From: Chitinophagales bacterium
GTDB taxonomy: Bacteria > Bacteroidota > Bacteroidia > Chitinophagales > Chitinophagaceae
Direction of reading: 5' to 3'
DNA length: 64,000 bases
Assembly: GCA_015655125.1 (NCBI GenBank)
Contig: JAATFP010000077.1
Span: 1 to 64,000 of the forward strand
Shown here one piece after another: positions 1 through 64,000 of the stretch. Below the pieces are notes generated by a model, which did no database searches, was not told where the DNA came from, and saw only the letters and a list, made by a program, of their open reading frames with translations. The first letter of the stretch is position 1, and each line of letters begins with the position of its first letter. The position numbers and the translations under genes were made by a program.

Positions 1-200
1 AATAATTCGCTGTTATTAAGTTCCAGTTTCTATAAACGGGGTAGTTAAAGGTGGTGTATAAATTCAACATGCATTCCTACAAATCTACCTACATCATCTA
101 CTTACCTACCTTTTACTTTATAGCCTTTGAATGTCTTAATTTACCGCAAATATTAGCTTCCTTATATTACCCGAAATAGGGTATAACAACTTAGTTGTTT

Positions 201-232
201 TTTGCAAAATGCTAAATAAATTAGTATTTTTG
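201..232 (+). promoter_or_regulatory. Bacteroidota-type promoter for the radical SAM gene
   Basis: A TTTG at 201-204 and TATTTTTG at 225-232 are separated by 20 nt, matching the Bacteroidota primary sigma consensus TTTG/TAnnTTTG. The ATG follows 4 nt after the -7 box, so the transcript would be leaderless or nearly so. The rest of 1-200 holds no gene I can support. Confidence 0.7.
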
Positions 233-236
233 TGTC

Positions 237-1490
237 ATGAATTCTGACCGCATAACTGAAAAACTTACCATCCTTGCCGACGCCGCCAAATACGATGTAA
301 GCTGTAGCAGCAGCGGCAGCAACAGAAAAAATAGAGACAAGGGACTCGGCACCACCGGCAATGGTATTTGCCATGCCTATACGGAAGATGGCCGCTGCGT
401 GTCGCTGCTTAAAATCTTACTTACCAACGTGTGCATTTACGATTGCGCATATTGCGTGAGCAGGAAAAGCAACGATATCAAACGTGCTGCCTTCACGGTT
501 CAGGAAATAGTGGAGCTCACCCTAAACTTTTACCGTCGCAATTATATTGAAGGATTATTTATCAGCTCCGGCATTTTTACCAATGCCGATTATACCATGG
601 AGCGATTGGTGCTGATTGCTAAGAAACTTCGGACAGAACATAAATTCAATGGTTACATCCATATCAAAAGCATACCCGGCGCGAGCGAAGATATCATCAA
701 AGAGGCGGGTCTCTATGCCGACCGGCTAAGCATCAATGTAGAAATGCCTACAGAAAAAAGTCTTGCCCTGCTTGCACCCGACAAGAAACGTATCGACATG
801 ATAACGCCCATGAAAGTGCTTAAAAATGCGATCATCGAAAACAGGGAGGAAAAGAAACTGTTTAAAAAAGCGCCGCTCTTTGCACCTGCCGGGCAAAGTA
901 CGCAAATGGTGATTGGTGCCACACCAGAAACGGATCTTGAAATATTATACCTGGCCAATGGTTTTTACAAAAAGATGCAGATGCGCCGTGTGTATTATTC
1001 CGGCTACGTACCTGTGAGCAACGATTACCGCCTGCCCGCCATCGGCACGCCCGTACCCATGGTGCGCGAAAACCGGCTGTATCAGGCCGATTGGCTGCTG
1101 CGTTTTTACGGCTTTGAAGTACAGGATATCGTAAATCAGGAAAACCCGCTGCTCGACATGGACATTGATCCAAAACTTGGCTGGGCGCTGCGCAACCTCC
1201 ATTTATTTCCGATAGATATAAATACGGCCGACTATGCACTTATTTTAAAAGTGCCGGGCATTGGCGTGCAAAACGCAAAGAAGATCGTAGCCGCGCGGAA
1301 GTTTAGCATGGTTACTTTTGGGCATTTAAAAAAGCTGGGTATTGCGCTTAACCGCGCACGGTATTTCATTAGTGCGGGCAATGAATTTGAAACAAAGGAT
1401 TGGTTACCCGCACAGATAAAACATGCCATTCTTTCGGAAGGTGCAAGCAAATACAAATCAAATTTTTCGCCACAAACTGCCTTGTTCTGA
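237..1490 (+). CDS. Putative DNA modification/repair radical SAM protein
   Basis: A radical SAM enzyme of 417 residues. The [4Fe-4S]-binding CxxxCxxC motif is Cys66, Cys70 and Cys73 (CIYDCAYC). A helix-hairpin-helix segment (VPGIGVQNAKKIVAARK) lies near residues 339-355 and suggests nucleic-acid binding. The N-terminus LADAAKYDVSCSSSGS is characteristic of the family annotated as putative DNA modification/repair radical SAM protein, which supports the chosen ATG even though the promoter lies only 4 nt away. The stop codon overlaps the start of the next gene (TGATG), and this family is known to pair with exactly that partner. The substrate is not established for the family; a DNA-repair role is inferred from the HhH and the partner. 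Confidence 0.9.
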   Translation: MNSDRITEKLTILADAAKYDVSCSSSGSNRKNRDKGLGTTGNGICHAYTEDGRCVSLLKILLTNVCIYDCAYCVSRKSNDIKRAAFTVQEIVELTLNFYRRNYIEGLFISSGIFTNADYTMERLVLIAKKLRTEHKFNGYIHIKSIPGASEDIIKEAGLYADRLSINVEMPTEKSLALLAPDKKRIDMITPMKVLKNAIIENREEKKLFKKAPLFAPAGQSTQMVIGATPETDLEILYLANGFYKKMQMRRVYYSGYVPVSNDYRLPAIGTPVPMVRENRLYQADWLLRFYGFEVQDIVNQENPLLDMDIDPKLGWALRNLHLFPIDINTADYALILKVPGIGVQNAKKIVAARKFSMVTFGHLKKLGIALNRARYFISAGNEFETKDWLPAQIKHAILSEGASKYKSNFSPQTALF

Positions 1491-2254
1491 TGGTAGAAAA
1501 AGTGCTATACGATGGCTCATGGACGGGGTTTTTTACAGTTGTTTTTGAAGTGTATGAATACAAAATAAATTCGGCCGTCATTGAAAAGAAAGACGAGTGT
1601 AACGGCTCGTTGTTTGGCAACACGCATGTAACTCAAACAGATGCCGTAAAGGCAAGGCGCGTAATTGACAAGCTTGGTCAAAGGCTCACTTCAAAAGCTT
1701 TCCGGCAATTATACGATAATTTTTTAAGCGAAGAAAAAGGTGTGGAGGATACCATGCTGCGCTACATCCGGTACATTCTTTCCGCAAAAGTGGCCGTGGA
1801 AAACAATTATGCCAATGCCGATGTGCTGGCATTGCAACAGATGAGCCGAAAGGTGCATCGCGAAAAGCATCACATGGAAGCATTTGTACGTTTTCAACTC
1901 ACAAAAGATGAATTGTATTACGCCATCGTGCAGCCCGATTATAATGTATTGCCGCTGATATTATCTCATTTTAAAAACCGCTATGCCGATCAACGATGGC
2001 TGATCTATGATAGTCGACGTAAGTACGGAATTTATTACGATCTGCAGCAGGTAACGGAAGTACAGCTTGATTTTGCAGCTGATCTTCAAAATAAAAATGA
2101 GCTTTCGGTTATTTACGATGAAAAGGAAGATCTTTATCAAACGCTGTGGCAGCAATACTTTAAGAGCATAAATATCGCTGCGCGAAAGAATATGAAACTG
2201 CATATTCAACACATGCCGAAACGATATTGGAAATACCTGGTTGAAAAGCAATGA
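1490..2254 (+). CDS. TIGR03915/DUF4130-type DNA metabolism protein, partner of the radical SAM gene
   Basis: A protein of 254 residues that begins MVEKVLYDGSWTGFFTVVFE, typical of the SAM-associated DNA metabolism family (DUF4130). The middle carries RMSRKVHREKHHMEAFVRF-like basic sequence; the C-terminal part has repeated Trp/Tyr-rich segments (RWLIYDSRRKYGIYYDL). The start at 1490 is chosen because it overlaps the upstream stop and removes a non-family extension to 1400. Co-translation with the radical SAM protein implies a stoichiometric complex. The family is linked to uracil-DNA-glycosylase-like chemistry only by fusions and neighbours in other genomes, so the activity here is inference. 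Confidence 0.88.
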   Translation: MVEKVLYDGSWTGFFTVVFEVYEYKINSAVIEKKDECNGSLFGNTHVTQTDAVKARRVIDKLGQRLTSKAFRQLYDNFLSEEKGVEDTMLRYIRYILSAKVAVENNYANADVLALQQMSRKVHREKHHMEAFVRFQLTKDELYYAIVQPDYNVLPLILSHFKNRYADQRWLIYDSRRKYGIYYDLQQVTEVQLDFAADLQNKNELSVIYDEKEDLYQTLWQQYFKSINIAARKNMKLHIQHMPKRYWKYLVEKQ

Positions 2255-2604
2255 CACCTTTCAGGCCGATGCATTTTATTTTCTTTTGGTATGTTGAACT
2301 TGTGAAATATCTTATGCCAGAAGTAAAATGTTACTTCCTTCATGCAGAAAGTCATGCTTCAATAACTGTATCCATTTTGAGACTCAGGCGTTTCTTTGAA
2401 AGAAGAAGTGTAACCCGCAAAATAATTACTTCGCCCGATAAGATATTTGGCAACAATGTCATGACTTTCCTAAAAGCTGCATATTCTGCGAAATCTGCCG
2501 GAAGAAAAAAAGCATCTGATACAGAGGAAAATCCCCTTGCCAGAATTATGGCACCAGCTATTTTTAAACAGATAAATTATTTAATAATCTTTTACCTGTT
2601 TGAT

Positions 2605-3444
2605 ATGAAAAATAAACATGCAGATTCATCGCGCGATGTTTCGCTTAGAGAAGAAAATGAATTTTTGAAGATCAAGATGATGCTGGAAAGCGGCGCGCAA
2701 TTCAGTGATCCGGAAAAATTTCCGCCGATCGATCCGGGGATCGAAAATAAGCTCCTGCACAATATAATGGAATTTGAGCGCCAGTTTGCGCAGCAAAAAA
2801 TCATCACTGTTTTTGAAAAGATAAAACGTCCTTCACACTTTTTGCCTGTGGCCACTATCGCCGATCAAGACATCGATAAATCCTGGGACGATTTATATCG
2901 TTACATGCTGCAATATGGAATAGAATTGGACGTTTGCACGCCAAACGTCAATCACCGCGAGTTGTATCGATTTGCAACGGAAGAATTATTTTTACAGGAA
3001 ATAGATGACATCGATATAGAAGGGATAATCTGTAATTTTATTTACGATGATTTTTATCCGGACTATAAATACGATAACACAAGGGCAGCATTGGAGGGAT
3101 GCATCAGTTGCATTTTTGGAAAAAATACTTTTGATTGGATGCATTATTTCCGAAAAAACGATCTGCGGCTGAATAGCTATTTTAACCTCGCAGAAGTTGA
3201 GTTTAAAAATTATGTACTCGCTTTTCAATCATCTTTCTCTGCGTTGATGATTACAAAACTAAAAGAATCGTCTTGCGAAATTGCCGGCAACAATTGTCGT
3301 ATAAGTGGCCTGTATGCTGCCAGCGGGAAGCGAGGCGGGATGCGGGTTTCATTGAAGGGCAACTGGATGGTAGAATTCGAATTACATCCTGAAATGGATT
3401 GCTGGCAGATAGTGAATGTACAGATCGATGGTATACAGTTTTAG
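2605..3444 (+). CDS. Conserved hypothetical protein with NTF2-like C-terminal part
   Basis: About 279 residues, starting MKNKHADSSRDVSLREENEF. No catalytic motif is recognised. The N-terminal third is charged and helical; an acidic segment (EIDDIDIEGI) sits in the middle; the last 60 residues (SLKGNWMVEFELHPEMDCW) form alternating strands like the end of an NTF2-type domain. The frame is open back to 2251, where an ATG overlaps the upstream stop as ATGA, but the extra 118 residues look like translated non-coding DNA, so I favour 2605. Similar uncharacterised proteins occur in Bacteroidota. No function is proposed. Confidence 0.7.
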   Translation: MKNKHADSSRDVSLREENEFLKIKMMLESGAQFSDPEKFPPIDPGIENKLLHNIMEFERQFAQQKIITVFEKIKRPSHFLPVATIADQDIDKSWDDLYRYMLQYGIELDVCTPNVNHRELYRFATEELFLQEIDDIDIEGIICNFIYDDFYPDYKYDNTRAALEGCISCIFGKNTFDWMHYFRKNDLRLNSYFNLAEVEFKNYVLAFQSSFSALMITKLKESSCEIAGNNCRISGLYAASGKRGGMRVSLKGNWMVEFELHPEMDCWQIVNVQIDGIQF

Positions 3445-3598
3445 CAGCCAGATCTGTAAGGCCATACCTGTCTTAGCCTTGCATTTTTGCCAGTCAAAAT
3501 TCATTGGTTAACTAAGATGGCAGGTAAGGAAATAGAATAAGATCTGCAACGTTTTTAATGCCGAAAAACTATTCACAAAAAAAATATTTGTTAAAAAA

Positions 3599-3631
3599 TT
3601 TGGTAGTTACAAAAAAATAAATTCATCTTTG
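3599..3631 (+). promoter_or_regulatory. Promoter-like pair upstream of the accessory island
   Basis: TTTG at 3599-3602 and CATCTTTG at 3624-3631 are 21 nt apart. The -7 element matches TAnnTTTG except for the first base. It would start a transcript near 3636, just ahead of the 30-codon frame at 3665. The stretch 3445-3598 shows nothing else I can support. Confidence 0.5.
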
Positions 3632-3664
3632 CATTGCAAAACAAAAAATATATTACAGCAACGA

Positions 3665-3757
3665 ATGAAAGTTTTTTTTAAAAATATAGCAACAGCAAAA
3701 CGCGGGATCCACCCGATGGATCACGGGTTTTTTGGGGCAAATTGTATCGCAACGTAG
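3665..3757 (+). CDS. 30-residue leader-like peptide
   Basis: A short frame beginning MKVFFKNIATAKRG and continuing IHPMDHGFFGANCIAT. It begins about 30 nt after the predicted start of transcription. The middle (HPMDHGFFG) is composed like real protein rather than random sequence. The frame runs through a hairpin with a T run (3711-3733), so translation would disturb that structure. It could be an attenuator leader, a small functional peptide or a remnant; I do not recognise a family with certainty. Confidence 0.45.
   Translation: MKVFFKNIATAKRGIHPMDHGFFGANCIAT
3703..3733 (+). promoter_or_regulatory. Attenuator-like overlapping stems ending in a T run
   Basis: ACCCG (3711-3715) pairs with CGGGT (3724-3728), followed by T6: a terminator shape. 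Two competing pairings exist: GATCCA (3706-3711) with TGGATC (3717-3722), and CGGG (3703-3706) with CCCG (3712-3715). Mutually exclusive stems inside a translated leader are the arrangement used in transcription attenuation. The regulatory reading is inference. Confidence 0.45.
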
Positions 3758-3785
3758 TTACCAAACTTACTGCCTTTTACAATAG

Positions 3786-3810
3786 CCCCAACATCAAGTT
3801 GGGGTTTTTT
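3786..3810 (+). terminator. Intrinsic terminator
   Basis: CCCCAAC (3786-3792) and GTTGGGG (3798-3804) form a perfect 7-bp stem with loop ATCAA, followed by T6. It lies 28 nt after the leader peptide stop. Confidence 0.75.
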
Positions 3811-3850
3811 GTTGGAGCAAGTTTTTAAAAATCTGGAATAAAAAAATATT

Positions 3851-3979
3851 ATGACAAGCAACAACTTACATCAGTTATCCATTCGCTTTGGCGAAAATGC
3901 CGGCTACGTACCTGCATTTGAAAGGACATCTGTGGGTAAAAGCGACAAATTTAAACGACCGGACATTTCTGAAACGTAG
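3851..3979 (+). CDS. 42-residue hypothetical small protein
   Basis: The frame begins MTSNNLHQLSIRFGENAG and ends KRPDISET. It lies between two strong hairpin terminators (3786-3810 and 4005-4038), so it is set out as a separate short transcription unit. Composition is protein-like, hydrophilic, with no signal peptide or membrane segment. It may be the N-terminal stump of a longer lost gene; no family recognised. Confidence 0.4.
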   Translation: MTSNNLHQLSIRFGENAGYVPAFERTSVGKSDKFKRPDISET

Positions 3980-4004
3980 CAAACAAGCACTTTGCATCGT
4001 ATGG

Positions 4005-4038
4005 GCCCGGTCGGATGAATCATCTGACCGGGCTTTTT
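4005..4038 (+). terminator. Strong intrinsic terminator
   Basis: GCCCGGTC (4005-4012) pairs perfectly with GACCGGGC (4026-4033); the apical part adds GATG/CATC around an AAT loop; T5 follows. It is one of the most stable hairpins in the window. Confidence 0.85.
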
Positions 4039-4068
4039 GTTTTGGACCCGGCCGCAAAATAAACAAAT

Positions 4069-4149
4069 ATGAAACTACTGATCATCGTACTGCTGGCAAG
4101 ATGTACCATCATCATCTTTGAAAGAATGAATTGGAACGGCCGCAAATAA
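4069..4149 (+). CDS. 26-residue possible membrane peptide
   Basis: The frame reads MKLLIIVLLARCTIIIFERM then NWNGRK. It has one short hydrophobic stretch interrupted by Arg and Cys, and a basic end. It could be a toxin-like or leader peptide, or the remnant of a signal sequence. Only the open frame and hydrophobicity support it. Confidence 0.3.
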   Translation: MKLLIIVLLARCTIIIFERMNWNGRK

Positions 4150-4152
4150 GGA

Positions 4153-4301
4153 ATGCCCAAGAATAAAAAAATAAAATATGGGGTATGACGAACAAGAGAT
4201 ATTGGGAGGTGATGAAAGTGGAAGAACGGGGCGTCGGTTATACCAACCGGGCAACATTGATCCGCTACCAACAAGTTGCAAAAAATAAAACCGATCGATA
4301 G
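4153..4301 (+). CDS. Two overlapping short frames, possible gene remnant
   Basis: A 11-codon frame (4153-4188) ends in TGA overlapping the ATG at 4185 (ATGA), from which a 38-residue frame runs to 4301: MTNKRYWEVMKVEERGVGYT, then NRATLIRYQQVAKNKTDR. The second frame looks like genuine protein sequence, with two amphipathic stretches. Another stopless frame, without a start, follows at 4351-4458 (includes AAFGYLGVPDSSGIERIESE). Together they look like pieces of decayed genes. Confidence 0.3.
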
Positions 4302-4355
4302 CGACATAATCGTTGCACACAATATGCAGATAAAAAAGGAAAATGATTGAAGAAT

Positions 4356-4380
4356 AGCTGTTTCCTTTCCGGAAACAGCT
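4356..4380. other. Perfect 10-bp hairpin
   Basis: AGCTGTTTCC (4356-4365) and GGAAACAGCT (4371-4380) are exact inverted repeats around TTTCC. No T run follows, so it is not a standard terminator. Confidence 0.55.
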
Positions 4381-4495
4381 GCGTTCGGTTATCTGGGTGT
4401 GCCGGATTCCAGCGGCATCGAAAGAATAGAAAGCGAATTGTGTACCTACAAAGATTAACCACTTTGTGAAAACAGCGGCAGGCGCTCTGCTGCAA

Positions 4496-4545
4496 GTTGA
4501 TCACCGGCGTGTATCATGCTGCAGTGAGAAAGGAAGGTGGTCAAC
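4496..4545 (+). other. Stem-loop directly upstream of a tRNA-like sequence
   Basis: GTTGATCACC (4496-4505) pairs with GGTGGTCAAC (4536-4545) over 10 bp with one G-U pair, enclosing 30 nt. It ends 5 nt before the acceptor strand at 4551. This could be part of the same structured RNA as the tRNA-like element. Confidence 0.5.
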
Positions 4546-4550
4546 AACCT

Positions 4551-4623
4551 ATAGAAGTATTCCGATTGGCCGGATGCTCCGCCTGGACCGGAGAGGCTGC
4601 AGGTTCGAATCCTGCCTTCTATA
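4551..4623 (+). ncRNA. tRNA-like cloverleaf with UGG in the anticodon position but no U33
   Basis: Conventional order. Acceptor ATAGAAG (4551-4557) pairs with CTTCTAT (4616-4622), and T4550/A4623 can add an eighth pair. D stem TCCG/CGGA (4561-4564/4571-4574) has GG in the loop. Anticodon stem CTCCG/CGGAG (4577-4581/4589-4593) encloses CCTGGAC, so position 33 is C instead of the universal U and the triplet would be UGG (Pro). The T arm GCAGG-TTCGAAT-CCTGC (4599-4615) is canonical. Three bases rather than two separate the acceptor and D stems, and no CCA is encoded. The arms are well preserved, but the anticodon loop argues against use in translation; a decoy or repair-linked RNA, or a decayed tRNA-Pro, are the alternatives. 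Confidence 0.65.
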
Positions 4624-4769
4624 CTGAGATGTAAAATAGTAAATGTAAAATAAGTGAATAAGAAAGTAAAGCAGCGTACAATGCGCTAGTTTTTTTGGTA
4701 CCGCGATTGGCTAAATGTGTGAATTAAAAATGACTTGACTTTTTCATTCCCTTATTTATTATTTCCCCA

Positions 4770-4841
4770 GGACGAATAACTCAATTGGTAGAGTGCCGGA
4801 GTGAAGATCCGGTTGCACAGGTTCGATTCCTGTTTCGTCCG
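4770..4841 (+). tRNA. tRNA-Phe(GAA)-like gene
   Basis: All arms are present in normal order: acceptor GGACGAA/TTCGTCC (4770-4776/4834-4840), UA, D stem ACTC/GAGT with GG in the loop, anticodon stem CCGGA/TCCGG around GTGAAGA (U33 present, anticodon GAA), four-base variable loop, T arm ACAGG-TTCGATT-CCTGT. Oddities are G at position 32, G37 instead of the usual A37 of bacterial tRNA-Phe, and G rather than A as discriminator; CCA is not encoded. It is probably a divergent or accessory tRNA rather than the housekeeping tRNA-Phe. Confidence 0.75.
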
Positions 4842-4887
4842 CATAAAAATTCAATCTTTAAAATCGAAGAAAGTAAAAATTAAAAAA

Positions 4888-5357
4888 ATGGAAACGGAAC
4901 AGCAGAAGATATTTGAGGTCAACAATATTTTCAAAGAAGATTATATAAGCAGCCAGGCTTTGTACATGGATTTGTTCAATGAAATTCCGAATGTGAATTA
5001 CCTGAGAGACATTGATGGAGAAAAACCTTTTATTGCGATAAAAGAAAAATTTGGGGCGCAGATTATATCTCCGACGGCTTGCTGGCAGATTTTTTAAACG
5101 TGCAACTCATCCGCACCTTCAACAATTCGCTTACTATGGTGGACAGCGCGTTGATGCGGAAAGGAATGCTGATAGCAAAATATGAATTCGGAAAACTGGG
5201 GATCAATAAATCGCAGCGATTATCGCGCCACCTCGGATTTGATTCGGTCATCAATGAACCGATGACGATCGCGGAAATCGCCCATCAACATGAAAAAATG
5301 CAGGTGACAGAAAGGGTGGAAGTATTGGGGTTTCGGCGAAGCGCAGCAACACTGTAA
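4888..5357 (+). pseudogene. Broken AAA+ ATPase gene (frameshift and internal deletion)
   Basis: One frame runs from ATG 4888 (METEQQKIFEVNNIFKEDYI) to a stop at 5095-5097. The sequence continues in another frame from about 5058 to the stop at 5355-5357. A shift at the GGGG of 5053-5056 rejoins them as KFGADYISDGLLADFLNVQL. The C-terminal part (DSALMRKGMLIAKYEFGKL, then NEPMTIAEI) is typical of the end of AAA+ ATPases, around the second-region-of-homology arginine. No Walker A or B motif remains, so the nucleotide-binding core has been deleted. An AAA+ protein next to slipin and RtcB would fit an RNA-repair island, but this copy cannot hydrolyse ATP. Confidence 0.6.
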
Positions 5358-5393
5358 AAACACGTGAAACGATTGTTTAGAAAATAATGATAT

Positions 5394-5443
5394 CCGCAGC
5401 AGCGGGAAAATCAGTTCAATGGAAGACGCAAACCGGGTGTTTG
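5394..5443 (+). ncRNA. Degenerate third permuted tRNA-like element (weak)
   Basis: CCGC-AGCA-GCGG (5394-5405) is a closed hairpin like the sealed acceptor of the two elements downstream. It is followed by a D-arm-like GTTCAATGGAAGAC (5414-5427) and by CAAAC/GTTTG (5429-5433/5439-5443) around CGGGT. No T arm is recognisable upstream or downstream. I treat it as a remnant. Confidence 0.25.
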
Positions 5444-5510
5444 TTTTACACGCAACACAGTGCAGCCGTAGTTACGAGTTGTATGCTATTGCCCTTACAT
5501 TGTTCTTTAA

Positions 5511-5578
5511 CCTACGGGTCGGAGGTTTGAATCCTCCCTCCGGCAAACACCGGAGTAGCTCAGGGATAGAGCAGTAGA
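5511..5578 (+). ncRNA. Circularly permuted tRNA-like RNA, open in the anticodon loop
   Basis: The order is anticodon 3' strand CCTAC (5511-5515), variable GGGTC, T arm GGAGG-TTTGAAT-CCTCC (5521-5537), acceptor 3' strand CTCCGG (5538-5543), linker CAAACA, acceptor 5' strand CCGGAG (5550-5555), UA, D arm GCTC-AGGGATA-GAGC (5558-5572), A26, anticodon 5' strand GTAG (5574-5577). The acceptor forms 6 perfect pairs across the linker and the anticodon stem 4 pairs. A conventional reading needs mismatches (for example GCCGTAG at 5465 against CTCCGGC, or CCGGAG against CTCCTG) and leaves only 12 nt for the anticodon arm. The T loop has U instead of C at position 56. The topology is that of a tRNA sealed at the acceptor end and cut in the anticodon loop. 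Confidence 0.6.
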
Positions 5579-5584
5579 CCATTT

Positions 5585-5658
5585 GCAGGTTCGAATCCTG
5601 TCTCCTGAAAAGGAGTAGCATAAACTGGTAAATGCAAAGCACATGGGATGCTTATCAC
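5585..5658 (+). ncRNA. Circularly permuted tRNA-like RNA, open before the T arm
   Basis: The order is T arm GCAGG-TTCGAAT-CCTGT (5585-5601), acceptor 3' strand CTCCT (5602-5606), GAAA tetraloop, acceptor 5' strand AGGAG (5611-5615), UA, D arm GCAT-AAACTGGTAA-ATGC (5618-5635), A26, anticodon arm AAGCA-CATGGGA-TGCTT (5637-5653), variable ATCAC (5654-5658). Every stem pairs, and the acceptor is closed by a GNRA-type loop. The anticodon triplet by position is UGG with G37, as in tRNA-Pro, but position 33 is A. It begins 7 nt after the preceding permuted element. Yrl-type bacterial Y RNAs also contain a tRNA-like domain, which is the closest known comparison. Confidence 0.6.
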
Positions 5659-5700
5659 GCGGGACTCACCCAACCTTATATGGGTGGAACGTAAAGTAGG

Positions 5701-5940
5701 AATTGCTTTCCGCCAACAATGACCGGCAAAGGCCGGCATCGGAAGCACTTCAGTAAACGCTTTGCAGGTGATCGGGCAATTTGCCGGAAGTTTCACTTTT
5801 CCGGATTTGGATCATGGAAATTGTTTCATGACAACGATCCGGAAAACTGTTGCCAAACGCTGATGAAAAGATCACTTCCGTGCTTACGGAAGACGAAAGC
5901 AATTTCAACTTTATTAAAAACAATTTGAAAATATTTTAAA
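5701..5940 (+). pseudogene. Decayed coding remnant upstream of the slipin gene
   Basis: Protein-like stretches occur in several frames without a shared start: SVNALQVIGQFAGSFTFPDL in one, SWKLFHDNDPE in a second (an open frame from ATG 5719 to 5928), and KLLPNADEKITSVLTEDESN ending at the TAA of 5938-5940 in a third. Moving between the last two requires a single-base shift near 5840. This looks like the end of a frameshifted gene. No family recognised. Confidence 0.3.
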
Positions 5941-5949
5941 TAAAACACA

Positions 5950-7047
5950 ATGAAAAAAGTAAAAGTAAATGCCTGGCAAAAAGGCCTGGTATTTAAAAAC
6001 GGCGTTTATCAGAGAATGATCGGGGAAGGAATCTACTGGTTTTGGAGCGAAACCGTAAGATTGTACGACGTAACGGTGCAGTTTTATGCGCCGGTGGAAT
6101 TAAACATCTTGTTGCAGGATGCTTTGCTGGCAGCGGCTTTGGAAGTGGTGGATGTGAAAGACAACGAGATCGTGTTGCATTATGAAAATGGCTCGTTGAA
6201 ACAAGTATTGGCAGCAGGCAGATATACTTTCTGGAAATCTGTGATCGACAATAAATTTGTCCGGGCAGATATCGGCAAGATCGCGATCACGGAAGATATT
6301 TCCAGGGACGTGTTGCTGAGCAAATTGGTGGTGTCTTACGTGAGAACGTATACCGTGGAAAGTTATGAAAAAGCGGTGTTGTTCATCGATGGGAAATATG
6401 TGCAGACATTGGAAGCCGGTATTTATTACTGGTGGAAAAACAGCATCAGCATTGCCGTAGGCAAAGCAGATGCGCGGGCGCAGCAGCTGGAGATCAACGG
6501 GCAGGAAATTTTGACGAAAGACAAAGCGGCCTTGCGGATCAATGCGTATGCACAATATCAACTGACGGATATTGAAAAAGCTTTGTTGGAAAACAAAGAA
6601 TATGAAAAGCAGTTGTATGTGGCGTTCCAATTGGCTTTGCGGGAATATGTGGGCGGTTATGGGTTTGATGAATTGCTGGCAAACAAAGATGCGATCGCGC
6701 CTTATGTATTGCAGTCCGTGAAAGAAAAGGCCGAAGCACTTGGCGTGGAAGTAAACAACTTCGGTATCCGGGACATTATCTTGCCAGGCGATGTAAAAGA
6801 GATCATGAACAAAGTATTGATCGCTGAAAAAAATGCGCAGGCAAACAGCATCATGCGGAGAGAAGAAACTGCCAGCACCAGAAGTTTGTTGAACACCGCC
6901 AAATTGATGGAAGATAACGCGATGCTTTGGAAATTGAAAGAAATGGAATATGTAGAAAAGATCGCGGAAAAGATCAACAGCATCAGCGTAAGTGGAAACG
7001 GCATGTTGGTGGATCAGTTGAAGCAGATCTTTGTGGCGGGAAAATAA
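5950..7047 (+). CDS. Slipin/SPFH (band 7) family protein
   Basis: 365 residues with the SPFH/band-7 fold: strand-rich N-terminal repeats (EGIYWFWSE, AGRYTFWKS, AGIYYWWKN), a core near residues 185-260 (LTKDKAALRINAYAQYQLTD), and an alanine/glutamate-rich helical tail with IRDIILPGDVKEIMNKVLIA. There is no N-terminal membrane helix, unlike many slipins. The N-terminus contains internally repeated xxGxYxFW motifs. A slipin gene close to rtcB is a recurrent association in bacterial RNA-repair loci, so a scaffold role in that system is plausible. It starts 9 nt after a decayed frame and is followed by its own terminator. Confidence 0.85.
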   Translation: MKKVKVNAWQKGLVFKNGVYQRMIGEGIYWFWSETVRLYDVTVQFYAPVELNILLQDALLAAALEVVDVKDNEIVLHYENGSLKQVLAAGRYTFWKSVIDNKFVRADIGKIAITEDISRDVLLSKLVVSYVRTYTVESYEKAVLFIDGKYVQTLEAGIYYWWKNSISIAVGKADARAQQLEINGQEILTKDKAALRINAYAQYQLTDIEKALLENKEYEKQLYVAFQLALREYVGGYGFDELLANKDAIAPYVLQSVKEKAEALGVEVNNFGIRDIILPGDVKEIMNKVLIAEKNAQANSIMRREETASTRSLLNTAKLMEDNAMLWKLKEMEYVEKIAEKINSISVSGNGMLVDQLKQIFVAGK

Positions 7048-7051
7048 AACA

Positions 7052-7085
7052 ACATCCGGTGTTGTAAAAAGCGCCGGATGTTTTC
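7052..7085 (+). terminator. Terminator after the slipin gene
   Basis: ACATCCGG (7052-7059) pairs with CCGGATGT (7074-7081) and T4 begins at 7081. It lies 5 nt past the slipin stop. Confidence 0.65.
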
Positions 7086-7114
7086 ATTAAATTTGTAATC
7101 CGTTTAACTGCCTT

Positions 7115-7562
7115 ATGATAACAAATGGCATTTTGCGCCACTTGGTGAAGAATAAACTGCTTGATGCAGAAATTTTAAAAAAAAAATGAGCGTTACCAAG
7201 CTGCAGTTTACATATCTGGATATGCATTAGAGATTGCTTTGAAAAGTAAAATCTGTCGAACTTTGCAGTTCTCTGCGGGATTTCCGGAAACAAAACAGGA
7301 ATTGGTAAATGCGCTTGCAATAACAAACGCGGGTAACCCTAATCCATTTTCGGTTACTCTGGGCCAAATCAGAAATCACAGTTTGCCGGTATTATTATTT
7401 TATTCAGGAGCGGAGTTGACTGTCAAAACCAATTGCTTTTTTGAATGGGGTATTGTAAATAATTGGAATCCGGAAAATAGGTATAAAAAAATTCGGATAA
7501 CTAAACTCAACTGTGAAAAGTATATTAAGGCAATCAAAAAAATAATTAAAGAAATTTCTTAA
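7115..7562 (+). pseudogene. HEPN-domain protein gene, frameshifted in an A10 run
   Basis: The first frame (MITNGILRHLVKNKLLDAE, then ILKKK) stops at 7187-7189 right after ten consecutive A residues (7177-7186). In the next frame the sequence continues ERYQAAVYISGYALEIALKS, then KICRTLQFSAGFPETKQ, to the stop at 7560-7562. Removing one A restores a protein of about 148 residues with the typical HEPN arrangement: DAE-x-L near the start, YISGYALEIALK in the second helix, and RNHSLPVLLFYSG later. Such HEPN proteins are RNA-binding or RNase-related and are common in defence and toxin loci. Ten A residues can also cause transcriptional slippage, so the gene may still produce full-length product. 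It lies 10 nt before DUF2188. Confidence 0.7.
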
Positions 7563-7571
7563 ATTTGGAAT

Positions 7572-7811
7572 ATGGGAAAAATTGTTAGAAAAAAAAATCA
7601 ATACGTCGTTCCTGTAGGAAACGGTTGGGCTGTTAAAGGCGAGGGTGCTGGAAAATTTACATTTATCACCGATACAAAAAAGCAGGCAATTACTTATGCC
7701 AAAAGCATTGCTATTAATAATAACGCAGAGCTGTTTGTATATGATAAGACCGGCAAGGTTTCGGATCATAGCACTTTTGCGGGAGTCGTTAGTAGTAAGA
7801 CAAGAAAATAA
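7572..7811 (+). CDS. DUF2188 domain protein
   Basis: 79 residues covering a complete DUF2188 domain: YVVPVGNGWAVKGEGAGKF, a T/S-rich strand, then QAITYAKSIAINNNAELFVY and a K/G-ending tail. The function of DUF2188 is unknown. It starts 9 nt after the HEPN frame and so is probably co-transcribed with it, and is followed by the hairpin in front of rtcB. Confidence 0.85.
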   Translation: MGKIVRKKNQYVVPVGNGWAVKGEGAGKFTFITDTKKQAITYAKSIAINNNAELFVYDKTGKVSDHSTFAGVVSSKTRK

Positions 7812-7830
7812 ATTATCTTTTCGAAATGTA

Positions 7831-7854
7831 AGCCATCGAAAGATGGCTTTTTTT
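7831..7854 (+). promoter_or_regulatory. Terminator/attenuator hairpin immediately before rtcB
   Basis: AGCCATC (7831-7837) and GATGGCT (7842-7848) form a perfect 7-bp stem closed by a GAAA loop, with T7 at 7848-7854. The rtcB ATG is at 7866, so no promoter can fit between the T run and the start. rtcB transcription must therefore read through this element or be limited by it. A TATCTTTT at 7814-7821 resembles a -7 box and would place the start upstream of the hairpin. Confidence 0.75.
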
Positions 7855-7865
7855 ATATAGTTACA

Positions 7866-9320
7866 ATGAGCAAATTAAAACTAACCGGTAAACAAATTCG
7901 CGCCCTTGGCTACGAAGAAGGTCCGGTAATAAGCGTGGCAATGCACACCATGTGTACCCACTTTAAACATCACACGGAAGAGGAAGCGCTGGATATTTTA
8001 AAAGACATCCAGGCTGCGCCGGAACAATACCTGGCCGACGAAGTGCTGGGAAAAATCGCAGAAAAACTGATCGCAGTTCCGGATGAAGATCCGAATGCGG
8101 AAATTCCGCTGAATGAAACGCCGATCCAATACAACATCTTTGGTGCGGAACATATTGAAGAAGGTGCGCTTTCGCAAATGCACACTGCGGCGCGATTGCC
8201 GGTGGCAGTTGCAGGTGCCTTGATGCCCGATGCGCATCATGGTTACGGATTGCCGATCGGCGGGGTGCTGGCCACCAACAACGCTATCATTCCTTACGCC
8301 GTGGGCGTGGATATTGGTTGCAGAATGTGTTTGAGCATTTTTGATGTAGAGGCGAATGATCTTTCAAAACGCCAATCGTATTATCAACGTGAGCTGGTAG
8401 CAAATACCTTGTTTGGTGCCGGAAAAGATTTTGCCGATAAGATCGATCATCAGGTGATGGAAAGCGAAGTGTTTGACGAAATTCCATTCGTTGGTTTGTT
8501 GCAAAACAAAGCCTGGAAACAATTGGGTTCTTCCGGGAGCGGAAATCATTTTGTTGAATTTGGCGAAGTAGAAATTACCGATGCCGAAAATCCATTCAAA
8601 GTGCCGCCGGGAAAATATGTGGGATTGCTGACACACAGCGGCAGTCGCGGTCTGGGCGCCAACATTGCCAATCATTATACACAGATTGCGATGATGAAAA
8701 CCGTGTTGCCAAACGAAGCAAAACATCTTGCATGGCTGGATCTGGATACGCAGGAAGGCATGGAATATTGGCTGGCGATGAATTTGGCCGGTGATTACGC
8801 AAGTGCGTGTCATCATACGATCCATGATAAGATCGCGAAAGCGATCGGTCAGAAACCAGTTGCTCGCGTGGAGAATCATCACAACTTTGCATGGAAAGAA
8901 ACATGGGAAGGGAAAGAAGTGATCGTTCACCGTAAAGGCGCCACGCCTGCCGGCAAAGATGTTCTTGGAATTATTCCGGGAAGTATGACGGCGCCGGGGT
9001 TTATCGTAAAAGGTAAAGGGGAATCTGCTGCAGTTAATTCTGCCAGCCATTGTGCGGGCCGGAAGATGAGCCGCTCCAAAGCATTGGCAAATATCACCAA
9101 CGAAGCGCTTAAAAAAGAGCTCGCCGCGCATGGCGTAAAGCTGATCGGTGGCGGATTGGACGAAGCGCCGTTTGCGTATAAAGACATCAGCGAAGTGATG
9201 AAAAGTCAGACGCAGTTGGTGGATGTGGTGGGTAAATTTTTGCCAAAGATCGTTCAGATGGATGGCGCGAAGCACAAGGATTGGAGGAAGAAAAGTCACC
9301 GGGAGTTGACGGGTGAATAG
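7866..9320 (+). CDS. rtcB: RNA ligase RtcB family (3'-phosphate/5'-hydroxyl ligase)
   Basis: 484 residues with the RtcB fold. Visible motifs are MPDAHHGYGLPIGGVLA, GVDIGCRM (metal-binding Cys), GSGNHFVEFGE, LTHSGSRGLG and HHNFAWKE. The guanylylated-histidine region is SASHCAGRKMSR: the His is kept, with Cys in place of the more usual Gly after it. RtcB joins 2',3'-cyclic-phosphate or 3'-phosphate ends to 5'-OH ends using GTP and Mn2+, and repairs cleaved tRNAs. The N-terminal 100 residues are the extension seen in bacterial long-form RtcB. No archease gene is visible nearby. The position downstream of tRNA-like RNAs, slipin and HEPN supports an RNA-repair role. Confidence 0.93.
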   Translation: MSKLKLTGKQIRALGYEEGPVISVAMHTMCTHFKHHTEEEALDILKDIQAAPEQYLADEVLGKIAEKLIAVPDEDPNAEIPLNETPIQYNIFGAEHIEEGALSQMHTAARLPVAVAGALMPDAHHGYGLPIGGVLATNNAIIPYAVGVDIGCRMCLSIFDVEANDLSKRQSYYQRELVANTLFGAGKDFADKIDHQVMESEVFDEIPFVGLLQNKAWKQLGSSGSGNHFVEFGEVEITDAENPFKVPPGKYVGLLTHSGSRGLGANIANHYTQIAMMKTVLPNEAKHLAWLDLDTQEGMEYWLAMNLAGDYASACHHTIHDKIAKAIGQKPVARVENHHNFAWKETWEGKEVIVHRKGATPAGKDVLGIIPGSMTAPGFIVKGKGESAAVNSASHCAGRKMSRSKALANITNEALKKELAAHGVKLIGGGLDEAPFAYKDISEVMKSQTQLVDVVGKFLPKIVQMDGAKHKDWRKKSHRELTGE

Positions 9321-9326
9321 TCAGAT

Positions 9327-9359
9327 AAACCCGCGAGGTTTTTAATACCTCCCGGGTTT
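9327..9359 (+). terminator. Hairpin after rtcB
   Basis: AAACCCG (9327-9333) pairs with CGGGTTT (9353-9359), with an inner GAGG/CCTC pairing and one C-C mismatch. There is no long T run beyond the stem, so efficiency is uncertain. Confidence 0.5.
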
Positions 9360-9453
9360 CTGCGTATCTATACGATCCGCTGGCAAAAAAATCCCGACAA
9401 TCTGCGCAATCTGTGGGCGATTACTTTATTTTTACCGGCACTAAACATCCGGT

Positions 9454-10902
9454 ATGCAGGCAGAAATCGACGAAATAAAAAAAGTTTTCCAACAGCACAA
9501 CAACGAACCGATTGTCACTTTTGACAAGCTTCCGCAGGCCGGTAGCGAGCGGCACTATTACCGCATCGGCACCGCCGCGCGCACTTACATCGCCACCTAC
9601 GGCGCCAACGTGCCGGAGAACGAGGCGTTCATTTATTTTTCCGAACACTTCAATAAAAAGAAATTGCCTACGGCAGCAATATTTTACATCAGCGATGATA
9701 GAAAAATATACATCCAGGATGACTTCGGCGATGTATCGCTGCTTGATCATTTAGAATCGAAAGGTTTTACGGAAGAAGTGTACGCGCTTTATAAAGAAAG
9801 TCTCAACAAACTCGCTTTGCTGCAGATCAAAGGTGATGAAGGTTTGGATTATTCCAAATGCCTGACCAACACGGTGTTTGGTAAACAAGCCATCATGGCG
9901 GATCTGCTGTATTTTAAATATTATTTTCTGGATGCCTTGCGCCGGCCGTATGACAAGCAAAAACTCATCGATGATTTTGAAGCGTTGAGCAATTACCTCG
10001 CGCATACGGAATACAAATATTTCATGTTCCGCGATTTTCAAAGCCGAAACATCATGGTGACAGAAGACAACAATGTTCACTTCATCGATTACCAGGGCGG
10101 TATGAAAGGTGCGCCGCAATACGATGTGGCTTCGCTGTTGTCGCAGGCCCGAGCCAATTTGCCAGAAGAATGGAAACGGCATTTGCTCGAAGATTACATG
10201 ACCTCTTTTGAAGGCATCATCGGCAAAACGATCGACCGCGATGTATTTAGCAGCCAATACAATGGCTATGTACTCATCCGGATGTTGCAGGTATTGGGCG
10301 CGTACGGATTCCGGGGCCTGTTTGAGCGGAAGGCGCATTTCCTAACAAGCATTCCGTTGGCGCTGCACAACCTGAAGGGTTTTGTGAGCAGTCAAAGTGT
10401 CGGCATTTCCGTTCCGGAATTTAAAAAAGTGCTGGACATTTGCATCAGCGATGAGGTGGTGGCAGAATTTACCAATGTGCGTGCAACGGATGAAACGCCG
10501 CTGGTAGTAAAGATCAACAGTTTTTCTTACTTAAAAACCGGCTATCCGAAAGATGAAACGAAGAATGGTGGCGGTTTTGTATTTGATTGTCGCGGGATCT
10601 TGAATCCTGGTCGATTTGACGAATTCAAAAAGCAATCAGGGCAGGACAAGGCGGTGAAAGATTTTTTGGAGCAGCAAACCAAAATGCCTGATTTTTTAAA
10701 CAGTGTTTATAATATTGTAGATATTGCCGTAGAAGATTACATCAAAAGAGGTTTCGAAAACCTGATGATCAACTTCGGCTGCACCGGCGGCCAGCATCGC
10801 AGCGTATATGCAGCCGATGCGGTGGCGCGGCATTTGAAGAATAAGTTTGGTGTGAAGATCGAGTTGAATCACAACAATAAAGAGAACTGGGTGACGACTT
10901 AA
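9454..10902 (+). CDS. AmgK-like sugar kinase fused to a RapZ C-terminal domain
   Basis: 482 residues in two parts. Residues 1-320 are an aminoglycoside-phosphotransferase-type kinase with the catalytic segment MFRDFQSRNIMV (catalytic Asp and Asn kept; the His before Arg-Asp in AmgK is Phe here) and the metal-binding IDYQGGMKGAPQYDVASLL. Residues about 350-480 match the C-terminal domain of RapZ, including FGCTGGQHRSVYAADAVARH. AmgK phosphorylates MurNAc/GlcNAc at the anomeric position for cell-wall recycling; the RapZ C-domain in enterobacteria binds glucosamine-6-phosphate. The MurU-like gene downstream supports the sugar-1-phosphate pathway. A sensing or allosteric role for the RapZ part is inference. 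Confidence 0.85.
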   Translation: MQAEIDEIKKVFQQHNNEPIVTFDKLPQAGSERHYYRIGTAARTYIATYGANVPENEAFIYFSEHFNKKKLPTAAIFYISDDRKIYIQDDFGDVSLLDHLESKGFTEEVYALYKESLNKLALLQIKGDEGLDYSKCLTNTVFGKQAIMADLLYFKYYFLDALRRPYDKQKLIDDFEALSNYLAHTEYKYFMFRDFQSRNIMVTEDNNVHFIDYQGGMKGAPQYDVASLLSQARANLPEEWKRHLLEDYMTSFEGIIGKTIDRDVFSSQYNGYVLIRMLQVLGAYGFRGLFERKAHFLTSIPLALHNLKGFVSSQSVGISVPEFKKVLDICISDEVVAEFTNVRATDETPLVVKINSFSYLKTGYPKDETKNGGGFVFDCRGILNPGRFDEFKKQSGQDKAVKDFLEQQTKMPDFLNSVYNIVDIAVEDYIKRGFENLMINFGCTGGQHRSVYAADAVARHLKNKFGVKIELNHNNKENWVTT

Positions 10903-10910
10903 AGGAATTT

Positions 10911-11166
10911 GAATCGCAGATTTTTATCTTCACCTGCAGGTGAAGATATTACGCAGATTATATCCCGCTGCGCGGGGTGACTGGAAGATTGACTGGATCA
11001 GGCTTTACAGGCTTAAAGGATTTTAAGATCGGAAAGTTCTTGTTCTGCAAATCTATAAATCCTGATTCACCCACAAAAAATCCTGCCGAAGGCAGAATAA
11101 AATCTGCGCAATCCCTTAATCAATTTCGCGCAGCGAAAAAACAAAATCCGCGAGCAAAAATAAAAA
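10911..11166. repeat. Intergenic CTGCG-family inverted-repeat element
   Basis: The gap is filled by imperfect inverted repeats. It has AATCGCAGATTTTTATC at the left and AATCTGCGCAATCCC plus a Gly-codon-poor purine tail at the right, with internal palindromes such as TTCACCTGCAGGTGAA (10929-10944) and CCTGCCGAAGGCAG. The same words recur at 42520-42605, 47572-47835 and 57280-57450, so this is a dispersed family rather than local chance. Confidence 0.6.
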
Positions 11167-11169
11167 ATC

Positions 11170-11946
11170 ATGAGTGAAGAAACAGATGTATCAGAATTGC
11201 AATCACCGCCCGTTGGCATCAACAATATTAATGCGATGATCTTTTGCGCGGGTTTGGGCACACGCTTCAAACCTTGGACAGACAAGCATCCCAAGGCGTT
11301 GGCGATAGTAAATGGAAAGAGTTTGTTGCAACGCAACATCGAATACCTGCAGCAATATAATATCACGGATGTGGTGGTGAATGTGCATCATTTTCCAGGC
11401 CAGATCATTAGAGCGATAGAAGACAATGATGGCTGGGGAAGCAATATCCAGATCAGCGATGAACGCGATGAAGTGCTTGAAACAGGTGGCGGATTATTAA
11501 AAGCGCAGGAACTGCTTTCCAATGGAAATCCTTTTCTGACGTTGAACGCGGATATTTTAACGGACCTCAACATCAACGACCTGCTGAGTTATCATTATGA
11601 AAAAAAATCACTGATATCTTTCGGCGTTACCGACAGGAGGTCATCACGCAATTTTTTATTTGATGATCATGAACGGTTGTGCGGCTGGCAAAACAACGTG
11701 ACGGGAGAAAAGCGCATATCGATACAAACCGGGCCGCTGATACAAAAGGCTTACAGCTGCGTGGTGGTATTTGAACCGAATATTTTTGAACTCATTCCGC
11801 AGCGCGGAAAATTTTCACTTGTGGAAACCTACCTTAGCCTTGCGGCCGATCATGTTATCGCGGGTTATGATCATACGGGCGACAGATTTGTGGATGTAGG
11901 CAAACCTGAAAGCGTGGCCATTGCAGAAGAAATGTTCAAGGATTAA
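11170..11946 (+). CDS. MurU-like sugar-1-phosphate nucleotidyltransferase
   Basis: 258 residues with the nucleotidyltransferase signature AMIFCAGLGTRFKPWTDKHP followed by KAL, the catalytic region HHFPGQIIRAI, and NADILTDLNINDLL as the metal-binding Asp site. The C-terminus (RFVDVGKPESVAIAEEMF) is the usual end of the family. The best comparison is MurU, which converts MurNAc-1-phosphate to UDP-MurNAc. The kinase gene upstream would supply the sugar-1-phosphate, so the two reconstruct the AmgK-MurU recycling route. The first 18 residues are non-conserved and the true start could be slightly internal. Confidence 0.82.
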   Translation: MSEETDVSELQSPPVGINNINAMIFCAGLGTRFKPWTDKHPKALAIVNGKSLLQRNIEYLQQYNITDVVVNVHHFPGQIIRAIEDNDGWGSNIQISDERDEVLETGGGLLKAQELLSNGNPFLTLNADILTDLNINDLLSYHYEKKSLISFGVTDRRSSRNFLFDDHERLCGWQNNVTGEKRISIQTGPLIQKAYSCVVVFEPNIFELIPQRGKFSLVETYLSLAADHVIAGYDHTGDRFVDVGKPESVAIAEEMFKD

Positions 11947-11955
11947 TTTCAATTT

Positions 11956-12432
11956 ATGAAGGATGCCAAAACTATTGCCAGCGAACCGTTTCTTGTAAAA
12001 GAGTCGGCAACGCTTAACTATGTAATGTGCCTGGTCTTTTTCCTGATGTTCGTGTTCGGCGGCATTACACTTGGCGGCGGCACTTATGTGCAACTTGGCC
12101 ATATCAGGTATTTGTTGCTGGTTACGATTATTCCGGCCATTTATTTTCTTGCCGCAGCGATCCATGATAAGACAATGTTGGAGATCAACGATACAGGCAT
12201 TGTTTACAAAGGAAATCTCATCACTTCCTGGGATAATTTTGTGAGCGCAGACATGATCATGGAGGAAAATCCGGGAAGTCTTTCCGACGATATGCGGTTG
12301 GTGGTGCAATATTACGTTCCGGAAAAAGGTATGCAATACATCATTAAGCTGAAGATGAGTGCGGCGATGAACAAATCGGAGGATCAGATCATAGAGGCGA
12401 TCAGGAGTGTTTTGGAAAAAAGAGTATTGTGA
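11956..12432 (+). CDS. Small membrane protein downstream of the murU-like gene
   Basis: 158 residues. Two hydrophobic helices occur near residues 22-45 (VMCLVFFLMFVFGGI) and 55-76 (YLLLVTIIPAIYFLAAAI), followed by a cytosolic strand-rich domain with DTGIVYKGNLITSWDNF, similar in layout to PH-like membrane-anchored proteins. It starts 9 nt after the preceding stop, so it is likely in the same operon. No known function. Confidence 0.75.
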   Translation: MKDAKTIASEPFLVKESATLNYVMCLVFFLMFVFGGITLGGGTYVQLGHIRYLLLVTIIPAIYFLAAAIHDKTMLEINDTGIVYKGNLITSWDNFVSADMIMEENPGSLSDDMRLVVQYYVPEKGMQYIIKLKMSAAMNKSEDQIIEAIRSVLEKRVL

Positions 12433-12435
12433 AAT

Positions 12436-13152
12436 TTATTGCAACGTTTCCAGCACCGATCTGTTGGTGGGTGGATATGGATTGGTAATTTCTATATTCA
12501 TACCTGGTATGCCGTTTCTTCTGAAACGACTGCCAGCCGGTAGTTTCAGTTTTTTATACCAATCTGCCATGCGGATTTTTGAGAATAAAAAGTCTGCAAA
12601 ATCCTGTATCCTCTTTGCTTCGGGAAGAGCCGTCAGCGACGAGGGCGACCAATAGGTTTTGAAAGAATAGCTATTTGCTGTAGAAATTTCGACGCAATAT
12701 TCATAGCCATCCAAGCCATTTTGTGGCCAGCCTTTTATTTTCTGATCAGAAGGCACGGACGTGATCTGTAGTTCGTTGATGCGATGGATGATCTCTGCTG
12801 TTTGAACTTGCTCCAACCGGATCTGATCATGATAGACCTTTTCCGTTACATTACTTCCTTCTTTAAGTTGTTCGGCAAAATTTGTGATCACACTTTTGTA
12901 GGATAGATTATCTGCTGACCAGATATCGAGTGCCTGGAGGTTCGTCCAGAACCGGAGATGAAAACTATCTGTGCTTTCCAAAAGATCCTCGAGTTGTAAT
13001 TCTTTCGCAAGTTCGGTTTTCCATTTAAACCATAAAGAAGTGTCCTTCTTTTGATCGTAGTTTATAGTAACCGGAATATCAATCGCCTGTTTTATTTGCG
13101 CTTTTGCGCAAATAAAAAGAAAAATAAACTGCAATAAAAAAACAAACCTCAT
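12436..13152 (-). CDS. Secreted protein of unknown function
   Basis: About 238 residues from MRFVFLLQFIFLFICAKAQ, a clear signal peptide (an ATG four codons earlier at 13164 is also possible). The mature protein has alternating strands and Trp-rich segments (SLWFKWKTELAKELQLEDLL). It is not recognised as an enzyme. Its 3' end lies only 3 nt from the end of the convergent membrane-protein gene. Confidence 0.65.
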   Translation of the reverse strand: MRFVFLLQFIFLFICAKAQIKQAIDIPVTINYDQKKDTSLWFKWKTELAKELQLEDLLESTDSFHLRFWTNLQALDIWSADNLSYKSVITNFAEQLKEGSNVTEKVYHDQIRLEQVQTAEIIHRINELQITSVPSDQKIKGWPQNGLDGYEYCVEISTANSYSFKTYWSPSSLTALPEAKRIQDFADFLFSKIRMADWYKKLKLPAGSRFRRNGIPGMNIEITNPYPPTNRSVLETLQ

Positions 13153-13192
13153 CTGTATAATCATTCAATCAAATAAAATCTGTGATCCCGGT

Positions 13193-13819
13193 TTACAAAT
13201 TATAACTGTTCGCCAATTCTTTTAACTCAAGGATATTGGTTACCTTCAGCTTGTCGAAAATTCTTGCCTTATGCGTTCCAACGGTACTCACCTGCAAGCT
13301 AAGCGTATTGGCGATGTTACTGATCGTTTGCCCACTTAGCAGTAAAGACACGATTTCGAATTCGCGTGCAGAAAGTGTATTGAACAAATTGGTTTCCTTT
13401 GCCGCGCCGCTTGTTTCGGCAAGGCTTTCTAGCATGGCTTCACTGATGTAGCGGCTGTTTTGCAATACCTGGTTGATAGCTTTTTTGATTTCTTCCAGCG
13501 GCGCATCCTTGCTGATGAATCCCTTGGCGCCTGCTTTCAAAAAACGTTTTGCATAGATGTTTTCAGGGCTCATGCTAAAAACGAGTACGCGTAGTTCGGG
13601 ATATTTTATCTTGAAATATTCCATTAGTCCGAACGTGTCCGTTTGCGGCATCTGGATATCGAGCATGACAAGGTCGTATGTATTTTCTTTTAGTTTGGCC
13701 AGTGCGCTGTCGCCGTCGTGCGCCTCGTCTATCTGCGAAGGTTTGTAGATTTCCGACAGCAGCACTTTTATACCCGACCGCACTACTACGTGATCGTCAA
13801 TGAGTAAGAATTTTTTCAT
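13193..13819 (-). CDS. LuxR-type response regulator
   Basis: 208 residues from MKKFLLIDDHVVVRSG; an upstream extension to 13870 is not family-like. The receiver has Asp8/Asp9 and phosphoacceptor Asp54 (VMLDIQMP), plus the K in FISKDAP. A LuxR helix-turn-helix (LSAREFEIVSLLLSGQTISN, then TVGTHKARIF) follows. It is divergent from the kinase gene at 14039. The receiver closely resembles that of the regulator at 16295, sharing ENIYAKxFLKxGAKG, which suggests a duplication. Confidence 0.9.
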   Translation of the reverse strand: MKKFLLIDDHVVVRSGIKVLLSEIYKPSQIDEAHDGDSALAKLKENTYDLVMLDIQMPQTDTFGLMEYFKIKYPELRVLVFSMSPENIYAKRFLKAGAKGFISKDAPLEEIKKAINQVLQNSRYISEAMLESLAETSGAAKETNLFNTLSAREFEIVSLLLSGQTISNIANTLSLQVSTVGTHKARIFDKLKVTNILELKELANSYNL

Positions 13820-14038
13820 GTAACAGAATTTAGGGTATTTAAAAATACATACAATAAACATTGCCAGCATAGTTTACTGTATGTATTTTGAAAATAAATT
13901 TACCGGTTACTTCGTAAATCGGAATCGGCAAAAGTATGAGGACCCGTATCTGATAAATTGTATATTTAAGATACGTAATATTTTTTTACGTTATTAAATA
14001 AAATATAATTATCATCGTTTATTGATTATAATTGTCTT

Positions 14039-16246
14039 ATGGAAACTGCGACAGCGCCCATCAATGTAATGATCCTGCAGCATAGCCCGGATGATACTGC
14101 ATTGCTGATAACCAGGCTGCGAAATACTTCTATTAATATTGGTAATATCATTTCGGCTGCCAGCCTGTACGAGGCTGTTGAAATATTGAAGAAGGAATCG
14201 CATGATATAATTTTCATGAACCTCGATCTGCCAGATAGCACGGGGCTTAAAACTTTCTTTCGTATTCAGTTGCACAGCCGTGAAACACCGGTGGTGATAC
14301 TTACGGCGGAAGAAGATACTGCGTTTGCACTGAAAGCCATTGCCAAGGGCGCCCAGGATCTTCTCATCAATGATGATATTAATGAAAAGATCCTCACTAA
14401 GGCTATTTTATATAGCATTGAAAGAAAAAGAATTGCCGGTTCGTTGCAGCTTAGCAATGAAAGGTATAACCTTGTGAGCCGTGCCACCAGCGACATGGTT
14501 TGGGATTGGGACTTGCTCAACAACCGCGTGTATCGTAGCCAGGAAGGATGGGAGCGTTTGTTTGGTACACCCGTAAACGATGAGAACTGGATGGCCGACA
14601 GCTGGCTGGAGCGCGTGCATCCCGATGACCGGCAAAAAACAGATGCGCTCATAGATGAAATACTGAGTAACCGCGAACTTGAAAATTTTGAGATACAGTG
14701 CCGTATGAAGAAAAATGACGGCACTTATGCGTATGTCATCGATCGTGGGTATGCTATCCGCAATGAGAACGGTGAACCGATAAGGCTCATAGGCGTTACA
14801 CAAAACATCACCGAGCAAAAGCTGGCCGAAGACAGGTTACGTGCCAGCGAACGCCGTTTCAGGAGCATTATAGAAAAAAGCAACGAAGGGTTGATATTGG
14901 TCGATGTCAATGGAAAGGCTTTGGAGATCAGTATGTCGGCAAAAAGCATACTGGGTTTTTCCGATGACACACCGCTTTCCGAAGTTAGGATAGATAATAC
15001 ACAAGTACATCCCGATGATCTTCATGATATACAAACGGGCTATGCGGAAATGCGCGATATGCCCAATCATGTAAAGATGATGGAATGCCGCTATAAAAAA
15101 GCGAGCGGCAACTTCACATGGCTCGAAGCAACGTTTCACAACCTTTTGCATGAACCGGACATACAGGCGGTGGTGGTGCATTTTCGCGACATCAGTTCCA
15201 GGAAGATATTTGAAGATATCCTTAAAAATTCGGAAGAAAAATACCGCAATCTTTTTAATGTAAATCCTTCATCAATCATTATCTGCGACATTCATGATTT
15301 TTCTGTTAAAGAAGTAAACGATGCTGCAGTTAAGGAATTCGGGTATAGCCGAAAGGAATTCAAAGATCTGCGGGCGCTTGACATCGTTCAGCCGCGCGAG
15401 GTAAGTAAGTTGAAAAAACTTGCGCATCATATATTGCAGGATGAGAATTACCAGGTGTCGAATACTTTGGTAATAAAAACGAAGCCCGGCGAATTGAAAG
15501 TGATGGAAACTATTTCGCAGGCAATTGATTATTATGGAGTACGCGCCGTACTTACCATCGGCAACAATATCACGGAAAAAATAGAACTGGAACGAAAACT
15601 GGCTGAGGAACGTATCAAAAATCAGAAGGATATTACCAATGCGGTGATCATTGCGCAGGAAAAAGAACGTGAGATCTTAGGCAAAGAACTGCATGATAAT
15701 ATTAACCAGATATTGGTGACCACAAAATTATACATCGAATACGCAATGAGCAACGAGGAGAACCGTGGAACATTGCTGAATACGGCAAAAAATTTTATCG
15801 CTTCCGCCGTCAATGAATTGCGTAGCCTTTCAAAATCGCTTTTGCCGCCGTCGTTGGGTGAAGTGGGACTTATTATGGCATTGGATGAATTGGTGGAAAG
15901 CATCCAGGCGGTTAATAAATTTACCCTTCATACAGACTGGCAAGATCTCGAGGAAAATCAGTTGAGCGAGGAATTAAAACTGACGATCTTTCGCATTTTG
16001 CAGGAGCAGCTCAGCAATATCATCAAGCATGCGGAAGCAAAAAATGTCTGGATCAAAATAAAAATCAAAAATCAGCGTTTATGTCTTGAAGTTAAAGACG
16101 ACGGCATTGGCTTTAACCTGACGGAAAGGAACAAAGGAGTGGGCTTCAAAAATATCAAGAGTAGGGCCGAACTGCATAATGGTACAAATACTGTCACTTC
16201 GGAGCCTGGAGATGGTTGCACGCTGAGTGTGCTGTTTAGTCTTTAG
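14039..16246 (+). CDS. Multi-PAS HisKA_3 histidine kinase with an N-terminal pseudo-receiver
   Basis: 735 residues. Residues 8-125 are a receiver-like domain in which the phosphoacceptor Asp is Asn61 (FMNLDLPDSTG), the acidic pair is replaced by Gln-His (MILQHSPDD), and the conserved Lys is absent (GAQDLLINDD), so it cannot be phosphorylated in the usual way. Three PAS/PAC modules follow (about 140-260, 270-390, 400-525). Then comes a HisKA_3 dimerisation domain with the phosphorylated His in GKELHDNINQ near residue 552, and a HATPase_c domain with DDGIGFNL. No transmembrane helix, so a cytosolic sensor. The regulator at 16295 starts 48 nt downstream and is the likely partner. Confidence 0.88.
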   Translation: METATAPINVMILQHSPDDTALLITRLRNTSINIGNIISAASLYEAVEILKKESHDIIFMNLDLPDSTGLKTFFRIQLHSRETPVVILTAEEDTAFALKAIAKGAQDLLINDDINEKILTKAILYSIERKRIAGSLQLSNERYNLVSRATSDMVWDWDLLNNRVYRSQEGWERLFGTPVNDENWMADSWLERVHPDDRQKTDALIDEILSNRELENFEIQCRMKKNDGTYAYVIDRGYAIRNENGEPIRLIGVTQNITEQKLAEDRLRASERRFRSIIEKSNEGLILVDVNGKALEISMSAKSILGFSDDTPLSEVRIDNTQVHPDDLHDIQTGYAEMRDMPNHVKMMECRYKKASGNFTWLEATFHNLLHEPDIQAVVVHFRDISSRKIFEDILKNSEEKYRNLFNVNPSSIIICDIHDFSVKEVNDAAVKEFGYSRKEFKDLRALDIVQPREVSKLKKLAHHILQDENYQVSNTLVIKTKPGELKVMETISQAIDYYGVRAVLTIGNNITEKIELERKLAEERIKNQKDITNAVIIAQEKEREILGKELHDNINQILVTTKLYIEYAMSNEENRGTLLNTAKNFIASAVNELRSLSKSLLPPSLGEVGLIMALDELVESIQAVNKFTLHTDWQDLEENQLSEELKLTIFRILQEQLSNIIKHAEAKNVWIKIKIKNQRLCLEVKDDGIGFNLTERNKGVGFKNIKSRAELHNGTNTVTSEPGDGCTLSVLFSL

Positions 16247-16294
16247 AAAAAAGGAATTAGCGTCCAATACCAATTGAAAACCAACCAATAATCT

Positions 16295-16930
16295 ATGGAA
16301 AAAATCCTTATTGTGGATGATCACAATATCATCCGTTCGGGTATAAAGATCATGTTTACAGGAGAGCTCGCCCATTTTTCTTTTGACGAGGCTGCCGACG
16401 GCGATACCGCCATGGAACTGATCCGCAATCATAACTACAGCCTCATTATTCTTGATATCAATATGCCGGGAATGAGCGCACAGAGCATCATTGAAAATGC
16501 GATCCGGTTAAACGGCGATGCTAAAATACTGATATTCAGTATGAATGCAGAAAACATTTATGCTAAGCCATTTCTTAAAATGGGAGCCAAAGGTTACATC
16601 CGGAAAGATGAGGCCGCAGAAGAGATCCGCCATGCGATCATAACGGTACTTAATAATAAACGATATATCAGCAAAGAATTATCGGAAAATTTTGCGGGTG
16701 ACTTGCTCGTAAAGCAAACGGATAATCCATTTGATAAACTTTCTCCAAAACAGTCCGAGATCACCCGCTTTTTAATCGAAGGCAAAGGCCTGAATGAAAT
16801 TTGCCACAAACTGAATTTGCACAGTTCAACGATAAGCACCCAAAAAACCCGTATTTTTCAAAAACTCAATGTAAAAAATGTGGTGGACCTTTATGCTCTG
16901 GCAAAGATGCATATGGTAGCACGGCATTAA
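16295..16930 (+). CDS. LuxR-type response regulator, partner of the upstream kinase
   Basis: 211 residues. The receiver has Asp8/Asp9 and phosphoacceptor Asp54 (IILDINMP); the output domain is LuxR-type (LSPKQSEITRFLIEGKGLNE, TISTQKTRIFQKL). It follows the cytosolic kinase by 48 nt. The sequence shares many segments with the divergent regulator at 13193, so the kinase may signal to both. Confidence 0.9.
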   Translation: MEKILIVDDHNIIRSGIKIMFTGELAHFSFDEAADGDTAMELIRNHNYSLIILDINMPGMSAQSIIENAIRLNGDAKILIFSMNAENIYAKPFLKMGAKGYIRKDEAAEEIRHAIITVLNNKRYISKELSENFAGDLLVKQTDNPFDKLSPKQSEITRFLIEGKGLNEICHKLNLHSSTISTQKTRIFQKLNVKNVVDLYALAKMHMVARH

Positions 16931-17263
16931 TCACGGTTTATATCATTTAAAGACCGGCGCAATATTTTTGAAGAAACTCCGCATAAGCCGGGGTTTTTTA
17001 TTTGGGATGCCGGGAGATAATTACGCCGGCATAGGCAATTGCCCCATCTGCTATTGAGTGTTTACACATTTACATACGGCCCGTTCCACCTAAATTATTT
17101 TCCCAAAAGCATTTATTTCCCCAAAATGATGTACTTTAAAAAAGTTTAGGGCAGCATTAAGCGGCAAGATCAATATGTAAGAGGATGAATGAATTTCAAG
17201 TGTTGCATCATTCGTATTGGCAATCGGCCTGTTCGCTCATTGACCCCTTTACCACAAAAGATT
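16931..17263 (+). other. Intergenic stretch between signalling operons
   Basis: A possible terminator lies at about 16953-17002: CCGGC and GCCGG separated by a 30-nt loop, followed by a T run. Beyond that I see only AT-rich sequence and no gene; the frame that is open from 17189 joins the next kinase but its first 25 residues are not convincing. Confidence 0.4.
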
Positions 17264-20200
17264 ATGACGGAAAAAAAGGCTTTGGCAAAAACGGAAAACA
17301 AGATTTCCGTAACAAGGGTAAAACTTACTTTTATCGCGGCGTTCGTATGCGTTGTTTTTTTGTTGTGGTTAACATTTGCCAACATGCGCAATGCAGAAAA
17401 CGAAAGTCGTAATGTAAAATCGGCGCTTGATGTGTTGCTGCGGCTGGAAAATGTATTGGTAGATGTCCAGTCCATCGAAAGTGCGCAACGCGGGTTCACA
17501 ATTTCCGGCGACGAAAAATACCTGGAGAATTTTTACACCAGCCTCAATAAGATCCGCCGCGATACCACCATCCTTGCACAATTGCAATTGTCGGATTCTA
17601 CCAATCTTGATGAACGTGCTGCATTGCTTTCTACGCTTAATAAGAAAATAGCCCACACAAAATTTGTGGTGGAAGTGCGGCGCTTGTATGGTTATGATTC
17701 TGCAACTGCATTGATGCAAACGAATGCAGGTAAGATTTTGATGGACGAAATAAGCGTCACCATCAACAGCATTCAAAATAAGGACCGGTTGCTGTTGCAA
17801 CAATCGAACATCAACCGGGAAAAATATGCGCTGGAAACCACCTGGGAATTTGCGGTGTTGGCAGCGCTCATCTTTGTGATCCTGTATTACAGCGGATATA
17901 CGATCGTGAAGGAGTTCCGGCAGATTGAGGAAAATGAAAAAGTTCTTAAGTACAACGCGTCGCTGATCCGGAATATTTATGACCCTATCATTACAACCAA
18001 TAAGAACCATGTGATTACAAACTGGAACACTTATGCAGAACAGTTATATGGTTACGCTGAAGCCGAGGCCGTTGGAAAAAAGATCGGCATATTGCTGTCG
18101 ATTGATAACGCGGAAAACGGTATTGCTAAAACGATGGATGAATATCTCGACCACGATCACTGGAAAGGTGAAGTGGTGCATTATCACAAAAATGGCGCCC
18201 CGATCAATGTAGAAGTGAGTACCAGCACGATCAAGAACAGTGCCGGTGTTGACCAGGGGATTGTAGCAGTAATACGGGATGTTACGCAGCGGAAAAAAAT
18301 GGAATCGCAGTTGCAATTGCTTACGCAGGATCTGCAAAAACAGGTGATAGAAAAATCGCGCGAACTGACATATGTGTTTGAACGTATCACCGATGCCTTT
18401 ATAGCGTTGGACAATAACTGGAACTACACCTACCTTAATAAGAAGGCTTCGGAAATGCATGATAAAAAGCCGGAGGATCTTATAGGTAAAAATATCTGGG
18501 AAGTATTTCCCCGGGTGAAAGACGAACCTTTCTATAATGCACTGCATCTCGCGCGGGAAACACAGGAGGCGCAAAGGTTGCAGCTTTATTCGGCTACCGG
18601 CGACAAGTGGTTCGAAGATCTGATCTATCCTTCTGCAGATGGTATTTCGGTTTACTACCACGATATCACAGAAAAGAAAAAGGCGGACATCGCTTTCCAG
18701 CAGGTGCATGAAAAACTAAGCTATCATATCAACAATACCCCGATGGCGGTAATGGAATTTGACAGCAATATGCACGTGCTTCAATGGAGCAAAAAGGCCG
18801 AAGAAATATTCGGATGGAAAGCGGAAGAAGTACTGAACACGGGCTTTGATTTTTTCGATTTCATTTATGAAGAGGACAAACAACTGGTGCATGATGCGAT
18901 TGAAAAGCTAACCGGTAAACAGGTAAATAATGTGGTATACAATCGCAATGTTACAAAAGATGGCCGCGTTATTTTCTGCGAGTGGTACAATTCCGTATTG
19001 CGTGATGAAGATGGGAAAACGATCGGTATCATGTCGCTGGCGCAGGATGTAACGGAAAGGAAACGCATCGAGCTGCAGCGGGAAGCATCAGAACAGGCAT
19101 TGAAAATTTCCAATGAACGGTTTTTGCTTGTGGCCAAAGCCACAAACGATGCGGTGTGGGACTGGGATCTTAATACGAACAAAGTATGGGGCAATGAAAG
19201 TTTCTGCAAGATTATGGGCATTGGTTCGTACGAGGAATTCGACTTTTTGAAATTTGTTGAAAGTATTCACCCGGAAGATCGTGAAAAAGTGATCGGCAAT
19301 TTCAACTATTGTCTCAAGAACGGCATTACGCTGGTGATGGAAGAATTTCGGCTGAAAACTAAAAAGGGTGGTTACCGTACCTTATACGACAAGGCTTATA
19401 TTATTTATGACAAGGATCAACGTGGCGTTCGTATGCTCGGTGCGATGGAAGATATCACCGAAGACCGGCAGGCGGAAAGGAAGTTATTGCTTGAAAAAGA
19501 ACTATCAGATTCGATCATCAACAGTTTGCACGGCGTATTCTACATGCTTAACAGGGAAGGTAAATTTTATCGCTGGAACAAGAATCTTGAAACGGTGACC
19601 GGTTATTCTTCGGAAGAGATTGTTACCAACGATCCGCTGATATTTTTTGACCCGGATGAACGGGAGATGGTGAAGGAAAAAGTGCGGAACATTTTTCAAA
19701 CCGGCGCAGACAGCGTACAGGCAAATTTTATTTCAAAAGACGGAACCCAAACTCCATACTACTTTACCGGAATGTATATCAACTACGAAGGAGAAAGCTG
19801 TTTTCTTGGGGTAGGCATCGATATTTCTGAGAGAGTAAATTCGCAGAAGCAATTGGTAGACAGCGAAGAGAAATATCGTACGTTGATTGAACAGGCATCC
19901 GATGGAATTTTTATCAGCAATGAAAAAGGTGATTACCTTGATGTAAATTCAAGCGCGGCGATGCTTACCGGTTATCATAAGGAAGAGTTGCTGATTATGA
20001 ACGCGAAGGATATTATTTATGATGATCTTACAAAAAACCCCTTTATTTACAGCGATCTGCTCAAAGGCCAGGTTATTATCAGCGAACGTATCATGAGGCA
20101 AAAAAGCGGCAAGCTGCTGAATGTGGAAATAAGCTCGAAACTATTGACAGACGGCCGTTTCCAGGCGATCGTGCGTGACATCACGGCACGCAAGATGGCG

Positions 20201-21253
20201 GAGGAAGCATTGAGGATATCAGAAAGTAAATACCGTTTGCTGTTCAATAAAAATCCCATGCCGATGTGGATGATCTCCATTCCGGAACGGAAATTTCTGG
20301 ATGTGAACCCGGCGGCGATAGAGTTTTACGGATATACAAAAGAAGAGTTTCTTCAAATGAATATTTTCGATATCACCATTCCGGGTGGAACACGGCAATC
20401 CTTCGGCACTTTGGCCAATGCGAGCCGTAACATCAACCAGGGTGGTATATGGGATCATCAGAAAAAAGATGGAAGCAAAGTAAAGGTCAACATTATCAGT
20501 CACGATATTGTTTATGAAGGTAAAATCGCGAAGCTGGTGCTTGCAAGCGATGAAACGGAAAAGATTGCGGCAGCGGAAAATCTGAGGAAATCGCACGAAG
20601 ATCTTCGTCAGCTTGCAACGCATCTCGAGGATATCCGTGAAACGGAACGCACGCATATGGCGCGGGAAATTCACGATGAGTTGGGGCAGCAGCTGACCGG
20701 CTTGAAAATGGATATTTCGTGGATCAACCGCAAAGTGAAATCTGAAGATGTGGAAGTGCAGCAGAAGATGAAGGATACGATCCAATTGATCGATACTACG
20801 GTGATTACCGTGCGTCGTATTGCTACACAACTGCGCCCAAGTATTCTGGATGATCTTGGGTTGATTGCGGCAATGGAGTGGCAAAGCGAGGAATTTGGAA
20901 AGCGTTCGGAGATCAGGTCATCGTTCAAAACCAACAATAATAATATGGAGGTGCCACCGGATATCGCAACCGGTGTGTTCAGGGTTTTCCAGGAAAGCCT
21001 TACAAATGTATTGCGCCATGCCGATGCAACCGAAGTGCGTACTTCGCTCGTGATGCATCCGGATCTCCGGCTGGAACTGGTGATTGCCGATAATGGCAAA
21101 GGATTCAATACTGCCGACATACAAAGTAAGCGTACGCTGGGGCTGCTGGGGATGAAGGAACGGGTATTGATTATGGGCGGCACCTATGAAATTTCGAGCG
21201 AACCAGGTAAAGGAACTTTGGTAAGAATTATTGTACCTTTAACTCAACCTTAA
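17264..21253 (+). CDS. Membrane histidine kinase with CHASE3 and seven PAS domains
   Basis: About 1329 residues from MTEKKALAKTENK. A TM helix (LTFIAAFVCVVFLLWLTF) is followed by a CHASE3-type sensory domain (SIESAQRGFTISGDEKYLE) and a second TM helix (FAVLAALIFVILYYSGY). Seven PAS-like modules come next, recognisable by the repeated pattern ending GYxxEEx. A HisKA_3 domain has AREIHDELGQQLTGLKMDIS near residue 1136, and the HATPase_c domain has IADNGKGF and LLGMKERV. The regulator at 21267 starts 13 nt downstream, so the two form a two-component pair. The number of PAS domains is high even for this phylum and suggests integration of several signals. Confidence 0.88.
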   Translation: MTEKKALAKTENKISVTRVKLTFIAAFVCVVFLLWLTFANMRNAENESRNVKSALDVLLRLENVLVDVQSIESAQRGFTISGDEKYLENFYTSLNKIRRDTTILAQLQLSDSTNLDERAALLSTLNKKIAHTKFVVEVRRLYGYDSATALMQTNAGKILMDEISVTINSIQNKDRLLLQQSNINREKYALETTWEFAVLAALIFVILYYSGYTIVKEFRQIEENEKVLKYNASLIRNIYDPIITTNKNHVITNWNTYAEQLYGYAEAEAVGKKIGILLSIDNAENGIAKTMDEYLDHDHWKGEVVHYHKNGAPINVEVSTSTIKNSAGVDQGIVAVIRDVTQRKKMESQLQLLTQDLQKQVIEKSRELTYVFERITDAFIALDNNWNYTYLNKKASEMHDKKPEDLIGKNIWEVFPRVKDEPFYNALHLARETQEAQRLQLYSATGDKWFEDLIYPSADGISVYYHDITEKKKADIAFQQVHEKLSYHINNTPMAVMEFDSNMHVLQWSKKAEEIFGWKAEEVLNTGFDFFDFIYEEDKQLVHDAIEKLTGKQVNNVVYNRNVTKDGRVIFCEWYNSVLRDEDGKTIGIMSLAQDVTERKRIELQREASEQALKISNERFLLVAKATNDAVWDWDLNTNKVWGNESFCKIMGIGSYEEFDFLKFVESIHPEDREKVIGNFNYCLKNGITLVMEEFRLKTKKGGYRTLYDKAYIIYDKDQRGVRMLGAMEDITEDRQAERKLLLEKELSDSIINSLHGVFYMLNREGKFYRWNKNLETVTGYSSEEIVTNDPLIFFDPDEREMVKEKVRNIFQTGADSVQANFISKDGTQTPYYFTGMYINYEGESCFLGVGIDISERVNSQKQLVDSEEKYRTLIEQASDGIFISNEKGDYLDVNSSAAMLTGYHKEELLIMNAKDIIYDDLTKNPFIYSDLLKGQVIISERIMRQKSGKLLNVEISSKLLTDGRFQAIVRDITARKMAEEALRISESKYRLLFNKNPMPMWMISIPERKFLDVNPAAIEFYGYTKEEFLQMNIFDITIPGGTRQSFGTLANASRNINQGGIWDHQKKDGSKVKVNIISHDIVYEGKIAKLVLASDETEKIAAAENLRKSHEDLRQLATHLEDIRETERTHMAREIHDELGQQLTGLKMDISWINRKVKSEDVEVQQKMKDTIQLIDTTVITVRRIATQLRPSILDDLGLIAAMEWQSEEFGKRSEIRSSFKTNNNNMEVPPDIATGVFRVFQESLTNVLRHADATEVRTSLVMHPDLRLELVIADNGKGFNTADIQSKRTLGLLGMKERVLIMGGTYEISSEPGKGTLVRIIVPLTQP

Positions 21254-21266
21254 TTACTTCAACTCT

Positions 21267-21896
21267 ATGATCAGGATATTAATTGCAGATGATCACATTA
21301 TTGTGAGGAGAGGATTACGGCAGATTTTGCTGGAAGGTTTTCCCAATGCGATGATTGAAGAAGTGGCCGATGCCGAAGCGATGATCAAAAAGATCATGGG
21401 TTCCGAGTGGGACGTGGTGATCAGCGATCTGAGCATGCCCGGACGCAGCGGATTGGATGCGTTGCAGCAGATCAAACAATTTTATCCGAAATTACCGGTA
21501 CTTATTTTAAGCATTCATCCGGAAGAGCAATACGCCTTGCGGGTATTGAAAGCCGGCGCTTCCGGCTACTTAAGTAAAGATCTCGCACCCGATGAATTAG
21601 TGAATGCAGTAAACAGAGTATTGCTTGGTAAGAAGTATATCACCGCAACAATTGCAGAAAAGCTGGCATCGGTCCTCGATCAGGATAGCGAAAAGCAGCC
21701 CCACGAATCCTTATCAGACCGGGAATTTACTGTACTTAAATTACTGGCCGCCGGTAAATCCGTTTCGGAAATAGCCGAATCGATGTTTCTGAGCGTTACG
21801 ACGGTTAGCACTTACCGGGCGCGTATCATGGCGAAAATGAACCGGAAAAGCAATGCGGATCTGACATTGTATGCGATTGAACATGGACTGCTTTGA
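21267..21896 (+). CDS. LuxR/NarL-type response regulator
   Basis: 209 residues: receiver with Asp8/Asp9 and Asp54 (VISDLSMPGRSG), Lys in YLSKDLAP, and a NarL-type helix-turn-helix (LSDREFTVLKLLAAGKSVSE, TVSTYRARIMAKM). It is 13 nt after the CHASE3 kinase gene and is its obvious partner. Confidence 0.92.
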   Translation: MIRILIADDHIIVRRGLRQILLEGFPNAMIEEVADAEAMIKKIMGSEWDVVISDLSMPGRSGLDALQQIKQFYPKLPVLILSIHPEEQYALRVLKAGASGYLSKDLAPDELVNAVNRVLLGKKYITATIAEKLASVLDQDSEKQPHESLSDREFTVLKLLAAGKSVSEIAESMFLSVTTVSTYRARIMAKMNRKSNADLTLYAIEHGLL

Positions 21897-22117
21897 GTTT
21901 AAAGTTCGAGATCGCAGATTGAATATTTTTTACCCACAAGTCCTGCTGTTTTAAGTTGAAAGAACGTTGAACATTCAACGTTGAACCTTGAGTTATCTTT
22001 TTGTAGAAAAACAACTACGCAAATTCATCATTTTCTTTACAGAGATTTGGTCTCTATGCTTACAAACCACTTTGTTAGGTGGGCTTAAATTTGTATTGTA
22101 TTGAAAAATACGTATTT

Positions 22118-22489
22118 ATGAAGAAGGATCTGAAAGTTTTGATCGTTGATAATGCCGAGCTTGTTGTACAACGGGTATCAGAGATCATTTCTGAATTGGA
22201 TTGTGTGGCGGATGTGGCTGTTGCTTCAACATACGAAGAAGCTACCAGGAAGATTTTATTACTACAGCCGGACATAGTGCTTTTGGATATTTATTTGAAA
22301 GAAAAGAGCGGTCTGGAGCTATTGGATTATATAAAAAAGAATCACCCTTGTATCAAAGCGATTATGCTTACCAACCAGTCGAGTGATAATTACAAGAATT
22401 TATGCGAAAAGATCGGGTCGGATCATTTCATTGATAAATCCAGTGAATTTGAAAGCATCACCGGCATCATTGAATCCTACCATATTTAA
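22118..22489 (+). CDS. Receiver-only response regulator
   Basis: 123 residues starting MKKDLKVLIVDNAELVV; one receiver domain with Asp11, Asp57 (IVLLDIYLKEKSG), Thr in AIMLTNQ and Lys in FIDKSSE, and no output domain. Single-domain receivers pass phosphate in phosphorelays or bind target proteins. It lies 221 nt downstream of the NarL-type gene; the gap contains only a short AACGTTGAACATTCAACGTT inverted repeat. Confidence 0.85.
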   Translation: MKKDLKVLIVDNAELVVQRVSEIISELDCVADVAVASTYEEATRKILLLQPDIVLLDIYLKEKSGLELLDYIKKNHPCIKAIMLTNQSSDNYKNLCEKIGSDHFIDKSSEFESITGIIESYHI

Positions 22490-22603
22490 GATATTTGTTC
22501 TGTGACTAACCAATATTTTTTATCCTGGCGAACAACCGCCCAATATCAGAATAACCAAACACCCCCCCTTAGGTTCAATTCTATTGAAAAAGATGTTCAA
22601 CTT

Positions 22604-22634
22604 ATAAGAGCCGGTATACCGGCTCTTATTTTTT
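22604..22634. terminator. Palindromic terminator between convergent genes
   Basis: A 26-nt perfect palindrome (22604-22629, centre CCGGTATACCGG) runs into T6 on the plus strand. It terminates the receiver gene and probably also serves the convergent acyl-CoA ligase gene. Confidence 0.8.
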
Positions 22635-22648
22635 AAAGGTAGTCTACC

Positions 22649-24436
22649 CTAAGTATAAATCCTCTCTACAGCATCCCTGTATTTTTCCATGATCACCTTC
22701 CGTTTCAAGCTCAGCTTCGGCGTCATTTCACCGGTATCGATGCTCCATTCTTCCGGTAGCAATTCAAATTTTTTCACCTGCTCAACATGATTGAAAAATT
22801 CATTGAATGATTCTATAAGGTCCTTATATAACCGGAGCACTTTAGGATTGTGAATTGCATCTTCATTGGTGGTAAACGGTATGTTTTTCAACCGCATCCA
22901 TTCTTTCAGATTTGGGATAGACGGCACAATCAGCGCGCCCACAAATTTTTGTTCCGCGCCTACTATCATCATTTGTTCGATAAAGGGCGATTCTTTCATC
23001 TTATTTTCTATAGGTTGTGGGGCAACATATTTGCCGCCGCTTGTTTTAAACAGTTCTTTTTTGCGATCGGTAATCTTCAAATATTTCCCTTCTTCCAGTA
23101 CGCCGATGTCGCCGGTATGAAGCCAGCCATCTATCAGGGTTTCCGCAGTAAGGTCCGGCCGTTTGTAATAACCCATCATCACACTTGGGCCCTTTACACA
23201 GATCTCGCCATCAGCCTCCAGTTTTACCTGCTGGCCGACAATCGGTAAGCCAACGGTCCCGAATTTTGTGCCGTTATCGCGTTTGGAATTTACACTGATC
23301 ACCGGGCTGTTCTCAGTTGGTCCGTAACCTTCGTAAATGGGAATCCGCGCAGCGCTGAAAATGCGGATGAGCCTGATCTGGCAGGCGGCGCCGCCGGTAA
23401 CGATGAAATCGATATTGTTACCTAATGCTTCGCGCCATTTGCTGAAAATGAGTTTGTTTGCCAGCATCAGCTGCATTCGGTACCACGGTGTTCCTTTTTT
23501 GAGTACATCGTATTCATTACCGAGTTTTACGGCCCAATCGAATAATTTTCTCTTTACGCCGGTAAGTTCAGCACCTTTCGCCATGATCTTTTCATATACT
23601 TTTTCCAGCAAACGAGGAACGGTGCAAAATAAATTAGGCTTAACATCTTTCAGATCGTCCGCGATGGTATCCAGGCTTTGGGCATAATAGATCGAAATCC
23701 CACTGTTGATATAGATATAAGAAACCATCCGCTCAAAAATATGGTTAAGCGGTAAAAAGCTCAGCGAACGTGCAGTAATATTATCTTCGAAAGGAAAACT
23801 TTCTTTTGAATTAAGCACGTTCATCACAATGTTGCGATGGGAAAGCATCACGCCTTTTGGCGTACCTGTGGTGCCGGAAGTATAAATAATTGTAGCGCAA
23901 TCGGTGGCCTTGACCGATTTTTTTATCTGTTCCATTGCGGAAATATCCCCACCGGTCACGTCTGCAAAAATATCTTTCCAGTACTTCGCACCATCCGATT
24001 GATCAAGGCTATAAATATCGAGCAGGGATGGTACTTTGCCGCCGATATCCTTCACCTTTGCAAGAATATCTTCACCGCTTACAAATACATATTTTACGGC
24101 AGCATCATTGAAAATAAATTCTAGTTCGTTGATGTTTGTGGTGGGGTATATCGGGCAAAGCGTAACGCCGATCTGCTGGCAGGCGAGATCAAGTATCAGC
24201 CATTCTGGCCGGTTACGAGAGATAAGCGCGACCTTATCCTGGTTAACAACATTCATGTCGCGACCGCTCAAACCGAGTTTAAGTAATCCGGAGCTTAGTT
24301 TTTGCACCAGGTCGGCCACAGCCGAGGTACTCAGCGGTGTCCAAACCCCGTCGGTTTTGCCGGTGAGCATATCATCTTTGGGAAATCTTTTCAGCTGGTC
24401 GTAAAGGAAATCGAAAATTCTTGATTGATCATTCAT
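22649..24436 (-). CDS. Long-chain fatty acid-CoA ligase (AMP-forming)
   Basis: 595 residues from MNDQSRIFDFLYDQLKRF. The AMP-binding signature is TIIYTSGTTGTPKGVMLSHR; other family motifs are GYGPTENSPVIS, GWLHTGDIG and the acyl-CoA ligase lysine region KELFKTSGGKYVAPQPIE. It is similar to the FadD15/long-chain synthetase group that activates fatty acids via acyl-AMP to acyl-CoA. No signal peptide; probably peripheral on the inner membrane. It stands alone, with the YceI gene upstream ended by its own terminator. Confidence 0.92.
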   Translation of the reverse strand: MNDQSRIFDFLYDQLKRFPKDDMLTGKTDGVWTPLSTSAVADLVQKLSSGLLKLGLSGRDMNVVNQDKVALISRNRPEWLILDLACQQIGVTLCPIYPTTNINELEFIFNDAAVKYVFVSGEDILAKVKDIGGKVPSLLDIYSLDQSDGAKYWKDIFADVTGGDISAMEQIKKSVKATDCATIIYTSGTTGTPKGVMLSHRNIVMNVLNSKESFPFEDNITARSLSFLPLNHIFERMVSYIYINSGISIYYAQSLDTIADDLKDVKPNLFCTVPRLLEKVYEKIMAKGAELTGVKRKLFDWAVKLGNEYDVLKKGTPWYRMQLMLANKLIFSKWREALGNNIDFIVTGGAACQIRLIRIFSAARIPIYEGYGPTENSPVISVNSKRDNGTKFGTVGLPIVGQQVKLEADGEICVKGPSVMMGYYKRPDLTAETLIDGWLHTGDIGVLEEGKYLKITDRKKELFKTSGGKYVAPQPIENKMKESPFIEQMMIVGAEQKFVGALIVPSIPNLKEWMRLKNIPFTTNEDAIHNPKVLRLYKDLIESFNEFFNHVEQVKKFELLPEEWSIDTGEMTPKLSLKRKVIMEKYRDAVERIYT

Positions 24437-24483
24437 ATAACGCTGCAATTGATAAACACTAAATAGTGCTGACTAAGGTAAAT

Positions 24484-24514
24484 AAAAAAAGCCATCCCAC
24501 ATGTGTGAGATGGC
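24484..24514 (-). terminator. Terminator of the YceI gene
   Basis: On the minus strand GCCATC and GATGGC (24491-24496, 24509-24514) pair, extended by CACA/TGTG, followed by T7 (24484-24490). Confidence 0.85.
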
Positions 24515-24533
24515 CGATATTAAAGCTAAAACC

Positions 24534-25202
24534 TTATTTTTTTATTGTGTTGACCGCAAGCTTGATGTTTACGGTTTTGCTGATCACCCAATCCTGTGGA
24601 TTGTTTGGTCCTTTGTAATTCATGCCCCATTGTGTTCTGTCGATATTGAAATCGGCCAACGCAGTTGCTTTTGTTGCATCAACAGTAATTTTTGCGGGGA
24701 AAGAAATGCTTTTTGTGCTGTCTTTCAAAGTGAGGTTTCCTTTAATAGTATGCGTAGCATCTTTGAGCAAAACGTCCTTATTTGTGCTGTCTGCTACAAA
24801 GGGCGTTACAGAAGTAATCTCAAATTTTGCATTCGGAAACTTTCCGGCATCGAAGAAATCGGGGCTTTTTAAATGACCTTCCAGTTTTCCTTTACCGTCT
24901 GCATCGGAAGCCAGGTCGATGCTGCTGAGACTATTGATATCGATAGTGAATGTTCCACCCACCAAAGCACCGTCTTTTACAGTGAATGTGCCGGCAGTCA
25001 ATTTAAAAGTTCCGGTGTGCTGGCCGGTTGGTTTCGAACCTGTCCAGGTAACCAGTGAAGTGCTGTCAACACTGTAATCCGTTCCGCTCACGGCAATAAC
25101 AGAATCTTTGGCGCCGGCTACTGCCTGGTCAGCTTTTGGAGCATTATTACAGGAAGCCAGGACAGCAATAGAAGCTGTTGCTATAAAAAGCATTTTTTTC
25201 AT
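24534..25202 (-). CDS. YceI-family lipoprotein
   Basis: About 222 residues from MKKMLFIATASIAVLASCNN, a lipoprotein signal with a lipobox at LASC. The mature part is a YceI lipocalin-like beta barrel (VTWTGSKPTGQHTGTF, GHLKSPDFFDAGKFPNAKF, FNIDRTQWGMNY). YceI proteins bind isoprenoid-like lipids; the ligand here is unknown. The start is fixed by the lipoprotein signal; a longer frame to 25253 has no signal. A good Bacteroidota promoter lies 21 nt upstream. Confidence 0.9.
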   Translation of the reverse strand: MKKMLFIATASIAVLASCNNAPKADQAVAGAKDSVIAVSGTDYSVDSTSLVTWTGSKPTGQHTGTFKLTAGTFTVKDGALVGGTFTIDINSLSSIDLASDADGKGKLEGHLKSPDFFDAGKFPNAKFEITSVTPFVADSTNKDVLLKDATHTIKGNLTLKDSTKSISFPAKITVDATKATALADFNIDRTQWGMNYKGPNNPQDWVISKTVNIKLAVNTIKK

Positions 25203-25222
25203 GTTTTTTAATTTTTGAAATG

Positions 25223-25254
25223 CAAATGTATATAAACAATGTTTAAACATCAAA
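25223..25254 (-). promoter_or_regulatory. Bacteroidota promoter for the YceI gene
   Basis: Read on the minus strand: TTTG (25251-25254), 20 nt, then TACATTTG (25223-25230). Both elements match the consensus. Confidence 0.75.
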
Positions 25255-25318
25255 TATTTTTTAAATGGGTGCTATTGTGAGGTATGGATCAATGGCGCAC
25301 TGATATTGAATCACTCAA

Positions 25319-26323
25319 TTAATGATAATACTGCCCCTGTGGAACCTTAAAGATGCGTCCTTTCTGAAAATCCATGAAAGCTGTGTTCTCAGCAGCATGT
25401 GTAGTTACCCAATTTTGATAAGCCGCCAGATTTTGAATGGATCCGAAGAGCCATTGATTGTAGGCATCAAACATTCCCTCTTTGAGCAATTGCTGCTGGT
25501 ATTCGAATAATTTGAAAGGCGTTTTGGAGGCATTATCGTTGTACCAGTCGAGGATAAAACGGGTACGTACCATCGTAAGCGATTCGGTATTGACACCACT
25601 GCTGAGTAGCGAAGTCTGTTTATTCATCTGGGTTAGAAAGCTTTTAACGAAAGCATTCTTGTCTTTGTTATCCTGCACAATGTCTGCCGTGGTAAATAAT
25701 TTCTTATAACTGTCAAGCAATAGTTGTTTCATTTCCGGAGTGCGGCTGCCTTGCGGTTCCATATTAATGAATATCTCGCCGTAGAGGATGCTCCACACTT
25801 TGTCGTTGGTAAAAAAATAATATTTGGCGGCATTGTAATAATTCTTGCTATAGGTAGCATCCAGTTCGATTCCTTTTTCCCAGTTTTTAATGGCTTCATA
25901 ATCCTGCTGCGCCCATTGCAATTCTCCTAATTCGTTGTAAAGCGGCCCGCTATCGGGAAATTTTTTAATGCCTTTTTTGTACATTTTTTCACAATCTTTC
26001 ACGAGAGCCAGTTGCTTGTAAATGTTGCCGGCAATTTGAAAAACCTGGTCGTCGGATTTCTCATTATCCAGCAATGGCTTTATAACTTCCAAGGCTTTGC
26101 TATTATCTTTCTGATAATAATAGCTCATGGCCAGATCTTTTGCCATCGGGATATTACCCGGTTCCTGTTGCAATCCCCGGTTGAGAACCAGAATGGCATT
26201 TGCATAATCACCCTGCCGCATAAAAGCACGTGCAGTTTCCTGAAGTTGTTGTACTGTCTGGTTTTGAGCAATACTTAAAAAAGAAGCAATGCAGAAAGCA
26301 ATGGCGAAGAATATTTTTTTCAT
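25319..26323 (-). CDS. Secreted TPR-repeat protein
   Basis: 334 residues with signal peptide MKKIFFAIAFCIASFLSIAQ. At least five tetratricopeptide-like repeats span residues 25-200 (for example ARAFMRQGDYANAILVLNRG, NELGELQWAQQDYEAIKNWE). The C-terminal part is helical and ends KVPQGQYYH. TPR proteins scaffold complexes; no partner is apparent from the neighbours. Confidence 0.8.
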   Translation of the reverse strand: MKKIFFAIAFCIASFLSIAQNQTVQQLQETARAFMRQGDYANAILVLNRGLQQEPGNIPMAKDLAMSYYYQKDNSKALEVIKPLLDNEKSDDQVFQIAGNIYKQLALVKDCEKMYKKGIKKFPDSGPLYNELGELQWAQQDYEAIKNWEKGIELDATYSKNYYNAAKYYFFTNDKVWSILYGEIFINMEPQGSRTPEMKQLLLDSYKKLFTTADIVQDNKDKNAFVKSFLTQMNKQTSLLSSGVNTESLTMVRTRFILDWYNDNASKTPFKLFEYQQQLLKEGMFDAYNQWLFGSIQNLAAYQNWVTTHAAENTAFMDFQKGRIFKVPQGQYYH

Positions 26324-26351
26324 TGCTGTAAAGATATACGGTATAAATAAT

Positions 26352-26415
26352 AATGAATAGTGAATAATGAATAATTCCCAAACTTTAAGGAATTATTCAT
26401 TATTCACTATTCATT
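26352..26415. repeat. Perfect 27-bp inverted repeat
   Basis: Arms 26352-26378 and 26389-26415 are exact reverse complements around a 10-nt loop (CAAACTTTAA). The arms are themselves made of AATGAATAGTGAATAATGAA-type short repeats. It lies between the DUF1015 3' end and the TPR gene start, both on the minus strand, with no T run. Confidence 0.85.
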
Positions 26416-26427
26416 ACACATTTTGGG

Positions 26428-27660
26428 TTAGTCAATCAAATGCGTAAGTAATCCATCCCTGAGCTTAGGCTCAAACCAGGTGCTTTTGGGTGGCATTACG
26501 TTTCCGCTGTCGGCCACATCAAACAGTTGCTGTATACTTACGGGGTAAAGACTGACAGCGAGCGCCATGTCGCCGCTATCGACGCGTTTTTCTAATTCTG
26601 CCAGTCCCCGGATCCCACCTACAAAGTAAATCCTTTTATCGGTTCGTTGATCTTTAATACCCAGAACAGGATCCAGTAGTTGTTGCTGTAAAATACTCAC
26701 GTCCAGCACGCCGATTACATTTTCAGGATCGAATGTTCCTTGTTTTGCAGTGAGCTTGTACCATTGCTTATCGATATATAAACCGAACCGGTGTTCTGCT
26801 TCGGGGCGATAGGCTTCGGATACTTTTTCTATGAAAAAATTTTCTCCGATCTTTTGCAGCAGTTCGTCGGTGGTTAAACCGTTGGTATCTTTTATCACAC
26901 GGTTGTAATCCATAATATGAAGTTGATTCGATGGAAACAAGGTGGTTAAGAAATAGCCGGCATTTTCTGTTGCTTGCCCAACGATGCTCATCCGAACCTT
27001 TGCAGCGGATGCGGCCCGATGGTGACCATCTGCAATATAGCTGGCCGGAACAAATGTTTTAAAAAGATTCGTGATATTGGCGATCGTATCATCGTCATTC
27101 ACGATCCAGATGCTGTGCTGCACGCCATCATCGGCCACAAAATCGTACTGGCAGTTTTTATCCGTGATCCATTTATTGATGACTGAATCTATTTCCGGAA
27201 CATTTTTATAAGCAAGAAAAACATTGCCTGTTTGCGCGCCGGTTGTTTTGATATGTGTGATGCGGTCCAGTTCTTTTTCCGGGCGCGTAAATTCATGTTT
27301 TTTGATAAGACCGTTGTCATAATCATCTACTGAGCTTCCGCAAACAAGACCCGCTTGTGATGCGCCATTCATCGTGAGCTTATAGATATAATAGCATGGC
27401 TTGCTTTCGCGAAACAAGATATTGCGGCTGATAAAAGCATCGAGATTTTCTTTCGCTTTTAGGTATACTTCCTGCGAATGAATATCTGTTGTTTCCGGAA
27501 GGTCGATTTCGCTTTTGGTGATGTGCAAAAATGTGTTTGGGTTGCCCTGCGCTTCAATCTTGGCTTCCTTGCTGTTCAACACATCGTATGGTTTTGATGC
27601 CACTGATTTGGCATGTTGCGCTTCCGGCCTGAGCGCCTTAAATGGAGTGATTGTTATCAT
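26428..27660 (-). CDS. DUF1015 family protein
   Basis: 410 residues covering a full DUF1015 domain, starting MITITPFKALRPEAQHAKSV. Motifs seen are ASKPYDVLNSKEA, IADGHHRAASAAKV (a conserved HHR motif) and IYFVGGIRGLAELEKRVDSG. The family is frequently next to serine-biosynthesis genes in Bacteroidota and Firmicutes, and here it follows serC by 105 nt in the same direction, so a role connected with serine metabolism is plausible. The activity is not something I can read from sequence. Confidence 0.88.
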   Translation of the reverse strand: MITITPFKALRPEAQHAKSVASKPYDVLNSKEAKIEAQGNPNTFLHITKSEIDLPETTDIHSQEVYLKAKENLDAFISRNILFRESKPCYYIYKLTMNGASQAGLVCGSSVDDYDNGLIKKHEFTRPEKELDRITHIKTTGAQTGNVFLAYKNVPEIDSVINKWITDKNCQYDFVADDGVQHSIWIVNDDDTIANITNLFKTFVPASYIADGHHRAASAAKVRMSIVGQATENAGYFLTTLFPSNQLHIMDYNRVIKDTNGLTTDELLQKIGENFFIEKVSEAYRPEAEHRFGLYIDKQWYKLTAKQGTFDPENVIGVLDVSILQQQLLDPVLGIKDQRTDKRIYFVGGIRGLAELEKRVDSGDMALAVSLYPVSIQQLFDVADSGNVMPPKSTWFEPKLRDGLLTHLID

Positions 27661-27765
27661 ATATGCGTATAGAAATATGCTGAATACTAAATAGGGCAGT
27701 AAATATACTCAACTTGTTTTTAGAAAAATATTTTTTAAAAATAAACTTATTCACCGTTAATGGCA

Positions 27766-28836
27766 TCAGGCCTTGTGCAAGGCGGAGAATGAGCGCATGG
27801 TGTCTGCCAATACCTGTACGCTGCTGAGTGGCATGGCATTGTAAATCGATGCCCGGAAACCGCCGGTTGTACGGTGGCCGGCAATGCCGGCTATGTTGCG
27901 CGATTTAGCGTATTGCAAAAATTCTTTTTCCAGAGAAGGGTCTTTCATTACAAAACATACGTTCATTTTGCTGCGGTCTTCTTTAGCAACATTTCCTGTA
28001 AAAAGATCATTGTTATCGATCTCGTTGTAAAGTAAAGCTGCTTTTTCAATATTCTTTTTTTCTATCGCACCCACGCCACCGCTCGCTTTCAGCCACCTGA
28101 GCGTTAAAAGGCAAACATACACGGCAAATACAGGTGGCGTGTTAAGCATACTGCCTTCTTTGATATGATTACGGTAATCCATAATTGTGGGGATCACACG
28201 TTTTACTTTACCTAAAATATTTTTATTGACAACAACGAGATTCACGCCCGCCGGCCCCATGTTTTTTTGCGCACCGGCGTAGATGAGATCGAACGCGTTA
28301 AAATCAAGTACACGACTGAAAATATCGCTGCTCATATCGGCCACCAAAGAAACGCTGGTTTTTGGAATGGTTTGCCACTGCGTGCCATAGATCGTATTGT
28401 TTGTAGTAATATGCAGGTATTTCGAATCATTTGGAACGGCAAAATCTTTTGGAATGTAAGAATAGTTTTTTTCTTTGGAAGAAGCCACCACATCTACTTT
28501 TCCAAACAGCTTTGCTTCGGTGATCGCTTTATGTCCCCAGATATCCGTGTCGGTATATGCCGCAGATTCTTTGCTGTCGAGTAAATTCATCGGCACCTGC
28601 ATAAACTGCGTAGAGGCGCAGCCGTGAAGGAAGAGCACTTCATGATCGTCATTGAGTTGCATCAACTCTTTTACAAGCGAACGCGCTTCCTCCATTACTG
28701 CAGTAAATTCGGGCGTACGGTGACCAAATTCAAGAATGGACAACCCTGTATTGTCGAAATTAAGAATGGCTGCTGAAGCCTGTTCAAAAACTTCTTTCGG
28801 TAAAATTGATGGTCCGGCGTTGAAATTGTGTATCAC
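27766..28836 (-). CDS. serC: Phosphoserine aminotransferase
   Basis: 356 residues, GTG start, beginning MIHNFNAGPSILPKEVFEQA as is typical for SerC. The PLP lysine is in LIYAGAQKNMGPAGVNLVVV; the C-terminus has GHRTTGGFRASIYNAMPL. SerC transfers an amino group from glutamate to 3-phosphohydroxypyruvate (serine synthesis) and can act in pyridoxine synthesis. It is probably in one transcript with the DUF1015 gene. A TAAATTTG -7-like box lies at 28858-28865 on the minus strand, without a clear -33 element. Confidence 0.95.
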   Translation of the reverse strand: MIHNFNAGPSILPKEVFEQASAAILNFDNTGLSILEFGHRTPEFTAVMEEARSLVKELMQLNDDHEVLFLHGCASTQFMQVPMNLLDSKESAAYTDTDIWGHKAITEAKLFGKVDVVASSKEKNYSYIPKDFAVPNDSKYLHITTNNTIYGTQWQTIPKTSVSLVADMSSDIFSRVLDFNAFDLIYAGAQKNMGPAGVNLVVVNKNILGKVKRVIPTIMDYRNHIKEGSMLNTPPVFAVYVCLLTLRWLKASGGVGAIEKKNIEKAALLYNEIDNNDLFTGNVAKEDRSKMNVCFVMKDPSLEKEFLQYAKSRNIAGIAGHRTTGGFRASIYNAMPLSSVQVLADTMRSFSALHKA

Positions 28837-29008
28837 TTTTTAAAAATTTTTGCTGCGCAAATTTAGTTATTTACCGGCGAATGGATAATTTTATAATGCA
28901 CGATGCGTGATTTTTTAAAATGTGAAATTAAAGCTATTGACTAATGTTCTTTTATATGTCATTATAAATTGTGCGGCATAAGATTATTCATTTCCTTGTC
29001 AGAACCGC

Positions 29009-29989
29009 TTATTCTTCTCTTCCAATGATCTTTTTATTTTCAGAATTCCACAGAATATTCAGGTCTTCCATTTCTTTATTATCTGTTGTTGAGAATTCCT
29101 GCATAACAAGTCCTTTCAGGTCGGGCTGACCTGCATTTACCCAGGCTGTATACCAAAATGAAGCGATAGCGAAAATAGATTGCCGCATCCGGCGTTCGGT
29201 CATGCCATTCAGCTTTTTATCAAAGGCTATTGTAAACGCGCCGGAATATTGTTTGATCACTATTCCATTTCGCGGTTCAAAAGAATATTTTTTATCTACA
29301 GGAAAACTATTTGTCAGTTCTTTCTCAAACGCCAACACGCTATCAGCGGCGACAGCACTTTCCAGCACCCTTTTCCAGATAAATTTTCCCGGGTCTTCAA
29401 TATAAATTGCCTTTCCTATCATAAGATCAAAATTTTCTTCTGCAAGCAGTTCGGGGATCCTGCTTTCCCAAAATCCATGGATGCCTATTTGGTTTGTCAG
29501 CTGGCCGTTGTGATTGCTGCTGGCATGAAGCGGCACGTGCGCATCGGCGATATAGTGTCCTAATTCTGCGCTGTTTTTTAAAATGGAAGCAAGATTTTTT
29601 TCTTTGAACGCGTTCGTAAGCCGTGCCAACATTGTCTGCACGTGCCATGGAACAATTCCATGCGCGCGTACAGAATCTTCTGAAAATTTTGCAACAGCAT
29701 CGTTCCATTTTCGCGGCAGCGAATCATAAGGATATTTTCCATAATGATCGATGTCGATATAATGCCGTGGACCTTCTTCTGCAATCGCGTAACGTCGTTT
29801 ATCCGGATCGGTGGCGTGTTCGGTAACAAATAATATGTTCGGCTTGTACAGCACCATCATTTCCGGTGGTAATAGAAAAACGGCATGATGGTTAATGTGC
29901 TTGTGTGCCCAGAAGCCCCAGGAGAAGCAGCGGGAATAAGGAATGATAAACAGAAAGATAAGCAATAAGAAAGTGGAAGCTTTTTTCAT
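29009..29989 (-). CDS. Secreted zinc-dependent phospholipase C / S1-P1 nuclease-like protein
   Basis: 326 residues with signal peptide MKKASTFLLLIFLFIIPYSR. The mature N-terminus WGFWAHKHINHHA and the motifs HYIDIDHYG and ELGHYIADAHVPLHASSNHN supply the Trp/His/Asp ligands of a trinuclear zinc site. Substrate (phospholipid or nucleic acid) cannot be told from sequence. Confidence 0.85.
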   Translation of the reverse strand: MKKASTFLLLIFLFIIPYSRCFSWGFWAHKHINHHAVFLLPPEMMVLYKPNILFVTEHATDPDKRRYAIAEEGPRHYIDIDHYGKYPYDSLPRKWNDAVAKFSEDSVRAHGIVPWHVQTMLARLTNAFKEKNLASILKNSAELGHYIADAHVPLHASSNHNGQLTNQIGIHGFWESRIPELLAEENFDLMIGKAIYIEDPGKFIWKRVLESAVAADSVLAFEKELTNSFPVDKKYSFEPRNGIVIKQYSGAFTIAFDKKLNGMTERRMRQSIFAIASFWYTAWVNAGQPDLKGLVMQEFSTTDNKEMEDLNILWNSENKKIIGREE

Positions 29990-30134
29990 ATCGGTCGAAT
30001 ACGAAACAAAGCTAAGTGCATAAAAAATTTTGGCCAGAGGAAAACCAACAGAATTGCGGGGATTTTTCTGAGAAAATAAGAAATTAGAAAGGGAAGAAAA
30101 CGCTGAGTTGAAAAGTTAATCACTTTGTCATTTC

Positions 30135-30755
30135 TTATTTCAAAGAATGCTCTCCTTCTTCCACTTCTGTAACGCCGCCGCTTACGGCGAATTTCATTGT
30201 TTGCGCGCTGGTAATGTTAGTGATCGGTTTGATGCGGCTGCGCGGAATGATATATACATTTCCGGCAACGGAATAGGCCATCGGGATGTACACGGCAACA
30301 TACTCGACGAGTCCGAAATCACTCATGTCTTCCCGCGTGATGAAGCCCATGCGCCACACATCGTTATCATCTACATTGGCGAGTACATTGTGTGTGAATT
30401 TTTTTTTGTCGCCGGCGAAAGCTTCAAAAAAATCACGTGTAGTAGAATAAATATGTTTGATACCCGGCGCTTTCTGCATGAATTTGTCCATGAAACTCAC
30501 GATGCGGCCGGTGATAAAGAAAGAGCTGAAATAACCGATGGCAAGGATGACGCCGATGATGATCACGAAACCAAGACCATAATTCTGCACGTGTACCCGA
30601 CCGAGTTCGTCTTTGTAGGAAAAAAGTGGTATCCACCCGTCAATCGTTGATACAACAAAAAAAAGCGCGTAAATGGTGATCGCGATGGGTGCCAATATCA
30701 ATAATCCCTGCAGAAAATATTGCAACAGCCTGCTATAGTCGAATTTTTTTTCCAT
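30135..30755 (-). CDS. DUF502 family membrane protein
   Basis: About 206 residues from MEKKFDYSRLLQYFLQGLLI. Two N-terminal transmembrane helices (ILAPIAITIYALFFVVSTI and GLGFVIIIGVILAIGYFSSF) precede a soluble domain with PGIKHIYSTTRDFFEAFAGD and VAVYIPMAYSVAGNVYIIPR, the DUF502 hallmarks. The start at 30755 is preferred over 30776 because DUF502 begins at about this point. Function unknown. Confidence 0.88.
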   Translation of the reverse strand: MEKKFDYSRLLQYFLQGLLILAPIAITIYALFFVVSTIDGWIPLFSYKDELGRVHVQNYGLGFVIIIGVILAIGYFSSFFITGRIVSFMDKFMQKAPGIKHIYSTTRDFFEAFAGDKKKFTHNVLANVDDNDVWRMGFITREDMSDFGLVEYVAVYIPMAYSVAGNVYIIPRSRIKPITNITSAQTMKFAVSGGVTEVEEGEHSLK

Positions 30756-30911
30756 GGTAAAAGGTTTACGTTCCAAAGATAGACCAATATGTAAGATGTA
30801 GGATGTTTGATGAGTTGCCGCAATTGATAATTAACCGCCCCCGGTAGTGGATTGAAACCTCGCGTGTGGATTATGATTCTTATTTTTGAATTATCATAAA
30901 TATATTGCAGC

Positions 30912-32051
30912 ATGTTTACTCCTAAACGATTAAAATTCGGCGAGGGCCGGATCAGCGGCTACATCTCAATTTTTCTTGCGGTTTTATCTTTCCTGGCCGT
31001 TTTTTGCTTTATGTTTCCCGAATGGCTCACGTCGCCGGAATTCAGGAATGTTTATACGGGTGAATCGATGCGCATATTGCTCATCGGAACCATCATCGCG
31101 TCTTTCTTTTTTGCCGTGTTGAGTTTTATGCTGAGCAGGAAAAAAGTGTATGCGATCTGGGGATTGTTGATTTCCACAGGCTCGATCGTCCTTGGCGGTT
31201 TTAGCGTGCAGGGACGGGCAGTAGACAAAACAAGCTGGCACCTTGGTCTAGACTGGTTGTTGCTCGATCTTTTACTGATGGCGGTTATTTTTATCCCGAT
31301 AGAAATGGTGTGGCCAAAAAATAGGCAGCAAACAAAATTTCATGATGAATGGCGCACAGATCTAGTATATTTCGTGATCAGCCATTTGTTCATACAATTC
31401 TTCGGTGTCATCACGCAGCAACCTGCGAAAGTTTTTTTCGGCTGGATCGGATTGGGAGGATTGCACGCATGGGTGCAAGGCTTACCTTTTGTGTTGGAAT
31501 TGTTGCTGGCGTTTTTCGTCACCGATCTTTTTCAATACTGGGCGCATCGCATCTTTCATAGTCATTCCTACCTGTGGCGCTTTCATTCCGTGCATCATAG
31601 CACGCTGCACATGGATTGGCTGGCCGGGAGCAGAACGCATTTCATCGATATTTTCTTTACGCGTGCGATGACATTCATTCCGTTGTATGTATTCGGTTTT
31701 TCCACAATCACCTTCAACACCTACATCATTTTCATGGCTATCCACGCCGTGTTGATTCATGCCAACACACGTATCAACTTCGGTTTTTTAAAGTATATTT
31801 TCGCTACGCCACAGTATCATCACTGGCACCATTGCGAGGACCCGAAATATTACGGAAAAAATTTCGCCACTATCTTTCCGCTTATCGATAAAATATTCGG
31901 GACTTATTATCTGCCGGGCAATACATGGCCCGAGGGTACCGGTTTGCACGAAGCCAATTATCCCAAGGGGTATCTGAAACAGCTGGTGTATCCGTTTACT
32001 AAAAGTCCGTTTGATGATAATCTGAATATGGAAGAAAGAACGAAGCGATAG
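30912..32051 (+). CDS. Sterol desaturase/fatty acid hydroxylase family membrane protein
   Basis: 379 residues. An extra N-terminal section with three or more hydrophobic helices (about 1-110) precedes the fatty acid hydroxylase domain, which shows the diiron histidine clusters HRIFH, HSVHHST and HHWHHCEDPKYYGKN. The enzymes insert hydroxyl groups or double bonds into lipids. Substrate is unknown. It is divergent from the DUF502 gene. Confidence 0.87.
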   Translation: MFTPKRLKFGEGRISGYISIFLAVLSFLAVFCFMFPEWLTSPEFRNVYTGESMRILLIGTIIASFFFAVLSFMLSRKKVYAIWGLLISTGSIVLGGFSVQGRAVDKTSWHLGLDWLLLDLLLMAVIFIPIEMVWPKNRQQTKFHDEWRTDLVYFVISHLFIQFFGVITQQPAKVFFGWIGLGGLHAWVQGLPFVLELLLAFFVTDLFQYWAHRIFHSHSYLWRFHSVHHSTLHMDWLAGSRTHFIDIFFTRAMTFIPLYVFGFSTITFNTYIIFMAIHAVLIHANTRINFGFLKYIFATPQYHHWHHCEDPKYYGKNFATIFPLIDKIFGTYYLPGNTWPEGTGLHEANYPKGYLKQLVYPFTKSPFDDNLNMEERTKR

Positions 32052-32231
32052 TGTGGTTGGTGTGGCTGTTTTTTTGCACAAACCTTCAAACAAACCTTCT
32101 GAAATGGTGCCGCCAGATTGCCTGTGACGCAGGTTGCTGAAGAAATTCCAGGGCAGGCTGAATAACTTAAATTCTCCATTTATTTTGCCAGTAATCTATT
32201 TTGGAATATTTTGGTGGCTTAAACTGACTCT

Positions 32232-33206
32232 ATGCGAAAAAATCTGTTACTACCATTATTGACACTAAGTCTGGCGCTTTTCATTGGCTGCCAGAAAGAA
32301 TACAGTTTAGATGATCCTTCCAATACCGGTGGCACTGGCGGAACTGGTGGTACCGGTGGCACTGGCGGAACCGGTGGTACGGGCGGAACCGGCGGTGTTA
32401 CCGGGGAATTTAAAGCAAAAATTAACGGCACGCAATGGGTGGCCAATCAAACGGCTGCCGGGACCCGGACTGCAAATGGATTGATCAATCTGACGGGCTT
32501 GAGTACGGATGGTAAACTGCTTACCATCACGCTTACAGATTCCGGCGTTCACGTATATACACTTACCGACCAGACAATGTCTGCCGGTGCCTATTCTCCC
32601 GGCGGAAACGCAATTGCTTATACCAGCAATGCTTCCGGTGATCCGACAAAAGCCGGCGGCAGCGTAACGATCTCAGCTATTGATGTTACCAATAAAAAAA
32701 TGACAGGCACGTTCAGGTTCAAAGTTTATAAACCTTTGGATAATACTACGGTGGACATTACCGAAGGAAGTTTCACGAACATCAGCTTTACAACGGATGC
32801 TGTGCCACCACAAACTTCCAACACGGATACATTTCGCGTAAAACTTGATGGCGTAGCCTGGGTTAATTACAGCGTTATTGCTACCATCATTCCGCAATTC
32901 AATAAACTCGCCATCACTTCCAACAGCGATGCTAATGGTTCGAAGAATGTAGGATTTCAGATGGATAAGGCAATTACGCCGGGCAGTTATGTGTGGGACC
33001 TGATAGATCTTGTGGGTATTTATAATCCTACAAATTCTATTACCGCGCCAACGCCTTATATGGCAGATGGCGGCAACCTGACTATCCTGGAACATAATAC
33101 TACTACAAAACGTATCCGCGGCACCTTTAATTTTCCTGCAACGCAGCTACTTGTTCCGGGTACGATTCAATTTACAGATGGCTATTTTTCGGTGAAATAT
33201 CAGTAA
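32232..33206 (+). CDS. Lipoprotein with a Gly-Thr repeat linker
   Basis: 324 residues. A lipobox Cys occurs in LALFIGCQKEYSLDD. Residues about 32-54 are a run of GGT triplets, followed by two similar strand-rich domains (FKAKINGTQWVANQTAAG and FRVKLDGVAWVNYSVIAT), each beginning with a short xVxLxGxxWxx pattern. This is a surface-exposed, probably beta-sandwich protein. The repeat is listed separately. Confidence 0.78.
   Translation: MRKNLLLPLLTLSLALFIGCQKEYSLDDPSNTGGTGGTGGTGGTGGTGGTGGTGGVTGEFKAKINGTQWVANQTAAGTRTANGLINLTGLSTDGKLLTITLTDSGVHVYTLTDQTMSAGAYSPGGNAIAYTSNASGDPTKAGGSVTISAIDVTNKKMTGTFRFKVYKPLDNTTVDITEGSFTNISFTTDAVPPQTSNTDTFRVKLDGVAWVNYSVIATIIPQFNKLAITSNSDANGSKNVGFQMDKAITPGSYVWDLIDLVGIYNPTNSITAPTPYMADGGNLTILEHNTTTKRIRGTFNFPATQLLVPGTIQFTDGYFSVKYQ
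32327..32398 (+). repeat. 9-bp tandem repeat (GGN-ACN-GGN)
   Basis: Degenerate copies of a 9-bp unit encode the Gly-Gly-Thr linker of the lipoprotein. Synonymous third positions vary, so it is an older tandem array, but it could still change length by slippage. Confidence 0.8.
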
Positions 33207-33232
33207 AAAAATAGTTTTCGAAAAACGTGGAG

Positions 33233-33258
33233 AGCAGGTGATCATCACCTGCTTTTTG
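33233..33258 (+). terminator. Terminator after the Gly-Thr lipoprotein gene
   Basis: AGCAGGTG (33233-33240) pairs with CACCTGCT (33246-33253), followed by T5. Confidence 0.8.
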
Positions 33259-33357
33259 AGTAGACACCCCTCACGGGATGTTACATCAAAAAGTAATTTT
33301 TCCGTCAATTTTCTTACAGGTTTTTGTTAACAACGGTAAAATAAATGAACGGAAACT

Positions 33358-33387
33358 TTTGTTACATAAAAAGTTTCCATAGTTTTG
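33358..33387 (+). promoter_or_regulatory. Promoter of the tetR-efflux operon
   Basis: TTTG at 33358-33361, 18 nt, TAGTTTTG at 33380-33387; the tetR ATG is at 33397, giving a leader of only a few nucleotides. A TetR operator would be expected to overlap this region; the flanking GTTACATAAAAAGTTTCC has no clear palindrome. Confidence 0.72.
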
Positions 33388-33396
33388 CCCCCGATT

Positions 33397-34035
33397 ATGA
33401 CAGAAATAGACACTAAGGAAAGGATCCGCATCGCAGCCAACGAGTTGGTGATGAAATACGGCGTGCGTAGTGTAAGTATGGACGATATCGCCGCTCATCT
33501 TGGCATCAGCAAAAAAACGATCTACCTGTATTATAAGGATAAAGACGAGCTGGTTGATGCCATTGTTTTGGCAGAAATAGCCCGAACACAAAAACTGTGT
33601 GAACGTGACATCGACATTGCAGAAAACGCCGTTCACGAGGTTATACTTGCAATGGATCTGGTGGTGGAAATATTTAAGTCTATGAACCCATCGCTGCTAT
33701 TCGATCTTAAAAAGTATCATCCGCGCGCTTTTGAAAAATTCAATTTACACAAAACGACTTATCTCTACCAGATGATGAAGCTAAACCTGGTTCGTGGTTT
33801 GAACGAAGGGCTTTACAGGCCGGAGGTCAATATCGAAATAATGTCGCGGTTCCGGGTAGAAAGTGCTTTCATTCCGCTTTCACCAGAGTTTCACGCCGGT
33901 ATAAAATCTTCCTTGCTCGAAGCTGAAGAACAGATCATCATTCATTTCGTATTCGGACTGGTAACGAAAAAAGGATATGATCAGGTGCAGAAATATTTAG
34001 CAAAAAGAAACATGCCCGTCGGTAAGCAAGGGTAA
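33397..34035 (+). CDS. TetR-family repressor of the downstream efflux operon
   Basis: About 212 residues from MTEIDTKERIRIAANELV. The TetR N-terminal HTH is clear (YGVRSVSMDDIAAHLGISKK then TIYLYYKDKDELVDAI). The C-terminal ligand-binding half is divergent. An in-frame TTG at 33385 lies inside the promoter and is not used. Fourteen nt separate its stop from the efflux outer-membrane gene, so it is probably the local autoregulator. Confidence 0.9.
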   Translation: MTEIDTKERIRIAANELVMKYGVRSVSMDDIAAHLGISKKTIYLYYKDKDELVDAIVLAEIARTQKLCERDIDIAENAVHEVILAMDLVVEIFKSMNPSLLFDLKKYHPRAFEKFNLHKTTYLYQMMKLNLVRGLNEGLYRPEVNIEIMSRFRVESAFIPLSPEFHAGIKSSLLEAEEQIIIHFVFGLVTKKGYDQVQKYLAKRNMPVGKQG

Positions 34036-34048
34036 AACAAGAAAAGAA

Positions 34049-35437
34049 ATGGCTATTAAAAAACAACAAATGAAACAATTACACAAAATACCGGCGGCAT
34101 TGGGATTGCTGGTGCTGGTATCCCTGGGAACGTTGGCCCAAACGCCTGTACAGGCACCTGTCATAAACGAATTTTCGGTGAAGCAGGCAGTGGACTATGC
34201 GATGAAGAATACCGCCAAAGTGAAAAATGCTTTGATCGATATCCAGATACAAAAAGAAGCAAACCGCGAAATAACGGCACAGGCTTTACCGCAAATAAGC
34301 GGAACAGGAACTTTTAATGATTATCTTAAAATACCTACCAGTCTGTTGCCCGCTGAAGTCTTTGGCGGCACAGCAGGAACTTTTGTTCCGGTGCAATTCG
34401 GTACGAAGTACAACGTAACCGGCAGCCTCGACGCTTCACAGATCCTTTTCGACGGGCAGGTATTTGTTGGTTTGCAGGCGCGAAAGACATCGATCCAATT
34501 GGCCACAAAACAAAAGGACATCACTGCGGAAATGATCAACGTGAATGTGCAGAAGATCTATTATCAGCTGGTGGTGGGCAAGCAACAAATGACCAGCATC
34601 GATGCCAATATCGAACGTTCACAGAAATTATACAGCGATACAAAAGCAATGTTTGACCAGGGTTTTAAGGAAAGGCTTGATGTAGACAAAGCACAGGTTC
34701 AGCTGAATAATCTCCAGACCGAAAAGATAAAGGCACAAAACCGGCTTGATGCGGGCTATGCCAGCCTGAAATTTTTGCTGAACATGCCGCAAAAGGATCA
34801 GTTGATCCTTACCGATACCATTTCTGAGGATCAGATCAAAACAAACGTGCTGAACAACGAATACAATTACAGCGACCGCAATGATTTTCAATTGCTGGAG
34901 ATAAACAAAAAATTAAATCAATACAACGTAAAAAGATACAAGTTGAGCTACATTCCTACGCTCAGCGCTTTTGCCAACTACCAGAAGAACGCTCAACGCA
35001 CAGATTTCGATTTTTTTAAAGGTGGAAGTGATCATCCCTGGTTTACTACTTCATTGGTAGGAATTAAATTATCTGTTTCGATTTTTGATGGTTTTGCTAA
35101 AAGGTCGCGTGTTAACCAGGCAAAACTTGCCTTGCAAAAAACAGAAAATAGCATCGAAGAATTAAAAGAATCGATCGACAATGATGTGGTACAGGCCAAT
35201 CAATCGCTTACAGCGGCATTGCTTACGATGGATAATCAAAAACGCAATATGAACCTGGCAGAGAAAGTATACAACACCACGCGTATCAAATACGACGAAG
35301 GGTTGGGCGATAACCTCGAAGTATACAATGCTCAGGCTGATCTGAAAGTGGCACAGAATGATTATTACAGCGCGGTATATGACGCTATCATTGCAAAAAT
35401 CGATTACCTCAGGGCGATCGGAAAAATCACACAATAA
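34049..35437 (+). CDS. TolC-family outer-membrane efflux protein
   Basis: 462 residues with a signal peptide within MKQLHKIPAALGLLVLVSLG (a second ATG at 34073 gives the usual length). Two repeats of coiled-coil and beta-barrel segments typical of TolC are visible (VDYAMKNTAKVKNALIDIQI; VVQANQSLTAALLTMDNQKR; TTRIKYDEGLGDNLEVYNAQ). It forms the outer-membrane exit channel for the tripartite pump encoded by the next two genes. Confidence 0.93.
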   Translation: MAIKKQQMKQLHKIPAALGLLVLVSLGTLAQTPVQAPVINEFSVKQAVDYAMKNTAKVKNALIDIQIQKEANREITAQALPQISGTGTFNDYLKIPTSLLPAEVFGGTAGTFVPVQFGTKYNVTGSLDASQILFDGQVFVGLQARKTSIQLATKQKDITAEMINVNVQKIYYQLVVGKQQMTSIDANIERSQKLYSDTKAMFDQGFKERLDVDKAQVQLNNLQTEKIKAQNRLDAGYASLKFLLNMPQKDQLILTDTISEDQIKTNVLNNEYNYSDRNDFQLLEINKKLNQYNVKRYKLSYIPTLSAFANYQKNAQRTDFDFFKGGSDHPWFTTSLVGIKLSVSIFDGFAKRSRVNQAKLALQKTENSIEELKESIDNDVVQANQSLTAALLTMDNQKRNMNLAEKVYNTTRIKYDEGLGDNLEVYNAQADLKVAQNDYYSAVYDAIIAKIDYLRAIGKITQ

Positions 35438-35460
35438 CTAACAGCACTCAAAATAACGAC

Positions 35461-36669
35461 ATGAAAAAAGCAACACAAGTATTCTTCGCAGCGGCGCTTA
35501 GTTTGGCTATCGTCTCGTGCGGCGGTGGTAAAAAAGAAGGCGATGCAACGTTGAATGATAAGAAAGCAAAGCTGGCAAAACTCAAAGCTGATAAAGAAAA
35601 GGACGATAAGGAGATCCTGAAACTGCAGGAAGAGTTGTCGAAGATCGACACCAGCAGCACCAACCCTTCAAAAATAAAACTCGTGGCAACGGCACCTATC
35701 GTTCGCCAGGATTTTAATCATTATATCGAACTACAGGGTAAAGTTGATGCAGAAAATATTTCTTACATCGCCCCGCAGGGCAATCCCGGGTTAGTAAAGC
35801 AGGTACTTGTGAAGCAAGGCGATCGCGTGAGCAAGGGGCAACTCTTGTTACAACTTGATAATTCTCTTTACATACAAAACATAACTACAGCAAGGCAGCA
35901 GGCAGCACAGATCAATTCAAATCTTGTGCTTGCTAAAAGCGTGGCACAGCGTTATCAGAATTTGTGGAACCAGGGAATTGGTTCGCAGGTACAGCTGCTG
36001 CAATATCAAACAAACGTAAGCTCACTGGAAAGCCAGCTGGCAGCCGCCAATTCGCAAGTGCGCCAGGCGCAGGTGCAGGCAAATACCGCCAATGTTTACA
36101 GCGATGTGAGTGGAGTGGCTGATATTGTAAACATTAAAGTTGGCGAAATATTTTCCGGATCAACAGCCGCCGGCCCGCAAATCAAGATCGTGAACAACTC
36201 ACAGCTAAAAGTAGTAAGCAATATTCCTGAAAACTATCTTGGAAGTGTTCAAAAAGGAACAGCCGTGGTAGTGGTATTGCCGGATGCAAATAAAACGATC
36301 AATACAACGGTTAGTTTTCTCGGTGCATCCATCGATGCACTCAACAGGGGCTTTGTAGTAGAAGCGAAACTTCCGTCTGATCCTTCGCTCAGGCCAAATC
36401 AAATCGCCACTTTAAAGATCAGGGATTATAGTTCGGCCAACAGCATTTCTATCCCGCTTAAAACTTTGCAGAATGATGAAAAAGGAAAATTCGTCATGAT
36501 CGCAACGGTTGATAATGGCAAGCTTACTGCACACAAACGTACGGTTACGATAGGAAGGTTAAATGGCGATATCCTGGAAATCACATCGGGATTGAAAGAA
36601 GGCGACGTGCTGATAACAGAAGGTTACGCCAGCATTTACGAAGGACAGATTCTGACAACAGGAAAATAG
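35461..36669 (+). CDS. RND periplasmic adaptor (membrane fusion protein), lipoprotein
   Basis: 402 residues. The signal ends in SLAIVSC, a lipobox. A charged Lys/Glu/Asp helix of about 35 residues follows, then the barrel-sandwich hybrid half (PGLVKQVLVKQGDRVSKGQL, LLLQLDNSLY), a coiled coil (RQAAQINSNLVLAKSVAQRY), and the membrane-proximal domain (FVVEAKLPSDPSLRPNQIAT). It links the RND pump to TolC. Twenty-three nt after tolC. Confidence 0.93.
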   Translation: MKKATQVFFAAALSLAIVSCGGGKKEGDATLNDKKAKLAKLKADKEKDDKEILKLQEELSKIDTSSTNPSKIKLVATAPIVRQDFNHYIELQGKVDAENISYIAPQGNPGLVKQVLVKQGDRVSKGQLLLQLDNSLYIQNITTARQQAAQINSNLVLAKSVAQRYQNLWNQGIGSQVQLLQYQTNVSSLESQLAAANSQVRQAQVQANTANVYSDVSGVADIVNIKVGEIFSGSTAAGPQIKIVNNSQLKVVSNIPENYLGSVQKGTAVVVVLPDANKTINTTVSFLGASIDALNRGFVVEAKLPSDPSLRPNQIATLKIRDYSSANSISIPLKTLQNDEKGKFVMIATVDNGKLTAHKRTVTIGRLNGDILEITSGLKEGDVLITEGYASIYEGQILTTGK

Positions 36670-36783
36670 TTCGGGGTCACGGGTTGTAAGTTACGGATTG
36701 TTAAACTCATAGGTTCAACCCGCAACCATTAACCCGCAACCATATACTAACAACGGGCATCTAACAACAAACAACTTGTTCAA

Positions 36784-39700
36784 ATGAGTGCATTAGAAAA
36801 TATTAAAGAAAAATTCAAGGAGTTTAAGCCAACCTCCTGGGCGATCAACAACAAAACATCCATCTACCTGATGATGTTGTTTGTAACGCTCTGGGGCTTG
36901 TCTAAATTCGTTACGCTGCCGAAGGAACAGTTCCCGGATATCGTGATACCGACGATCTACGTGCAAACGATTTACGTAGGTAACTCGCCGAAGGATGTGG
37001 AGAACCTTGTTACGAGGCCGATTGAAAAACAGATTAAAGGCATCACGGGGGCGAAAATCAAAAAATTCACCAGCACTTCACAACAGGATTATTCCGCCAT
37101 CATTGTAGAATTTGATACGGAAGTGAAAACAGAGATTGCACTTCAAAAAGTAAAAGATGCGATCGACAAAGCGAAGCAGGATCTGCCTACGGATCTTACG
37201 GAAGAACCAACCGCCCTGGAAGTGAACCTGAGTGATCAGCCGATTATGTACGTGAACCTGAGCGGTGATTTCGATATGGCCAGGCTGAAAAAGTTTGCCG
37301 ATGATATGAAGGACAAGCTGGAAGAAATTCCGCAGATCAACCGCATCGATATCGTAGGTGCGCCGGAACGTGAGTTCCAGATCAACGTGGATAATTACCG
37401 GATGCAAACGGCTGGCGTAACATTCAACGACATCAGCAATGCCGTGGCGCAGGAAAACATGGATATTTCCGGCGGTCTGCTTGATGTGGGCGACATGAAA
37501 CGAAATCTCCAGCTCAAGGGCCAGTTTCATACAGCATTTGATATCGAAAAAGTGATCGTACGCAACACCCAGGGAGGATCTATTTACCTGAAAGATATTG
37601 CAGTGATAAAAGATACCACCAAGGATGCGGAAAGTTTTGCGCGGCTTGATGGCAAGAATGTTGTAACGCTCAATATCATTAAAAGAAGCGGCGAGAACCT
37701 CATTGAAACCAGCGAGGCCGTTCAGAAAGTGGTAAAGGAAAATAAAGGGATAACGTATCCTGAAAATCTTAACGCGGTGATCACCGGTGATCAGAGTGTG
37801 AAGACAAAAGCATCTTTTAACGAACTGGTGAATTCGATCATCATCGGTTTCATACTGGTGCTGATCGTGCTGATGTTCTTTATGGGCGTCACCAATGCGT
37901 TCTTCGTGGCGTTGAGTGTGCCGTTGAGTATGTTTGTAGCCTTCGTGTTTTTGCCGGGTGCGGACCTGATCGTTGGTACACACGTAACGCTCAATTTTAT
38001 CGTACTCTTTGCGTTGCTGTTCGGGCTCGGTATCATCGTGGATGATGCAATCGTGGTGATAGAGAATGCGCACAGGATATTCACCGAAGGAAAAGGAAAA
38101 ATTCCGGTGAACATCGCCACCAAAATGGCGGCAGGCGAAGTATTTGTTCCGGTTCTGGCTGGTACGCTTACCACGCTGGCACCGTTTTTCCCGTTGCTTT
38201 TCTGGCCCGGAATCATCGGGCGATTCATGGTGTATCTGCCAACGATGCTGATCTTTACGCTCGCAGCATCATTGATTGTAGCCTTCATCATGAACCAGGT
38301 ATTTGCTGTAGATTTCATGAATCATCCCGACGGGGATAAGGAGAAAAAATCGGCCATATTCAAACGGCCGTTGATTTGGGTGATGCTCGGGCTTGGACTG
38401 GTACTCGATATATTCGGGGCGCCATTTGTAGGAAATTTACTCATCCTGTTCATGCTTTTAATATTACTCAACCGTTATGTATTGGATGATGCCATTCACA
38501 GTTTCCAGAACCGCGTGTTGCCATGGATCATGAGCCATTATGAGAACCTGCTGAAATGGGCACTCAAGGGATGGCGGCCGGTGCATTTGTTGCTCGGAAC
38601 GGTCGGACTTTTATTTCTTTCTGTTTTCATCTTCACCATTTCTGTAAATAGCGGAAGAGTAGGAATTGCTTTCTTCCCGAAAGGAGATCCGAACCAGATA
38701 TATGTGTATTTGAAATTACCGGTTGGTACAAGTGTGGAATATACCGATTCTGTAACGCGTACGCTTGAAACAAAAGTGAACAAAGTGCTTGGCATCGACA
38801 ATGCAAAAGGCAAAAAGAATGATATCGTCGAAAGTGTTATCAGCAACGTTGCCATCGGGGCAAGCGATCCTTCGGCAGGCGACAGAAGCACAAGAAGTGA
38901 ATTGGGCCGTATCCAGGTTTCATTTGTAGAATATGAAAAACGTGACGGACATAGTACCAAACCTTATCTTGACCAGATACGTGCAGCTGTTGGCGGTATT
39001 CCGGGTGCGGAAATAAGCGTGGACCAGGAAAGCGCGGGGCCACCAACGGATCCGCCGGTAAATATTGAAATTGCCAGCGAAGATTTTGATAACCTTGTAA
39101 AAACATCGGTGGCACTTAAAAACTATCTCGATAGTATCCAGGTGCCGGGCGTGGAAGAATTGAAGATGGATGTGGATCTTAACAACCCGGAAATTACGCT
39201 GACCGTTGATCGTGATCGGGCATTGGTGGAAGGTGTTTCTTCCGCGCAGATCGGGCAGGAAATACGCACGGCATTGTTTGGAAAGGAAGTGTCGAAGATC
39301 AAAGAAGGAAAAGATGAATATAAGATTCAGCTGCGTAACAATGAACTGCAAAGAAAGAGTTTGTCTGAATTGCTTAACATGCGCGTTTCTTTCAAAGACA
39401 TGGCCATGAATGGCGCCCAGAAGAATATTCCAATCAGCGCCTTGGTAAAAGTGGAACCCACCAGCACATTCGGTAGCGTGAAACGCAAAAACCAGAAACG
39501 ACTCATCACGCTTCGCTCCAACGTGTTGACCACACAAGGATACAACGCAACGGCGGTGAACCAGGTGATAGCAGGGCATATTGCATCGTTTACCAAAAAA
39601 GGCGACGGGGTTACCATCAAACAAACGGGCGAAGGCGAACAACAGGCTGAAACCGGTGCATTCTTAGGCAAGGCCCTGATGATCGCACTTGGATTGATCT

Positions 39701-40377
39701 TACTGGTATTGGTATTGCAATTTAATTCCGTAAGTAAATCGGTGATCATATTAACCGAGATCGTATTCAGTGTGATTGGTGTGCTGCTGGGCTTCGCGAT
39801 CTTCGGAATGGAAGCCTCGGTGTTGATGACAGGTTTGGGTATCGTAGGTCTGGCTGGTATTGTGGTGAAGAATGGTATACTCGTGATAGAATTCGCCGAA
39901 GAATTGAGGCACCGCGGAATGAAAACCCGGGAAGCGGTGATCGAAGCCGGTAAAACGCGTATTATCCCGGTATTGCTCACGGCGCTTGCAGCGATCTTAG
40001 GGTTTATACCTATTGCAGTTGGTTTCAACATCAACTTCGTAACGTTGTTCTCCGAACTCAATCCACATATTTTCTTCGGCGGTGATAACGTGGCGTTCTG
40101 GAAGCCGCTAAGCTGGACGATCATCTTCGGTTTGGCATTTGCTTTCTTTATGACGTTGATCATCGTACCGGCAATGTATATGATTGCAGAAAGGCTGCGC
40201 AGGCCGATGCGGAGAATGTATGGTGGAAAATGGATCAGCTTCATGGGTATTCCGCCATTGATCTTCCTGTTTATTCCATTAATGATTATCACAATGGTGA
40301 AACATAGAATGGAGGTACGCAGAAGAAAAAGAAGATTAAAAGATGCACCGGAAGCGTTTGTAGGAAGTTGGTTTTAA
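36784..40377 (+). CDS. RND multidrug-type efflux transporter
   Basis: 1197 residues of the HAE1/AcrB-type family. The N-terminal GLSKFVTLPKEQFPDIVIPT, the TM4 charged motif GIIVDDAIVVIENAHR, and the C-terminal counterpart VKNGILVIEFAEELRHRGMK are visible. It is longer than the usual 1040 residues because about 90 residues with two additional hydrophobic segments (IWVMLGLGLVLDIFGAPFVG, LLILFMLLILLNRY) sit between the first TM block and the second half. Such inserts occur in some Bacteroidota RND proteins. It completes the tripartite pump; substrate unknown. Confidence 0.93.
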   Translation: MSALENIKEKFKEFKPTSWAINNKTSIYLMMLFVTLWGLSKFVTLPKEQFPDIVIPTIYVQTIYVGNSPKDVENLVTRPIEKQIKGITGAKIKKFTSTSQQDYSAIIVEFDTEVKTEIALQKVKDAIDKAKQDLPTDLTEEPTALEVNLSDQPIMYVNLSGDFDMARLKKFADDMKDKLEEIPQINRIDIVGAPEREFQINVDNYRMQTAGVTFNDISNAVAQENMDISGGLLDVGDMKRNLQLKGQFHTAFDIEKVIVRNTQGGSIYLKDIAVIKDTTKDAESFARLDGKNVVTLNIIKRSGENLIETSEAVQKVVKENKGITYPENLNAVITGDQSVKTKASFNELVNSIIIGFILVLIVLMFFMGVTNAFFVALSVPLSMFVAFVFLPGADLIVGTHVTLNFIVLFALLFGLGIIVDDAIVVIENAHRIFTEGKGKIPVNIATKMAAGEVFVPVLAGTLTTLAPFFPLLFWPGIIGRFMVYLPTMLIFTLAASLIVAFIMNQVFAVDFMNHPDGDKEKKSAIFKRPLIWVMLGLGLVLDIFGAPFVGNLLILFMLLILLNRYVLDDAIHSFQNRVLPWIMSHYENLLKWALKGWRPVHLLLGTVGLLFLSVFIFTISVNSGRVGIAFFPKGDPNQIYVYLKLPVGTSVEYTDSVTRTLETKVNKVLGIDNAKGKKNDIVESVISNVAIGASDPSAGDRSTRSELGRIQVSFVEYEKRDGHSTKPYLDQIRAAVGGIPGAEISVDQESAGPPTDPPVNIEIASEDFDNLVKTSVALKNYLDSIQVPGVEELKMDVDLNNPEITLTVDRDRALVEGVSSAQIGQEIRTALFGKEVSKIKEGKDEYKIQLRNNELQRKSLSELLNMRVSFKDMAMNGAQKNIPISALVKVEPTSTFGSVKRKNQKRLITLRSNVLTTQGYNATAVNQVIAGHIASFTKKGDGVTIKQTGEGEQQAETGAFLGKALMIALGLILLVLVLQFNSVSKSVIILTEIVFSVIGVLLGFAIFGMEASVLMTGLGIVGLAGIVVKNGILVIEFAEELRHRGMKTREAVIEAGKTRIIPVLLTALAAILGFIPIAVGFNINFVTLFSELNPHIFFGGDNVAFWKPLSWTIIFGLAFAFFMTLIIVPAMYMIAERLRRPMRRMYGGKWISFMGIPPLIFLFIPLMIITMVKHRMEVRRRKRRLKDAPEAFVGSWF

Positions 40378-40456
40378 AGGGCGGCCCGCGCGACCCTTAT
40401 TGTGATTAGGTGAGATTGAAATTTCGCTTTAAACCCAATATATGATTTTTATGTGG

Positions 40457-40483
40457 AGCCCCCGGTTTTTCCGGGGGCTTTTT
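40457..40483 (+). terminator. Terminator of the efflux operon
   Basis: AGCCCCCGG (40457-40465) and CCGGGGGCT (40471-40479) form a 9-bp perfect stem with loop TTTTT, followed by a T5 run. Confidence 0.88.
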
Positions 40484-40666
40484 GTCGTAAAATGTTTTAG
40501 GTTTTTATCTCGACTTGAGGGAAGAAATTTAAAATTGTTTAATCAACTATATTTCGCGCCGCAATATTTTCCTGCCGCCGGGTTGTCAACCCGGCGGCGG
40601 TAACTGAATTTTCAAACGATTTATGTAATCTTGATTTTCTCTGCATCTGCTTGAAAAAATAACTTT

Positions 40667-42364
40667 ATGCAGAAAATATGGATCATGATCATCACCCTGA
40701 TCAGCCTCAACGCAACAGCACAAGATACCGCCAAAACAACTTCAAAACTTACGTCAGCAACAGTTTATTATGGTTACGGCGCAGAGCTTACCCACGAGTC
40801 AAAAGTGAATGTGAACAGCAGTATTAAACAGATCGTAATTGGTCAGCTCAGCACCAGTATCGATGAAAATAGCCTGCAGATAAGCGTTCCGGATAATGTG
40901 GCGCTTCTTTCACATAAGTATGATATATTTTACCCAACTGCACAGGTCGTAAATGATCCCCTGGTAAAAAAGTTGAGGGACAGTATGGCGGAGGCTAACA
41001 AAGAACTTGCCCGCAACCGCAACCTGATCTATATAGAAGAACAAACACTCGATAAGACAGGCAAACTGGTAGAATCCGTAATTGAAAAAAGCGGCAACAA
41101 AACAGTAAGTGCCGACGACGCCTTGAAACTCATCAACGCTTACACCACCAAAATTGAAAAAGCACGAACGAATATTTTTAACCTGAAAGAAACAGAAACT
41201 TCGATCAACGAAAAAATCAGCGCATTCCTGGTTAAGATCGACGATGCATCCAAATCGCCGGCGGAAACACCCAAACCTTATGGCCAGCTGATCCTCCAGG
41301 TGATGTGCAAGAATAGCGGCGAAATACCGGTGTCGTTCAGTTACTTCACCCGAAACGCCGGCTGGGCGCCATTGTACGACATAAAAGTAAATGCAAAAAC
41401 GAATGAGATCAAATTGGTATACAAAGCTTCCATTACCCAAACTACCGGCATCGATTGGAAACAAACACGCCTTACCCTGAGCACCAGCAACCCTAATCTC
41501 AATGGTGTGGCACCGGTTCTCAGCGCGTGGTATCTGCAAATGTTTACACCGCAAGTTCAAAATACTTTAACGGGCCGTACACCAGGTGTTACTATAACAA
41601 ATACGATTCAGTCTTATTACAACGACGATAAAGATCTGAAGGAAGAAATCGTAACTACCGCGCTGGGTAGTGTAAAACAAAAAGCAAGTCTTGGCTATGA
41701 TGTTGTCACTATCGATCCAAGTAATCTGCAGAAATATACTACACTCACCGAGAGCCAGCTCAACACCAATTTTGAGATCGACCTTCCTTATGATATTCAA
41801 AGCAACGGCCAGGTGCATGCCGTAACCATCAAAGATGAGAAGATAAATGCCACGCTTAAAAATTACGCGGTGCCTAAATTAGACAAGAATGCTTACCTGC
41901 TTGCAGAAGTAAGCGACTGGCAAAACCTTAATTTGTTGCCCGGCGTTGCTAACATCATTATGGATAACACCTATCTCGGCAAGTCGTTCATCGATCCTAA
42001 CAGCACGGCAGATACCCTCAACTTATCGCTTGGCCGCGACCAGCGCGTAGCCGTGAAACGTGAAGTAGTAAAGGATTTCACTACCACTAAAGTAAATGGA
42101 AACACAACAAAACAAACATTTACTTACGAAATTACCGTAAAGAACAACAAGGTAACTACAGTTGATATGTTATTGAAAGACCAGTTCCCGATCAGCACCG
42201 TAAAAGACATTGAAGTAAAACTGGAAGAATCCGGCGATGCTGCAGTGAATAATGAAAGCGGCGTGGTAACGTGGAAACTGCAATTGAAACCGGGCGAAAG
42301 TAAAAAAGTGCGGTTTAGTTATACGGTGAAATATCCTAAGGATAAGAAGATTTCGAATCTTTAA
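40667..42364 (+). CDS. MuiA-like DUF4139 protein with a SusC-plug-like insert
   Basis: 565 residues with a signal peptide (MQKIWIMIITLISLNATAQ). The N-terminal DUF4140 and C-terminal DUF4139 regions of the mucoidy inhibitor A family are recognisable (KLTSATVYYGYGAELTHES; WAPLYDIKVNAKTNEIKLVY; LKPGESKKVRFSYTVKYP). Near residues 298-348 a segment reads LTGRTPGVTITN followed by EEIVTTALGSVKQKASLGYD, which resembles two signatures of SusC/RagA plug regions in reversed order. MuiA-type proteins act in envelope or polysaccharide control; the role of the insert is unknown. Confidence 0.82.
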   Translation: MQKIWIMIITLISLNATAQDTAKTTSKLTSATVYYGYGAELTHESKVNVNSSIKQIVIGQLSTSIDENSLQISVPDNVALLSHKYDIFYPTAQVVNDPLVKKLRDSMAEANKELARNRNLIYIEEQTLDKTGKLVESVIEKSGNKTVSADDALKLINAYTTKIEKARTNIFNLKETETSINEKISAFLVKIDDASKSPAETPKPYGQLILQVMCKNSGEIPVSFSYFTRNAGWAPLYDIKVNAKTNEIKLVYKASITQTTGIDWKQTRLTLSTSNPNLNGVAPVLSAWYLQMFTPQVQNTLTGRTPGVTITNTIQSYYNDDKDLKEEIVTTALGSVKQKASLGYDVVTIDPSNLQKYTTLTESQLNTNFEIDLPYDIQSNGQVHAVTIKDEKINATLKNYAVPKLDKNAYLLAEVSDWQNLNLLPGVANIIMDNTYLGKSFIDPNSTADTLNLSLGRDQRVAVKREVVKDFTTTKVNGNTTKQTFTYEITVKNNKVTTVDMLLKDQFPISTVKDIEVKLEESGDAAVNNESGVVTWKLQLKPGESKKVRFSYTVKYPKDKKISNL

Positions 42365-42384
42365 TTGCTTTCGCTTCGCGAAAG

Positions 42385-42520
42385 TTTTTGAACCACAAAG
42401 GCACAACGACACGAAGGTTCACAGAGTTTTAAGCTATAAAATAAATAAGGGGTCTGTTATTTTCCGGACCTCCTGAATTTTAATAACGTTGTGAAGCTTT
42501 GTGTCTCTGTGGTTCAAAAA
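42385..42520. repeat. GAACCAC-family inverted-repeat element, copy 1
   Basis: The outer arms are TTTTTGAACCACAAAGGCAC at 42385-42404 and its imperfect inverse ending GTGTCTCTGTGGTTCAAAAA at 42520. The arms extend about 35 bp with several mismatches. The centre carries AGGGGTCTG/CGGACCTCC. CTGCG-family repeat words follow directly to 42605. A second copy is at 52523-52650. Confidence 0.7.
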
Positions 42521-42593
42521 TTCTGCCGAAGGCAGAATAAAGCTGCGTAATCCATTAATCAATTCGCCGCCAGGTGAAAAAAGAAATCTGCGA

Positions 42594-43193
42594 TCAAAGT
42601 TCAAATCCGGATTGCACCTGCTTCAACTTTTCAATGATCGCCGTCGTCCTTCCATGTTCCTTTCGCACCGATCGTTTTCCGAGCCATAAGGTGGCGATCA
42701 ACATCCAGATGACATACACCACTAAAAAAATTATTTTCCAAAACATCAACATCGGCGCCAGCACCAGCGTTTCATAAAAATAAAATGCAAAGGCAAGATT
42801 GAGCACGATCGTGTACCACATCACACCGGTAGTATTTACATATTTCTGATGTGAATAAAATCTTTCAAATTGTTGCAATAGTGCCGACGGCGACTGTGAG
42901 AAATCCATATTTCTTAAATGCTGCGTTTGCCTGAACCTGATGATGGAAAAAACAATCACGCAGGCCGACATCAATGCAAGTCCTGCATATGAAGTGGCAT
43001 ATTTGAAATCGATCGTGAAAAGAACTATAAGCATGGAAGCTATCGCGAGCATAAGGCAGATTACCTGTACGAGAATCTTGTTCGCTAACTTATTCTTTTC
43101 ACGCGAAGCTTTTTTTATAATGTCTGCCGCATCCGGTAACTGCAGTTGCCGCGGTTTCTTCCACAAGGCTTCTATGTCGTCAAATGTGTTCAT
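42594..43193 (-). CDS. Membrane protein coupled to the ECF sigma gene
   Basis: 199 residues. The N-terminal part is cytosolic (MNTFDDIEALWKKPRQLQLP); four hydrophobic helices are at about 40-58, 65-84, 118-138 and 142-165. Its start overlaps the sigma-factor stop by 14 nt, so it is translationally coupled. Its location and topology fit an anti-sigma or sigma-operon membrane partner, but no anti-sigma motif is recognised. Confidence 0.75.
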   Translation of the reverse strand: MNTFDDIEALWKKPRQLQLPDAADIIKKASREKNKLANKILVQVICLMLAIASMLIVLFTIDFKYATSYAGLALMSACVIVFSIIRFRQTQHLRNMDFSQSPSALLQQFERFYSHQKYVNTTGVMWYTIVLNLAFAFYFYETLVLAPMLMFWKIIFLVVYVIWMLIATLWLGKRSVRKEHGRTTAIIEKLKQVQSGFEL

Positions 43194-43671
43194 CGCTGAA
43201 AAATATTTTCGTTAATTGCTGTTTGATCCGGTGGATCTTTACCCGCAGATTTCCCTCGCTGATATTTACCGCGTCGGCAATTTCTTCATACGGAATTTCT
43301 TCCAGTACCATCGAAATGATCAGCCTGTCGGCCTCGGGTAATTTTTGGATCGCTCTGTGCAGCTGCTGCAAATGTTGCTCCCTGTCAACGGTGCTTAGAT
43401 CATCTGCGCGATCAAAAGTTTCTTTTAATTCCACCGGTGCCTTATGCTTCGTTGCACGGATATGCGACAGGCAAGTGTTCACCGCTATCCTGTATATCCA
43501 TGTGCTGATCTTTGCATCGCCCCGAAACGAATCTATATTTTTCCAAACATTAATGAACGTTTCCTGCATAAAATCCTGCGCCTCGGCCTCGTTATCGGTA
43601 TATGCCAAACACATCCGCAACACCTGAGGAGCATGTGTGGCATATATCTCGGTAAAAGCAGGATGTTTCAA
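43180..43671 (-). CDS. ECF sigma-70 factor
   Basis: 163 residues. Region 2 has LAYTDNEAEAQDFMQETFIN then SFRGDAKISTWIYRIAVNTC; region 4 has LPEADRLIISMVLEEIPYEE then GNLRVKIHRIKQQL. There is no classical zinc-finger anti-sigma; the overlapping membrane gene is the likely regulator. Confidence 0.92.
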   Translation of the reverse strand: MKHPAFTEIYATHAPQVLRMCLAYTDNEAEAQDFMQETFINVWKNIDSFRGDAKISTWIYRIAVNTCLSHIRATKHKAPVELKETFDRADDLSTVDREQHLQQLHRAIQKLPEADRLIISMVLEEIPYEEIADAVNISEGNLRVKIHRIKQQLTKIFFSDEHI

Positions 43672-43803
43672 TTGGTGTGCTGTTTGATCAATTCCGTCTG
43701 GTAAGATGACAAAGTTGGGGAAATGTTACAGGAAATGCAAGTTTAGGGTTAGATGAACGTATTACAGGCTTGATGCATTTTAAAAAACGGTAGCTTATAA
43801 AAT

Positions 43804-43834
43804 AAAAAGCTGGCAGTGCTGCCAGCTTTTTATT
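43804..43834. terminator. Bidirectional terminator
   Basis: AAAAAGCTGGCAG and its inverse CTGCCAGCTTTTT are separated by 3 nt. A and T runs on both sides make it suitable for either strand; it lies downstream of the M16 peptidase gene. Confidence 0.8.
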
Positions 43835-43868
43835 TTTGGTGTGTTCGTTCTGATAACTAATTGCTAAA

Positions 43869-46700
43869 CTACTTTCTATTTCCGTCGCTATCCAGTTCAA
43901 TCACTTCATAACCCATTTTTTGTATCCCTGGCAATATCTTTGCCTTATCGCCTACCAGTAAAATATTGATCTTATCGGTATTGATCCATTTTTTTGCAAG
44001 CGCATCAATTTCAGGTTTCGTGATTCCTCTCAAAATTTTATTCTGTTTGTCTACGAAGTCTGCAGGCAGGTCATATTCCAGCATCCGAGCGATGAAGTTC
44101 GCTTTCTGCGCTCCCGTTTCATATGCCAGCGCATCTCTTTGCACCAACGCGCTTCTCATAAACGAAAGCTCTGTTGGCGTAATACCCGTGGTCGCGTAAT
44201 TCTTCAGCTCTCTGATCACTTCTGTTAACGCACTGTCCGTCGCATCGGCGCGGATGCCCGAACTGAAGGTAAATTCACCGCTGTATTTGTCGGCAGTGAA
44301 AGAAGAACGCGCACCGTAGGTCCAGCCTTTGTCTTCACGAAGGTTGAGATTCAGCCGGCTGTTGAAATCGCCGCCCACAATGTAATTCGTTAATCCGAGT
44401 TTGTAATATTCACCCGTTGCATCATATAATAAATTTGTCGGCATTCCTACGCGGAACTCTGTTTGCGCTGCTTTCGGAACGTCTACCAGGTAGATCACCG
44501 TCTTTGCAACCGGCGCTGCTTTTTCCGGCTTGTCAATGTCAGCTTTTTTGTTTGGAAGTGAATTTAAAAATCCGAGCCTGGGCAAAATTTCCGATTCTTT
44601 AATATCTCCCACGATCACCACTTTTGCATTCTGAGATGTGAGCGTTTCATTGTAAAAATCTTCCACGTCTTTCAACGTGAGATTTTTTACGGTCAGTTCC
44701 GTTCCGTTGGAACTCATTCCTAAAATGGAATTGCCATAATTTACTTTTTCATACACGTTGCTGGCAATTGATGCAGGTTGCGATTTTAATTGCTTGAATC
44801 CTTCCAACTGTTGTTTCTGGATCCGGGAAAACGCATCTTGCGTAAAATTCGGATGCAATAATTTTTCTTCCAGTAATTCCAATGTTGGTCCCACATTCTT
44901 TTTCAACGTTTGCACATTGATTACCGTATAATCGAACGAACTGGAGATGTTGATGCTGCTGCCTAATTTTTGAAGTTCCAGCGCCATTTGTTCCGCAGTA
45001 TATTTTTTAGTGTCTTCATTCAGCATACTAGCTGTAATGCCTGCTATGCCCGACTTTGTAGGTATATCGCTTTCAGCAATCTGACCGCCTGGAATTTTGA
45101 TCTGGATATTTACCGTAGGGATTTCCGTGTTTTCGGCCCCGATCACTTTGATACCGTTGGCAAGATTTTTCTTCCAGAATGCGGGTACTTTTATTACAGG
45201 TGCCGCACCTGTTCCCGGCATTTGTTTACGGTCGAAATTGTCGGTTGCTTTCACATATTTTAGTCCCGCATAACCATAATCCGGCCTTGAATAATTCGTG
45301 GAATCTACTTTGTAATTATCCGGTTTCGCCTCTATCGCACGATTGTCCTTTGTAAGAACGCTCACCGTTACCGATGGTTTGTTTTTAATGTATTGATCGT
45401 AAACACGCATTACATCTTCCTTTGTAACCGCCTGGTACATTGCGAGCAGTTTGCCGATCATATTCGGGTTGCCGGTAAATGTTTGAAACGAAGCCAACTG
45501 CGATACTTTACCGGAAACGCTCTGCAAACCATTGATGTATTGCGATTCGATACCTCCTTTGAATTTCAGGATGTCGTCGTCCGTTACACCGCGTTTTTCA
45601 AAAATATCCAGCGAAGCCGTGAATAAACTATCCAGCGAAGAAAGACTGTTGCCCTGGAAAGGTGTGATCTGTATGGTGAATTCACCGCTCAGTTCATTCA
45701 GGCGGCTAAAGGCAGACGCGCTTACCGCTTTTTGTGTTTTCACCATCTGCTGGTATAAAATAGAATTCTTTCCCTGTCCCAAAATCTGCGCAAGACAGGC
45801 CAGTGGCGCCATGTCTTTGTCGTAATTTCGAACCGTAGGGAATGTTTTTACCAGCAACGGCAATCTTGCGTAGTTGTCTATGAAACTTGCATACCTGTTG
45901 CCTTCCAGTTTTACTGCTGGTAAAATAGTGGGTGTTACTTCCGGGCCGCGCGGAATGGAACCGAAATATTTTTGCACCAGTTTGATGGTTTCCGCTGAAT
46001 TAAGGTCACCGCCAATGGTGAGGGTGGCATTATTCGGACCGTACCATCTCAAAAAGAAATTCTTCAGGTCCTGCACATCCACGCGGTTAAGATCTTCAAT
46101 GTAACCGATAGTAAGCCAACTGTAAGGGTGGCCGTATGGATACAGGTTTTTGCTGGTAAACTCACTTACCAGCCCGTAAGGGCGATTGTCGTAATTCTGT
46201 CCGCGTTCATTCTTAACGGTGCTGCGTTGTATCTCGAATTTTTTTTGTGTAACTGCATCGAGCAAAAAGCCCATACGGTCGCTTTCGAGCCACAACATTT
46301 TTTCGAGCTGATTGGCGGGAACGGTCTCAAAATAATTTGTCCGGTCAAGGTTCGTACTTCCATTCAATGTACCGCCAGCTTCGCTGATGATCTTGAAATG
46401 TTGTTCATCGCCTACATTATCGCTTCCCTGGAACATCATGTGTTCAAAGAAATGTGCAAAGCCGCTTTTGCCGATTTCTTCGCGGGCGCTTCCCACATGA
46501 TAAGTGATGTCTACGTGTACCAGAGGATCACTGTGGTCTTCTGCGAGAATTACGGTAAGTCCGTTTGGCAACACATATTTTTCGTAAGGGATCGCGATCT
46601 CATCGCCTTTTTTCTCTATTTTTTCTACAAGCTTCGCTTGCGAAAAACCGTGGTATCCTGTTGCACAGATTACGGCAAACAGGCTGATATATTTCTTCAT
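43869..46700 (-). CDS. M16-family zinc metallopeptidase (secreted or periplasmic)
   Basis: 943 residues with a signal peptide (MKKYISLFAVICATGYHGFS). The inverted zinc motif is HFFEHMMFQGSDNVG with the distal Glu around 75 residues later (ERGQNYDNRPYG). It has two M16 tandem halves, the second without HxxEH, as in pitrilysin-type or bacterial processing-peptidase-like enzymes. It is divergent from the AIM24-like gene. Confidence 0.92.
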   Translation of the reverse strand: MKKYISLFAVICATGYHGFSQAKLVEKIEKKGDEIAIPYEKYVLPNGLTVILAEDHSDPLVHVDITYHVGSAREEIGKSGFAHFFEHMMFQGSDNVGDEQHFKIISEAGGTLNGSTNLDRTNYFETVPANQLEKMLWLESDRMGFLLDAVTQKKFEIQRSTVKNERGQNYDNRPYGLVSEFTSKNLYPYGHPYSWLTIGYIEDLNRVDVQDLKNFFLRWYGPNNATLTIGGDLNSAETIKLVQKYFGSIPRGPEVTPTILPAVKLEGNRYASFIDNYARLPLLVKTFPTVRNYDKDMAPLACLAQILGQGKNSILYQQMVKTQKAVSASAFSRLNELSGEFTIQITPFQGNSLSSLDSLFTASLDIFEKRGVTDDDILKFKGGIESQYINGLQSVSGKVSQLASFQTFTGNPNMIGKLLAMYQAVTKEDVMRVYDQYIKNKPSVTVSVLTKDNRAIEAKPDNYKVDSTNYSRPDYGYAGLKYVKATDNFDRKQMPGTGAAPVIKVPAFWKKNLANGIKVIGAENTEIPTVNIQIKIPGGQIAESDIPTKSGIAGITASMLNEDTKKYTAEQMALELQKLGSSINISSSFDYTVINVQTLKKNVGPTLELLEEKLLHPNFTQDAFSRIQKQQLEGFKQLKSQPASIASNVYEKVNYGNSILGMSSNGTELTVKNLTLKDVEDFYNETLTSQNAKVVIVGDIKESEILPRLGFLNSLPNKKADIDKPEKAAPVAKTVIYLVDVPKAAQTEFRVGMPTNLLYDATGEYYKLGLTNYIVGGDFNSRLNLNLREDKGWTYGARSSFTADKYSGEFTFSSGIRADATDSALTEVIRELKNYATTGITPTELSFMRSALVQRDALAYETGAQKANFIARMLEYDLPADFVDKQNKILRGITKPEIDALAKKWINTDKINILLVGDKAKILPGIQKMGYEVIELDSDGNRK

Positions 46701-46769
46701 ACTATGAAAGTTTTGTAGCCGAAGTTAATCAAATTAAAAATCTGCGATTATCTTTAATAAAAATTAATC

Positions 46770-47570
46770 ATGATATCAAATCACGAAATCGATTATAAAA
46801 TCTTTGGCGAAGAATTGCAATTCGTAGAGATCGAACTTGATCCGCAGGAAACTGCCATCGCTGAAAGCGGTAGCTTTATGATGATGGAAGACGGTATCCA
46901 GATGCAGACCATCTTTGGTGATGGGAGTACGCAACAACAATCCGGTGGTCTTCTCGGGAAACTATTAAGCGCCGGAAAGCGCCTGCTGGTGGGCGAGAGT
47001 TTGTTTATGACCGCATTCAGCAACATTGGTCAGGGAAAAAAGAAAGTGAGTTTTGCGGCACCATATACCGGTAAGATAATTGTATTTGATCTGCAAAAAT
47101 TAGGCGGCAAGATCATCGCCCAAAAAGATGCATTTCTTTGTGCGGCAAAAGGTGTGAGCATCGGTATTGAATTTCAGAGGAGATTGGGTACGGGCATTTT
47201 TGGCGGCGAAGGATTTATCATGGAAAAGCTGGAAGGCGACGGGCTGGCATTTGCACATGCCGGCGGCTATATCGTAGAAAAGGACCTGGCACCCGGTGAG
47301 ATACTGAAAGTAGATACTGGCTGCGTGGTAGCCTATACTGCCGGGGTTGATTTCGACATCGAGTTCATCCGTGGCGTGCGCAACTGGATGTTCGGCGGGG
47401 AAGGTTTATTTTTTGCAAAAATGCAGGGTCCCGGAAAAGTGTGGCTGCAATCCTTGCCGATCAGTAGGCTCGCCGGAAGGATCTTTCAATATGCGCCGCA
47501 AACAGGTGGCAGGAAAGAAGAAGGAAGTATACTGGGAGGATTAGGGAATTTGCTGGACGGAAGAGAGTAA
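46770..47570 (+). CDS. TIGR00266/AIM24-like protein
   Basis: 266 residues of the AIM24/TIGR00266 family: an Ala/Gly-rich region (AIAESGSFMMMEDGIQMQTI), the GGLLGKLLSAGKRLLVGESL helix, and the C-terminal beta block (VDFDIEFIRGVRNWMFGGEG). The function of the family is unknown; similarity to tubby-like folds is noted for AIM24. Confidence 0.88.
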   Translation: MISNHEIDYKIFGEELQFVEIELDPQETAIAESGSFMMMEDGIQMQTIFGDGSTQQQSGGLLGKLLSAGKRLLVGESLFMTAFSNIGQGKKKVSFAAPYTGKIIVFDLQKLGGKIIAQKDAFLCAAKGVSIGIEFQRRLGTGIFGGEGFIMEKLEGDGLAFAHAGGYIVEKDLAPGEILKVDTGCVVAYTAGVDFDIEFIRGVRNWMFGGEGLFFAKMQGPGKVWLQSLPISRLAGRIFQYAPQTGGRKEEGSILGGLGNLLDGRE

Positions 47571-47836
47571 TTTTTATCGCAGATTTATTTTTCGCTGCGC
47601 GAAGATGATTAGGAGATTCCGCAGATTGGATTTCGCTTCGCGAAATTTATGGAGTTTTTATGTAGTTACTATTATAAAATGAAACGGGCAAACCAATTGG
47701 TTTGCCCGTTTCATTTTATAATGAATATATTTTATTCAGAATTGATTTCGCACATATTTCGCGAAGCGAAATCCAATCTGCGGAATCTCTTAATCAAATC
47801 ACCGCAGGTGAAAAATAAATCTGCGATAAAAATTAT
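47571..47836. repeat. Large nearly perfect intergenic palindrome (about 265 bp)
   Basis: The entire gap between convergent genes is one inverted repeat. The centre 47671-47722 is a perfect 52-bp palindrome with axis CCAATTGG. About 15-20 bp further out, 32-bp arms (from GATTCCGCAG on the left, to CTGCGGAATC on the right) are exact reverse complements. The outermost parts, TCGCAGATTTATTTTTC on the left and its inverse on the right, pair with few mismatches. It is the largest member of the CTGCG repeat family in the window and would form a long hairpin in both transcripts. Confidence 0.85.
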
Positions 47837-48624
47837 TAATTCCGGCTGTTGAATTTAGACAACAACCTCAAAATTTCTACATACAACCAAACGATCGTTA
47901 CCAGCAAACCAAAAGCGGAGTACCATTCCATGTATTTTGGTGCGCCCATTTCTGCGCCTTTTTCGATCATATCAAAATCCAGGATAAGATTAAGGGCAGC
48001 AAGTGCCACAACGAAAACAGAGAAACCGATGCCGAAGGCGGAACCCTGGAACAGGAACGATGGCAACAGTACATTAAAAAACTGCAAAGCAAAGCATACG
48101 ATATAAAAAAGCGCCAATGCGGATGTTGCAACAATAATTACTGCTTTAAAGGTTTTGGTAGCACGGATGACATTGAATTTATATAACAGATACATGGTTG
48201 CTACTACACAAAGTGTAAGCGCTACAGCCTGTATAACGATTCCGCCGTAACCGCCTGCATAACCACCCTGGCGGCTGGATACCGCATATTCAAAAAAAGC
48301 TGATATTCCACCTACGAACAAACCTTCGGCAAGAGCGTAAGCAGGTGCCAGGTATGGGCTCCATTGTTGTTTGAAAGCCATAATTAATGCGAGGATCAGG
48401 CCAGCCACTATTCCTGTAACCATCAACGGCCATACGTTTCCGCCTCCGGAAAATTCCCGCCATGTATAAAATGCTGTTCCCAGCATCATGATAAATAAAA
48501 ATCCAAATTTGTTTAAAGTTCCTTTTATTGTCATCGTGTTGCCGGTATCGACAATTCCATCTAAAATGGAACCAGAGAATTTTTTCTCAGAAAGGGCAGG
48601 GTTCCCAGATTTAAAAATTGACAT
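47836..48624 (-). CDS. Bax inhibitor-1/YccA family membrane protein
   Basis: 262 residues with seven hydrophobic helices of the BI-1 fold (for example FGFLFIMMLGTAFYTWREF, AYALAEGLFVGGISAFFEYA, LIVDFDMIE-type NLILDFDMIEKGAEMGAPKY near the end). The conserved acidic pair near the C-terminus is present. BI-1 proteins affect membrane ion/calcium leak. It is a single gene, convergent with the AIM24-like gene. Confidence 0.9.
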   Translation of the reverse strand: MSIFKSGNPALSEKKFSGSILDGIVDTGNTMTIKGTLNKFGFLFIMMLGTAFYTWREFSGGGNVWPLMVTGIVAGLILALIMAFKQQWSPYLAPAYALAEGLFVGGISAFFEYAVSSRQGGYAGGYGGIVIQAVALTLCVVATMYLLYKFNVIRATKTFKAVIIVATSALALFYIVCFALQFFNVLLPSFLFQGSAFGIGFSVFVVALAALNLILDFDMIEKGAEMGAPKYMEWYSAFGLLVTIVWLYVEILRLLSKFNSRN

Positions 48625-48833
48625 AAATTATATTTTTAGTCACTAAAAATAGTAAAAAAAAGTGAATGGTCAATGGTGAAATTCTCATCGCTGTAAACTT
48701 TGCAGAAAAATTACTGAACATCCTGCTGTTTACCGGGGAGAAAGAAAAAAACAGATTTTCGCGTGGATTGATATTCATGTTCACTCATTGACTATAAGTA
48801 TAAAGCCTGCCATTCAGGACACCCGAAGATTTA

Positions 48834-49691
48834 TTATCGGCCGTCTTCTTCAATGCCCGGGTACCGGCTCACTGTTTCAAAATTATATTCATCGCGCCTT
48901 TTTAGTTCTATGATCAACCGGTGCAGCGCGCCGCTATCGGCGGGCCGTAAGAACGTCCGGTCGTGCGCAAGCAATACCAGGCTGTTGGGGGTTTTTGTCT
49001 TATTCTTTGCAAAAAGGCTGTCGATCTGCTGTAATAACAATGTGTCAGACTGCACAAGTCGCTGGTCATTGGTAAAGTGCCATTCAAGGTCCCAGCCGAT
49101 GGCTTTGAACCCTTTTTTCTGCAAACTGTCGGCTGCTGCTGTTGTGCTGACGATATCGGTACACGAGAGGTTTTGTATCCGCCAGATATTTCTTCCGGGC
49201 GTGCGTACGATATTGCTTTTAAGTCCAAGACTATCGGCGCAACGCTCAAAATCTTTCACCACGCTGTCGGGCAATTCATAAAACCGGCGATACCTGTTTT
49301 CGAAGGCATGCGAATAGCTGTGATTGGCCACCTCGAACAGGTGGTCGTTCATCAGGCTGTCGTAAATGGCGTGTTGTTCTTTGCTGCCATATACATGTTC
49401 ACCAATGATAAACAACGTGGCCGGAACATTTTCCGCATCCATGATATCCATCACCTTTCGGGTTCCCTTGTTCGGGCCATCGTCGAAAGTAAGATAGATC
49501 GTTTTTTTCTTTTTTATAATGACGGGTTTCAGCTTAATGGCTGTAACGGGTTCTTTTTTTACTACAAACGGTTTCGGCGTCGTTGTTTGGCGTCTTGTTT
49601 CGTAAAGGTAAAATGTGCTGAAGGCAATTGTGAGAAGGGAAGTTTTAAACAGTGTTGAGCTGGAAAAATATCCACCGGAATCGGCGTCCAT
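48834..49691 (-). CDS. Membrane-anchored polysaccharide deacetylase
   Basis: About 285 residues from MDADSGGYFSSSTLFKTSLL, where one N-terminal hydrophobic helix acts as an anchor (LLTIAFSTFYLYET). NodB-type domain: YLTFDDGPNKGTRKVMDI with the catalytic and metal-binding Asp pair, HSYSH (metal-binding histidines), and VRTPGRN. Such enzymes remove N- or O-acetyl groups from cell-wall or exopolysaccharide. A longer start to 49727 has no support. Confidence 0.88.
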   Translation of the reverse strand: MDADSGGYFSSSTLFKTSLLTIAFSTFYLYETRRQTTTPKPFVVKKEPVTAIKLKPVIIKKKKTIYLTFDDGPNKGTRKVMDIMDAENVPATLFIIGEHVYGSKEQHAIYDSLMNDHLFEVANHSYSHAFENRYRRFYELPDSVVKDFERCADSLGLKSNIVRTPGRNIWRIQNLSCTDIVSTTAAADSLQKKGFKAIGWDLEWHFTNDQRLVQSDTLLLQQIDSLFAKNKTKTPNSLVLLAHDRTFLRPADSGALHRLIIELKRRDEYNFETVSRYPGIEEDGR

Positions 49692-49969
49692 AATATATGT
49701 TGGTTTATGAAGTGAAGATAATAGCACTGAATAATGATTTGCAAATCCGGATTGTTAATTCGTAGTTAAGGGTTTGGTGTTGCGGGCTTATTTTGTTCGC
49801 GATTGCCGGCGTACTTGCCGCAAATTTTTTGCGGGCAGAAAAACAGGACAGAAATTTAGTTCCACATTTCAGCTATGCGCCCATTGAAGTGGATTTTAAT
49901 GGCTGCCGTAATGGCTCTTCAAAGATTTTACTATTGACCATTGCCCATTTACCTTTTCACCCATTCACG

Positions 49970-49977
49970 TATCTTTG
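49970..49977 (+). promoter_or_regulatory. -7 box directly upstream of pheS
   Basis: TATCTTTG matches TAnnTTTG and ends 4 nt before the pheS ATG (49982). The -33 element is weak. The preceding gap 49692-49969 contains no gene I can support. Confidence 0.55.
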
Positions 49978-49981
49978 CCGT

Positions 49982-51013
49982 ATGGAACAATTACTGAAAC
50001 AGATAGGTCAGCATAAAAAGGAGATTAATGCGTCTACAGCTGCAACAAAAGACGAATTGGAAGCATTTCGGATTAAATACCTCGGCACCAGGGGGTTGGT
50101 AAAAACCATCATGGGAGAAATGAAAAATGTGGCTACCGAAAACAAGCGCGAAGCCGGACAATTGCTCAATGAGTTTAAAATATTTACTGAAGCAAAATTT
50201 GAGGAACTCAAATCCACGCTCGGCGGCGATGCTGTAGAAGAAGCCGGCACCATCGATTACACACTTCCGGGCGATGAGTTGCCTTTGGGAACGCGTCATC
50301 CGATCAGCATCGTGCAAAACAAGATAATGAGCATTTTTCAAACGCTTGGGTTTGCGGTGGCCGAAGGTCCTGAAATTGAAGACGACTGGCACAATTTCTC
50401 TGCATTGAATCTTCCGGAAAATCATCCGGCGCGCGATATGCAGGATACCTTTTACCTCAATGAAAATCCTGCCTGGCTGCTGCGTACGCATACCAGCAGT
50501 GTTCAGATACGCGAAATGCAGAAAGGCAAGCTGCCATTGCGCATTATTTGCCCCGGAAGAGTGTATCGCAATGAAACGATCAGCGCCCGCGCACATTGTT
50601 TCTTTAACCAGGTGGAAGGATTGTACATTGCGGAAAATGTTTCATTTGCCGATCTGAAACAAACGCTGTATTTCTTTGTGCAGGAAATGTTCGGGCAGGA
50701 TGTGAAAGTGCGTTTTCGCCCCTCTTATTTTCCGTTTACAGAACCAAGCGCGGAAATGGACATCAGTTGCCTCATCTGCGGTGGCAGCGGTTGCAGCGTT
50801 TGCAAAAAAACCGGCTGGGTGGAAATTCTCGGTTGTGGAATGGTACATCCGAAAGTGCTGGACAATTGCGGTATCGACTCAAATAAATATACAGGTTTTG
50901 CTTTCGGTATGGGCGTTGAAAGGATCGCCATGTTGAACTACCAGATTAAAGATCTTCGCTTATTCAGCGAAAACGATACACGCTTCTTAAGCCAGTTTAA
51001 AGCAGCTTTTTAA
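49982..51013 (+). CDS. pheS: Phenylalanine-tRNA ligase alpha subunit
   Basis: 343 residues starting MEQLLKQIGQHKKEI. The N-terminal coiled coil is followed by the class II catalytic core: motif 2 region RVYRNETISARAHCFFNQVE, PSYFPFTEPSAEMDISC, and motif 3 GFAFGMGVERIAML. A CxxC...CxxC-like cluster (CLICGGSGCSVCKKTGW) sits between motifs 2 and 3, as in many bacterial PheS. No pheT is in the window, as is usual in this phylum where the two genes are separate. The 5' extension of the frame to 49793 is not conserved-looking. Confidence 0.95.
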   Translation: MEQLLKQIGQHKKEINASTAATKDELEAFRIKYLGTRGLVKTIMGEMKNVATENKREAGQLLNEFKIFTEAKFEELKSTLGGDAVEEAGTIDYTLPGDELPLGTRHPISIVQNKIMSIFQTLGFAVAEGPEIEDDWHNFSALNLPENHPARDMQDTFYLNENPAWLLRTHTSSVQIREMQKGKLPLRIICPGRVYRNETISARAHCFFNQVEGLYIAENVSFADLKQTLYFFVQEMFGQDVKVRFRPSYFPFTEPSAEMDISCLICGGSGCSVCKKTGWVEILGCGMVHPKVLDNCGIDSNKYTGFAFGMGVERIAMLNYQIKDLRLFSENDTRFLSQFKAAF

Positions 51014-51073
51014 GTGAATCGTCAATGGTGAAATATTCAAAGAGCAAATCGCTGTTCTCACTACCAGCTACTT

Positions 51074-51109
51074 AAAAGCTCATTTTTCCCCAGGGGAAAG
51101 TGAGCTTTT
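51074..51109. terminator. Hairpin after pheS
   Basis: AAAAGCTCA (51074-51082) and TGAGCTTTT (51101-51109) pair, extended by TTTCCCC/GGGGAAA around one A. The ends are A/T runs, so it may work in both directions. Confidence 0.7.
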
Positions 51110-51237
51110 AAGTATTATACACAAACCTATAACCTATATGCCATATACCGTGTGGATTTCCCGGTTGATCATTCACTCCCCACTATTTTGGCACCATAAT
51201 TGAAAATTCTTCGTCTGTACAAGTAAACCATCAAAAA

Positions 51238-51726
51238 ATGAAAAAACTGCAACTGCTTTTCAGCTTCTTATTTATCGCTGTAATTTTTGTATCATGTTCT
51301 ACGTCAAAAGAAGCGCGTACGCAACGCAGAATTATCGACGGCAACTGGCAATTACAAACTGTAATAACAGAAGGTATTACCGGAAAAATAAAGGCCCAGG
51401 TATTTAACGAAGAAGATTTTAATTGTTTCGTTGGAAGCGCATGGCATTTTAATAACAACAATAGCCTGGGTTATTACAATATTTCCCAAAATGCGGGCGA
51501 ATGCGTGGCTATTAAAAGAGATTTTCGCTGGTCAATTGACGAAACAACGACGCCTAAATTATTTCAATTCAAAAGACTGGATACAAAATTGAAGGATCTC
51601 GACGAAGGCGGCGGATTCAAATTCACTATCGTACAACTAAGCGATCAGGCCATGCAATTGAGGAGTGACATTACTTTCGAAGGCAAGCCAGCTTCTTTTA
51701 TTTACAATTTTGTGAGAACGAAATGA
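51238..51726 (+). CDS. Lipocalin-like lipoprotein
   Basis: 162 residues. Lipobox in IFVSCSTSKEARTQRRIIDG; the mature part begins with the lipocalin-like GNWQL motif and has eight to nine strands. It forms a pair with the OmpA-type gene 61 nt downstream. Ligand unknown. Confidence 0.8.
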   Translation: MKKLQLLFSFLFIAVIFVSCSTSKEARTQRRIIDGNWQLQTVITEGITGKIKAQVFNEEDFNCFVGSAWHFNNNNSLGYYNISQNAGECVAIKRDFRWSIDETTTPKLFQFKRLDTKLKDLDEGGGFKFTIVQLSDQAMQLRSDITFEGKPASFIYNFVRTK

Positions 51727-51787
51727 CATCAATGCTTTGTCGGTCCGACAAACAAATCATCAGATCAAAAAAACTAAACTTAAAATC

Positions 51788-52507
51788 ATGAAACGTTTAT
51801 TCAATTATATGCTTTTGCCGGTTGCGGCAACATTGTTTTTCGGCACCGGTTGCGAAACAGTAAAGAAATCCAGCAACCAGGACAAGGGCGTGGCTGTAGG
51901 AGCCACCGGCGGTGCGGTAATTGGCGGTATCCTGGGAAATAATATAGGAAAAGGGAAAAATACTGCACTTGGCGCCATCCTCGGTGCTGCGATTGGCGGT
52001 GTAGCAGGCGGGCTGATCGGAAATAAAATGGACAAACAGGCCGAAAGGATCAAAACCGAAATTCCGGGCGCCAAAGTAGAACGCGTAGGGGAAGGCATTA
52101 ATGTGACGTTTGATGAGAATAACCCTGATGGAAGCAAAGCCGGCGTTTACTTCGCTACCGATAAATACGATATTTCGGCCAATTCCAAACTGGCGCTGGA
52201 CAAACTGGTGAAGATATTCAACGAATATCCTGAAACGAACATTCTTGTTGAAGGACATACGGATGACGTGGGAACCGATGCTTACAATATGACGCTTTCC
52301 GAAAAAAGAGCGAATGCTGTAGGTGATTATCTGAAAGCAGATGGCATTGCGGCATCAAGATTGTCGATCAAATGGTACGGCGAATCACAACCAAAAGTTG
52401 AAAACAACAGCGATGCAAACCGTGCACTCAACCGTCGTGTGGAATTTGCCGTAACGGCAAATGATAAGATGAAGAATGATGCGAAGGTGGAAGCCGATAA
52501 ACAGTAG
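51788..52507 (+). CDS. OmpA-family lipoprotein with a glycine-zipper segment
   Basis: 239 residues from MKRLFNYMLLPVAATLFFGT with a lipobox in FGTGC. A glycine-zipper region (GGAVIGGILGNNIGKGKNTA, then LGAAIGGVAGGLIGNKMDK) precedes a C-terminal OmpA-like peptidoglycan-binding domain with ILVEGHTDDVGTDAYNMTLS and SEKRANAVGDYLKADGI, NRALNRRVEF. It tethers the outer membrane to peptidoglycan. The start is set by the signal; an earlier start to 51737 has none. Confidence 0.92.
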   Translation: MKRLFNYMLLPVAATLFFGTGCETVKKSSNQDKGVAVGATGGAVIGGILGNNIGKGKNTALGAILGAAIGGVAGGLIGNKMDKQAERIKTEIPGAKVERVGEGINVTFDENNPDGSKAGVYFATDKYDISANSKLALDKLVKIFNEYPETNILVEGHTDDVGTDAYNMTLSEKRANAVGDYLKADGIAASRLSIKWYGESQPKVENNSDANRALNRRVEFAVTANDKMKNDAKVEADKQ

Positions 52508-52522
52508 ATCTTACTTCGCAAA

Positions 52523-52650
52523 ATTTTGAACCACGAAGACACAACGATACAAAGGTTCACAAAGAAAATAAAGGGTTGCTTTTTTAGCAACCCTTTATTT
52601 ATTTAAAAACTTTGTGCATCTTCTTCACTTCGCGACTTCGTGGTTCAAAA
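52523..52650. repeat. GAACCAC-family inverted-repeat element, copy 2
   Basis: Outer arms TTTTGAACCACGAAGACAC and inverse ending CGTGGTTCAAAAA match copy 1 at 42385-42520 closely, but the centre is different: AAAGGGTTGCT/AGCAACCCTTT (52570-52598) with T-rich flanks, which looks like a terminator. Only the arms are conserved between copies. Confidence 0.72.
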
Positions 52651-52666
52651 ATCGTAATTTTATGCC

Positions 52667-53512
52667 ATGATAAAAAAGATATGCGTCGTAGGCGCCGGCA
52701 CCATGGGAAGCGGCATCGCTTTATCCGCGGCACAGGCGGGCTACACGGTGGTGTTGTTCGACATCAGCGACAAAGTGGTAGACAATGCGAAGTTGCTCGT
52801 TGGGAAAAATCTTGATTTTCTGGTTTCAAAAGAAAAAATTTCGGCTGCAGAAAAAACGGTGATCGAACAGCGTTTTTTATTTACCACTAACTCTGACGAA
52901 TGTGTGGCCGATGTGATCATCGAAGCCATCATCGAAAAGCTGGAAGCGAAAGAGCAGTTATTTCAAAAACTCGCGCTCATCAATTCTGCCGAAGCAATTT
53001 TTGCCAGCAATACTTCTTCCCTCTCCATTACATCTATTCAAAAAAATATTCCCAATCCCTCACGGGTTGCCGGAATGCATTTTTTTAATCCGGCCAACAT
53101 CATGAAACTCGTAGAAGTGGTGAAAGGCGAATCGACAACAGATGCCGTTGCGCAAACGATCGTCGATCTTTGCATTGCAATGAATAAAACGCCGGTGCTT
53201 TGTAACGATGCGCCGGGTTTTATCGTCAACCGCGTGGCGCGCCATTATTATCTCGAAGCAATGTATCTTGTGGAAAACAAAATTGCCACGATTGAAAATG
53301 TAGATGTAGCCATGGAAGCGGCTGGTTTTAAAATGGGACCGTTCAAATTGATGGACCTGATAGGGATGGATATCAATTTTGCCGTATCTGAATCCATTTA
53401 CGCAGCATTTGATAATGCGGAAAGATTTCGCCCTTCGGCGATACAGAAAGGGAAAGTGGAGAAAGGAGAATTGGGAAAAAAAACGGGGCTTGGATTCTAT
53501 AAATACTCGTAA
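52667..53512 (+). CDS. 3-hydroxyacyl-CoA (3-hydroxybutyryl-CoA) dehydrogenase
   Basis: 281 residues. NAD-binding Rossmann start ICVVGAGTMGSGIALSAAQA; catalytic His in GMHFFNPANIMKLVEV; Glu and Asn in the usual positions (VEVVKGE, NDAPGFIVNR). The enzyme oxidises L-3-hydroxyacyl-CoA to 3-ketoacyl-CoA. It is the short (about 280-residue) form acting on C4 substrates. It is followed by an epimerase gene after 52 nt. Confidence 0.93.
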   Translation: MIKKICVVGAGTMGSGIALSAAQAGYTVVLFDISDKVVDNAKLLVGKNLDFLVSKEKISAAEKTVIEQRFLFTTNSDECVADVIIEAIIEKLEAKEQLFQKLALINSAEAIFASNTSSLSITSIQKNIPNPSRVAGMHFFNPANIMKLVEVVKGESTTDAVAQTIVDLCIAMNKTPVLCNDAPGFIVNRVARHYYLEAMYLVENKIATIENVDVAMEAAGFKMGPFKLMDLIGMDINFAVSESIYAAFDNAERFRPSAIQKGKVEKGELGKKTGLGFYKYS

Positions 53513-53564
53513 GGCTTAAAGTTGAAGATAATCGTCAACTTTCAAACCATCAACTTTCAACCTC

Positions 53565-54542
53565 ATGATTTTAGTAACCGGCGGCGCAGGGCTTTTAGGA
53601 ACGGCATTGATTGAACAATTATTGGCCGAAGGCAAAACTATCAGAGCGATTTTCAACAAAACGCCGCTGCCGGATTTTCATCACCATAATTTCATGCAGG
53701 TCCGGGCAAACATTCTGGATGTAATTGCATTGGAAGAAGCCATGACGGGAGTGGATGAAATATATCATTGCGCCGGTCTCGTGTCTTTTTCTCCGAAAGA
53801 CGAACAGCTGCTTTACAAAATAAATGTAGAAGGAACGGCCAATGTGGTGAATGCTGCATTGAATGCAGGAGTAAGAAAGATCATACATGTAAGTTCTGTG
53901 GCCGCGCTTGGAAGAATACGCGAGGGGCAGACGATCGATGAAACAATGCAGTGGTCGGCAGATACAAGCAATAGTAAATACGGACACAGTAAATACCTTG
54001 GCGAAATGGAAGTATGGCGCGGCATCGCAGAAGGATTGGATGCCGTAGTGGTGAACCCGGTGATCATTTTAGGCACCGCAAACTGGAACGAGGGTTCTAC
54101 AAAAATCTTTCGTTCGGTATACGAGGAGTTTCCTTATTATACCGAAGGCGTGACAGGTTTTGTAGATGTACGCGACGTAGCAAAAGCGATGATCCTGCTT
54201 ATGCAAAGCGAAGTGTCGGGTGAGCGCTTCATCGTCAGCGCAGAAAATTCCACCTACCGAAATATTTTCCACCTCATCGCAAGGGCCTTCGGTAAAAAGC
54301 CGCCACACAAAAAAGTGACGCCACTCATGGCGAAATTATTCTGGAGGTTGCAGGCATTCAAAAGTCTGTTTACAGGCGCTTCTCCATTGATAACAAAAGA
54401 AACCACCAAAACTGCATTGGCGAAAGTTTACTTTGACAACAGTAAGTTATTAAAAACGTTCCCTGCATTCAGCTACCGATCACTGGAAGAAACGGTGTCT
54501 TTTACAGCGAAAGCATTGCAACAAAAGATTAACAAGCAATAG
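53565..54542 (+). CDS. NAD(P)-dependent epimerase/dehydratase-like protein
   Basis: 325 residues of the extended short-chain dehydrogenase family: GGAGLLGTALIEQLL cofactor motif, HVSSVAALG then a SKYLGEMEVWR active-site Tyr/Lys-like region (YGHSKYLGE), and VNPVIILG. The C-terminal substrate region is divergent, so dihydroflavonol-reductase-like or sugar-epimerase activity cannot be told apart. Confidence 0.87.
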   Translation: MILVTGGAGLLGTALIEQLLAEGKTIRAIFNKTPLPDFHHHNFMQVRANILDVIALEEAMTGVDEIYHCAGLVSFSPKDEQLLYKINVEGTANVVNAALNAGVRKIIHVSSVAALGRIREGQTIDETMQWSADTSNSKYGHSKYLGEMEVWRGIAEGLDAVVVNPVIILGTANWNEGSTKIFRSVYEEFPYYTEGVTGFVDVRDVAKAMILLMQSEVSGERFIVSAENSTYRNIFHLIARAFGKKPPHKKVTPLMAKLFWRLQAFKSLFTGASPLITKETTKTALAKVYFDNSKLLKTFPAFSYRSLEETVSFTAKALQQKINKQ

Positions 54543-54576
54543 TTTAATTTCGGCTGATAAAATTCAATACGCAACG

Positions 54577-55668
54577 ATGAAATTAATTATTTCTTTCCTG
54601 CTGCTTTTCTCTACTGGCATGATTGCCCGAGCGCAAACTTCTTACTACGTTACCGGAAAAGTGGTCAATCAGGTATCCGGCCAGCCAATGCAAGGCGCTT
54701 CTGTTTTTGCACAAAATACCACGTTTGGTACCGCAACAGATGCCGATGGTAATTTCAAGCTGTACCTGCCAAATGGCGGTTATGACCTGGTGGTAACTTT
54801 CACCGGCTACAACACCGAAAGCCGCCGCGTTACCACTGCTGACCAGGAAACAAGGGACATCGTTTTTCAATTGAAGCTGCGGGAGAAAGAAATGACGGAC
54901 ATAATGATCATTGCTTCTTCCGAAGTAAAAGATGGCTGGGAAAAATATGGTAATTTTTTCACGGAGCAATTCATCGGTAAGACCGACAACAGCAAAAATT
55001 GCACACTTAAAAACCCCGATGTTTTACATTTCTTTTTTTCAAAAAGAAAGAACAGGTTGAAAGTAACTGCTGCGGAACCACTGGTGATTGAAAACAAGGC
55101 GCTCGGGTATACGATCAAATATGCGCTGGACTCTTTCACCCATGAATATGCAACCGAAGTGAGCCTGTATACCGGCTATCCTTTGTTTGAAGAAATTATT
55201 CCTGCTGATGATCACCAGAAAACGCAATGGGCAACTGCGCGCCAGGCTGCGTATCGCGGATCTATTTTGCATTTCATGCGAAGCGTATACAACAAGTCTT
55301 TGAAGAGTGAAGGGTTTGAAGTTCAGTTTCTGGTAAAGAGCAACAATGTGGAATCTGCCGTAAAACTTGCCGATGTGTATGGGGCGCTTAATTATAAAAA
55401 AGACGACAGCACGAACATCGTGGAAGTTCGCCCGAATCAACTTGATATCGGGGTATTATATACAAGGGAAAAACCTGCCGCAGGCTATATCCGCGACAAT
55501 GAAGATCAACCGAAAGAATTTCAATTCTCACAACTGACCTTTCAGCCGAACGAGCATATCACTATCGAACAGAACGGATATTATTATGAGCAAAATGATC
55601 TGACGATCAGTGAATATTGGACCTGGGACAAGGTGGCTGATTTGCTGCCGTATGATTATTTGCCTTAG
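54577..55668 (+). CDS. Secreted carboxypeptidase-regulatory-like protein
   Basis: 363 residues with a signal peptide (MKLIISFLLLFSTGMIARAQ). Residues about 25-110 are a CarboxypepD_reg-like beta sandwich (GKVVNQVSGQPMQGASVFAQ, GTATDADGNFKLYLPNGGYD). The rest is unassigned and strand-rich with a DSFTHEYATEVSLYTGYPLF segment. This type of protein is common in Bacteroidota envelopes and often works with outer-membrane transporters. Confidence 0.8.
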   Translation: MKLIISFLLLFSTGMIARAQTSYYVTGKVVNQVSGQPMQGASVFAQNTTFGTATDADGNFKLYLPNGGYDLVVTFTGYNTESRRVTTADQETRDIVFQLKLREKEMTDIMIIASSEVKDGWEKYGNFFTEQFIGKTDNSKNCTLKNPDVLHFFFSKRKNRLKVTAAEPLVIENKALGYTIKYALDSFTHEYATEVSLYTGYPLFEEIIPADDHQKTQWATARQAAYRGSILHFMRSVYNKSLKSEGFEVQFLVKSNNVESAVKLADVYGALNYKKDDSTNIVEVRPNQLDIGVLYTREKPAAGYIRDNEDQPKEFQFSQLTFQPNEHITIEQNGYYYEQNDLTISEYWTWDKVADLLPYDYLP

Positions 55669-55693
55669 GCAATTATAGGATTAAAATTAATTC

Positions 55694-56641
55694 TTAATTG
55701 TTTTTCATCACCTTTGCCCATAGTTCCGGAATTCGTTTTATCCAAACCAGTTCCCGTTTTGCCACACCCGCATCCTGGGCGGGCGCACCCCAATAAGTTT
55801 TATTTCCTTCGAGGCTGCCGCCCACACCCGAACGGGCGAGCAACACGGCATTGGCGCCGATGGTAAGGGTTTTGTTTACCACAACATTGCCCCACATTGT
55901 TACGCCGTCTTCAATTGTTACCGCGCCGGCAATTGCAACACATGCAGCGAATAAGCAATTTTTTCCAATGACGGTATCATGTCCGATATGAATAAGGTTG
56001 TCGAGTTTTGTACCCGAGCCAATACGAGTGTCGTGGCTCACACCACGATCGATGGTGCAATTGCAGCCGATCTCAACATAGTCGTCTATCACTACCCGGC
56101 CGCAACTTGGCATTTGTTGGTACCATAGTTCCCGGTCTTTTTTTGTGTTGTAATAAAATGCATCTCCGCCGATCACGGTGCCGGGAAAGATGTGTACGTT
56201 GTCTCCGACCACGCAATGATCCATGATGGAAACATTGGGATGGATGATACAATTTTTTCCGATAACAACGTGGTTGCCGATGAAGGCAGAGGGATAAATG
56301 AAAGTTCCTTCGCCGATCATTGCGCTGTCGCTGATCATTCTTGATGACGGTTCAAACGGCCGGAAATATTGTACGATCTTGCTGTATGCCCCGAAAGGAT
56401 TGTCTACGAGCAACAGTGCTTTGCCATCCGGAACAGAGGTTTCTTTGTTGATGATGATGAAGGTTGCTGCGCTGCTGATACACTTTTCATAATATTTCGG
56501 ATGATCTACAAATACGACGTCGCCCGGTTCAACCTTGTGCAATTCGTTGATGCCGGTTGCACTGCCCTTGTCGTTACCAATAATTTTTGCCCCGATAAAT
56601 TCGGCCAGCCATTGCACAGCTACCGGTGATGGAAATTGCAT
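55694..56641 (-). CDS. LpxD-like UDP-3-O-acylglucosamine N-acyltransferase
   Basis: 315 residues. The N-terminal uridine-binding-type domain (residues about 1-100) is followed by a left-handed beta helix of hexapeptide repeats (IGEGTFIYPSAFIGNHVVIG, IHIGHDTVIGKNCLFAACVA). HIGHDTVIG carries the catalytic His position. The domain order is LpxD-like (lipid A synthesis), but this gene is not near other lpx genes and Bacteroidota often have more than one LpxD-like protein, so I leave the symbol blank. A TACCTTTG box lies 14 nt upstream of the ATG. Confidence 0.83.
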   Translation of the reverse strand: MQFPSPVAVQWLAEFIGAKIIGNDKGSATGINELHKVEPGDVVFVDHPKYYEKCISSAATFIIINKETSVPDGKALLLVDNPFGAYSKIVQYFRPFEPSSRMISDSAMIGEGTFIYPSAFIGNHVVIGKNCIIHPNVSIMDHCVVGDNVHIFPGTVIGGDAFYYNTKKDRELWYQQMPSCGRVVIDDYVEIGCNCTIDRGVSHDTRIGSGTKLDNLIHIGHDTVIGKNCLFAACVAIAGAVTIEDGVTMWGNVVVNKTLTIGANAVLLARSGVGGSLEGNKTYWGAPAQDAGVAKRELVWIKRIPELWAKVMKNN

Positions 56642-56654
56642 ATCGATTTTTTTT

Positions 56655-56662
56655 CAAAGGTA
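56655..56662 (-). promoter_or_regulatory. -7 box for the LpxD-like gene
   Basis: On the minus strand TACCTTTG matches TAnnTTTG; no clear TTTG is found at the expected -33 distance. Confidence 0.5.
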
Positions 56663-56992
56663 AGGAGAAGTAAGTACGCGCCTCAGGGTACGCACATTAT
56701 TTTGAATTGGCGCATTATTAAATGTCATGATGCTTAGGCCACAGATGCAGTAATCGAAACCCGCATCATTGTTTTTTTTCATTGCGGGCTATGAAATGAT
56801 CTTCTGAAACTTATGCGAAGTAAGTTGAGATAGGCTCGCTTCGTTCGCAATCACCACGCACGAATGATTTTGGGTGCGTTTCTAAAAAAATATTTACGAT
56901 AAAAACGGGTAGTATTTTGATGAAATTCTGTACCGGCCAGAAGAAATATTTTCATCATTGCAATAAAAATAAAATGCAGGTAAAAAATATTG

Positions 56993-57032
56993 TTCCTTTG
57001 AAACACTTGTATTCATCAATGTTTCAAAGGAA
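56993..57032. repeat. 13-bp perfect inverted repeat
   Basis: TTCCTTTGAAACA (56993-57005) and TGTTTCAAAGGAA (57020-57032) flank a 14-nt loop. No T run follows; possibly an operator or an RNA stem. Confidence 0.75.
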
Positions 57033-57235
57033 TGGTTAAATACGTTTTCTGTTTTTTGTTTTTTCTGTCGAAAATTTTTTTCATCAGCATTGTATTTTTT
57101 ACCCGGCTATTATCCACAGCACAAAATAAAATGTGAATAAAATAGTTGAAAATATTTTTTATGTTAGCGAAAATTATTTTTAATATTGTGTAGGGATTTA
57201 CTATCCCGTACTTACTAACCCATCTATATAATAAG

Positions 57236-57263
57236 GCTCGGCTCGAAACGCTGAGCTTTTTTA
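57236..57263 (+). terminator. Terminator-like hairpin in the gene-free gap
   Basis: GCTCGGC and GCTGAGC pair over 7 bp with one G-U, loop TCGAAAC, followed by T6. No gene lies immediately upstream, so an untranslated transcript would be expected. Confidence 0.65.
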
Positions 57264-57489
57264 ATGCGGTTAGGTCCGGCAGATTTCGCAGTTTTATTTT
57301 TTAAGAATACCGATTTTCAGTTGAAGTAAAAAAAATTGCGAAGCAATGCTGATCTGGGTAATATCCGAATCACTCTGCGGAACAGAGAGAGAGAGAGAAA
57401 TCTGCGATCCTGCCTTTAAAAATTGCGAAGCAATTAAAAATCTGCAATTAATTGCTGTTATCTTATCTTGCAAATAAATAAATTCGGTT

Positions 57490-58365
57490 ATGCTTAAATC
57501 AATGACAGGCTTTGGACGTGCAGAGCAAACGGTAGGTGAAAAAACTTTCCTGGTAGAGGTGAAGGCTTTGAATGGAAAGCAATTTGAACTGCAGGTAAAA
57601 TTACCACCATTATTAAAGTCGTACGAATTTGATATCCGGAACATCCTCCAGGAAAATCTTGTTCGCGGAACAGTTGATTGTTATATCAACATCAAGCAAA
57701 ACGGTACCACCAAACCGGTAACTATCAACACCGAGTTGATCAAAGCATATTATACACAGATAAGTGAACTGGCTGGCGAGCTCAATATTGATACCAATTC
57801 TGTATTGAGTGCTTTGCTCCGCTTGCCCGAAGTGGTATCGCCGGCGAATGAATTGCTGGATGAAAATGACTTCAGACAATTTTCCGTGGTGTTGCAAAAT
57901 GCGATCAGGGAATTAAATACCCATCGTATCAACGAAGGTCTTTCGTTGGAAAAAGATCTTCTGGAAAGAATTGCCAACATCAATGCGCAGGAGGAAGCGA
58001 TCCTTGCCCTGGAACCCAATCGTAAAAAAAGGATCAAAGACGAAATATTGCAGTTGCTGGAAGAAAACGTGGGAAAGGAAAATATCGACAACAACCGCAT
58101 GGAACAGGAATTGATCTATTACATGGAAAAGATCGACATCCACGAAGAGCAGATAAGATTGAAACAACATTGCGAATATTTCCGCGAGATCATGAACGGC
58201 GATGAAGAAGGAAAAGGCAAGAAGCTTTCATTTGTATTGCAGGAAATTGGCCGGGAAATAAATACTACCGGCAGCAAGGCCTACGATGCCGATATCCAGA
58301 AATGTGTTGTGAAAATGAAAGACGAACTGGAAAAAGCAAAGGAACAGGTATTGAATGTTTTGTGA
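57490..58365 (+). CDS. yicC: YicC-family endoribonuclease
   Basis: 291 residues. The N-terminal MLKSMTGFGRAEQTVGEKTF is typical of YicC; the C-terminal DUF1732 part has KLSFVLQEIGREINTTGSKA and ends with VVKMKDELEKAKEQVLNVL. YicC proteins form hexameric endoribonucleases. It is followed by gldH. Confidence 0.94.
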   Translation: MLKSMTGFGRAEQTVGEKTFLVEVKALNGKQFELQVKLPPLLKSYEFDIRNILQENLVRGTVDCYINIKQNGTTKPVTINTELIKAYYTQISELAGELNIDTNSVLSALLRLPEVVSPANELLDENDFRQFSVVLQNAIRELNTHRINEGLSLEKDLLERIANINAQEEAILALEPNRKKRIKDEILQLLEENVGKENIDNNRMEQELIYYMEKIDIHEEQIRLKQHCEYFREIMNGDEEGKGKKLSFVLQEIGREINTTGSKAYDADIQKCVVKMKDELEKAKEQVLNVL

Positions 58366-58473
58366 TAATAGTTGCGGGTAGCGGGTTTTCAATCGTACGC
58401 GATTTGGCAGGTATATGACCCGTGATTCACCACCCGCAACCAGTACCGTAACTCGAAACCCGCAATTCTCAAT

Positions 58474-58950
58474 ATGTATTCAAAGATTTGTAAATGGCAC
58501 TTCATCATTGGTTGCATCATCGTTACCGGTTTTTGTTCGTGCCGGCAATTGGATGTTTTTGAAAAAAATGCAACGATCCCCGGTTATAACTGGAAAGCGG
58601 ATCAACCGGCAACCGGAAGTTTTTTTATTTCCGATACATCGGCGCGTTATAATATATATATAGTATTGCGCCATACGGATGCCTATCAATATAATAATAT
58701 ATGGTTGCAGATCGGCTGGCAGGCTCCAGGTGATACCTTGTACACCCAAAAAATAGATCTTTCGCTGGGAAGCGATGCCGGTGGCTGGGAAGGCGCGGGC
58801 ATGAATGACATCTGGGAGGTACGTAAGCTGATCAGGAGCGATGTGCTTGGAAGAACCGGGGAATATAAATTCACCATCAGTCAACTGATGCGCGAAAACC
58901 CGTTGCCAAATGTGATGAGTGCCGGACTGCGCGTGGAAAAGCAGCCGTAA
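58474..58950 (+). CDS. gldH: Gliding motility lipoprotein GldH
   Basis: 158 residues with a lipobox in VTGFCSC. The body matches GldH of Bacteroidota (VFEKNATIPGYNWKADQP; YNIYIVLRHTDAYQYNNIWL; NDIWEVRKLIRSDVLGRTGE). It is part of the gliding/type IX secretion-associated set; the gene is also present in non-gliding relatives. The 108-nt gap before it holds imperfect ACCCGCAACC inverted repeats. Confidence 0.9.
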   Translation: MYSKICKWHFIIGCIIVTGFCSCRQLDVFEKNATIPGYNWKADQPATGSFFISDTSARYNIYIVLRHTDAYQYNNIWLQIGWQAPGDTLYTQKIDLSLGSDAGGWEGAGMNDIWEVRKLIRSDVLGRTGEYKFTISQLMRENPLPNVMSAGLRVEKQP

Positions 58951-59162
58951 ACTGTTATCGCGAGGCACGAAGCGATCTCATGACGTTTACGGAATACAAG
59001 TTGAGATTGCTTCGTGCATCGCAATGAGGACTAAAGTATCTCACAAAATCTGTGAAATCAGTGGCGAAAATCTGTGTTTCCAAAACATTTCCCTATTTTG
59101 CAGCCTGTCCGTTGAAAAAGCATTGTAAACATATCAAAACACCCATTAAACTAAGAAAATAA

Positions 59163-59996
59163 GTGAATCGTATCATCCTTACTTTGGTTATTGCATTGGC
59201 GCTTTCGCAAACTTCACGGGCGCAATCATATGAATATGTACAGCAAGGTGAATTTGGCGTAACCTTTGGAGCCGCGCATTACTTCGGTGATCTGAATACC
59301 AGGGCAAGCCTGAAAAGGCCCAAACCTGCACTGGGACTGTTTTACAGGAAACAATTCGGTAATTATATCGGGCTTCGCCTGGCGGGCCGCTTCGCTCAAC
59401 TTGGTTTCAGCGACACTTATAGCAAAAACGAATACCAGCAACTTCGTAACCTTAGTTTCAATACTAATATCTGGGAACTTGCGCTGCAGGGCGATTTTAA
59501 CTTTTTCAAATTCGTACCAGGAGACCCCAACTATGCCTTCACTCCTTATATAACGCTGGGTGTGGGTGTTTTCAGTTACGATCCTTACGCCTACCTCAAT
59601 GGTGAGAAGAATTTTCTTCGTCCACTTGGCACCGAGGGCCAGAACATTGGCTATCTTGGGAGAAAGCCGTATGGTACCACCTCTTTCTGTATTCCGTTCG
59701 GAGTGGGTTTGAAATATAATATCAGCCCGAAATTTAACCTGTCTTTTGAAGTTTCCCACCGTTTTACAGGAACCGATTATATAGATGATGTAAGCACTAC
59801 TTATGCAGGTGTGGATAAATTCGCCAACGATCCGATCGCAGCACAGTTACAGGACCGCAGCTATGAGACCCAGCCTAATAACGTATTGGGTGTGGAAGGG
59901 CGCCAGCGCGGTTTTGCCAAACAAAAGGATCAGTACATTATTGCGGAAGTGGGCATTTCCTTCAACCTAAGTAGCTATCGTTGTCCTACTCCATAA
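59163..59996 (+). CDS. DUF6089-type outer-membrane beta-barrel protein
   Basis: 277 residues, GTG start, with a signal peptide (MNRIILTLVIALALSQTSRA). The barrel-type alternation is clear (EFGVTFGAAHYFGDLNTRAS; LRLAGRFAQLGFSDTYSK; FTPYITLGVGVFSYDPYAYL; FNLSFEVSHRFTGTDYIDDV), ending with AEVGISFNLSSYRCPTP. Family members are often just before uppS and bamA in this phylum, as here. Confidence 0.87.
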   Translation: MNRIILTLVIALALSQTSRAQSYEYVQQGEFGVTFGAAHYFGDLNTRASLKRPKPALGLFYRKQFGNYIGLRLAGRFAQLGFSDTYSKNEYQQLRNLSFNTNIWELALQGDFNFFKFVPGDPNYAFTPYITLGVGVFSYDPYAYLNGEKNFLRPLGTEGQNIGYLGRKPYGTTSFCIPFGVGLKYNISPKFNLSFEVSHRFTGTDYIDDVSTTYAGVDKFANDPIAAQLQDRSYETQPNNVLGVEGRQRGFAKQKDQYIIAEVGISFNLSSYRCPTP

Positions 59997-60187
59997 ATAA
60001 ATAAGCGATAAGAAATTTAAAATAAGGAATGAGAATAGGGGAGCTTGTTAATTCAGGCTCCCTGTTTTTCTTTGTCATATCGTGGTTTAAGTTTCTTATT
60101 CCTTATTTCCTGTGGCTCCCCTTTAAAATTATCGGTAAAAAAAATTACGGAAACGTAAGCTTAGCAACGATTTCCGCTAAATTTCCC

Positions 60188-60195
60188 TACTTTTG
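60188..60195 (+). promoter_or_regulatory. -7 box upstream of uppS
   Basis: TACTTTTG followed by GCGGCC matches the Bacteroidota -7 consensus; it is 46 nt before the ATG. The -33 region is unclear. Confidence 0.5.
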
Positions 60196-60241
60196 CGGCC
60201 TTGTTGCGCTGGCGCGCGCGGCGCTATATTTTTTAATCGCT

Positions 60242-60988
60242 ATGAGTTTACTGGAAAAAATCAATAAGCAACGCTTGCCGAAGCATATAGCCATCATCAT
60301 GGATGGTAATGGCCGCTGGGCACAGGAGCAGGGAGAGGACCGGCTTTTTGGTCACCTTAACGGCGTGGAAAGCGTGCGCGACATTGTGGAAGGTGCGGCA
60401 GAACTCGGCATCGGCTATCTTACGCTATATGCATTCAGCACCGAAAACTGGGATCGGCCCGAAGACGAGGTAAGCGGTCTGATGGAGATCCTTGTGGATA
60501 CGATCCGAAAGGAAGTTCCAACGCTCAACAAAAATAATATCCGCCTTCATGTAATAGGAGATACCGAAATGCTACCGCAAAATGCACGCAAAGAACTGGA
60601 GGAAGCATTGGCGGAAACCAGCAACAACACCGGGCTTAACCTCATCATGGCTTTAAGCTACAGCAGCAGGTGGGAACTGCTGGCGGCAGTAAAAAAAATC
60701 GCGTTGGCCGTACAGCAGCAGCAGCTCCACCCCGAAGCGATCACTGATGAGACCATCCGGCAAAACCTCGCTACCAGCAACTTTCCGGATCCTGAACTTA
60801 TGATCAGAACGAGTGGTGAGTTCCGGATCAGCAATTTTCTTTTATATCAGCTGGCGTATGCCGAACTGTATTTTACCAACACATTGTGGCCAGACTTCCG
60901 CAAAGAAAATCTCCATGAAGCGATCATCGATTTTCAGCAGCGGGAACGGAGGTTTGGCAAAACAGGCGCGCAGATAAAACAGCAATAA
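60242..60988 (+). CDS. uppS: Isoprenyl transferase (undecaprenyl diphosphate synthase)
   Basis: 248 residues from MSLLEKINKQRLPKHIAIIM. The active-site Asp is in IMDGNGRWAQEQG; LTLYAFSTENWDRP and the pyrophosphate-binding MIRTSGEFRISNFLLYQLAY are present. It makes the C55 carrier lipid for cell-wall synthesis. The frame opens at 60029 but that extension is not part of the family. Confidence 0.95.
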   Translation: MSLLEKINKQRLPKHIAIIMDGNGRWAQEQGEDRLFGHLNGVESVRDIVEGAAELGIGYLTLYAFSTENWDRPEDEVSGLMEILVDTIRKEVPTLNKNNIRLHVIGDTEMLPQNARKELEEALAETSNNTGLNLIMALSYSSRWELLAAVKKIALAVQQQQLHPEAITDETIRQNLATSNFPDPELMIRTSGEFRISNFLLYQLAYAELYFTNTLWPDFRKENLHEAIIDFQQRERRFGKTGAQIKQQ

Positions 60989-61103
60989 ATCATCACATTA
61001 TACAACCAAAATGAAAATCAGCAAAGCTTGCAGCGAAAGCAATCTATGATAAGTCATTTAACAAATAGTTTTCATTAATGGGCTTAATTTGCCGCTCGTA
61101 AAA

Positions 61104-61111
61104 TACTTTTG
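61104..61111 (+). promoter_or_regulatory. -7-like box abutting the bamA start
   Basis: TACTTTTG ends at 61111, the base before the ATG at 61112. If used, transcription would begin at or inside the start codon; no -33 element is obvious, so it may be chance. Confidence 0.35.
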
Positions 61112-63844
61112 ATGCAACGGATCTACCAGAACGCGCTTATTATTACAATCTTTACTCTTATCAGTCAGCAGCTTTCCGCGCAGGTGGATTCAAATGGTGT
61201 GTCTGTAAACCCTGCTTTACAGGGTATCTATGAGTCAAAAACTCCAAAATCATACACTATCGCGGGCATTACCGTTACCGGTACAAAGTCGTACGATCAA
61301 AACCTGATCATCTCCATTTCCGGACTTGCAAAAGGCGATGTGGTGCAGATTCCTGGAACAGATGTTTTCAGTAAAGCCATTTCAAAATTGTGGAAACAGA
61401 ATCTCGTTGCCGATGTGCAGATTTATCTTACAAAACTGGAAGAAAATAACCAGTTGTTTGTTGAGATCGCATTAACAGAAAGACCGCGCCTGGCGCGCTT
61501 TGAATTTGTGGGCGTTAAAAAAGGGGAAAAAGATGATCTCAAAACAAAATCACAATTAGCGCAGGACAGGGTAGTGACAGAAGATATGAAATTAAGCGCC
61601 GTGGAAAATATCCGTAAGTTTTATGCAGATAAAGGCTACAGAAATGTAACCATCGATGTAAAGGAAGAACCTGCGGCAAATGGTACCAATTCTATAGCCC
61701 TTACATTTTACATCAATAAAGGCAACAAGGTAAAAGTAAATTCCATCAACTTTACCGACAACGCTTCCATTGAAGATAGTAAGTTGAAAAAACAAATGAA
61801 GGGTACGAAAGAAATGACGCGCCTTACGTTGTTCCCGGAAAGAGTTGTAAGTCCTTATGCAGATACTGCACATTCGCTTACTTTCAGAGAGTACCTGAAA
61901 GAAGCGGCTTACCTGCGCCCTTCCCGCACGAAAGATTATATCGATCCTTACTTCCGGTTCAAATTGTTCAGCAATGCGAAATTTAATGAAAAGAAATATC
62001 TCGAAGACAAGGATAAAGTGGTTTCCTACTACAACTCGCGCGGTTTCCGTGATGCGGTGATTGTTGCAGACACTACGTTTTACGACAGGAAGGGAAATAT
62101 CAACGTTGATATAAAAGTATCTGAAGGGCATAAATATTATTTCGGTAATATCGTCTGGAAAGGGAACACAAAATATTCCGATTCGGTGTTAAATCTTTTT
62201 CTTGGTATAGCCAAGGGCGATCCGTACAACGTGGAAACATTGAACAGGAGATTGGGTAAGGAAATGTCTGCCGAAGGCGGCGATATCGGAAGCTTGTACC
62301 AGGATGACGGTTACCTGTTCTTCCGTGTGGATCCGGTAGAGACTGCTGTGTACAACGACACCATCGATTATGAGATCCGCATCACCGAAGGGCCGCAGGC
62401 CACTTATGGAAAGATCACAGTTTCCGGTAATGATAAAACGAAGGATTATGTAATTTTGCGTGAGATGCGTACAATACCGGGTGAAAAATTCAGCCGCCAG
62501 GATATTATCCGCACACAAAGGGAACTTGGTCAGCTCGGCTTTTTGAATCCTGAAAAAACAAACCCGAATGTGGTGCCTAATTCCGATAACGGAACGGTAG
62601 ACATCAACTGGCAGGTGGAGGAAAAATCCGCCGATCAGCTGGAACTATCCGCAGGTTTTGGTGGTGGTATCGGACTCACGGGAACCTTGGGCGTTACTTT
62701 TAATAACTTCTCTTTAAAAAATATCGGTAAATCATCCAGTTGGGATCCGTTGCCAACCGGCGACGGTCAAAAGCTGAGTGCGCGTGTGCAGTCCAATGGT
62801 AAAGCGTATCGTTCGTACAGTTTCTCTTTCACTGAGCCATGGCTCGGCGGTAAAAAGCGCAACTCGTTTTCTGTAAGTTATTTTAATACGAAATATTCAA
62901 ACTCTTACGATGCTTACGGAAGCTATTGCCGCTCGTGCGGTGATACTTCTTACGTAAAAACGGTAGGCTTCGGTGTATCATTGGGTAAGCAACTGAAATG
63001 GCCGGATGATTATTTCAATCTTATATACTCCCTGAACGTTCAGCAATATCAATTGAAGAACTACGCGGTGAGCGGGTTCAATGGCATTACAAATGGTAAT
63101 TCAACGAACATCAGTGCGAAGATCACCTTGTTGCGTAATTCGGCGGGTCCTAATCCGATCTTTCCCACAAGTGGTTCCAACTTTATGTTGAGCGGCCAGT
63201 TCACACTTCCATATTCATTGCTGGGTATCACGGAACCTGCAGATAACCAGTATAAATTTCCGGAATTTCACAAATGGCGCTTCAACGGCGAATGGTATGT
63301 TCCTATCGGAAGGGCGACCGGTGCGGACAAGAACAAGCAGTTCATCCTGAAAGCTGCGGCGAAATATGGTTTTATAGGAAAATACAACAGCAAGCTACAG
63401 GTATCGCCGTTTGAACGTTTCCAATTGGGTGATGCCGGTTTGAGTAACACGCAGGCGTTGCTTGGCTACGATATCATTGCGCATCGCGGTTACCCGATTT
63501 ACAGCAGTTCGGATCCGAAAGTGAATCCTGACGGTATCAGCCCGACGGAATATTTCACTATCTTCAATAAATACACGATGGAGTTGCGTTATCCTTTCAG
63601 TACCAATGCGAGCAGCACCATTTATGGGCTTGCCTTCTTTGAAGCTGCCAATGGATGGTACAGTTTTAAGGATTACAATCCGTTCAAGTTGCGCAGGTCT
63701 GCAGGGTTGGGGATGCGTTTCTTCCTGCCGATGTTTGGGTTGCTCGGATTTGACTACGGCGTGGGCTTCGACCGGTACAATTCAACATCGGGTTTGAAAG
63801 GAGCGGCTAAGTTTACATTCATGCTTGGTCAGGAACCGGAATAG
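61112..63844 (+). CDS. bamA: Outer-membrane protein assembly factor BamA
   Basis: About 910 residues, signal peptide MQRIYQNALIITIFTLISQQ. Five POTRA domains span about 45-470 (for example IAGITVTGTKSYDQNLIISI, YGKITVSGNDKTKDYVILRE), then the beta barrel. The barrel shows FGGGIGLTGTLGVTFNNFSL and the C-terminal RLRSAGLGMRFFLP-type strand signature (KLRRSAGLGMRFFLPMFGLL). It inserts beta-barrel proteins into the outer membrane. Downstream of uppS by 123 nt, as is common in Bacteroidota. Confidence 0.94.
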   Translation: MQRIYQNALIITIFTLISQQLSAQVDSNGVSVNPALQGIYESKTPKSYTIAGITVTGTKSYDQNLIISISGLAKGDVVQIPGTDVFSKAISKLWKQNLVADVQIYLTKLEENNQLFVEIALTERPRLARFEFVGVKKGEKDDLKTKSQLAQDRVVTEDMKLSAVENIRKFYADKGYRNVTIDVKEEPAANGTNSIALTFYINKGNKVKVNSINFTDNASIEDSKLKKQMKGTKEMTRLTLFPERVVSPYADTAHSLTFREYLKEAAYLRPSRTKDYIDPYFRFKLFSNAKFNEKKYLEDKDKVVSYYNSRGFRDAVIVADTTFYDRKGNINVDIKVSEGHKYYFGNIVWKGNTKYSDSVLNLFLGIAKGDPYNVETLNRRLGKEMSAEGGDIGSLYQDDGYLFFRVDPVETAVYNDTIDYEIRITEGPQATYGKITVSGNDKTKDYVILREMRTIPGEKFSRQDIIRTQRELGQLGFLNPEKTNPNVVPNSDNGTVDINWQVEEKSADQLELSAGFGGGIGLTGTLGVTFNNFSLKNIGKSSSWDPLPTGDGQKLSARVQSNGKAYRSYSFSFTEPWLGGKKRNSFSVSYFNTKYSNSYDAYGSYCRSCGDTSYVKTVGFGVSLGKQLKWPDDYFNLIYSLNVQQYQLKNYAVSGFNGITNGNSTNISAKITLLRNSAGPNPIFPTSGSNFMLSGQFTLPYSLLGITEPADNQYKFPEFHKWRFNGEWYVPIGRATGADKNKQFILKAAAKYGFIGKYNSKLQVSPFERFQLGDAGLSNTQALLGYDIIAHRGYPIYSSSDPKVNPDGISPTEYFTIFNKYTMELRYPFSTNASSTIYGLAFFEAANGWYSFKDYNPFKLRRSAGLGMRFFLPMFGLLGFDYGVGFDRYNSTSGLKGAAKFTFMLGQEPE

Positions 63845-63956
63845 TTAGTTTAGAGATTAGTCGCTTCGCTTGTCGAAGGTCTTCAACAAGCCCAGGCTGA
63901 CAGAAGAAATAGTAAAGTGATAGTTTTTTCTTTTATTTGTAAAAAATAATCCGAAG

Positions 63957-64000
63957 ATGAAAAAAATATTATTGATTGCTTCCTTCTTTATGCTCGCAGC
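63957..64000 (+). CDS. Start of a secreted protein, probable Skp/OmpH chaperone (partial)
   Basis: Only the first 14 codons are in the window: MKKILLIASFFMLA, a signal-peptide start. Position directly after bamA suggests the OmpH/Skp-like periplasmic chaperone gene that usually follows it; the sequence itself cannot confirm this. Confidence 0.45.
   Translation, partial: MKKILLIASFFMLA

Follow-up and report, generated by a model that had tools for sequence, protein, structure and literature searches.

A conserved, predicted structured RNA with two permuted tRNA-like modules upstream of slipin genes in Bacteroidota

Y RNAs were reportedly described as tRNA mimics by Chen in 2014. In the Rfam consensus of YrlA (RF02553) an open anticodon stem is followed by the T arm, an acceptor hairpin and the D arm. 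YrlA is reported to tether PNPase (PMC8394870) and to be associated with rtcB RNA-repair operons (PMC7790460; PMC8394870), as in the Salmonella rsr-yrlBA-rtcBA operon, where a tRNA-mimic RNA is encoded together with RtcB (PMC7790460; PMC9879122). The tRNA-like domain of Salmonella YrlA was proposed as a possible inhibitor of an anticodon nuclease and is described as uncut by a nuclease that cuts tRNAs there (PMC7790460). The targets of bacterial RtcB repair are described as poorly understood (PMC9879122). Permuted tRNA genes of algae and archaea have their 3' half first, joined to the 5' half through the acceptor end, and their intervening sequences can be as short as 1 bp (PMC3978253). In Anabaena PCC 7120, the repressor TrcR is reported to control a 26-tRNA operon together with rtcB, slipin and AAA ATPase genes, among many others (PMC10272220), so that a common regulator for genes of these kinds is possible.

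In this paper we looked at a 64,000-nucleotide stretch of DNA from a Chitinophagales bacterium (hereafter the window), whose slipin has its nearest named relatives, by slipin comparison, in Ferruginibacter and other Chitinophagaceae. Two tandem tRNA-like modules (5512-5653) are located between a pair of conventional tRNA genes and the slipin gene. The features of this locus are as follows:

4551-4624, + strand: conventional tRNA-Pro (TGG), probably a remnant of an upstream array (ARAGORN; arrays in relatives).
4770-4842, + strand: conventional tRNA-Phe (GAA), probably a remnant of an upstream array (ARAGORN; arrays in relatives).
5067-5357, + strand: C-terminal remnant of an AAA ATPase gene (tblastn with the AAA protein of relative L045 matches 5067-5339, 77%).
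5395-5511, + strand: probable 5' domain of uncertain boundary (helix swap test; DNA conservation from about 5424).
5512-5577, + strand: module 1 (TLS1), permuted tRNA-like fold (sequence, covariation and YrlA match).
5585-5653, + strand: module 2 (TLS2), permuted tRNA-like fold (sequence, covariation and anticodon loop statistics).
5661-5686, + strand: site at which relatives conserve an H-type pseudoknot (template score in 44 loci).
5691-5914, + strand: 3' domain closed by a long-range helix (helix swap test; fold z-score).
5950-7047, + strand: gene for slipin, a membrane-ring protein (SPFH/Band 7) and the neighbour constantly found downstream of the RNA (Pfam PF01145, E 7.1e-31).
7866-9320, + strand: rtcB RNA ligase gene (Pfam PF01139, E 1.4e-80).

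Module 1 begins with the 3' strand of the anticodon stem, followed by a five-base variable region, the T arm (5521-5537) and an acceptor hairpin (5538-5555) in which CTCCGG (5538-5543) pairs with CCGGAG (5550-5555), 6 bp around the loop CAAACA. A two-base joint, TA, then leads to the D arm (5558-5572) and to the 5' strand of the anticodon stem, which is thus left open, CTAC (5512-5515) pairing with GTAG (5574-5577). Module 2 begins with its T arm (5585-5601), followed by an acceptor hairpin (5602-5615; CTCCT 5602-5606 with AGGAG 5611-5615, 5 bp, loop GAAA), TA, the D arm (5618-5635) and a complete, closed anticodon arm (5637-5653; AAGCA-CATGGGA-TGCTT) with TGG at the anticodon position. In both modules the 3' half lies ahead of the 5' half and is joined to it via the acceptor end, as in a permuted gene. 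A full cloverleaf with its own anticodon loop is not found in each unit, module 1 being without such a loop. The original prediction had opened the first module in the anticodon loop and the second ahead of the T arm; every stem that it claimed is present in the window, and the modules are open at the places it gave.

When the segment 5509-5659 is folded alone its z-score is -2.49, and 4 of 200 shuffled sequences fold equally well. In the minimum free energy structure module 1 loses its open anticodon stem and keeps its T, acceptor and D arms, and module 2 has its acceptor and D arms and 3 bp in its T stem but no anticodon arm. The case for the permuted fold therefore rests on comparison and not on the single sequence. 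Slipin matches were found in 54 of the 147 family genomes (32 at E below 1e-80), and relatives were fetched by slipin, which gave 43 loci from genome contigs. The sequence-only MAFFT alignment A1 holds 33 of 40 two-module sequences, the window included; judged by eye, L004, L026, L029, L055, L059, L063 and L066 were excluded from it and were still searched with the covariance model R1 (see below). In A1, 37 permuted pairs are formed in 96.6% of cells, against 71.5 ± 0.8% in shuffled controls and 38.7-49.5% when the pairs are slid. Compensatory double-change cells number 331 (89 ± 9 in shuffles), and 30 of the 37 pairs have a double change (24.4 ± 1.5 in shuffles). RNAalifold, unaided, predicts the identical 37 pairs, and the T-loop and D-arm columns are invariant or near-invariant in the alignment of relatives.

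An alignment-free test was also performed, in which the T and D arms were located by their own motifs, blind to the acceptor pairing. Read in permuted order, the acceptor strands of 81 modules from 58 loci have 5.94 paired positions out of 7, against 3.53 ± 0.12 when the strands are swapped between loci, with a maximum of 3.95 in 1000 swaps. The ordinary tRNAs that lie upstream in these loci pair conventionally at 6.78 of 7 acceptor positions (n=23), and when they are read as permuted they give 3.45 against 3.23 ± 0.28 swapped (n=20). The modules can also be read in the conventional order, and the Rfam tRNA model does match 5549-5609 with 33.5 bits (gathering score 29); ARAGORN makes no call at the module site (5512-5653). 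Across 46 module pairs this reading gives 3.50 paired positions against 3.36 ± 0.15 swapped, and a conventional tRNA at 5549-5609 was rejected because, among the relatives, acceptor strands read conventionally across two modules pair hardly better than expected by chance.

Since the folds are kept while the letters change in many relatives, we take the RNA to be real, and the comparison confirms that the permuted pairing is not a matter of chance. Conservation of the permuted pairings in related loci had been set beforehand as the test that could refute the prediction of a tandem pair of permuted tRNA-like RNAs; the pairings are conserved, and the pair is borne out by covariation at slipin loci in Chitinophagaceae and far beyond. 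One might argue that the modules are decaying remnants of the upstream tRNA array, in which neighbouring half tRNAs merely happen to pair in the permuted way. Conventional tRNAs are indeed found upstream of slipin in 24 of the 43 contig loci, up to about 4 kb away, and decay is seen elsewhere in the window locus. Yet the compensatory changes throughout the permuted pairs, together with the swapped-strand, slid and array controls, contradict such an origin, which we regard as very improbable.

R1 is a covariance model of both modules. It was run on 66 unique slipin loci including the window, which remained after identical sequences in the last 200 nt before slipin had been collapsed and among which its 33 training rows are included; in L065 and L069 a longer slipin open reading frame misplaces the 700-nt upstream stretch. 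A search with a permuted model across such loci had been suggested as a check on the prediction; with R1, 52 of the 66 loci score 84 bits or higher. Ten more loci score 50-84 bits, three score lower and one has no match; some of these 14 loci carry one module. The element is thereby found upstream of slipin in most relatives, from Chitinophagaceae, Sphingobacterium, Parapedobacter, Flavobacteriia, Cytophagales and Puteibacter to one Kapaibacterium. R1 was also used to search 147 family genomes and 395 phylum genomes. Excluding the window, 34 matches of at least 85 bits were fetched, and slipin lies inside the 1.5 kb flank of 33 of them, the sole exception (L124) being an ordinary tRNA array. 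The constant neighbour is therefore slipin and not rtcB, next to which the pair had been placed by the original prediction; rtcB is often present, but so are RlaP, AAA ATPase genes and tRNA arrays. Conventional tRNA arrays score up to about 60 bits with R1 inside slipin loci, and in whole genomes arrays that ARAGORN reads as conventional tRNAs score 88.7 (L124), 82.9 (L125), 82.2 (G396, near L117 212-382) and 77.6 bits (L104). Because of this, R1 score and position have to be read together, the score alone being no proof. A phage or viral origin was rejected, as viral contigs scanned with the slipin pattern contain no relative; one short phage record shows 28.5% identity over 41%.

The RNA extends beyond the two modules. 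The predicted pair was correct as far as it went and incomplete as an outline, for relatives add a pseudoknot and a long-range helix downstream. An H-type pseudoknot scores at least 9 in 32 of 44 loci, against 4.3% of mononucleotide shuffles. In the window its stem 2 is formed by CACCCA (5667-5672) and TGGGTG (5681-5686) and stem 1 is eroded to about 2 bp; the best window reading given by the script departs from the family template, so that this copy of the pseudoknot is weak. For the flanks, MAFFT with RNAalifold on the whole 5' and 3' regions was uninformative and helix swap tests were used instead. The 3' long-range helix, which in the window joins 5691-5710 (GTAAAGTAGGAATTGCTTTC) with 5895-5914 (GAAAGCAATTTCAACTTTAT) and ends about 35 nt ahead of the slipin start, scores 11.79 against 8.75 ± 0.21 for swapped strands (maximum 9.21 of 50 sets; 63 loci), and the 5' long-range helix, weak in the window, scores 8.27 against 6.89 ± 0.17 (39 loci), the regions for both having been picked after inspection of those flanks. 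An inner 5' hairpin (6.42 against 6.03 ± 0.14) is weak and is not claimed. The window segment 5395-5949 folds with a z-score of -5.21. In most loci the modules are followed by the pseudoknot and then by the long-range-helix domain, and module pair, pseudoknot and 3' domain recur jointly at one position before slipin. Taken over Bacteroidota, the comparison shows a conserved RNA of predicted structure, roughly 0.5 kb in length, directly upstream of slipin and on the same strand.

How does this RNA relate to the Y RNAs? In YrlA, as in module 1, the anticodon stem is open to the rest of the RNA and is followed by the T, acceptor and D parts, so that module 1 is of a known fold type, and the view that a permuted order is foreign to bacteria does not hold, the Rfam YrlA consensus having that very order. 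Module 1 matches the YrlA model with 36.3 bits at 5513-5579 (E 2.9e-6; gathering score 69), in an alignment that spans model positions 23-88 of 114 and leaves the Ro60-binding stem unmatched. Among 12 relatives scanned, an RF02553 match overlaps the leader in all 12, mostly at module 1, with 27.5-47 bits (E 2.4e-7 to 0.11), all below the gathering score; L010, L012, L063 and L070 align to the full model (1-114) at 27.5-40 bits, likewise below the cut-off. By its predicted fold module 1 is of the YrlA type, and the RNA as a whole lacks the partner and the score of a YrlA. It differs from YrlA in its two tandem modules, in the closed anticodon arm of module 2, in its pseudoknot and 3' domain and in its place upstream of slipin; module 2, pseudoknot and 3' domain all lie outside the YrlA model.

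The partner protein of Y RNAs was searched in 43 genomes. Twelve of these are phylum genomes and 31 are family genomes, the latter being all 32 whose slipin matches at E below 1e-80 except G071, in which slipin is broken. Ro60 (TROVE, PF05731) was not found in the genome of the window; it is absent in 38 of the 43 and present in 5, and in none of the 43 does a Ro60 gene lie within 30 kb of slipin or the element on the same contig. In four of the five Ro60 genomes, separate R1 matches, mainly to the module 1 half, are found about 1 kb from Ro60, and none was found near the fifth Ro60 gene (L147). One such place, in L138, was scanned with Rfam and matches YrlA with 38 bits, as a genuine Y RNA would. 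One possible option is a Ro60-independent Y RNA, in which module 1 would tether PNPase as YrlA does and a slipin ring would replace the Ro60 ring. The exact YrlA order of module 1, the RF02553 matches in the window and its relatives and the module-1-like elements near Ro60 speak for it, whereas the low scores, the Ro60 stem that is unmatched in the window, the rarity of Ro60 and its absence from the locus, and a second module with a closed arm that YrlA does not have speak against it, with slipin as ring partner being pure inference. We consider this option unlikely. Probable genuine Y RNAs of Bacteroidota are seen near Ro60 in L145 (3303-3448), L148 (4177-4251) and L149 (1893-2056), and three probable Y RNAs in a row in L146 (2096-2517).

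Two-piece tmRNAs derive from permuted genes, and this precedent makes a permuted, two-piece tmRNA gene another candidate. ARAGORN finds no tmRNA in the window, no tmRNA model matches 5300-5950 at E up to 1, and the relatives L010 and L138 give matches of 18 nt only; this candidate was rejected and we hold it to be hardly credible. The other large ornate RNAs, GOLLD and ROOL among them, were also not found, either at E up to 1 in 5300-5950 or in the 12 relatives, and no Rfam 15 family covers the whole element. In the literature searched (best matches, with few subscription papers) no description of a permuted tRNA-like RNA ahead of slipin came to light. What is known, then, is the fold of module 1; what is new to Rfam and to the literature searched is the tandem arrangement, the closed anticodon arm, the larger RNA and the bond to slipin.

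After the last detected D arm, a closed arm of 5 bp with a 7-nt loop is found in 44 of 63 loci; in the other 19, some of which have only module 1 recognized by the script, the arm is not closed. The 44 closed loops carry 18 different anticodons and have C32 in 31, U33 in 34, a purine at position 37 in 43 and A38 in 42. Positions 36 and 37 are linked (G36-G37 21, U36-A37 18, A36-A37 four, G-C one), and such a dependence of position 37 on position 36 is typical of genuine tRNAs. In the window the loop reads CATGGGA, with A at position 33, and its anticodon TGG is the same as that of the conventional tRNA-Pro 1 kb upstream. No C36 anticodon occurs in the 44 loops, whereas 13 of the 121 conventional tRNAs have one (Fisher p 0.02), a difference that is too weak to use, the rows not being independent. 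Such a loop could mean that these are real permuted tRNA genes, whose modules RtcB would circularize after nuclease cuts and whose acceptor loop RNase P and tRNase Z would open. The ligase gene is nearby, the tRNA-like loop of module 2 fits, and the order with the 3' half first and joined at the acceptor end is that of the algal and archaeal permuted genes, for which 1-bp intervening sequences are reported (PMC3978253). However, compared with those genes as they are described there, the slipin RNA is bacterial, tandem and part of a larger conserved RNA, and the anticodon loop is missing from module 1. In addition, the TGG of the window is redundant with the upstream tRNA-Pro, 19 of the 63 loci have no closed anticodon arm behind the last detected module, and the module pair occurs together with pseudoknot and 3' domain at a single place ahead of slipin. 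Circularized functional tRNAs are for these reasons less likely than a tRNA-mimic leader, and we judge them to be quite improbable.

RNA-repair genes are often found around the element. Of the 43 contig loci, 27 contain rtcB, 24 an RNase H-like gene, 14 an AAA ATPase and 9 a gene for RlaP, which belongs to the RNA-repair polymerase-beta family; in the remaining 16 loci rtcB was not found inside the fetched stretch, and some stretches are short. Compared with the Salmonella operon as it is described (PMC7790460; PMC9879122), slipin, RlaP and the AAA ATPase here replace Rsr and RtcA, and the permuted pair stands before slipin. The TrcR regulon likewise unites a tRNA operon with rtcB, slipin and AAA ATPase genes, but its genes are scattered and mixed with many others, and a tRNA-mimic RNA is not mentioned in the available part of that source (PMC10272220). 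The upstream tRNA arrays of the relatives (L032-L074) contain up to 18 tRNAs in a row (L071) in a broadly similar order. Could these tRNAs be an emergency set kept beside the repair genes? In L045, the interval between slipin and RlaP encodes a 237-aa protein (6335-7048) to which neither Pfam nor NCBIfam gave a match at an E-value of 0.01 or less.

The reading that we prefer, and to which we give somewhat better than an even chance, is that the RNA is a structured leader of a repair locus whose two mimics would engage tRNA-binding or tRNA-damaging factors. The RNA would be the 5' leader of the slipin(-RlaP)-rtcB genes, or would be processed from it, a status supported by a search of the + strand that found no terminator-like site separating the element from slipin. 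It would imitate tRNA and not supply it. Its acceptor ends are joined by a loop, so that the mimic cannot be aminoacylated as it stands. The elbow (T loop and D loop) and the anticodon loop of module 2 may be presented to proteins that handle or damage tRNAs, with anticodon nucleases, the repair enzymes RtcB and RlaP, and PNPase as in Y RNA complexes as candidate partners, and binding or cutting may set the output of repair proteins or gather the repair machinery at the slipin ring. We infer the leader or leader-derived status, the protein-directed mimicry and the coupling of damage to repair; by such a mechanism the RNA would probably connect damage to tRNAs with RNA repair. An anticodon-like loop of varying identity beside a ligase gene favours a bait or sensor over a scaffold. 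Against cleavage sensing, for the module type of YrlA, is the report that the Salmonella domain is not cut by the nuclease that cuts tRNAs there (PMC7790460).

A bolder version of the preferred reading, which we find doubtful and speculative, is a self-resetting damage sensor that would form a new class of large regulatory RNA. Anticodon nucleases would cut the loop of module 2 in the slipin-RlaP-rtcB leader, the cut would refold the pseudoknot and the 3' domain and raise repair gene expression, and RtcB would seal the same loop and turn the system off. The bait anticodon would differ by species, and the conventional-order forms of Proteobacteria would be the same device built with a different chain order. 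Two tRNA mimics beside repair genes are a concrete object of which one can ask what binds them, what cuts them and whether RtcB mends them, and they bear on the role of Y-RNA-like domains in the absence of Ro60.

Upstream of slipin in Proteobacteria, other tRNA-like elements occupy the position that the permuted pair has in Bacteroidota. Two in conventional order are found in Photobacterium (L144 5665-5806) and one in Burkholderia (L143 5675-5747), with a shorter T-arm piece ahead of it, and further conventional-order elements were read by eye in the Burkholderia loci L152-L154. The anticodon loops of some of these are odd, and ARAGORN assigns no amino acid to two. In the slipin-RlaP leaders of Citrobacter and E. 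coli a permuted acceptor hairpin comes after a T arm, and a D arm is not clearly recognizable (L141 5809-5844; L140 5807-5841; also L150 and L151). The E. coli leader is present in 1624 of 5426 E. coli genomes; a compensatory T-stem change was seen between E. coli strains, by eye and in few sequences, and a site upstream of the T arm in E. coli and Citrobacter is presumably sigma-54-like. Conventional or partial elements before slipin in Proteobacteria imply that the tRNA-like shape may outweigh the chain order, and these few sequences, read by eye, suggest that a tRNA-like slipin leader may be more widespread than the permuted order. A tRNA mimicry that is kept in circularly permuted form is a clean natural case for weighing shape against chain order.

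The window itself may hold a decaying copy of the locus, as its AAA ATPase gene is a remnant, an RlaP gene adjoining slipin was looked for and not found, and stem 1 of the pseudoknot is eroded. In some relatives the AAA ATPase gene upstream of the RNA is intact, and the intact open reading frame of L045 is a Pfam AAA protein; the two open reading frame pieces in the AAA region of the window gave no match in a Pfam search, and a short open reading frame preceding the remnant (4888-5097) lies in a different frame and by itself matches nothing. Between slipin and rtcB the window has a terminator-like hairpin (7830-7849), and its place just before rtcB means that rtcB may be transcribed separately from slipin here. 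Further upstream, a stretch of 350 nt (3690-4040) contains, as seen by eye, three GC-rich hairpins (near 3710, 3790 and 4010) with a T run behind each, and they resemble repeated terminators or attenuators.
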